Part shown: positions 1 through 44,329 of the stretch, in pieces
How the letters are laid out: the number at the start of each line of letters is the position of its first letter
Numbering within the stretch: the first letter of the stretch is position 1
Assembly: GCA_017997455.1 (NCBI GenBank)
Contig: JAGOEZ010000004.1
Location: 1 to 44,329 of the forward strand
DNA length: 44,329 nt
Direction: 5' to 3'
From: Lysobacterales bacterium
GTDB taxonomy: Bacteria; Pseudomonadota; Gammaproteobacteria; Xanthomonadales; Ahniellaceae
Notes under the pieces: generated by a model
What the model was told of the DNA's origin: nothing
What the model saw: only the letters and a program-made list of their open reading frames with translations
The model's database searches: none
Translations under genes and position numbers: made by a program

Positions 1-179
1 ACGCCGTCGACCTTGGCCAGGGTGATGAGCGGCTCAGCCACGCGACGCAGTTCCTTGGCCTTCGGCAGCGTGGTCTTGATGACCTCGTGCGTGATCAGCG
101 AAGTGGCCATGTTGCGGAACATGGCACTGCGGTGGCTGCTGGTGCGGTTGAGCTTGCGACCGGATTTCTGATGGCGCAT
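1..179 (-). CDS. rplQ: 50S ribosomal protein L17, N-terminal part (cut by window edge)
   Basis: The minus strand from the ATG at 179 encodes the L17 N-terminus ([17 protein letters not shown]..., then [11 protein letters not shown] and PLITLAK), a very conserved stretch. About 59 codons are visible and the rest lies to the left of the window, so length and stop cannot be judged. L17 is a large-subunit protein near the peptide exit tunnel. It follows rpoA by 31 bp, its standard place as last gene of the alpha operon. The ORF is open to the edge with no frameshift. Confidence 0.97.
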
Positions 180-210
180 GACACGTGTTCCTATCGAGGC
201 AGTCCGGGCG

Positions 211-1209
211 TCAGCCCGTCTGCATACCGTGCGTGAGACCCGCCGGCGGCCAGTTCTCGAGCTTGACGCCGAGGTTGAGGCCACGCGTGGCGAGCACTTC
301 CTTGATCTCGGTCAGCGACTTCTTGCCGAGGTTCGGGGTCTTGAGCAACTCGACCTCGGTCTTCTGCACCAGGTCGCCGATGTAGTAGATGCTCTCGGCC
401 TTGAGGCAGTTGGCCGAGCGCACGGTCAACTCGAGGTCGTCGATCGGGCGCAGCAGGATCGGATCCATGCCGCCGGCCGAGGGCTTGGCGCCGGCCGCTT
501 CGCGGCGAGTGAAGTCCCCGAACACCGACAGCTGGTCGGCGAGGATGTCGGCGGCCTTGCGGACCGCTTCCTCGGCATCGACCGTGCCGTTGGTCTCGAC
601 GTCCAGGATCAGCTTGTCGAGGTCGGTGCGCTGCTCGACGCGGGCGCTGTCGACCTCGAACGCGACCCGCCGGACCGGGCCGAACGACGCATCCAGGTGC
701 AGGCGGCCGATCGGGCGCGCCTCCTCGTCCGGGCGCCGGCGCGACGCCGCCGGCTGGTAGCCGACGCCGCGCGCGATGCGCAGGCGCATGTTCAGCGCCG
801 CGTCCTTGGTCAGGTGGCAGATGATGTGGTCGGGGTTGACGATCTCGACGTTGTGATCGGTCGTGATGTCGCCGGCCTTGACCACGCCCGAACCCTTCTT
901 GCTCAGGGTCAGGGTGGTCTCTTCCACGTTGTGCATGCGGATCGCGACGTCCTTGAGGTTCAGCAGGACTTCGATCACGTCCTCCTGCAGCCCCTCGAGG
1001 CTGGTGTATTCGTGCAGCACGCCGTCGATCTCGACCTCGGTGATCGCGGCACCCGGGATCGAGGAGAGCAGCACGCGACGCAGCGCGTTGCCGAGGGTGT
1101 GGCCGTAGCCGCGCTCGAGCGGCTCAACCACGACCCGGGCGCGATTGGCGCCGAGCTTTTCGGCGCTGATGCCGCGCGGGCGCAGAACGGAAGTCGTAGA
1201 CACTGCCAT
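211..1209 (-). CDS. rpoA: DNA-directed RNA polymerase subunit alpha
   Basis: 332 aa, close to the 329 aa of E. coli. The alpha dimer is the platform on which beta and beta' assemble. The N-terminal dimerisation domain is visible ([19 protein letters not shown] near residues 32-50). After a linker near residue 240 the C-terminal domain follows, with RSANCLKAE starting at about R264, equivalent to E. coli R265, which contacts UP elements and activators. Helix-hairpin-helix residues [17 protein letters not shown] are intact. ATG start; it lies 18 bp after rpsD and 31 bp before rplQ, the classic alpha-operon order. Confidence 0.99.
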
Positions 1210-1227
1210 GAGAGCTTGGTCCCTGGA

Positions 1228-1854
1228 TTACTTGGAATACAGCTCGACGATCAAATTCTCATTGATGTCGGAGGGCAGGTCGGAGCGCTCGGGCAGGGTC
1301 TTGAAGACGCCCGCCATCTTCTTCGCGTCTACCTCGATCCAGCCGGGCACCAGGTCCATCTGCTGGCTGACCGTCAGGGCTTCCTGGATGCGCAACTGCT
1401 TGCGCGCGCGCTCGGTCACCGTGATTTCGTCGCCCGCCCTGACCTGGTAGGACGGCAGGTTGACGCTCTTGCCATTGACGAGGATCGACTTGTGCGAGAC
1501 CAGCTGGCGCGCCTGCGCGCGGGTCACCGCAAAACCCATGCGATAGACCACGTTGTCGAGGCGAGCCTCGAGGATGCGCAGCAGGTTCTCGCCGGTAGCG
1601 CCCTTCTGGGTCGCCGCCTTCTTGTAATACGTGCGGAACTGCCGCTCGAGGAGGCCATAGATGCGCTTGACCTTCTGCTTCTCGCGCATCTGGACCGCGT
1701 AGTCCGACAGCCGCGCGCGCTTGTTGGCGCCGTGCTGGCCGGGCTTGGTCTCGAGCTTGCACTTCGAATCCAGCGCGCGCGCCGGGCTCTTGAGGCTGAG
1801 GTCGGCGCCCTCGCGACGGGCGAGCTTGCAGGTGGGACCGATGTAACGTGCCAT
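1228..1854 (-). CDS. rpsD: 30S ribosomal protein S4
   Basis: 208 aa, near the family's usual ~205. It begins [16 protein letters not shown] and carries the S4 RNA-binding domain from about residue 97 ([35 protein letters not shown]). S4 is a primary 16S rRNA binder that nucleates small-subunit assembly. In E. coli it also represses the alpha operon through an mRNA pseudoknot; the leader before rpsM here looks too short for that structure (inference). Only two cysteines occur in the N-terminal region, so this is the zinc-free form. It sits between rpsK (22 bp) and rpoA (18 bp). Confidence 0.99.
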
Positions 1855-1876
1855 GTTCTTCGTGCTCTCCGGCAGG

Positions 1877-2281
1877 TCAGACGCGCCGCTTCTTCGGCGG
1901 ACGGCAGCCGTTGTGCGGAATCGGGGTCACGTCGATGATGTTGGTGATCTTGTAGCCGATGTTGTTCAGCGAACGCACGGCGGACTCGCGGCCCGGGCCG
2001 GGGCCCTTGATCCTCACTTCGAGGGTCTTGAGGCCGTATTCCAGCGCGGCACGGCCAGCCTTCTCGGCGGCGACCTGCGCCGCGAAAGGCGTGCTCTTGC
2101 GCGAGCCGCGGAAGCCGGCGCCGCCCGACGTCGCCCAGGACAGTGCATTGCCCTGGCGGTCGGTGATGGTGATGACGGTGTTGTTGAAGGAAGCCTGGAC
2201 ATGAACGATGCCGTCAGTGACGACTCGCTTGACCTTCTTCTTCGGCTTGGCAGCTGCGCTGCCTGCGGCGGGCTTGTTCAT
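1877..2281 (-). CDS. rpsK: 30S ribosomal protein S11
   Basis: 134 aa. After an Ala/Lys-rich N-terminal extension ([19 protein letters not shown]) the S11 core starts with [18 protein letters not shown] and ends with [13 protein letters not shown], the conserved basic tail. S11 lies on the platform of the 30S subunit and helps form the mRNA exit channel with S7. The ATG at 2281 gives a slightly longer N-terminus than E. coli (129 aa). The position after rpsM (27 bp) and before rpsD is canonical. Confidence 0.99.
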
Positions 2282-2308
2282 GGCTTGGTGGCCGGGTCCG
2301 TTCAGTGC

Positions 2309-2665
2309 TTACTTTCTGATCTGCTTGCGCGGGCCCTTGCGGGTCCGGGCGTTCGTGCGGGTGCGCTGGCCGCGCACCGGCAGGCCGCGCCGGTGGCGCA
2401 GGCCGCGATAGGTGCCCAGGTCCATCAGGCGCTTGACGCTCATCGCCACCTCGCGGCGCAGGTCGCCCTCGATCGCGAACTTCGCGACCTCGTGGCGCAG
2501 GCGCTCGACTTCGGCCTCGGTGAGGTCCTTGATCTTGGTCGAGGGATCGACCTTGGCCTCGATACAGACCTTGCGCGAACGCGTACGGCCGATGCCGTAA
2601 ATGCTCTGCAAGCCGATCCAGGCATGCTTGTGGACCGGAATGTTGACACCCGCAATGCGCGCCAT
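2309..2665 (-). CDS. rpsM: 30S ribosomal protein S13
   Basis: 118 aa, identical to the usual length. It starts [20 protein letters not shown] and ends in the basic C-terminal tail ([18 protein letters not shown]) that reaches the P-site tRNA. The helix-two-turn-helix core ([14 protein letters not shown]) is present. S13 forms intersubunit bridges at the 30S head. It is the first gene of the alpha group and is preceded by a 137-bp gap that holds a candidate promoter and a hairpin instead of rpmJ. Confidence 0.99.
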
Positions 2666-2709
2666 GATGCAGAATCTCCGAGTGAGGCAGTCAGCGCAGT
2701 GAACGCGAA

Positions 2710-2715
2710 AGTATA
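2710..2715 (-). promoter_or_regulatory. Candidate promoter (-10 box) for the rpsM-rpsK-rpsD-rpoA-rplQ group
   Basis: On the minus strand TATACT (5/6 match to TATAAT) lies about 45 nt upstream of the rpsM ATG, in an AT-rich patch inside an otherwise GC-rich gap. The hexamer 17 nt upstream (TTCCGT) is a poor -35, so this is a weak or factor-assisted sigma-70 candidate. It would allow the alpha group to be transcribed separately from the upstream spc genes. No experimental support is visible. Confidence 0.4.
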
Positions 2716-2727
2716 CAATCGTTCATG

Positions 2728-2760
2728 GGGTTACGGAACCCCCGGGGCGGGCCGTAACCC
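2728..2760 (-). repeat. Inverted repeat between secY and rpsM
   Basis: GGGTTACGG (2728-2736) and CCGTAACCC (2752-2760) form a perfect 9-bp stem around a 15-nt GC-rich loop that itself contains CCCCGGGG. There is no T-tract after it on the minus strand, so it is not a standard intrinsic terminator. It sits just upstream of the TATACT box and overlaps where a -35 region would lie, so it may be an operator-like or mRNA-processing element. Function is unknown. Confidence 0.55.
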
Positions 2761-2802
2761 ACCCTTGCAAATCGTTTGCACGGCCGCCGGACCTGGGGGC
2801 GT

Positions 2803-4161
2803 TCAGCCCCGGACCGTGCCGCCGCGCCCGTAGCCCTTGAGGTTGGCCTTCTTGAGCAGGCTTTCGTACTGGTGCGACATCAGGTGCGCCTGCACCTGGG
2901 CCGTGAAGTCCATGACCACCACGACCACGATCAGCAGCGAGGTACCGCCGAAGTAGAACGGCACCTTCCAGCTGTTCTGCAGGAACTGCGGCAGCAGGCA
3001 GACCGCGACCATGTACAGGGCACCGGCACCGGTCAGGCGCGTGATGACGCCATCGACGTAATCGGCGGTCGCCCGCCCCGGCCGGATGCCCGGGATCAGG
3101 GCGCCCGACTTCTTGAGGTTCTCGGCGGTTTCCGCCGAATTGAACACCAGCGCCGTATAGAAGAACGAGAAGAACACGATCAAGCCCGCATACAGCAGGT
3201 CGTGCAGTGCCTCGCCGGGAGCCAGGCGGTTCGCCAGCTCCTGGAGCCAGCGCGCCTCGCCCGCCGTGCTCATCCACGACAGCGCGGTGGCCGGGAACAT
3301 GATGATCGACGAAGCGAAAATCGCCGGAATCACGCCCGCCATGTTGATCTTGAGCGGCAAGTGCGAGGACTGGTTCTGATAGGCACGCGGCCCGCCCTGG
3401 CGTCGCGCGTAGTTGACCGTGATCCGGCGCTGGCCGCGCTCCATGAACACCACGAACGCCGTCACCGCCAGCACGATCACGATGACCGCCATGACCTTGA
3501 GCGGGCTGAGGTCGCCGTTGCGCGCCAGTTCCAGGGTCGAGGCGACCGCGCCGGGCAGGCCGGCGACGATGCCGGCGAAGATCAGCAGCGAGATGCCGTT
3601 GCCCACGCCACGCTCGGTGATCTGCTCGCCCAGCCACATCAGGAACATGGTCCCTGCGGTGAGGCCGACGATGGCGCTGAACACGAACCCCGGGCCGGGG
3701 TTGACCACGACCGGCGCTCCGCCGCCAGCGCCGGAACTCTGCAGCGCCATCGCGACGCCAGCCGCCTGGAACGAGGCCAGCAACACGGTGCCGATGCGGG
3801 TGTACTGGGTCAGCTTGCGCCGCCCCGACTCGCCTTCCTTGCGCAGCGCCTGCAGGCTCGGCATCACCTGCGCCATCAACTGGATGATGATCGAGGCCGA
3901 GATGTAGGGAACCACGTTCAACGCGAACACGGACATGCGCTCCAGCGCACCGCCCGAGAACATGTTGAACAGGTCGACGATCGTGCCGCGCTGCGTGTCC
4001 ATGAGGCGGATCATCGCCTCCGGATCCACGCCCGGCACCGGAATGAACGTGCCAAAGCGGAACACGATCAGCGCGCCCACCACGAACAGCAGGCGCTGCT
4101 TGAGTTCGGTCAGCTTGCCGAGGCCACTGAGCCCGGAAGCCGGCTTGCCGGTGTTCGCCAC
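2803..4161 (-). CDS. secY: Preprotein translocase subunit SecY
   Basis: 452 aa with ten hydrophobic segments spread over the length, the topology of the SecYEG channel core. Recognisable stretches are [14 protein letters not shown] near the first membrane segment, [19 protein letters not shown] (plug region), [19 protein letters not shown] and the C-terminal [17 protein letters not shown]. The start is GTG at 4161, with GGAG of the rplO tail as Shine-Dalgarno 7 nt upstream; only 4 bp separate it from the rplO stop, so translation is probably coupled. SecE is encoded at 29553. Confidence 0.99.
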
Positions 4162-4165
4162 CCGC

Positions 4166-4600
4166 TTACTCCACGCTTCCGCCGGCCGCGAGGATCGCCT
4201 CGCGCGCGCCCGCGGTCAGGGCGACGCCCTTGACGGCGTACTTGCGCGAGACCTCGCCCTTCTTGATCAGCTTGGCCTTCTTGGCATCCGCCGGCAGCAG
4301 GCCGGCGGCGCGCAGGGTGGCGAAGTCGACCGCGGTGCCATCGAGGCGCGCCAGCAGGTACAGGCCGACTTCGGCCGTCTCGCGCGACAGCTTCGAACGG
4401 AAACCGACTTTCGGCAGGCGGCGCTGCAGCGGCATCTGGCCGCCCTCGAAGCCCGGCTTGACCTTGCCCTTGCCGGTGCGCGCGTACTGGCCCTTGTGGC
4501 CACGGCCCGCGGTCTTGCCCAGGCCGGAACCGATGCCCCGGCCCACGCGCACGCGTTCGCGACGCGCGCCAGCTGCTGGCTTGATGGTATTGAGACGCAT
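4166..4600 (-). CDS. rplO: 50S ribosomal protein L15
   Basis: 144 aa, the same length as in E. coli. Starts [20 protein letters not shown] and has the Gly/Arg-rich [15 protein letters not shown] signature that threads into 23S rRNA. L15 is a late-assembly large-subunit protein. It precedes secY by 4 bp, the conserved rplO-secY pair of the spc operon, and follows rpmD by 35 bp. Confidence 0.99.
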
Positions 4601-4635
4601 GGTGCTACTCCTCGAATCCTTGGTCGCGCCGTTGC

Positions 4636-4827
4636 TCAGTCTTCGATCCGCACCAGGTAATTAACCTGGCCGATCAAGCCGCGCACGGACGGGCTGTCCT
4701 TGAGCTCGCGCACATCGTTTATCTTGCGCAATCCGAGGGCGCGGACGCTGGTCCGGTGCAGCCCCTTGCAGCTGTTGGTGCTCTTGACCAGCCGCACCTT
4801 GATCGTCCTGGCGTTCGACTTAGCCAT
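4636..4827 (-). CDS. rpmD: 50S ribosomal protein L30
   Basis: 63 aa, normal for bacterial L30 (59-60 aa). Signature: [31 protein letters not shown] is matched from residue 8 on (given here in part: [14 protein letters not shown]). The start ATG at 4827 overlaps the rpsE stop by 8 bp (ATGGCTAA on the minus strand), so reinitiation after rpsE is likely. Confidence 0.97.
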
Positions 4828-5329
4828 GGCCCGCCAGCTCCTCGATCTTCTTGCCGCGCTTGGCCGCGACGCTCGCCGGCGAATGGATCGCCTGCAGGCC
4901 CTTGATGGTGGCGCGAACCAGGTTGATCGGGTTGCGCGAGCCCACCGCCTTGGCGAGCACGTTCTTGACCCCGACCACCTCGAACACCGCGCGCATCGCG
5001 CCGCCGGCGATCACGCCGGTGCCGTCCGAAGCCGGCTGCATGTAGACCTTGGCCGCGCCGTGGTGCGCCTTGACCGCGTAGTGCAGCGTGCCGTTGTTGA
5101 GCGCCACGCCGGTCATGTTCTTGCGCGCGCGCTCCATCGCCTTGGCGATGGCGACCGGCACTTCACGCGCCTTGCCATAGCCGAGGCCGACCTTGCCGTC
5201 GCCATCGCCGACGACGGTGAGGGCGGTGAAGCCGAATTGCCGGCCACCCTTCACCACCTTGGCGACGCGGTTGACGGCGATCAGCTTCTCGAGCAGGCCG
5301 TCGGAATTCTCGCGTTCGTTGTTGCTCAT
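4820..5329 (-). CDS. rpsE: 30S ribosomal protein S5
   Basis: 169 aa. The N-terminal double-stranded-RNA-binding domain has [20 protein letters not shown], and the C-terminal domain has [20 protein letters not shown]5 sits at the mRNA entry and shapes decoding fidelity. The loop residues at the S4 interface look intact. It overlaps rpmD by 8 bp and follows rplR across a 60-bp gap in which I see nothing further. Confidence 0.99.
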
Positions 5330-5389
5330 GTGTACCTGTCTGCTTGCGGCCTGGGCCGCTTAGAATTGTGGTAGGCGGACGTTCCGCGC

Positions 5390-5749
5390 CTAGAACTTCA
5401 GACCAGCCTCGCGGGCCGCGTCGGCGAGCGACTTGATGCGCCCGTGGTACAGGAAACCGGAACGGTCGAAGGCCACGGTGTCGACGCCGGCGGCCAGCGC
5501 CTTCTGCGCGATCGCACGACCCACGGCGGCGGCAGCCGACTTGTTCTTGGTGCCCTTGAGGCCCTCGCGCACGTCCTTCTGCGTGGTCGAGGCCGCGGCC
5601 AGGACCTTTTCGCCGCCGGCCGAGATGACCTGGGCGTAAAGGTGCTGTCCGGTGCGGTGCACCGTAAGGCGCGCCACGTCGAGGTCGCGGATGTGCATGC
5701 GGGTGCGCTTGGCGCGACGCAGGCGGGAAATTCTCTTTTCCACAGTCAT
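5390..5749 (-). CDS. rplR: 50S ribosomal protein L18
   Basis: 119 aa (E. coli 117). Starts with the basic tail [20 protein letters not shown] and carries [16 protein letters not shown] and the C-terminal [20 protein letters not shown], all standard L18 signatures. L18 binds 5S rRNA together with L5 and L25 (the latter, rplY, is encoded at 33746). The spc-operon position between rplF and rpsE is conserved. Confidence 0.99.
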
Positions 5750-5773
5750 TCTCCAGGGGAGCCGGAACGGCCG

Positions 5774-6298
5774 TCAGGCCTTCTTGGCTTCCTTCAGCGT
5801 GATCTTCTCGCCGGAATAGCGCACGCCCTTGCCCTTGTAGGGCTCCGGCGGACGGAAGGCGCGGATCTTGGCCGCCGACTCGCCCACCAGCTGCTTGTCG
5901 ACGCCCTTGACCAGGATTTCGGTCTGGCTCGGCGTTTCGATCGTGATCCCGTCCGGCGCCTTGAACAGCACCGGATGCGAGAAGCCCAGGGTCAGGTTGA
6001 GATCCTTGCCCTGCATCGTGGCGCGGTAACCGACGCCGACGAGTTCGAGCTTCTTCTGGTAGCCCTCGCTGACGCCCTTGACCATGTTCTGGATCAGCGC
6101 GCGCGTGGTGCCGGCCATGGTGTAGTCGCCGCCCGACACGTCGAGCGTCAACTCCTGGCCCTGCAGCTTCACGTCCACGCCGACGGTAGAGGCGATCTTG
6201 AGCGTGCCCTTGGGCCCCTTGACGGTCAGACCCTCGGCATTCATGGCGCACTCGACCCCCTTGGGCAGAGTGACCGGCATCTTGGCAACACGAGACAT
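5774..6298 (-). CDS. rplF: 50S ribosomal protein L6
   Basis: 174 aa with the two repeated alpha/beta domains of L6. The signature [16 protein letters not shown] is at residues ~150-165. Starts [17 protein letters not shown]6 lies near the sarcin-ricin loop at the factor-binding region. It is 13 bp downstream of rpsH and 24 bp upstream of rplR. Confidence 0.99.
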
Positions 6299-6311
6299 GA
6301 CTGGATCTCCC

Positions 6312-6707
6312 TTAGGCGACGAGGCAGATGACCTCGCCCCCCAGGCCCTTGGCGCGCGCTTGCGCGTCCGTCATCAGGCCCGACGAAGTCGAGATGATCG
6401 AGATGCCGAGCCCGCCCATGACCTTGGGCAGTTCGGTCTTGCCGCGGTAGCGGCGCAGGCCCGGGCGACTGGCGCGCTCGAGGCGCTCGATCGCGGGACG
6501 GCCCTCGTAGTACTTCAGGGCGATCTCGATTTCCTTCTTGCCCTCGATGTCGCGCTCCGCGACGTCGTTGAGGTAGCCCTCGTCCTTGAGCAAGCGGGCA
6601 ATCGCCAGCTTGACCTTGGACGCGGGCATGCGGACCGACGCCTTGCCCGCCGCGAGTCCATTACGGATGCGGACGAACATGTCGGCTACGGGATCAGTCA
6701 TGCTCAT
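6312..6707 (-). CDS. rpsH: 30S ribosomal protein S8
   Basis: 131 aa (E. coli 130). Starts [20 protein letters not shown], as E. coli S8 does (MSMQDP); a second ATG two codons on (6701) is possible. The C-terminal signature [20 protein letters not shown] is complete. S8 binds the central domain of 16S rRNA and, in E. coli, represses the spc operon at an rplE mRNA site. I did not identify that site here. Confidence 0.99.
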
Positions 6708-6784
6708 GCTGTTCTCTCTAGCATCGATATCCGATGTTCAGGAATGGTCCGCCCGCGACATCGGCCGCGATCGAACCGCCAAAC

Positions 6785-7090
6785 TCACCAACTGGCCTTG
6801 CGCAGGCCGGGAACGTCGCCGCGCATGGTTGCCTCGCGCAGCTTGTTCCGGCCAAGGCCGAACTTGCGATACACCCCGCGCGAGCGCCCGGTCAGCGCGC
6901 AACGGTTGCGCTGCCGCGTCGGGCTCGCATCGCGCGGAAGCTTCTGCAGCTTCTGCTGCGCCTCCATGCGATCGTCGAACGAGAGCTTCGGATTGGCGAC
7001 GGCCTTCTTCAGCTCCGCGCGCCGCGCCGCGTACTTCTTGACCAGCTTCGCGCGCTTGGTCTCGCGCTCGACCATCGAGGTCTTTGCCAT
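6785..7090 (-). CDS. rpsN: 30S ribosomal protein S14
   Basis: 101 aa when started at the ATG at 7090 ([19 protein letters not shown]). An in-frame extension to 7210 exists but overlaps rplE and is not S14-like. This is the long, zinc-independent form: [18 protein letters not shown] lacks the paired CxxC motifs of the short zinc form. S14 is a 30S head protein. A 77-bp gap before rpsH contains only a short palindrome (CATCGATATCCGATG) and no recognised gene. Confidence 0.98.
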
Positions 7091-7109
7091 TTCGGTGTCC
7101 TGCCCAGTA

Positions 7110-7649
7110 TCAGTTGCGGAACGGGAAGCTGAAGGCCTCGAGCAGCGCCTTGGCTTCTTCGTTGGTGCCGGCGCTGGTGGTGATGGCGATATCCATCCCG
7201 CGAAGCGCATCGACCTGGTCGTAGTTGATCTCCGGGAAGATGATCTGTTCCTTCACCCCGAAGTTGAAGTTGCCGCGGCCGTCGAACGAGCGCCCGCTCA
7301 CGCCGCGGAAGTCGCGCACGCGCGGCAGGGCCACGTTGATCAGGCGGTCCAGGAACTCGTACATCTTGGCGCGGCGCAGCGTCACCTTGCAGCCGATCGG
7401 GTAGCCGTCGCGGATCTTGAAGGTCGCGATCGATTTGCGCGCGAGCGTCGCCACCGGCTTCTGGCCCACGATCTTCGACATGTCGTCGATCGCGTTCTCC
7501 AGCACCTTCTTGTTGGCGACCGCCTCGCCCACGCCCATGTTCAGCGTGACCTTGGTGATCTTCGGAACCTGCATCGGGTTGGCGTAGCCGAAGCGTTCCA
7601 TCAGCTTCGGGACGACCGTTTCCTTGTAGTGCTTTTCGAGCCGGGTCAT
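7110..7649 (-). CDS. rplE: 50S ribosomal protein L5
   Basis: 179 aa, the E. coli length, when started at the ATG at 7649 ([20 protein letters not shown]). A GTG five codons upstream (7664) overlaps the rplX stop as GTGA but is less like the family N-terminus. Signatures: [10 protein letters not shown]-type segment ([19 protein letters not shown]) and [20 protein letters not shown]5 binds 5S rRNA and contacts P-site tRNA. Confidence 0.98.
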
Positions 7650-7660
7650 GGCTGCAAACC

Positions 7661-7975
7661 TCACGCGTCGACCACTTCGCCAGAGGAGCGGTAGACGCGG
7701 ACCTTGCGGCCGTCGTCCAGCGTCTTGAAACCGACGCGCTCGCCCTTGCTCGTGGCGGGGTTGAACAACATCACATTGGACAGGTGGATCGGCGACTCGC
7801 GCTCGACGATCCCGCCGGGCTGGTTGGCCTGCGGGTTCGGCTTGGTATGGCGCTTGACCAGGTTGACGTTCTGCACCACCACCTTCTCGGCGGTGACGCG
7901 CAGGACCTCGCCCTTCTGTCCCTTGTTCTTGCCGGTGATGACGACCACCTGGTCGCCCTTGCGGATACGCTTCAT
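7661..7975 (-). CDS. rplX: 50S ribosomal protein L24
   Basis: 104 aa, identical to E. coli length. The KOW motif is at the N-terminus: [21 protein letters not shown]24 is an early assembly initiator binding the 5' part of 23S rRNA near the exit tunnel. It is 10 bp downstream of rplN and 11 bp upstream of rplE. Confidence 0.99.
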
Positions 7976-7985
7976 GACCGGGTCC

Positions 7986-8354
7986 TCACAGCACTTCGGG
8001 GGCGAGCGACACGATCTTCATGAAGCGCTCGGTGCGCAGTTCGCGCGTCACCGGCCCGAAGATGCGGGTGCCGATCGGCTCCAGCTTGTTGTTCAGCAGC
8101 ACGGCGGCGTTGCCGTCGAAACGGATCAGCGAACCATCCGGGCGACGCACGCCCTTGCGGGTGCGCACGACCACCGCGTCGTAGACCTCGCCCTTCTTGA
8201 CCTTGCCGCGCGGGATGGCGTCCTTGACCGACACCTTGATGATGTCGCCGATGTGGGCATAGCGGCGCTTGGAACCGCCAAGCACCTTGATGCACATCAG
8301 CTCGCGCGCACCGCTGTTGTCGGCGGCGGCCAGGTGGCTCTGCATCTGGATCAT
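7986..8354 (-). CDS. rplN: 50S ribosomal protein L14
   Basis: 122 aa; starts [20 protein letters not shown] and includes [21 protein letters not shown] and the C-terminal [14 protein letters not shown]14 contributes to intersubunit bridges and is the contact point for the silencing factor RsfS. It is the first gene of the spc set, 30 bp downstream of rpsQ with no separate promoter that I can recognise. Confidence 0.99.
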
Positions 8355-8384
8355 TTCATTGCACTCCGGGTCGGGTCGTGCGCG

Positions 8385-8648
8385 TCACTGCTGTGCGCGC
8401 GTGACGACCTCGACCACCTTCCAGTTCTTGGTCTTGGAAACGGGACGCGTCTCGACGATCCGCACCAGGTCGCCCTCGCGGCACTCGCCGTTGGCGTCAT
8501 GGGCGTGAACCTTGGTCGAGCGGCGCAGGAACTTGCCGTAGGTCTCGTGCTCGACCTGGCGCTCGATCAGGACGGTGACCGTCTTCTGCATCTTGTTGCT
8601 GACCACGCGACCTTCGATCGCGCGGGACTGCTTGCTGTTCTCGGTCAT
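8385..8648 (-). CDS. rpsQ: 30S ribosomal protein S17
   Basis: 87 aa from the ATG at 8648 ([20 protein letters not shown]). An upstream GTG at 8663 would add five residues not typical of the family. The OB-fold signature [19 protein letters not shown] and the C-terminal [20 protein letters not shown] are complete. S17 is a primary 16S rRNA binder. It is the last gene of the S10 set, 11 bp after rpmC. Confidence 0.98.
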
Positions 8649-8659
8649 GGCATCCGGCC

Positions 8660-8845
8660 TCACTTGCCCTTGCCCAGCGCGGTCTTGGCGCGGGCGATAT
8701 CGCGGCGGACGCGCTTGAGCTGGTGCGTCTGTGTCAGCTGCCCGGTGCCCTTCTGCATGCGCAGGCCGAACTGCTCCTTGCGCAGCTCGACGATGTGCTC
8801 GGAAATCTCGGCCGGGGTCTTCTTCTTCAGTTCCGTGGCGTTCAT
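8660..8845 (-). CDS. rpmC: 50S ribosomal protein L29
   Basis: 61 aa: [20 protein letters not shown] through the hallmark [17 protein letters not shown]29 sits at the exit tunnel near the trigger-factor and SRP docking site. Its ATG at 8845 shares one base with the rplP stop (TGATG on the minus strand), so it is translationally coupled to rplP. A longer ORF in the same frame reaching 9103 runs over rplP and is not real. Confidence 0.97.
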
Positions 8846-9258
8846 CACATCACCGTCCGGGTAACGAACGAGGTCTGCACCGACAGTTTCGCCGCGGCCA
8901 GGCGGAACGCCTCGCGCGCGGTCTTCTCGTCGATACCTTCCATCTCGTACAGCATGCGTCCGGGCTGGACCACGGCGACGTGGAATTCCACGCTGCCCTT
9001 GCCGTTGCCCATGCGGACCTCGATCGGCTTCTTGGTGATCGGCTTGTCCGGGAACACGCGGATCCAGAGCTTGCCGCCGCGCTTGACATAGCGCGTGATG
9101 CAACGGCGCGCGGCCTCGATCTGGCGCGCGGTCAGGTGTCCGTGGGTTGTGGCCTTGAGGCCGTACTCACCGAAGCTGACCTGGTTGCCGACGTAGCTGA
9201 GGCCCCGGTTGCGGCCCTTGTGCTGCTTGCGGAACTTCTGGCGTGCTGGTTGCAGCAT
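8845..9258 (-). CDS. rplP: 50S ribosomal protein L16
   Basis: 137 aa (E. coli 136). Starts [20 protein letters not shown]; internal signatures are [20 protein letters not shown] and [21 protein letters not shown]16 organises the A-site and peptidyl-transferase region. It follows rpsC by 11 bp and shares its last base with rpmC. Confidence 0.99.
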
Positions 9259-9269
9259 GGCTCAAATCC

Positions 9270-9962
9270 TCACTTCGCCGCCGGGCGATCGCGCTTGCCG
9301 GCCTCGGCAGGTTGCTCCGCCTGCGCGGCGTGCAGGTCGAACACGTCACCCTTGTAGATCCAGACCTTGCAGCCGATGATCCCGTAGGTGGTCTTGGCCT
9401 CGGCAAAGCCGTAGTCGACATCCGCGCGCAGCGTGTGCAGGGGCACGCGGCCCTCGCGATACCACTCCGAGCGCGCGATCTCGGCGCCGTTGAGGCGGCC
9501 ACCCACGTTGACCTTGATGCCCAGCGCGCCCAGGCGCATCGCGTTACCGACCGCGCGCTTCATCGCGCGGCGGAACATGATGCGGCGCTCGAGCTGCTGG
9601 CAGATCGATTCCGCGACCAGCTGCGCGTCCATCTCGGGCTTGCGCACCTCGGTGACGTTGATGTGGGCGGGGACGCCCATCATCTTCGACACGTCGCGGC
9701 GCAGCTTCTCGATGTCCTCGCCCTTCTTGCCGATCACGACGCCCGGACGGGCGGTGTGGATCGTTACCCGCGCGGTCTTGGCCGGGCGCTCGATGCTGAT
9801 GCGGGAGATGCCGGCCTGGGCCAGCTTCTCGCGCAGCATCTCGCGCACCTTGAGGTCGGCGGCAAGGTACTGGGCGTAGTCACGCTTGTTGGCGTACCAC
9901 TTCGAGTTCCAGTCCTTGGAGATTCCAAGGCGGATACCGGTGGGGTGAACTTTGTGACCCAT
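9270..9962 (-). CDS. rpsC: 30S ribosomal protein S3
   Basis: 230 aa. Starts [20 protein letters not shown] and contains the KH-type RNA-binding loop [17 protein letters not shown], then the C-terminal domain with [12 protein letters not shown]. The end is an acidic/basic tail ([16 protein letters not shown]). S3 lines the mRNA entry channel. It sits between rplV (12 bp) and rplP (11 bp), the canonical S10-operon order. Confidence 0.99.
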
Positions 9963-9974
9963 CGTCGAAAGTCC

Positions 9975-10316
9975 TTATTGCTGCTTGCCGGTACCGACAA
10001 CCACGGTGATGTGGCTGGTCCGCTTGAGGATGCGCGTGCCGCGGCCCTTGGCGCGTGCCGCGAAGCGCTTGAGCGAAGGACCTTCGTCGACCATGATCGT
10101 GGCGACCTTGAGGTCGTCCACGTCGGCGCCGAGGTTGTTCTCCGCATTGGCGACCGCCGACAACAGCACCTTCTTGACCATCTGGGCGGCCTTCTTGTTG
10201 CTGAACGCGAGCAGGTCGCGCGCGCGGCCGACCGGCAGGCCGCGGACCTGGTCGGCGACCAGGCGGGCCTTCTGCGGCGAGATCCGCGCGGTACGGAGGA
10301 TGGCTTTGGCTTCCAT
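9975..10316 (-). CDS. rplV: 50S ribosomal protein L22
   Basis: 113 aa from the ATG at 10316 ([20 protein letters not shown]); a start at 10331 would add five atypical residues. The long beta-hairpin that lines the exit tunnel is present ([20 protein letters not shown]), and no deletion of the macrolide-resistance type is apparent. It lies 11 bp after rpsS. Confidence 0.98.
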
Positions 10317-10327
10317 CGTCGTGCTCC

Positions 10328-10615
10328 TCACTTCTTCGCCGGCTCGGACGACTTCTTGTCGCCCGAGTGCACCTTGAAGGTGCGGGTGAGCGCGAACTCG
10401 CCGAGCTTGTGGCCGACCATGTTCTCGTTCACCAGCACGGGCACGTGCTGGCGCCCGTTGTGCACGGCGATGGTCATTCCGACCATCTCCGGCAGGATCA
10501 TCGAGCGGCGCGACCAGGTCTTGATCGGGCGCTTGTTGCTGGTCTTGCCAGCAGCCTCGACCTTCTTCATCAGGTGCAGGTCCACGAAGGGACCCTTCTT
10601 AAGGGAGCGTGCCAT
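10328..10615 (-). CDS. rpsS: 30S ribosomal protein S19
   Basis: 95 aa. Starts [20 protein letters not shown] and has [20 protein letters not shown] and [19 protein letters not shown], the family signature. S19 forms a head complex with S13 and contacts the large subunit. It is 12 bp after rplB. Confidence 0.99.
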
Positions 10616-10627
10616 GAGGGTCGCCTA

Positions 10628-11455
10628 TCAGCTTCTGCGGTCGCGCACGATGAACTTCTGCGTGCGCTTGTTCTTGCGGGTCTTGTAACCCTTGGTCGGC
10701 ATGCCCCAGGGCGAAACCGGATGCGGGTTGCCCTGGCCGGCGCGGGCTTCGCCGCCGCCGTGCGGATGGTCGACCGGGTTCATCGCGGCGCCGCGCACGG
10801 TGGGCTTGATGCCCTTCCAGCGCTTGGCACCGGCCTTGCCGATCTTGCGCAGGTTGTGCTCGTCGTTGCCGACTTCGCCGATGGTGGCGCGGCAGTCGGC
10901 GGGCACCTTGCGCATCTCGCCGGAACGCAGGCGCAGCGTGGCGTAACCCTGCTCGCGCGCGATCAACTGGGCCGAGGCGCCGGCGCTGCGCGCGATCTGC
11001 GCGCCCTTGCCGGGACGCATCTCGATGCAGTGCACGGTCGAGCCGATCGGCACGTTGCGCAGCGGCATCGAGTTGCCGTTCTTGATCGGCGCGTCACGGC
11101 CGGCGATCAACTGGTCGCCCACCGCCACGCCCTTGGGCGCGATGATGTAGCGGCGCTCGCCATCGACATAGCACAGCAGCGCGATGTGCGCGGTGCGGTT
11201 GGGGTCGTACTCGACCCGCTCCACGCGCGCCGGAATGCCTTCCTTGTCGCGCTTGAAGTCGATGAGACGGTAGTGCTGCTTGTGGCCACCGCCGATATGA
11301 CGGGTGGTGATGCGCCCGTGGTGGTTGCGGCCGCCCGTCTTGTGCTGGGCCTCGGTCAACGCCGCGTGCGGCGCACCCTTGTGCAGCCCCGACGTGGCCA
11401 CGCGCACCATCTGGCGGCGGCCCGGCGAAGTCGGCTTGAATGTGATCAGTGCCAT
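10628..11455 (-). CDS. rplB: 50S ribosomal protein L2
   Basis: 275 aa (E. coli 273). Near the C-terminus it has [18 protein letters not shown], containing the conserved histidine needed near the peptidyl-transferase centre. The N-terminal OB-fold and SH3-like domains are intact ([20 protein letters not shown]). L2 is required for subunit association. It is 11 bp downstream of rplW. Confidence 0.99.
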
Positions 11456-11466
11456 GGGTTCCTGCC

Positions 11467-11763
11467 TCAGGCCTTCGCCATCAGGTCGATCGACTGGCCT
11501 TCGCCCAGTCGAACATAGGCCTTGCGCCAGCTGCCGCGAGTGCCCGGGCGGCCCTTGAAACCCTTGGCCTTGCCCTTGACGTTCACGACGGTGACGCGAT
11601 CGACCTTCACGCTGAACATCTGCTCGACGGCCGCCTTGACCTCGGCCTTGGTCGCGTCCTGCGCAACCTCGAACACGTACTGGTTGGCCAGCTCCTGCGT
11701 GCGCGCCGCCTTCTCGGAGACGTGCGGTGCCTTCAGGACGGTGGTGAGACGCTCGCTGCTCAT
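11467..11763 (-). CDS. rplW: 50S ribosomal protein L23
   Basis: 98 aa from the ATG at 11763 ([20 protein letters not shown]). This start overlaps the rplD stop as ATGA (4 bp), which decides it over an in-frame start at 11772. Signature [20 protein letters not shown]23 is the tunnel-exit docking site for trigger factor and SRP. Confidence 0.98.
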
Positions 11764-12368
11764 GCCAGCCACTCCTCGAACTTCTTGACGGAGTCCACGG
11801 TCATCAGCACCGCATCCGCCCCGACAAGGGCAGCCGGGCTGATGCCGCTGACGTCCACCACCTCGACGATGCGCTTGTTGTTGCGCGACGCGAGGTAAAG
11901 ATTCTCGCTGACGTTCTCGGTCACGATGACCGTGCGACCCTCGACCTGGAGCCCCGCCAGCTTCGCGATCAGGCCCTGGGTCTTCGGCGCGTCGACGTCG
12001 AGCGACTCGACCACCTTGAGGCGGTCCTGGCGCAGCAGCTCCGACAGGATCGAGGCCACGGCGCCGCGGTACATCTTCTTGTTCACCTTCTGGGTGAAAT
12101 CGCGCGGACGCGCCGCGAACGTCACGCCGCCGCCGACGAAGATCGGCGCGCGATAGTCGCCGTGGCGGGCGCCGCCACCCTTCTGCTTCTTGAACTTCTT
12201 GGTCGTGCCGGACATGTCCGAGCGCGACTTCTGCTTCTTGGTGCCCGCGCGGCCGCCGGCGCGATAAGCATTGACGACCTGGTGCACGAGATCCTCGCGG
12301 AAGTCGGCGCCGAACACGGCGTCCGACACGGCGAGCGACTTCTTGGAGCCGACGAGGCTAAGTTCCAT
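11760..12368 (-). CDS. rplD: 50S ribosomal protein L4
   Basis: 202 aa (E. coli 201) from the ATG at 12368 ([20 protein letters not shown]). The tunnel-reaching loop [20 protein letters not shown] is present. In enterics L4 also represses the S10 operon through a leader before rpsJ; the 67-bp tuf-rpsJ gap here is too short for that leader. It overlaps rplW by 4 bp. Confidence 0.98.
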
Positions 12369-12379
12369 GGCTCCTCTCC

Positions 12380-13018
12380 TCAACCCTTGCTGGCCGGGCG
12401 GATCACGACGTCGCCGCCGGCGGCGCCGGGCACCGAGCCCCGCACCGCGATCAGGTGGCGCTCGGCGTCGATCTGCACGACTTCGAGATTCTGCATCGAC
12501 TGGTTCACGTCGCCCATGTGACCGGACATCTTCTTGCCCGGGAACACGCGGCCCGGGGTCTGGCGCTGGCCGATCGAGCCCGGCGAGCGATGCGACAGCG
12601 AGTTGCCGTGCGTCGCGTCGCCCATGGTGAAGTGATGGCGCTTGATCGTGCCCGCGAACCCCTTGCCCTTGGTGACGCCCGCGACGTCGACCATCTGGCC
12701 GACCTTGAAGGTGTCAACGGTCAGCTCGGCGCCGACCTGGAATCCGCCGACCTCCTTGGCGCCCACGCGGAACTCCCACAGGCCCCGGCCGCCTTCCACC
12801 TTCGCCTTCGCGTAGTGGCCGGCCAGCGGCTTGGTGATCAGCGCCGCGCGCTTGCTTCCCGCAGTGACCTGGATGGCGTCATAGCCATCGGTCTCGCTGG
12901 TCTTGACCTGGGTGACACGGTTCGGCGTCGCTTCGATGAGCGTCACCGGCACCGACGTGCCATCCGCGGTGAAGACCCGCGTCATGCCGCACTTGCGGCC
13001 CACCAATCCAATGCTCAT
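12380..13018 (-). CDS. rplC: 50S ribosomal protein L3
   Basis: 212 aa from the ATG at 13018 ([20 protein letters not shown]). An ATG two codons upstream (13024) lies too close to its AGGG Shine-Dalgarno, whereas 13018 is spaced about 7 nt. The loop reaching the peptidyl-transferase centre is intact, with GQRQTPG carrying the glutamine that PrmB methylates in E. coli. L3 initiates 50S assembly. It follows rpsJ by 25 bp. Confidence 0.97.
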
Positions 13019-13043
13019 GGTCATGCCCTGCAGATGCGTGCGA

Positions 13044-13355
13044 TCAATACAACTTGATCTGGACGTCGACACCGGCCGCGAGGTCGAGCTTCATCAGCGC
13101 GTCCACGGTCTTGTCGTTCGGATCGATGATATCGAGCACGCGTTTGTGCGTGCGGGTTTCGTACTGGTCGCGCGCGTCCTTGTCGACGTGCGGCGAGACC
13201 AGCACCGTGTAGCGCTCGATCTTGGTCGGCAGCGGGATCGGGCCGCGCACCTGCGCGCCCGTGCGCTTCGCCGTTTCCACGATCTCGCTGGCCGAACGAT
13301 CGATCAGGCGATGATCGTAGGCCTTGAGCCGGATTCGAATCTTCTGGTCTGCCAT
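13044..13355 (-). CDS. rpsJ: 30S ribosomal protein S10 (NusE)
   Basis: 103 aa, identical length to E. coli, from the ATG at 13355 ([20 protein letters not shown]). The rest includes [21 protein letters not shown]10 is a 30S head protein and, as NusE, pairs with NusB in antitermination and with NusG (encoded at 28981) in transcription-translation coupling. It follows tuf copy 1 by 67 bp, with no S10-leader-like structure visible. Confidence 0.98.
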
Positions 13356-13417
13356 GGTCTGGTTCCTTGGTCCGGGTTGCGGGGCGCGCACACCCTGCAA
13401 CGCTCGTGGGGTTTTGC

Positions 13418-14617
<1,200 letters not shown>

Positions 14618-14647
14618 AATCCCTCGAATCCATTATTGAACGATCGA

Positions 14648-16741
<2,094 letters not shown>

Positions 16742-16761
16742 GGTCGTTCCCTGATCCACTC

Positions 16762-17229
16762 TTACCAGCGGTAGTGAGCGAAGGCCTTGTTGGCCTCCGC
16801 CATGCGGTGCGTCTCTTCGCGCTTCTTGACCGCGGCGCCACGGTTTTCCGAGGCCTCCAGCAGTTCGGCGGCGAGCTTGCGCGGCATCGAGTTCTCGCCG
16901 CGCTTGCGCGCGGCCTCGATCAGCCAGCGCATGGCCAGCGCGCTGCGGCGCGACGAACGCACCTCGACCGGCACCTGGTAGGTCGCGCCGCCGACACGGC
17001 GGGACTTGACCTCGACGGCCGGGGCGACGTTGTTGAGCGCCTTCTCGACCACGTCGACCGGTGCGGCATGCTTCTCGCCGATGTGGCCAAGGGCGCCGTA
17101 AACGATGCGCTCGGCGACCGACTTCTTGCCGCTCTTCATCACCATGTTGATGAAACGCGCGACCATCGCACTGTTGTGCTTGGGGTCGGCGAGGCCGACG
17201 CGGATTGGGGTGGAACCTTTGCGAGACAT
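16762..17229 (-). CDS. rpsG: 30S ribosomal protein S7
   Basis: 155 aa. Starts [20 protein letters not shown]; contains [20 protein letters not shown] and ends NKAFAHYRW, the short form of the C-terminus. S7 organises the 30S head and, in E. coli, represses the str operon at the rpsL-rpsG junction. The 38-bp junction here is much shorter than that of E. coli, so the same binding site is doubtful (inference). Confidence 0.99.
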
Positions 17230-17267
17230 GTCTTACGCCCTGGGTCTGGCGAACTGGGTACGAAGGC

Positions 17268-17645
17268 TCAGGAAGCCTTCGGGCGCTTGGCGCCGTACTT
17301 CGAGCGACTCTGGCGACGCTTGGTCACGCCGGCCGCGTCGAGCGAGCCGCGCACGGTGTGGTAGCGCACGCCCGGCAGGTCCTTGACGCGGCCACCGCGG
17401 ATCAGGACCACGGAGTGTTCCTGGAGGTTGTGGCCTTCGCCGCCGATGTAGCTGATCACCTCGAAGCCGTTGACCAACCGCACCTTCGCAACCTTGCGCA
17501 GGGCCGAGTTGGGCTTCTTCGGGGTGGTGGTGTAGACGCGCGTGCAGACGCCGCGACGCTGCGGCGAATTCTGCAGCGCAGGCGAAGCGCTCTTGTAGCT
17601 CTTCGGGCTGCGCGGCTTGCGGACCAGCTGATTGATCGTCGCCAT
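17268..17645 (-). CDS. rpsL: 30S ribosomal protein S12
   Basis: 125 aa (E. coli 124). Decoding-centre loops are intact: [16 protein letters not shown] keeps the lysine of the common streptomycin-resistance site (K42/K43), and [17 protein letters not shown] keeps the K87/K88 region with the aspartate that RimO methylthiolates in E. coli. Wild-type residues there predict a streptomycin-sensitive ribosome. It is the first gene of the str group, with AGGA as Shine-Dalgarno and a strong hairpin ending only about 22 nt upstream. Confidence 0.99.
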
Positions 17646-17667
17646 TTGGTAGTCCTGAGAAACAAAA

Positions 17668-17695
17668 GACAGGCCGGCGTAAACGCCGGCCTGTC
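17668..17695 (-). terminator. Perfect 12-bp hairpin with T-run before rpsL (terminator or 5' mRNA cap)
   Basis: GACAGGCCGGCG (17668-17679) and CGCCGGCCTGTC (17684-17695) form an uninterrupted 12-bp GC-rich stem with a 4-nt loop. On the minus strand it is followed by TTTTGTTT, the shape of an intrinsic terminator acting on rpoC read-through. The predicted rpsL promoter fires almost exactly at the hairpin start, so the rpsL mRNA would begin with this structure. It may therefore insulate rpoC from rpsL, protect the 5' end, or attenuate. The fold is certain from sequence; the role is inferred. Confidence 0.7.
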
Positions 17696-17704
17696 AGCTT
17701 TGAG

Positions 17705-17734
17705 ACTTTAACAGGTCGCTCAAAACTCTGTCAA
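17705..17734 (-). promoter_or_regulatory. Sigma-70 promoter for rpsL-rpsG-fusA-tuf and downstream ribosomal genes
   Basis: On the minus strand a perfect -35 TTGACA (17729-17734) is followed after 18 bp by TAAAGT (17705-17710; 4/6 match to the -10). A start site about 7 nt on, near 17698, would put the first transcribed bases at the edge of the 12-bp hairpin. It is the best consensus-like promoter upstream of the long ribosomal-protein run. Confidence 0.65.
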
Positions 17735-17756
17735 TGAAATGCCCCGTTCCCGGAGC

Positions 17757-17801
17757 TCGAACACGAGGTCCTCCATGGACCTCTTTTCGATGTGTTTTCG
17801 A
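17757..17801 (-). other. Branched inverted repeat after rpoC
   Basis: Within the 169-bp rpoC-rpsL gap, GAGGTCC (17765-17771) pairs with GGACCTC (17777-17783). An outer stem CTCGAA-CAC (17757-17765) pairs with GTG..TTCGAG (to 17801) with a small bulge. No T-run follows on the minus strand, so an RNA-processing or 3'-end-protecting stem is more likely than an intrinsic terminator. Confidence 0.45.
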
Positions 17802-17814
17802 GGGCTATTGCCCG

Positions 17815-22026
<4,212 letters not shown>

Positions 22027-22051
22027 GGTCTTTTCTCCGGGTCCGTGGCGA

Positions 22052-26128
<4,077 letters not shown>

Positions 26129-26175
26129 CGTCATCACACCTTGGGCCGGGCAGGCCGCACGTCAGGCAAATCGCC

Positions 26176-26230
26176 AATCGCAAGCCAGGTTCCCGCGTGG
26201 CGGCGCGGGCTGGTACACGGGCTTGCGATT
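26176..26230 (-). promoter_or_regulatory. Long stem-loop in the rplL-rpoB spacer (candidate RNase III processing site)
   Basis: AATCGCAAGCC (26176-26186) and GGCTTGCGATT (26220-26230) are perfect 11-bp complements. The 33-nt interior holds a second stem, CCCGCG...CGCGGG, flanked by CCAG/CTGG, giving an extended near-continuous duplex. In E. coli an RNase III site lies in the same spacer and separates the ribosomal-protein and polymerase parts of the mRNA. The structure is read from sequence; the RNase III role is by analogy. Confidence 0.55.
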
Positions 26231-26298
26231 CGCGACTCGTGGTACCTCGGTTTCCCGGCCCGCTGTTGCGTGCCGGGGCATTGGTTCAAACAACGAAA

Positions 26299-26322
26299 GG
26301 CCGGGGGCTTTCGCCCCCAGCC
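26299..26322 (-). terminator. Attenuator-like hairpin after rplL
   Basis: GGCCGGGGGC (26299-26308) pairs with GCCCCCAGCC (26313-26322): 10 positions with one mismatch, capped on the transcribed strand by GAAA, a GNRA tetraloop, and followed by TTTCGTTGTTT. The T-tract is interrupted, so partial termination is expected. E. coli has a partial terminator at this spot that lowers rpoBC expression relative to rplJL. Confidence 0.6.
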
Positions 26323-26363
26323 TCGCGTACGCCCGATCTTGGAATCGAGCGCAAGGACGGCGC

Positions 26364-26741
26364 TTACTTGACCTCGACGGTCGCGCCGGCCGCTTCCAGC
26401 TCCTTCTTGAACTTCGCCGAATCGTCCTTGCTCGCGGCTTCCTTCACCGTGGCAGGGGCCGACTCGACCAGGTCCTTGGCCTCCTTGAGGCCCAGACCCG
26501 TGATCGCGCGTACCGCCTTGATCACTTCGACCTTCTTCTCGCCGGCGGCCTTGAGGACCACCGTGAACTCGGTCTTCTCCTCGGCGGCCGGCGCGGCTGC
26601 GCCAACCGGGGCGGCCGCAACGGCCACCGGGGCCGCCGCGGAGACGCCGAACTTCTCTTCCATCATCTTGACCAGGTCGGTGATGTCGATGAGCGACATC
26701 TTCGCGATTGCGTCAAGGATCTCTTCCTTCGAAACGGCCAT
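26364..26741 (-). CDS. rplL: 50S ribosomal protein L7/L12
   Basis: 125 aa from the ATG at 26741 ([20 protein letters not shown]). GAGGT is spaced 7 nt from this ATG but only 2 nt from the alternative at 26747. The N-terminal dimerisation helices, an Ala/Pro-rich hinge and the C-terminal domain ([20 protein letters not shown]) are all present. L7/L12 is the multi-copy stalk protein that recruits translation GTPases. It is 59 bp after rplJ. Confidence 0.98.
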
Positions 26742-26800
26742 TGTCATTACCTCTTCAGAGTCGTGGATATGCCGAAGCCAAACCGGCGATCGAACGGGAC

Positions 26801-27331
26801 TCAGCCCTGTGCCTGTTTCTGGTCGCGCACCGCGGCCACCGCTCGGGCGACCATGGAAGCCGGCTCGATCAGCGTGCGGACGAACTTCTCGATCGGTGCC
26901 TTCATCACACCGAGGAGCATCGACAGCGCCTGCTCGCGAGTCGGCAGCGCGGCCAGACGGTCGACGTGGGAAGCCGGATACATCTGGCCCCCGATCGCGA
27001 CCAACTTGGCCTTGAGCTTGTCATTCGCCTTGGCAAAATCCTTGATCAGACGACCGGCAGCACCGGGGTCTTCCTGCGAGAACGCGTAGAGCATCGGGCC
27101 CGAGAGCGAATCCTTCACGCACTCGAACTCGGTGCCCGCCACCGCGCGGCTCACCAGGGTGTTCTTGGCCACCCGGAGGTAGACCTTGCCCTGGCGGGCC
27201 TTCACTCGCAGGTCGGTCAGCTGGCTGACCGACAACCCGGCGTACTCGGCAGCGACCAGGGAATGCGCCTTGGCGGCCACATTCGCCAGTTCGGCAACGA
27301 CCTCTTTCTTTTGGTCCAGATTGAGTGCCAT
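26801..27331 (-). CDS. rplJ: 50S ribosomal protein L10
   Basis: 176 aa. Starts [20 protein letters not shown]; carries [20 protein letters not shown] and the C-terminal helix that binds L7/L12 dimers. In other bacteria the L10-L7/L12 complex represses its own mRNA at a leader site, and a 441-bp structured spacer precedes this gene. GGAGG is placed 6 nt before the ATG. Confidence 0.98.
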
Positions 27332-27604
27332 TGCGTGCCTCCGAACTCAGCTGTCCATTCGCGGCGATCCCGCCGCTAGTGGTACGAATCTGTCGGGCCC
27401 TGCCTCCTGGCGGGGACCGCCGGCCCGTGCTGGCACCGGTGGTGTTGGCCGTTTCAATGAACTTGAAAGGGCAGCACCATCTACGCAGGCCCACATCCTG
27501 TGCATTAAGGCCCTGGCGCTACCGCGTCGACGTCGTCCCTTGCCATGACGCATCCATGCCCGTCTTGCGGTTCGCGCCGCAGCCACCTGCGGTCTTTGAC
27601 TGCG

Positions 27605-27628
27605 CCCCGCGGCCTTGCGACCGCGGGG
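27605..27628 (-). other. 10-bp hairpin with GCAA tetraloop in the rplJ leader
   Basis: On the transcribed strand CCCCGCGGTC pairs with GGCCGCGGGG (one G-U pair) around GCAA, a GNRA tetraloop. It sits directly upstream of the L10-leader-like AAAGACCGCAGG segment. No T-run follows, so a structural or protein-binding role fits better than termination. Confidence 0.55.
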
Positions 27629-27680
27629 GCCCTCAAAATTTGTATTGCTCCGCGCGCAATGGCGCGGCAAATCGAAATGG

Positions 27681-27717
27681 GCCCCGGATCAACGCACATC
27701 CCTGTGCTGTCCGGGGC
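27681..27717 (-). terminator. Hairpin after rplA (possible weak terminator)
   Basis: GCCCCGGA (27681-27688) pairs with TCCGGGGC (27710-27717), and an inner stem GCACA/TGTGC (27694-27707) extends the fold. On the minus strand CCATTTCGATTTG follows, only mildly T-rich. It could partly separate rplKA from rplJL; the evidence is fold only. Confidence 0.4.
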
Positions 27718-27772
27718 TCGGCCATCCTGGCCTCGGACGCGCTCCGAAACAGGTTCAGAGCACGCTTCGCAA

Positions 27773-28474
27773 TCACTTCAACGCCAATGAAGCCTGGTCG
27801 ACGGTCACGCCGACCCCCATCGTGCTGGACAGCGAGATCTTCTGCAGGAACTGGCCCTTCGCCGTCGACGGCTTGGCGCGGACCAGATCGTGCAGCAGCG
27901 CGTCGAGGTTCTGCTTGAGCGCGTCGATCTCGAAGCTGGCCTTGCCGATCGAGCAGTGCACGATGCCGGCCTTGTCGTTGCGGTAGCGGACCTGGCCCGC
28001 CTTCGCGTTGCGGATCGCGCCGACCACGTCGGGCGTCACGGTGCCGACCTTGGGGTTCGGCATCAGGCCGCGCGGGCCCAGCAACTGGCCCAGCTTGCCG
28101 ACCACGCGCATCGCGTCCGGTGACGCGATGACCACGTCGTAGTTGAGGTCGCCGCCCTGCATTTTCTCGGCCAGTTCCTCCATGCCGACGATGTCGGCGC
28201 CGGCGGCCTTGGCCGCCTCCGCCTTCTCGCCGGCCGGGCAGAACACGGCCACCCGCACCGACTTGCCGGTGCCGGCCGGGAGCACGGTCGAGCCGCGCAC
28301 CACCTGGTCGGACTTCTTGGCATCGATGCCGAGGCGCACGGCCACGTCGACCGACTCCACGAACTTCGCCTTGGCGTTGTCCTTGACCAGCTTGAGGGCC
28401 TCGTCGATGGCGTACTGCTTGCCTTCGGTGACGGCCTTGGTCGCCGCCGCGTAACGCTTTCCGAGCTTTGCCAT
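27773..28474 (-). CDS. rplA: 50S ribosomal protein L1
   Basis: 233 aa. Starts [20 protein letters not shown]; the signature region [19 protein letters not shown] is at about residues 130-148. L1 forms the mobile stalk that helps deacylated tRNA leave the E site, and it represses rplK-rplA translation in E. coli. Its ATG lies 2 bp after the rplK stop, so the two are coupled. Confidence 0.99.
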
Positions 28475-28476
28475 GA

Positions 28477-28905
28477 TCAGGTCTCCGTCACCAGGCCCAT
28501 GCTGCGCGCGCTGCCGGCGATGGTGCGCACGGCCGCGTCCAGGCTGGCCGCGGTCAGGTCGGGCATCTTCTGCTTGGCGATGTCCTCGAGCTGCTTGCGG
28601 CTGACCTTGCCGACCTTCTCGGTGTTCGGGCGCTTGGAGCCCGACTCGATGCCAACCGCCTTCTTGAGGAGGATGGTGGCCGGCGGCGTCTTGGTGATGA
28701 AGGTGAAGCTGCGATCGGAATAGACCGTGATGACGGTCGGGATCGGCAGGCCCGGCTCGAGCTTCTGCGTGGCCGCATTGAAGGCCTTGCAGAACTCCAT
28801 GATGTTGAGGCCACGCTGGCCCAGCGCCGGACCGACCGGCGGGCTGGGGTTGGCCTGGCCGGCCTTGACCTGCAGCTTGACGTAACCAGTGACTTTCTTT
28901 GCCAT
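28477..28905 (-). CDS. rplK: 50S ribosomal protein L11
   Basis: 142 aa, the E. coli length. The proline-rich N-terminal domain that binds thiostrepton and mediates RelA activation is intact ([20 protein letters not shown]), as is the C-terminal rRNA-binding signature ([11 protein letters not shown]). L11 forms the base of the GTPase-associated centre with L10 and L7/L12. Confidence 0.99.
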
Positions 28906-28980
28906 TTCAGGCTCTCCTCGGGTTCAAGCGACTGCACGCCCTCGCGGGCTGCGGGTCTCCCCGCTCGATGACGACGACGC
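28906..28980 (-). promoter_or_regulatory. Candidate L1-binding leader of rplK-rplA
   Basis: The 75-bp nusG-rplK gap contains, on the transcribed strand, GGGGAGACC followed by a small hairpin GCCC-GCGA-GGGC (28938-28949, GNRA loop). This general layout resembles L1-binding leaders that mimic the 23S L1 site. The match is from memory of the motif, not a model search. A CGAGGAGAG ribosome site precedes the rplK ATG. Confidence 0.35.
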
Positions 28981-29541
28981 TCAGGCCTTCTCGACCTGGG
29001 CGAACTCCAGCTCGACCGGAGTCGAGCGACCGAAAATCAGCACCGCCACTCGCAGGCGGTTCTTCTCGTAATTGACTTCCTCGACCGTGCCGTTGAAGTC
29101 GTTGAAGGGGCCCTCGATCACGCGCACCAGCTCGCCCGGCTCGAACAGCACCTTGGGCCGCGGCTTGTCGACGCCTTCCTGCACGCGCTGCAGGATCACG
29201 TCGGCCTCGCTGTCCTTGATCGGCAGCGGGCGATCCGCCGTGCCGCCGATGAAGCCCATGACCTTGGGTGTTTCCTTGATCAGGTGCCAGGACTCGTCGT
29301 CGATGCGCGTGGTCTTGCCGTCCTCGTGGGTCTCGATCTGGACCAGCACGTAGCCCGGGAAGAACTTGCGCTCGCTCTTGCGCTTCTGCCCGCCGCGCAT
29401 CTCCACCACTTCCTCGGTCGGCACCAGCACCTCGCCGAACTTGTCCTGCATCCCGGCGCGCAACGCGCGGTCCTTGAGCGAACGCGAGACCTGGTGCTCG
29501 AATCCCGAGTAGGCGTGGACCACATACCAGCGCAAAGCCAT
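28981..29541 (-). CDS. nusG: Transcription termination/antitermination factor NusG
   Basis: 186 aa from the ATG at 29541 ([20 protein letters not shown]); a longer in-frame ORF upstream runs through secE and is spurious. The NGN domain that bridges the polymerase clamp is followed by a linker and the C-terminal KOW domain ([20 protein letters not shown]), which contacts Rho or S10. The gene lies 11 bp after secE, the conserved secE-nusG pair. Confidence 0.98.
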
Positions 29542-29552
29542 CTGGACGCTCC

Positions 29553-29936
29553 TTATCCCTTGGCCTTCAGCAGCCAATCGAGGATGACCTTGCCCAGCGC
29601 CATGTCGATCAGCCAGAGGATGATGCTCAGGATCACCACCACGACCAGGATCACCAGCGTGGTCTGGACGGTCTCCTGGCGCGTGGGCCACACCACCTTG
29701 CGCAGTTCGAAGTGCGACTCGGAGATGTACTCGCGCGCGGCGCGGCCCTGCACGGTGAACGCCGCCAGCGCCAGCGCGATCGCGACCGCGGCCAGCAAAC
29801 CGAGGACGCGCACGGCCGTCGGCGCATCGGAGAACCAGTAGTAGGCGAAAACACCGCCCACCAGGACCAGTAGCGCGAGCGCCAGCTTCGCCGTGTTGGC
29901 GAGCGGGCTGCTGTTCTGTTCGACCTTGGCGTTCAT
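29553..29936 (-). CDS. secE: Preprotein translocase subunit SecE
   Basis: 127 aa, the long gammaproteobacterial type with three membrane segments (about residues 14-32, 38-58 and 95-115). The conserved cytosolic amphipathic helix before the last segment is visible: [17 protein letters not shown]. SecE clamps the SecY channel (secY at 2803). ATG start at 29936, followed by nusG; tRNA-Trp ends 57 bp upstream. Confidence 0.98.
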
Positions 29937-29993
29937 CTCGATTCGTGTTCCATGCGGCGGCTGCGATCGCTAGTCGCGTGCACTCGCCGGGAG

Positions 29994-30069
<76 letters not shown>

Positions 30070-30130
30070 GCGGATTTCCTCTAAACGGCTGCGGCGGACC
30101 GTTGCCGGCCCGCCATATCCGATCCTGCGT

Positions 30131-30166
30131 GCCGCCGGCGTCGCCGCCGGCGGCCGCGCCTCGCGG

Positions 30167-30170
<4 letters not shown>
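30131..30170 (-). terminator. Tandem GNRA-capped hairpins after tuf copy 2
   Basis: Two abutting perfect hairpins follow the tuf stop: GCCGCCGGCG/CGCCGGCGGC (30131-30154, 10 bp) and CGCGCC/GGCGCG (30155-30170, 6 bp). On the transcribed strand both are capped by GCGA. No T-tract follows, so they are more likely processing or stability elements between tuf and tRNA-Trp than true terminators. Confidence 0.5.
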
Positions 30171-31366
<1,196 letters not shown>

Positions 31367-31426
31367 GGACCCTTCGACGGTATCGTGTGGTTGGTTGTCG
31401 GACGCCGCGGCGGCGCCGGTTGCGGG

Positions 31427-31502
<76 letters not shown>

Positions 31503-31535
31503 GGTGAATCAGCGCCGGTCGCGGAAGCCATCCAA

Positions 31536-31609
31536 TGGAGCGGGAGACGGGAATCGAACCCGCACCATCAGCTTGGAAGGCTGAGGTTCTACCGTTGAAC
31601 TACTCCCGC
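31536..31609 (-). tRNA. glyT: tRNA-Gly (TCC anticodon)
   Basis: 74 nt with encoded CCA. Acceptor GCGGGAG pairs with CTCCCGC; the anticodon loop CTTCCAA gives TCC; the T-arm carries GGTTCGATTCC. It lies 33 bp upstream of tRNA-Thr, the same order as glyT-thrT-tufB in E. coli. Confidence 0.97.
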
Positions 31610-31774
31610 ACCGTGCGGAACGCTTCCGCGCTTCGAACCGGACTTCGGCTCCCTCGGTCGCTGCGCAGCGGTATCGAGGAACCCGGGCCCGGGTATGGCA
31701 TCTGCAACTGCCCGGCATCGGGACTTGCGGTCGGCCACGACCGCGGTCACCACGACGCCTGGACGCAATCAATC
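31610..31774 (-). other. Palindrome-rich spacer between tRNA-Tyr and tRNA-Gly
   Basis: 165 bp without a gene. It contains GCGGTCG-N4-CGACCGC (31727-31744), the perfect 14-bp palindrome ACCCGGGCCCGGGT (31681-31694), CGCTGCGCAGCG (31659-31670) and GCGGAA-N3-TTCCGC (31615-31629). A small structured RNA is possible but I recognise none; processing signals of the tRNA precursor are the simplest reading. Confidence 0.4.
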
Positions 31775-31860
31775 TGGTGGAGGGAGGTGGATTCGAACCA
31801 CCGAAGGCGTAAGCCAGCAGATTTACAGTCTGCCCCCGTTGGCCGCTTGGGTATCCCTCC
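31775..31860 (-). tRNA. tyrU: tRNA-Tyr (GTA anticodon)
   Basis: 86 nt with encoded CCA and a long variable arm, as expected for a class II tRNA. Acceptor GGAGGGA pairs with TCCCTCC; the anticodon loop CTGTAAA gives GTA; the T-arm carries GGTTCGAATCC. It is the promoter-proximal tRNA of the cluster. Confidence 0.97.
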
Positions 31861-31875
31861 TCAACGGAGCCGGCT

Positions 31876-31904
31876 ATTCTGGCGATAACTTTCCCTAGCG
31901 TCAA
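31876..31904 (-). promoter_or_regulatory. Stable-RNA-type promoter for the tRNA-Tyr-Gly-Thr-tuf cluster
   Basis: On the minus strand TTGACG (31899-31904; 5/6), a 17-bp spacer and CAGAAT (31876-31881; 4/6) stand 7 nt after the ychF stop. The stretch after the -10 is GC-rich (AGCCGGCTCC), the discriminator type that makes rRNA and tRNA promoters sensitive to ppGpp. The start would fall near 31870, about 10 nt before the tRNA-Tyr 5' end. Confidence 0.65.
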
Positions 31905-31910
31905 CGGGAC

Positions 31911-33002
31911 TTAGACGTTGAAGCGGAAGTGGAGGACATCCCCCTCCTGCACCAGGTACTCCTTGCCTTCCAGCCGCAGCCGGCCGGCGTCGCGGGCCCC
32001 GGCTTCGCCGCGGTATTTCACGAAGTCCTCATAGGACATGGTTTCGGCGCGGATGAAGCCGCGTTCGAAGTCCGTGTGGATGACTCCCGCCGCCTGCGGC
32101 GCCGTCGCCCCCGACTTGACCGTCCAGGCCCGCACTTCCTTCTCGCCGGCGGTGAAATAGGTCTGCAGCCCCAACAACTTGTAGGCGCCCCGGATCAGGC
32201 GGTTCAGGCCCGGCTCCGCCAGCCCCATGTCGGCCAGGAACGCGCCCTTGTCGGCCTCGTCGAGCTGCGCCAGCTCCTCTTCGATCGCCGCGCAGATCGG
32301 CACCACTTCGGCACCCTCGGCTCGGGCGCGCTCGCGCACCCGCTCCAGGTGGGGGTTGTCGTTGAAGCCGTCCTCGCGCACGTTGGCGACATACAGGACC
32401 GGCTTGAGCGTCAGGAGAAAAAGCTCGCGCAACAAGGACTTGTCGTCAACACTCAGGTCCAGGGACCGGGCGGGACGCCCCTCGTTCAGCTGCGCCCTGA
32501 CCCGGACCAGCACGTCGCGCCGGGCAGCGGCGTCCTTGTCGCCGGCCTTGGCCGCCCTCTCGTAGCGATTCAGGGCCTTCTCGACCGTTTCCAGGTCCGC
32601 AAGGGCCAGCTCCGTGTCGATGGTCTCGATGTCGGATATCGGGTCGATACGGCCGGATACGTGCACGATATCGGCATGTTCGAAGCATCTGACGACGTGT
32701 GTTATTGCGTCGACCTCGCGGATATGGGCCAGGAACTTGTTGCCCAGGCCCTCGCCCTTGGCCGCCCCGGCCACCAGTCCCGCGATGTCCACGAACTCGA
32801 TGGTGGTCGGCAGGATCCGCTGCGGCTTGACGATCGCCGCGAGCGCATCGAGGCGCGGATCCGGCACCCCGACCACGCCCACGTTGGGGTCGATGGTGCA
32901 GAACGGGAAGTTGGCGGCCGGTATCCCGGCCTTGGTCAAGGCATTGAATAGCGTGGATTTGCCCACGTTGGGCAGGCCCACGATGCCGCATTTGATGCCC
33001 AT
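31911..33002 (-). CDS. ychF: Redox-regulated ATPase YchF (Obg-like, OLA1 family)
   Basis: 363 aa, the family's usual length. The P-loop is GLPNVGKST near the N-terminus; G3 lies at DIAGLV. The G4 motif is NVRE ([11 protein letters not shown]) instead of NKxD, the known reason YchF prefers ATP to GTP. The C-terminal TGS domain ends [14 protein letters not shown]. YchF associates with ribosomes and dampens oxidative-stress responses in E. coli. It follows pth by 71 bp, a widely conserved pair. Confidence 0.98.
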
Positions 33003-33073
33003 GGAAGGTCCAATGTCCGGAATCGGGATTCGGCAACGGTCCAGGTGCTGGCACCTGCCCCGCTCCCGGATCG

Positions 33074-33667
33074 CTACTCGCCTGCCCGCTCGGGGCTGGT
33101 ATGCAGCTGTTGCATCGCGCCGTTCAGATCGCCGGCCAATACCCTCGGCATCACGGCCAAGGCTTCGATCACGGCACCCCGGATCGCTGCATCGTCCGCC
33201 TTGCCCGGTCGGCCCAGCACCCAGGGCGTGACCCGGTCCCTGTGGCCCGGATGTCCGATCCCCAGGCGCAAACGGTGGAACTTGCCGTGACCCAGTTGCT
33301 CGATGATGTCGCGCAGGCCGTTCTGGCCACCGTGCCCGCCGTCGAACTTGAGCCGGGCCGTGCCGGGCGGCAGGTCCAGGTCATCGTGCGCCACCAGCAT
33401 CTGGTCGGGCTCGATCTTGTAGTACGACAGCGCGCCCATGACCGCCAGGCCACTGCGGTTCATGTAGGTCGTGGGGCGCAGCAACCAGAGGATCTCGCCA
33501 GCCACGCGCGCCTTGGCCACCTCGGCGTGCAGCTTGCGGTCCAGCGCAAAAGGCACGCCCAGGTCGGCGGCCAAGGCATCGACGAACCAGAACCCGGCAT
33601 TGTGCCGGGTTCCAGCATGCTCGGGACCGGGATTGCCCAGCCCGACGACGAGGCGTAGCGCGGCCAT
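33074..33667 (-). CDS. pth: Peptidyl-tRNA hydrolase
   Basis: 197 aa (E. coli 194). Catalytic residues are visible: H22 in TRHNAGF, D95/D96 in [12 protein letters not shown]70 in TTYMNRSG and N117 in [11 protein letters not shown]. The enzyme cleaves the ester bond of peptidyl-tRNAs that drop off ribosomes, recycling tRNA. It is placed between rplY (78 bp) and ychF (71 bp). Confidence 0.99.
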
Positions 33668-33698
33668 GCGGGCCAGGCGCCACTGCCGGCGTCCCCGT

Positions 33699-33721
33699 GG
33701 CCGCGACCTGTGGTCGCGGCC
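33699..33721 (-). other. 10-bp hairpin between rplY and pth
   Basis: GGCCGCGACC (33699-33708) and GGTCGCGGCC (33712-33721) form a perfect 10-bp stem with a 3-nt loop. There is no T-run on either strand, so an mRNA-stability role is more likely than termination. The rest of the 78-bp gap holds nothing I recognise. Confidence 0.5.
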
Positions 33722-33745
33722 CGCGGTCGCGCCTGCAGCCGGCGA

Positions 33746-34465
33746 TTACTTCTTCTTCTCGTCCTTGGCCGGTGCAGCAGTCTTGGCCGGCGCGGCTGCC
33801 TTGGCTGGCGCACCCGCGGCAGCGGCCGGGGCCGCGGCACCCGCCACCGCCTCGGCGTCGGCGGCCGGCGCTTCCTCGACCTCTTCCTTGATCTCCTTGG
33901 CGATCGCAACCGCCACGTCGTGCTCCTTGCCGAGCTTGAGTTCGGGGATCGTCACGCCCGCGGGCAGAACCAGGTCCGACAGGTGGACGATGCCGCCGAC
34001 CTCGAGGTTCCCGAGATCGACCTCGAGGAACTCCGGCAGGTCCCTGGGCAGGCACGAGATCTCGACGTCATTGAGCTCGTGGGTGACGACCACGCCCGAG
34101 GTCTTGCCGGCGGCCGACTTCTCCTGGTTGAGGAAGTGCAGCGGCACGCGGATGCGGATCGCCTCGTTCTCGCTCACGCGCTGGAAGTCGATGTGCAGCA
34201 GCTGCGGCTTGAACGGATGGCGCTGCAGGTCACGCAACAGCACCTTCTGGGTCGTGCCGTCGAGGTTGAGGTCGAGGATCGCCGAATAGAACCACTCGTG
34301 GTGCGAGGCCAGGTAGGTGGCGTTGTGCTCGAGCTCGATGCTCACCGGGTCCTGCTTCGCGCCATAGACGATCGCCGGCATCTTGCCGGAACGACGCAGG
34401 CGGCGGCTCGCACCTTTGCCTTCGTCCTTCCGCAGGGCGGCGGGAATTTCGTGACGGGTTGCCAT
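33746..34465 (-). CDS. rplY: 50S ribosomal protein L25, long (Ctc/TL5) form
   Basis: 239 aa, much longer than the 94-aa enterobacterial L25. It has the N-terminal 5S-rRNA-binding domain (KGASRRLRRSGKMPAIVYG) plus a C-terminal TL5-like beta domain (EVDLGNLEVGGIVHLSDLVL). A low-complexity Ala/Pro/Lys tail from about residue 205 ends KDEKKK. The long form is usual in xanthomonads and pseudomonads. It lies between prs and pth, the standard order. Confidence 0.97.
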   Translation of the reverse strand: MATRHEIPAALRKDEGKGASRRLRRSGKMPAIVYGAKQDPVSIELEHNATYLASHHEWFYSAILDLNLDGTTQKVLLRDLQRHPFKPQLLHIDFQRVSENEAIRIRVPLHFLNQEKSAAGKTSGVVVTHELNDVEISCLPRDLPEFLEVDLGNLEVGGIVHLSDLVLPAGVTIPELKLGKEHDVAVAIAKEIKEEVEEAPAADAEAVAGAAAPAAAAGAPAKAAAPAKTAAPAKDEKKK

Positions 34466-34549
34466 GTTCGTTTGCCTTCTTGCTCCAATGGCCGCCTCGC
34501 GGCGGATACGGCGTCCCCGCGACCAGGGGCGCCTCGTGTTCCCGGGAAC

Positions 34550-34608
34550 CGGGAATGGGGAATCGGGGACGTCCGGCCATGCCGACGATCCCCGCTTCCC
34601 GATTCCCG
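34550..34608 (-). repeat. REP-like imperfect inverted repeat between prs and rplY
   Basis: The arm at 34550-34569 (CGGGAATGGGGAATCGGGGA) and the reverse complement of 34589-34608 match at 18 of 20 positions, with a 19-nt loop. The arms are built of GGGAATCGGG-type units. A related shorter element (GGAATCGGGATTCGG, about 33019-33033) lies between pth and ychF. Units of this type are common intergenic repeats in xanthomonad genomes as I recall. It may end or stabilise the prs transcript. Confidence 0.55.
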
Positions 34609-34622
34609 CTCACCGCATGCCT

Positions 34623-35579
34623 CTAGTCCACGTACAGCGAACTCACCGATTCGCCGAAGGCGATGCGGCGCATCGTCTCGGCCAGCAGTTCCGCCACGCT
34701 GAGCTGGCGGATCCTGCTGCATCCCCGCGCCGCATCCGTCAGCGGGATGGTGTCGGTCACCACCAGTTCGTCGAGCTGCGAGCCGTTGAGGTTCTGGATC
34801 GCCGGTCCCGACAGCACCGGATGCGTGCAATACGCCACCACCCGCCTGGCGCCATGGTTCTTCAGCGCGGCCGCCGCGGCGCACAAGGTGCCGGCGGTGT
34901 CCACGATGTCGTCCACCAGCACGCAGACCTTGCCTTCCACGTCGCCGATGATGTTCATCACGGTGGCTTCGTTGGGGCGCGGCCGGCGCTTGTCGATGAT
35001 CGCCAGTTCCGCGTCATCGAGGCGCTTGGCGATCGCCCGCGCCCGCACCACGCCGCCCACGTCGGGCGAAACCACCAGCAGCCTGCTCGTCCCCTGGTAG
35101 CGCCAGATGTCGGCCAAAAGCACCGGCGACGAGTAGACGTTGTCGAGCGGGATGTCGAAGAAGCCCTGGATCTGGTCCGCGTGCAGGTCGACCGTCAACA
35201 CCCGGTCGGTGCCCACCGCGCCGATCATCTTCGCCGCCACCTTGGCCGTGATCGCCACCCGCGCCGAGCGCGGCCGCCGGTCCTGGCGCGCGTAGCCGAA
35301 GTACGGGATCACCGCCGTCACGCTGGCCGCCGATGCGCGCTTGAGCGCGTCGATCAGCACCAGCAACTCCATGAAATTGTCGGCAGTCGGGGCGCAGGTC
35401 GGCTGCACCACGAAGACCTCCTGCCGCCGCACGTTCTCCTCGATCTCGACCTGCACCTCGCCATCGCTGAAGCGGCCGATGACGGCCTTGCCCAGCGGCA
35501 CGCCGAGTTCGCGGCAAATCGTCTGCGCCAGCGGCCGGTTGGCGTTGCCCGCGAAAACGAGGATGCCTTCGGTATTCAA
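34623..35579 (-). CDS. prs: Ribose-phosphate pyrophosphokinase (PRPP synthetase)
   Basis: 318 aa from a TTG start at 35579 (then [20 protein letters not shown]); no in-frame ATG or GTG is better placed. Motifs: [13 protein letters not shown], the catalytic flexible loop [26 protein letters not shown], and the PRPP-binding loop [13 protein letters not shown]. It converts ribose 5-phosphate and ATP to PRPP for nucleotide, histidine and tryptophan synthesis. It follows tRNA-Gln by 57 bp. Confidence 0.97.
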
Positions 35580-35636
35580 GCGCCATGCCCCGAGTCGAGC
35601 CGCAAACCGCCGCCATTGCGCCCGGGAACGCGCGAG

Positions 35637-35713
35637 TGGCTGGGGCGGCAGGATTCGAACCTGCGAATGCGGGAATCAAAATCCCGTGCCTTAACCAGCT
35701 TGGCGACGCCCCA
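35637..35713 (-). tRNA. tRNA-Gln (TTG anticodon)
   Basis: 77 nt with encoded CCA. Acceptor TGGGGCG pairs with CGCCCCA; the anticodon stem CGGGA/TCCCG encloses TTTTGAT, giving TTG; the T-arm carries GGTTCGAATCC. It is embedded between ispE (17 bp) and prs (57 bp), so it is probably cut from an ispE-prs transcript. Confidence 0.97.
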
Positions 35714-35730
35714 GCGGATGGAACCGGACC

Positions 35731-36597
35731 TCAACCGCCCCGCTGCCATGCGGCCTCACGCTCCGCCAGCGGCGACAACTGCAAACCCTGCGCGACCAGC
35801 GCCCGCCACGGCGCCGGCACCGCGCGCGCCACGTCCAGCGCCTGCTCGCGTCCGGCAAAGGACGCGTAGACGCAACCGCCGCTGCCGGTCAGTCGCGCCG
35901 GGGCGCGTGCGCCCAGCCAGTCCATCGCGCGCCCGACCCCTTCGTGGCGCGCCCTCACGACCGGTTCGAGATCGTTCCGGGTCAGCTCGCCAGCGACAAA
36001 GCAGGCAATTGTGGTCCCTGGGGAATTCCTTGTCAATTCCGGGGCTTGGAATATCGGCCCGGTCGCCACCGCGATGCCGGTGTCGATGATGGTGTACCAG
36101 CGTGGGGGCAGGTCGATCGGCTGCAGGACCTCGCCGATCCCCTCGGCCCATGCGGATCGTCCCAGCACGAACAGCGGCACGTCCGCGCCCAGTTCCAGTC
36201 CGATCTCGGCCAGGCGCTCCCGCGCCAGCCCCAGCCGCCACAGCCGGTTCAGCCCCACCAGTACCGCGGCAGCGTCCGAACTGCCCCCGCCGAGCCCGCC
36301 GCCCATCGGGATCCGCTTGACCAGCGCGATGTCGGCACCGCGCTGGCTGCCGGCGCGCGCCTGCAGCAGGCGCGCCGCGCGCACCGCGAGGTCGTCGTCG
36401 TCGGCCACCCCGGGCGCGCCGGCGTGGCGCTGGACCTGCGCATCGGCGCGCACGCGCAGGCGCACGGTGTCGCTGAGGTCGATCAGCTGGAACACCGTCT
36501 GCAACAAGTGGTAACCGTCCGCGCGCCGCCCGACGACATGCAGGAACAGGTTCAACTTGGCCGGCGCCGGCCATTCGCTCCAGTCCTCAATCGGCAC
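35731..36597 (-). CDS. ispE: 4-(cytidine 5'-diphospho)-2-C-methyl-D-erythritol kinase
   Basis: 288 aa (E. coli 283) from the GTG at 36597 (then PIEDWSEWPAPAKLNLFLHV), with GGAG 8 nt upstream. GHMP-kinase motifs: PAPAKLNL with the conserved lysine, the ATP loop PMGGGLGGGSSDAAA, the GADVP aspartate, and LTGSGGCVYASF. It phosphorylates CDP-ME in the MEP isoprenoid pathway. It overlaps lolB by 11 bp. A longer in-frame ORF upstream is spurious. Confidence 0.97.
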   Translation of the reverse strand: MPIEDWSEWPAPAKLNLFLHVVGRRADGYHLLQTVFQLIDLSDTVRLRVRADAQVQRHAGAPGVADDDDLAVRAARLLQARAGSQRGADIALVKRIPMGGGLGGGSSDAAAVLVGLNRLWRLGLARERLAEIGLELGADVPLFVLGRSAWAEGIGEVLQPIDLPPRWYTIIDTGIAVATGPIFQAPELTRNSPGTTIACFVAGELTRNDLEPVVRARHEGVGRAMDWLGARAPARLTGSGGCVYASFAGREQALDVARAVPAPWRALVAQGLQLSPLAEREAAWQRGG

Positions 36598-37210
36598 CTT
36601 GCAGACTCCAGTCCGCGATCGCCAGTCGCACTTCCCACGGGGCGCGCCGCGCAATGATCCGCTGCGGCATCGGCGGCCGGCCGTCGACGGCGGGCGACCA
36701 TTCGCGGAATTCGACCGCCCAACCGTCCTCCTCCAGCAGCCGCGGCAGGCCGTCGCGCAACGGGCCCAGCCGCGCAGTGCCCGGGTCCAGCGCGAGTCCG
36801 CGGACCCACGACCGGGCGTGCGCGACCGGCAGGTGCCAGCCGGTCTCGCGCGCGAGCAGTTCGCCGGGATCGACTCCGCGCAGGGGTTGCGGCGCGATGC
36901 CGCGCAGTTCGCATTGCACGGCGTCGCCGGCCAGTACCCAGGTCGTGGCCGAAACCGGCGCGCGCAGCGAAATTTCGTAGGTACCGCCATCCTCGCGCCA
37001 GCGGATCCGGCCGCTGCCGCCTTCCTTGCCGTCGCGCACGGCAACCCGGCCCTCGAAGGACCACGCCGGCCAGGCCTGCATCGATTCGGCCCGCGCCTGC
37101 AGGAATGCAGCGCTCTCGGGCTCCACCCGCGGCGGGCGGACGGCGCAAGCACCTAGCGCCAGCGCCAGCAATCCCGCCGCCAGGCGCGGGACGCGCCCCG
37201 CCCAGCTCAC
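36587..37210 (-). CDS. lolB: Outer-membrane lipoprotein receptor LolB
   Basis: 207 aa (E. coli 207). A signal peptide ends in the lipobox LALGAC with Cys22. The rest fits the LolB fold: WSFEGRVAVRDGKEGGSGRI near residue 50 and TGWHLPVAHARSWVRGLA in the middle. LolB accepts lipoproteins from LolA and inserts them in the outer membrane. GTG start at 37210, overlapping the upstream TPR gene stop as GTGA. The lolB-ispE pair is conserved in gammaproteobacteria. Confidence 0.94.
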   Translation of the reverse strand: MSWAGRVPRLAAGLLALALGACAVRPPRVEPESAAFLQARAESMQAWPAWSFEGRVAVRDGKEGGSGRIRWREDGGTYEISLRAPVSATTWVLAGDAVQCELRGIAPQPLRGVDPGELLARETGWHLPVAHARSWVRGLALDPGTARLGPLRDGLPRLLEEDGWAVEFREWSPAVDGRPPMPQRIIARRAPWEVRLAIADWSLQGAD

Positions 37211-38937
37211 CGGTCGAGTCGCATGACGGTGGCGCGCAGGGTCGGGTTGTCAGCGTCCCTGGCCTTGCCCTCGTCCCAGATCCGGCGCGCCTCGTCGCGG
37301 CGTCCCAGCGACCACAGCACTTCGCCCAGGTGCGCGGCGATCTCCGCGTCCGGCTGCATTTCGAAGGCCTTGCGCAACTGGATCTCGGCCTTGGCGGCCT
37401 CGCCACGCCGGAACAGGACCCAGCCCAGGCTGTCGATGATCGCCGGCTCGTCGGGCTTGAGCGCCAACGCCTTCTCGATCAGGACCTGCGCCTCTTCGAG
37501 GCGCTGGGTGCGGTCGGCCAGGGTGTAGCCCAGCGCGTTGAGCGCATCCGGATCATCGGGATTGAGCGCGACCATGCGCTGCAGGTCGCGCAGCGCCTCC
37601 TCGACGCGGTCCATGCGCTCGTACACCAGGGCGCGGGCGTAAAGCAGGCGCTGGTCGTCGGGCAGGACCTCCAGCCCGCGCCGCAGCACGTCCACTGCGT
37701 CCTCCTGGCGTCCGCGCTTGGACGCCAGTTCGGCTTCCAGGAGGTAGGTGTCGACCAGCTGCGCGTCGTCCTCGATGCCCTCGGCGCGCAGCGCGCGGAT
37801 CCGATCGCGCGCGCCGGCGGTGTCGCCCTTGTCATCGAGCAGCACGGCGATGCGCAACTGCGAGTCGATGTACTGGTCGCCGCGCGGTACCTTGCCGTAC
37901 CAGTCGATCGCCTCGCCCTTCGCGCCGATGAGCTCGGCCATCTGTCCGAGCAGTTCGATCCGCGCATCCGGCGCCGGCAGCGGCAGCGCAACGAGCGCCT
38001 GGTACGCCTCGCGCATGAGGGCCTTGTCGCCGGTACGGGCCGCGTAGGCCGCGCGCGCGCCGAGCAATTCGTCGTCGGGCTTGCCCTCGGCCAGCACCCG
38101 CGCCGCCGCCGCGGTATCGCCGCCGTCGTCGAGCAGCGCGGCGTAGGTGAGGCGGATTTCGCGGCTGTCCGGATCCAGCGCGAGCGCCTGGCGCGCATCG
38201 GAACGGGCGCCGGCCTTGTCCTCGGCCCGCAGTCGCGCATGGCTGCGTCCGAACCAGGCCCGCGCATCGTCGGGCTCGCGCGCCACCGCGAGCTCGGCCG
38301 CCCGCAGCGCCAGGGCCCTGTCGCCCAGTTGCTCCGACACCTGGCCCAGCAGCAGCAGGGTGGCGGTCCCGCCGCCCAGCACGGGTCGCGCCAGCAGGTC
38401 CGCGACCACCTGCGCCGCACCCTTGCGGTCCGGCGCCGCGACCAGCGCCTGCGCCGCGTGGCGGCGGCCCGCCTTGCCCTGGTCGAGCAAGCTGGCCAAC
38501 AGCTCGGCCGCTGGCCCGGTTTCGCCCTTGCCCAGCGCCAGCGCGGCGTCGGCCTGGACCAGCCCGGCGGCCTTGGGGTCGAGCGCGCGCCAGCGCGCGA
38601 TCGTGTCCGCCGCGACGACCCACTGCTGCGCGGACAGCGCGACCTTGGTGGCGTGTTCGGCGATGCCGGGGTCCTGGCTCAGCTCCGCGGCGCGCGCGTA
38701 GTGGCGTGCGGCCGAGTCGGATCGTCCGTCCTGCCAGGCGAATTCGCCGGCCATCAGCGCGGCCATCACGTCCTTGTCCGGCTCTGCACCGGTGGCGGCG
38801 GCGGCAGCCGCCGGCGCGGTCTCCGACGGGGTCGTGGACCCGGCGGCGGCCTCGGGGCGGGCGGCCGTGCTGGCACATCCCTGGGCGCCGAGCGCGGTCA
38901 GCAGCAAGAGGCAGGCAAGGCGGGCGGAAATCACCAC
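37207..38937 (-). CDS. Tetratricopeptide-repeat lipoprotein, unknown role
   Basis: 576 aa from the GTG at 38937 (VISARLACLLLLTALGAQGC), with GGAG 8 nt upstream; a longer frame to 39018 lacks a signal. The lipobox-like AQGC at Cys21 suggests an outer-membrane lipoprotein. After a Ser/Thr/Ala-rich linker the body is TPR-like helical pairs, clearest near the C-terminus (NPDDPDALNALGYTLADRTQ, DEPAIIDSLGWVLFRRGEAA). Similar proteins precede lolB in many gammaproteobacteria. A role in envelope assembly is only a guess from context. Confidence 0.85.
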   Translation of the reverse strand: MVISARLACLLLLTALGAQGCASTAARPEAAAGSTTPSETAPAAAAAATGAEPDKDVMAALMAGEFAWQDGRSDSAARHYARAAELSQDPGIAEHATKVALSAQQWVVAADTIARWRALDPKAAGLVQADAALALGKGETGPAAELLASLLDQGKAGRRHAAQALVAAPDRKGAAQVVADLLARPVLGGGTATLLLLGQVSEQLGDRALALRAAELAVAREPDDARAWFGRSHARLRAEDKAGARSDARQALALDPDSREIRLTYAALLDDGGDTAAAARVLAEGKPDDELLGARAAYAARTGDKALMREAYQALVALPLPAPDARIELLGQMAELIGAKGEAIDWYGKVPRGDQYIDSQLRIAVLLDDKGDTAGARDRIRALRAEGIEDDAQLVDTYLLEAELASKRGRQEDAVDVLRRGLEVLPDDQRLLYARALVYERMDRVEEALRDLQRMVALNPDDPDALNALGYTLADRTQRLEEAQVLIEKALALKPDEPAIIDSLGWVLFRRGEAAKAEIQLRKAFEMQPDAEIAAHLGEVLWSLGRRDEARRIWDEGKARDADNPTLRATVMRLDR

Positions 38938-38995
38938 GTAACGGACTCCGGAGGCGGGACATGCGCACAATAGCGCTCGCGCAGGCCGACTTTCC

Positions 38996-39024
38996 TTGAT
39001 CCGCAGCCACCGCGCCACGACAAT
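38996..39024 (+). promoter_or_regulatory. Candidate promoter for hemA-prfA
   Basis: TTGATC (38996-39001; 4/6) and GACAAT (39019-39024; 4/6) with a 17-bp spacer lie 26 bp before the hemA ATG in the divergent gap. The remaining gap (38938-38995) must hold the opposite promoter for the TPR lipoprotein gene; only a weak TATTGT is visible there. Confidence 0.4.
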
Positions 39025-39049
39025 TTAAGCCCACTCCCGTGTGCGCGCC

Positions 39050-40324
39050 ATGATGCTGGTTGCCGTAGGCCTCAATCACCAGACCGCCCCGATCGCGCTG
39101 CGCGAGCGGGTGGCGGTGGCGCCCGAGTCGCTGGCGCAGGCCGCGGCCGCACTGCGGGCCACGCCCGGCGTGCTCGAGGCGGTCGTGGTCTCGACCTGCA
39201 ACCGCACCGAAATCTACTGCAGCGTCGAACCGGGGGCGCAGGCGGCGCCGGCGGCCTGGCTGCACGAGTTCCATGGGCTGCGGCCGAGCCAGCTCGATGA
39301 GTTCCTGTACCGGCACGTGGACTCCGCCATGGTGCGGCACCTGTTCCGCGTCGCCACCGGGCTCGACTCGATGGTGCTGGGCGAGCCGCAGGTGCTGGGC
39401 CAGGTGAAGGAGTCGTGGCAGCGGGCGCGCGAGGCGGGTTCGCTCGGCAACCGGCTCGATCGCCTGTTCCAGAACGCCTTTGCCGTGGCCAAGCGCGCGC
39501 GGACCGAAACCCGGGTCGGCGCGGCGCCGGTCTCGGTGGCCTTCGCCGCAACCCGCCTTGCCGGCCAGGTGTACGGCGACCTGGCCGGCGTATCCGCGTT
39601 GCTGGTCGGCGCCGGGGACACGATCGAACTGGTGGCGCGGCACCTGGTCCAGACCGGATTGCAGCGCATGACCGTGGCCAATCGCACCATGGCCAATGCC
39701 GAGGCGCTGGCCGCGCACTACGACGCCCGCGCGATCTCGCTGCCGGACCTGCCGCGCCACCTGCACGAGGCCGACCTCGTGATCTGCTCGACGGCGGCGC
39801 GCGAACCGGTCATCAGCCGGGCTGACGTGCAGGCCGCGCTGGCGCAGCGCCGCCACCGCCCGATGCTGTTCGTCGACCTTGCGGTACCGCGCGACGTCGA
39901 CCCCGGCGTGGCGACCCTGGACGACGTGTTCCTCTACACCGTCGACGACCTCGCGGCAGTGATCGAGGACAACTTGCGCTCGCGGCGCGAGGCCGCGCTC
40001 GAGGCCGAGGCCATCATCGACCTGCAGGTCGAGCACTACGGCACGTGGCTGCGCGCCCAGGACGGCCACGGGCCGCTGCGTGCGCTGCGCCGCGGCGCCG
40101 AGCGCCAGCGCGACGCCGTGCTGGCGCGCGCGCGCCAGATGCTGGCCGCGGGCCGCAATCCGGACGAAGTCCTGCAATACCTCGCCAGCACGCTGACCAA
40201 CCGCCTCATGCATCCGCCGACCTCGGGCCTGCGCAGCGCCGCGGAGCGCGGCGATGCCGAGCTGCTGCGCGCCGGCGAGCGCCTGTTCGAGGGCCTCGAC
40301 CGCGACCCGGACGAGTCCCCATGA
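39050..40324 (+). CDS. hemA: Glutamyl-tRNA reductase
   Basis: 424 aa from the ATG at 39050 ([20 protein letters not shown]); this start puts the catalytic cysteine of [10 protein letters not shown] at position 50, as in E. coli. ATG 39053 and GTG 39041 are alternatives. The NADPH-binding domain has [16 protein letters not shown], and [14 protein letters not shown] is intact. It reduces Glu-tRNA to glutamate 1-semialdehyde, the first committed step of tetrapyrrole synthesis. Its stop overlaps the prfA start as ATGA. Confidence 0.97.
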
Positions 40325-41412
40325 GCCCCGCCATCCGGCGTCGGCTGGAAGCTCTCGCCGAGCGCCAGCACGAGGTCGCCTTGCTGCTGGCCGAACCCCA
40401 GGTGCTCGCCGATGGCGCGCGCTTCCGCGCGCTGTCGAAGGAGTACGCGCAACTCGAGCCGCTGGCGCGCGCGCTGGCCGAGCACGACGCCGCGGTCGAC
40501 GCGCTCGCCGCGGCGCGCGGCATGCAGGCCGAGGCCGATCCCGAACTCAAGGCCCTGGTTGCCGATGAGCTGGACTCGCTCGAGACCCGCCGGGCCGCGC
40601 TCGAGGAGGATCTGCACCGCTTGCTGGTGCCGCGCGACCCGCACGACGACGCCAACATCTTCCTCGAGATCCGCGCCGGCACCGGCGGCGACGAGGCGGC
40701 GCTGTTCGCCGGCGACCTGCACCGGATGTATGCGCGCTACGCCGAGCGCCAGGGCTGGCGCATGGAGACGCTCGATGCCAGCCCCGGCGAGCACGGCGGC
40801 TACAAGAAGCTGGTCGCGCGGGTCGAAGGCCACGGCGTGTACTCGCGCCTCAAGTTCGAATCCGGCGCGCATCGCGTGCAGCGCGTCCCGGCGACCGAAG
40901 CCCAGGGCCGCATCCATACCTCCGCCTGCACGGTCGCGATCCTGCCGGAGCCCGACGAAGCCGAGCAGGTCGAGATCAATCCCGCCGACCTCAAGGTCGA
41001 CACCTTCCGCGCCAGCGGTGCCGGCGGGCAGCACGTCAACAAGACCGAGTCGGCGATCCGCATCACCCATGCGCCAAGCGGCATCGTGGTCGAGTGCCAG
41101 GAGGAGCGCTCCCAGCACAAGAACCGCGCACGCGCGATGGCGCTGCTGCAGGCGCGCCTGGTCGACGACCAGCGCAGCGCCCGCGAAGCCGCGACCAGCG
41201 CCGCACGCCGCCTGCAGGTGGGTTCGGGCGACCGCTCCGAGCGCATCCGCACCTACAACTACCCGCAGGGTCGGGTGACCGACCATCGCATCAACCTCAC
41301 CCTGTACGCACTGGACGACGTGCTGGCCGGCGGTCTCGACCTGGTCATCGCGCCGCTGTTGCGGGAGTACCAGGCCGAACAGTTGCAGGGACTCGCGGAG
41401 GCGGCGGCATGA
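40321..41412 (+). CDS. prfA: Peptide chain release factor 1
   Basis: 363 aa from the ATG at 40321, which overlaps the hemA stop. The stop-codon-reading tripeptide PAT (190-192, in [16 protein letters not shown]) identifies RF1 rather than RF2. The GGQ motif at 235-237 ([19 protein letters not shown]) catalyses peptide release at UAA and UAG. An in-frame ORF reaching back into hemA is a frame artefact. prmC, which methylates this GGQ glutamine, is not downstream as it is in E. coli. Confidence 0.98.
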
Positions 41413-43499
41413 ACCCGGCGCAGTTGCTGGCCGAGGCGCGCGCGGCCCTGGCCCGCGGCGAGCTCGACGCCGCCGACGCCGTGCTGCGTCCGTTGCTGGA
41501 CGATGCGCCGGGGGATGCCGAGGCCTGGCGCCTGGACGGCGCGGTGGCGCTGGCGCGCGGCCAACTGCCGCAGGCGATGCAGCGGATCACGCGCGCACTC
41601 AAGCTCGATGCTCGAAACGTCGAGGCCTGGTGCGAACTGGCTGCGCTCTATCTCGCCACCGGACAGCCGGCGCAGGCATTCACCGCGGCGAGCCGGGCGA
41701 CCACGCTGGCGCCGGAACTGGCGCGCGGCTGGACCCTGGCCGGCATGGCGCTCGACGCGCAGGGCAGCCATCGCGAGGCGGCTGGCGCCTTCGAACTGGC
41801 GCTGGGCGCCGGCGACGCTTCGGCGCTCAACCACGCGAACATGGCGTCCGCGCGGCTCGCCGACGGCGACCTGCCGAGGGCGGAAGCCGCGGCGCGCCGG
41901 GCCTGCGAGGTCGATCCGGCCCAGGCCGCGGGCTGGCTCGTGCTGGGCAGCGTCCTTGCGGCAGGCAAGCGCGCAGCCGATGCCGCCGAGGCCTTCCGCC
42001 AGGCGATCGCGCGCGACCCTGCGCTCGCCGCGGCCCATTACAACCTCGCGCTCGCGCTCGACGATCTCGGCGACTGGCCGGGCGCGGCCAGTGCCTGCGC
42101 GCGAGCGCTCGAACTCGAGCCGGAGATGTGGCCCGCGCTGGCGCAACTGGTGTTCCTCAAGCGGCGCCTGTGCGACTGGACCGGCCTCGATGCGCTGTCG
42201 GCGCGCCTGCGCGCCGCGGTGGCCGCCGGCGCTGCCGGACTCACGCCGTTTTCCTTCCTGGCCGAACCGGCGGGCCCCGACGAGCAACTGCACTGCGCGC
42301 GGCTCTGGGCCTTGCAACGCCAGGCCGAGGCCGAGGCGCGTCGCGGCGACCTCGGCCCCCCGCCCGGCGTGCGCAACGCGCGCGACCTGCGGGTGGGCAT
42401 GGTCTCGAACGGCTTCAACAACCATCCGACCGCGTTGCTGGTGGTCGAACTCATCGAGCGCCTGCGCGGCACCCGCCTGCGCTCCTTCGGATTCGCCACC
42501 AGCGCCGACGACGGCGGCGCGATGCGGCGACGCCTGCGTGCCGGTTTCGACGAGTTCCAAGACCTCACCGGCCTCGATCCCGCCGCGATGGCGCGCCAGG
42601 TGCGCGCGCGCGAGCTCGATGTGCTGGTCGACTTGCGCGGCTACGGCGGCGGCGCGGTGACCGAACTGTTCGCACTGCGCGCCGCGCCCCTGCAGGTCAA
42701 CTGGCTGGCATACCCGGGCACGTCGGGGGCGCCGTTCATCGATTACCTGATTGCGGACGCGGTGGTGGTGCCGGCGGCGGAGCGCGGCCACTACAGCGAG
42801 GCCCTCGTGCGCCTGCCGCGCTCGTTCCAGCCTTCGGACTCGACCCGCGCCGTGCGCGACCCGCCGCCGCGAGCCACGCTGGGCCTGCCGGCCGGCGGCT
42901 GCGTGCTGGCGAGTTTCAACAACAGCTACAAGATCTCGCCCGAGGTGCACGGGTGCTGGATGCGCGTGCTCGACGCAGTGCCCGGCAGCGTGCTGTGGCT
43001 GCTCGCCGGGAACGCGGCCAGCAGCGCCAACCTGCGCCGCGCCACCGCTGCCGCCGGCGTCGACCCGGCGCGACTGGTGTTCCAGCCCAAGCTGCCGCAC
43101 GACGAGTACCTGACCCTGTACCGCCACGCCGACCTGTTCCTCGACACCTGGCCCTACGGCGCGCACACCACGGCCAGCGACGCGCTGTGGGCGGGCTGCC
43201 CGGTCCTGACCTTGCCGGGCCGCACCTTCGCATCGCGCGTGGCGGCCTCGCTGCTGACCACCCTCGGGCTCGGGGAGCTGGTCTGCGCCAGTGCCGACGA
43301 CTACGTGGCGCGCGCGATCGCGCTGGCCACCGATGGCGCGGCCAACCGCGCGCTGCGCGCGCGCCTGGCCCAAGCGCGCGCGACTTCCAGCCTGTTCGAC
43401 ATGGCCGCCTTCGCGCGCGCCTTCGAGCGGGCGGTGGTCGGCATGGTGGAGCGCCAGCGCAGCGGCGCGCTGCCGGCCGACTTCGACATCCAGGCCTGA
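41409..43499 (+). CDS. TPR-containing GT41 glycosyltransferase (O-GlcNAc transferase-like)
   Basis: 696 aa from the ATG at 41409, which overlaps the prfA stop as ATGA. About six TPR-like helix pairs fill residues 1-240. The GT41 catalytic part starts near 327 with [18 protein letters not shown] (H339), the position of the active-site-region histidine of human OGT and X. campestris OGT. It continues with [14 protein letters not shown] (K508), [20 protein letters not shown] and [15 protein letters not shown] (H586, D591), which bind UDP-sugar in the family. Protein O-glycosylation is likely; substrate and target are unknown. It has no signal peptide, so it should be cytosolic. Confidence 0.93.
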
Positions 43500-43519
43500 G
43501 CGACCAGGCGGAGCCCGAC

Positions 43520-44041
43520 ATGAGCGCCAGCGCCGAATTCGTTCCCCTTGCCATCGCCGTGCTCACGGTGTCGGATTCGCGCACCTTGGCCGAGGACGAC
43601 TCGGGCGGGTACCTGGCCGAGGCGCTGGCCGCGGCCGGGCACCGGTTGGCGGCACGCGAGTTGCTGCCTGACGACCGCTACCGCATCCGGGCCCTGGTGG
43701 CTGCGTGGATAGCCGACGAAGCCATCGACGGCGTGCTGGTCACCGGCGGCACCGGCTTCACCGGCCGCGATTCCACGCCCGAAGCGATCGAGCCGCTGCT
43801 GGACAAGCTGATGCCGGGATTCGGCGAGATGTTCCGCGTGCTCTCGCACGCCGAAATCGGCACCTCGACGCTGCAGTCTCGCGCCTTCGCCGGACTCGCC
43901 AACGCGACGTTCGTCTTCTGCCTGCCCGGCTCGACCTCGGCCTGCCGCACCGCATGGGAGCGGCTGCTGGCGCCGCAGCTCGACGCCCGCACGCGGCCCT
44001 GCAACCTCGCCAGCCTGCGCTCGCGCCTGCGCGAGCGCTGA
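43520..44041 (+). CDS. moaB: Molybdenum cofactor biosynthesis protein MoaB/MogA-like
   Basis: 173 aa (E. coli MoaB 170) from the ATG at 43520, with GGAG 6-7 nt upstream. Motifs of the molybdopterin-binding fold: VTGGTGFTGRDSTPEAIE (76-91) and FCLPGSTSACRTAW (133-146). The family adenylylates molybdopterin (MogA); E. coli MoaB itself has no proven activity. It is 20 bp after the GT41 gene and no other moa/moe gene is in view, so operon logic says little about its job. Confidence 0.93.
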   Translation: MSASAEFVPLAIAVLTVSDSRTLAEDDSGGYLAEALAAAGHRLAARELLPDDRYRIRALVAAWIADEAIDGVLVTGGTGFTGRDSTPEAIEPLLDKLMPGFGEMFRVLSHAEIGTSTLQSRAFAGLANATFVFCLPGSTSACRTAWERLLAPQLDARTRPCNLASLRSRLRER

Positions 44042-44063
44042 AACCGCTGCGCGCCGGCCGGCC

Positions 44064-44329
44064 TCAGCTCGGCTCGCGGATCGCCACCGCCTGGCCCGGC
44101 GCGAGCCGCTCGGCGCCGCGCACCACCAGGGTATCGCCGATCGCGATGCCGCCGAGGACCTCGACCAGGGTGCCGCTGGAGCGTCCGGTCTCCACCGCCA
44201 CGCGCTCGGCCTTGCGGTCGGCGCCGACGCGGAACACGAAGGTCTCCGATCCGCGCAGGACCAGCGCGTCGCGCGGCACCGCCACCGCGGCCTGCGCCGA
44301 TCCCGCCGGCACGCCGACCTGCAGCGCGG
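44064..44329 (-). CDS. RND-efflux periplasmic adaptor (HlyD/AcrA family), C-terminal part
   Basis: The frame is open from 44327 to the stop at 44064; about 87 residues are visible. The segment ALQVGVPAGSAQAAVAVPRD and DTLVVRGAERLAPGQAVAI is typical of the membrane-proximal domain of RND adaptors (VP..AL, then G..VV..G...L..G..V). The rest, including any lipoprotein signal, lies beyond the window. It converges with moaB across a 22-bp gap lacking an obvious terminator. Confidence 0.8.
   Translation of the reverse strand, partial: ALQVGVPAGSAQAAVAVPRDALVLRGSETFVFRVGADRKAERVAVETGRSSGTLVEVLGGIAIGDTLVVRGAERLAPGQAVAIREPS

Follow-up and report, generated by a model that had tools for sequence, protein, structure and literature searches.

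The first transcribed bases of the str operon, which sets the supply of core translation factors, are predicted to form a hairpin of the terminator type in the DNA analysed here, a stretch of 44,329 nucleotides from a Lysobacterales bacterium (contig JAGOEZ010000004.1 of assembly GCA_017997455.1; hereafter, the window). The hairpin is real and conserved beyond chance, is anchored to the promoter of rpsL and is not merely the terminator of rpoC, a role that it has partly at most. We propose that it is a leader-less, promoter-proximal intrinsic attenuator that would also stop rpoC read-through, a reading to which we give about an even chance and for which the transcription start, the occurrence and extent of termination and any regulation are predictions. 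Some str transcripts are probably stopped almost at initiation, to judge from the position of the element, and such a conserved stop at the first transcribed bases would constitute a growth-control point that is inexplicable by a leader-based model.

Architecture of the rpoC–rpsL spacer

The genes of interest lie on the minus strand in the order rpoB, rpoC (17815–22026; TIGR02386), rpsL (17268–17645; ribosomal protein S12, the first gene of the str group; TIGR00981, E = 5.4e-67), rpsG, fusA and tuf, with 169 nt separating the rpoC stop from the rpsL ATG. In the direction of transcription, this spacer carries a −35 hexamer TTGACA (17729–17734), an 18-nt spacer, a −10 hexamer TAAAGT preceded by TG as in an extended −10 (17705–17710), the nine bases CTCAAAGCT, the perfect hairpin GACAGGCCGGCG-TTTA-CGCCGGCCTGTC with its TTTA loop (17668–17695), the U-tract TTTTGTTT (17660–17667) and a Shine–Dalgarno-like AGGA that stands 7 nt before the ATG at 17645 and outside the hairpin (17653–17656). 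A sequence-only reading of the window had described a perfect 12-bp hairpin with a T-run at 17695–17668, a TTGACA-N18-TAAAGT promoter ahead of it and a gap of about 22 nt to the rpsL ATG, and all three descriptions hold: the coordinates are correct, the promoter matches the consensus at 10/12 positions and the gap read from the sequence is 22 nt.

The hairpin begins 9 nt past the −10 and its 28-mer folds with −25.8 kcal/mol (z = −7.9), a stability that none of 200 shuffles equals. With a GC-rich stem (12 bp, 10 GC) and a U-rich tract (7 T of 8), it has the composition of an intrinsic terminator, and it lies between a promoter, as assigned by consensus, and the first gene, as an attenuator does. 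Neither component is numerically unusual in the region 8001–27900: the promoter scores highest of 3 matches, a number not above chance (shuffle mean 1.8), and among 13 terminator-like sites, a number not above the 13.8 of the shuffles, the hairpin (12 pairs) ties with one other for greatest length. Their combination is found at one of the five promoter-like sites on both strands of the window, that of rpsL, when a hairpin 1–16 nt downstream is asked for, and at none of 59 such sites in 320 kb of a genome of the same family.

From the position of the −10, we predict a transcription start within 17696–17701, most likely at G17698, 7 nt past the −10, which would leave 3 unpaired nucleotides ahead of the stem and place a predicted termination zone in the U-tract, about 38 nt from the start. 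A start anywhere in 17701–17695 keeps the 12-bp stem intact, and starts further in would trim it stepwise.

A repeat element or a generic terminator of the genome was considered and rejected. The pattern ACAGGCC...GGCCTGT has no second copy in the source genome assembly, which is rated 86% complete, and model R1, with 150 first-look candidates scored per genome, matched exactly once in each of 21 of the 31 genomes, in every case just upstream of rpsL. No R1 match was obtained in the other 10 of the 31, five of which also lacked an S12 match; the remaining five (G015, G018, G025, G026 and G027) had rpsL.

Conservation upstream of rpsL

Four sets of loci were compared: an order set of 53 loci including the window (an S12 match in 53 of 61 genomes searched); a class set with one relative per family (an S12 match in 122 of 143, of which two belonged to the order set, leaving 120 loci, with 119 tested after L159 was dropped as too short); a named set consisting of the best 80 of at least 591 places; and one E. 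coli locus. Within the 250 nt before the rpsL start codon, the region to which the test was confined, we required three things at once: a promoter-like site scoring 9/12 or better, a stem of 7 bp or more that starts 1–16 nt past the −10, and 4 or more T in the 8 nt after it. This combination is present in 40/53 order loci against 1/1060 dinucleotide shuffles and in 55/119 class loci against 4/2380, so that the geometry pointed out by the sequence-only reading, a terminator shape just after the promoter with a predicted start near 17698, proves to be conserved. It is also present at 30 of the named loci (the best 80 of at least 591 places) against 1/1600 dinucleotide shuffles, and at the E. coli locus against 0/20.

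Promoter-like sites of at least 9/12 occur upstream of rpsL in 45/53 order loci. Among loci with a promoter, the bin from +1 to +16 holds 40/45 in the order set, 55/111 in the class set and 30/54 in the named set (the best 80 of at least 591 places), and none of the other 16-nt bins holds more than 7. The combination was not found in 13/53 order loci (8 without a promoter-like site and 5 with a promoter and no hairpin) and in 64/119 class loci (8 and 56, respectively), which indicates that the element is dispensable in many lineages or is missed by our rules. Distant and beta-type lineages are part of the named set, itself the best 80 of at least 591 places, and a few of its calls depend on weak promoters or unlike hairpins.

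The hairpin follows the promoter, and the U-tract follows the hairpin

The distance from the −10 to the stem varies little (s.d. of 2.2 in the order set and 2.4 in the class set, the test itself limiting it to 1–16) and clusters at 8–11 in 33/40 order loci and at 10–14 in 49/55 class loci, whereas the distance from the stem to the ATG has an s.d. of 18.7 and 34.5, respectively. In the 32 order and class loci in which hairpin and ATG are at least 45 nt apart, the 8 nt after the hairpin contain on average 5.75 T (the test asks for 4 of 8), compared with 2.19 at the position suited to the ribosome site and 2.22 at other positions; the T-tract also recurs on the same side of the hairpin in relatives. 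The hairpin is therefore tied to the promoter rather than to the ATG, and the U-tract to the hairpin. The resulting arrangement of promoter, hairpin and U-tract is the look expected of a terminator placed at a transcription start.

The main rival of an attenuator is a 5′ stabilising cap, in which the hairpin would shield the 5′ end of the str mRNA from pyrophosphate removal and RNase E and the U-tract would be incidental or an aid to translation. The predicted geometry suits it, as the start at 17698 and the 8–11-nt spacing of most order loci would leave between 2 and 5 unpaired nucleotides, and the hairpin leaves AGGA free. Stem-loops at the 5′ terminus stabilise E. coli mRNA (Emory 1992, as cited in the text available to us of PMC7509114). 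A cap would, however, have no need of the U-tract, the T-richness of which goes with the hairpin and not with the ribosome site, and many class loci have a −10-to-stem distance of 12–15, and some order loci one of 13–16, implying a longer unpaired 5′ end; in family f8, for example, distances of 14–16 would leave 8–10 nt ahead of the stem. The ompA-type stabilisers carry a stem a few nucleotides from the 5′ end, a position that would fit the predicted start at 17698, with −10-to-stem distances of up to 16 at some loci. To our knowledge, a U-tract bound to the hairpin is not part of that kind of element. We give the cap a small though real chance; a U-tract bound to the hairpin makes a cap by itself less likely, and cap and attenuator could both hold.

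Three further ideas about the tract were set aside. A translation enhancer near the ribosome site is disfavoured by the distribution of T residues given above. Translation-coupled attenuation is excluded by the order of elements if the start is right, the U-tract preceding AGGA. A U-tract weakened to tune read-through was rejected, as the longest T-runs are likewise limited to 2–4 at nine strong terminator-like sites of G002 (within 320 kb), which makes interrupted tracts the local norm.

The hairpin persists without an adjacent rpoC

Among the options offered by the sequence-only reading was an rpoC terminator that shares bases with the next promoter. This stands in part: the hairpin can catch read-through, but it persists with rpoC detached or separately terminated and is therefore not merely an rpoC terminator. 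rpoC was searched for in each of nine hairpin-positive genomes that have no rpoC within reach. The hairpin is kept in G019, whose rpoC shares the contig at a distance of 76 kb, and in G028, G054, G056 and G171, with rpoC on another contig and room around it (the G056 hairpin is less alike and lies 101 nt from the ATG). G166 and G106 also have a detached rpoC, but with weak promoter or hairpin calls; G175 was left out of the detached count (rpsL near a contig end) and G088 gave no rpoC match. In E. coli, tusB lies upstream of rpsL, and a hairpin of different sequence begins 2 nt past the −10. The hairpin is thus kept in these five genomes and in E. coli with no rpoC directly upstream, contrary to what a function restricted to ending rpoC would require. 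At other loci (for example, L041, L042, L140, L200 and L249), the space between rpoC and the promoter holds a clear terminator of its own, and the hairpin is kept all the same.

Where rpoC is adjacent and the hairpin present, no further terminator-like site occurs up to the −35 in 27/35 order loci, in 38/45 class loci (not counting four whose spacers are very short) and in 18/19 named loci (from the best 80 of at least 591 places). The hairpin is therefore usually the sole terminator-like site between rpoC and the rpsL start and can catch read-through. The same counts speak for a one-way insulator, in which the hairpin would end read-through from rpoC or other genes while polymerases just started at rpsL would pass, early complexes ignoring the hairpin. 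Also in its favour, two of the four detached rpoC genes examined (G019 and G028) have a downstream terminator-like site of their own; that of G054 is poor and G056 has none. Yet an insulator would be expected before the promoter, and the hairpin is kept at loci with rpoC detached or already terminated, although other upstream genes could still need insulation there. Nor is loss of the hairpin significantly linked to gain of an upstream terminator, which is present at 7/45 class loci with the hairpin and 7/30 without it (P = 0.55) and, in the named set (the best 80 of at least 591 places), at 1/19 and 3/11, respectively (P = 0.13). We know of no reason for early complexes to be immune to a terminator, and consider an insulator quite unlikely.

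Compensation between the hairpin at +1 and a separate rpoC terminator was rejected as not significant; the order set holds one countable hairpin-negative locus, and the window's own upstream ‘terminator’ in this count is a poor stem in which we do not believe.

Covariation of the stem and its conserved letters

When the 40 order calls, which give 37 distinct rows, are aligned with MAFFT, pairing extends to 95.1% of cells, which 0/500 shuffles reach, and 7/10 pairs are altered on both sides, which 2/500 shuffles reach; sliding the partner by one column lowers pairing to 43–44%. A covariance model built from these calls found 44/53 order loci in the expected place with E < 0.002, five of which had not been used in the build; L018, a row that had been used, is not one of the 44. 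Applied to 100 of the 120 class loci, the model gave the alignment A3, which includes reverse-strand and partial rows. Its 40 forward full-length rows, which are fitted to the model and so lean towards it, have 382/392 cells paired and 8/10 pairs altered on both sides, neither value being reached in 500 shuffles; four of these rows (L178, L189, L203 and L208) lie some 190–320 nt before the ATG. Stem covariation in relatives, which had been suggested as a check on the hairpin, is thus found at both levels.

The CAG/CTG pairs near the base of the stem are almost invariant in letter (40/40, 39/40 and 40/40 of the class rows, which the model favours), and a model-free search finds [AG]CAG[AG]C in the 5′ arm of 34/55 class calls and 31/40 order calls. 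Together, the covariation and the conserved letters indicate that the pairing of the stem is under selection, and that its letters probably are as well. Letter conservation counts against a plain terminator, which needs pairing and not particular letters, and favours a recognition site, in which the stem would be bound by a specific protein, whether in the RNA, by an autogenous repressor, or in the DNA, as a palindrome that overlaps the start, with the terminator look secondary. A DNA palindrome, however, would have no need of a U-tract on one strand, and CAGG is absent from the E. coli version; we find recognition as the main function very doubtful.

Relation to known rpsL leaders

Attenuators in rpsL leaders have been predicted in Listeria, Xanthomonas, Pseudomonas and Rickettsia, and rpsL antiterminators were proposed with no globally conserved feature found (Naville & Gautheret 2010, PMC2965389, in the sections available). 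Candidates in that work were filtered by orientation and distance to genes, and those sections mention no rpsL start site. The window element shares with the Xanthomonas-type rpsL leader, as described there, the gene and a terminator-shaped hairpin just upstream. It differs in that the hairpin lies at the predicted +1, so that RNA initiated at the promoter would lack any upstream part, and in that a shared core, with a CAG/CTG stem base and a TTTGTTT-like tail, recurs here in many families. An rpsL attenuator as such had therefore already been predicted, on the available text of PMC2965389, and what our analysis adds is the predicted +1 placement, the independence from rpoC and the shared core. 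The rimP leader in the same source likewise has conserved stem letters and no visible antiterminator, from which its authors inferred a termination or antitermination protein, but it concerns another gene and another stem motif (GGGc...gCCC).

The Rfam family RF01773 (rpsL_pseudo) occupies the same place, and its third helix and UUUUG tail correspond to the hairpin and U-tract. Against the window, it scores 15.6 bits, below its gathering cut-off of 70, and it exceeds gathering in seven of the eight named Pseudomonas loci (L081, L088, L095, L096, L098, L107 and L110; not in L068). In these Pseudomonas matches, helix 1 runs into the −35 and helix 2 spans from −35 to −10 (alignments of L107 and L110), the −10 of L107 lying in and beside the loop of helix 2. 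Helices 1 and 2 thus cannot form whole on RNA from the rpsL promoter, although they could on rpoC read-through RNA, and RF01773 seems partly to model promoter DNA. The overlap of two of its helices with −35 and −10 suggests that RF01773 and the proposed rpsL antiterminators merit re-examination. Other Rfam matches at the site (PtaRNA1 at 23.8 bits, STnc430 and others) were discarded, all falling below their own gathering scores.

As to transcript ends, a premature 3′ end has been reported for rpsL of EPEC in stationary phase, which the accessible text does not place relative to the hairpin described here (PMC10687069), and 5′ untranslated regions of ribosomal-protein operons are described as containing defined 3′ ends (PMC7815308, in part); rpsL is not mentioned in PMC8297930 or PMC7815308. 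The literature searched, to which most subscription papers were external, yielded no usable mapped rpsL start and, on the rpsL leader or RF01773, PMC2965389 alone.

A model for attenuation at the transcription start

Of the three options offered by the sequence-only reading, attenuated initiation fits best, that of an rpoC terminator being incomplete and the 5′ stability cap being the main rival. In the model that we propose, RNA polymerase starting near 17698 would make the hairpin as about the first 30 nt of its transcript and then the U-tract, at about +32 to +39. A fraction of polymerases would be released at about +38, ahead of synthesis of the Shine–Dalgarno sequence, and the remainder would continue into rpsL-rpsG-fusA-tuf; where rpoC lies upstream, its read-through would be caught by the same signal. 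Because the DNA upstream of the hairpin is the promoter, with about 3 nt transcribed ahead of the stem if the start is 17698, there would be no antiterminator, riboswitch or leader peptide there. The fraction reading through would have to be fixed, or be set by elongation factors, polymerase speed or the choice of a start site within the stem, or alternatively by a factor recognising the conserved CAG/CTG at the stem base. Very high expression is expected of these genes, and a stop signal ahead of them would seem to carry a cost that only high read-through could offset. A clear prediction of the attenuator model is that rpsL promoters give rise to RNAs about 38 nt long that carry a primary 5′ end.

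A far broader claim would be that the gammaproteobacterial operon for S12, S7, EF-G and EF-Tu is throttled in this way across much of the class, the outcome being settled over the first ~38 nt, ahead of any involvement of a ribosome or leader RNA, by the elongation rate, the choice of start site or a factor that recognises CAG/CTG, and that published leader models have taken promoter DNA for RNA structure; we regard this as unlikely.

Other features nearby

A second conserved hairpin, CGAA...GAGGTCC-ATGGA-GGACCTC...TTCG, lies on the minus strand at 17758–17789, between the rpoC stop and the −35, and would fall in the rpoC 3′ untranslated region. A pattern search of 176 loci finds it in 16, all from the order set and the window among them; the CGAA/TTCG base is invariant, 97.0% of upper-stem cells are paired with 4 pairs altered on both sides, and GGA is present in the loop region in 16/16 loci. 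We take it, as a candidate only, to resemble a CsrA/RsmA-type site.

A terminator-like hairpin of 12 pairs (GAGGCTGGGGGCGAAAGCCCCCGGCCTT TCGTTGTTTG; 26297–26324, minus strand) precedes the rpoB reading frame by about 160 nt and is, we presume, probably the rplL–rpoB attenuator known from E. coli. Four minus-strand tRNA genes score above the Rfam threshold (29997–30069, 31430–31502, 31539–31609 and 35640–35713), two of them 36 nt apart, and a 10/12 promoter-like site (36036–36008) lies about 295 nt upstream of the tRNA gene at 35640–35713.
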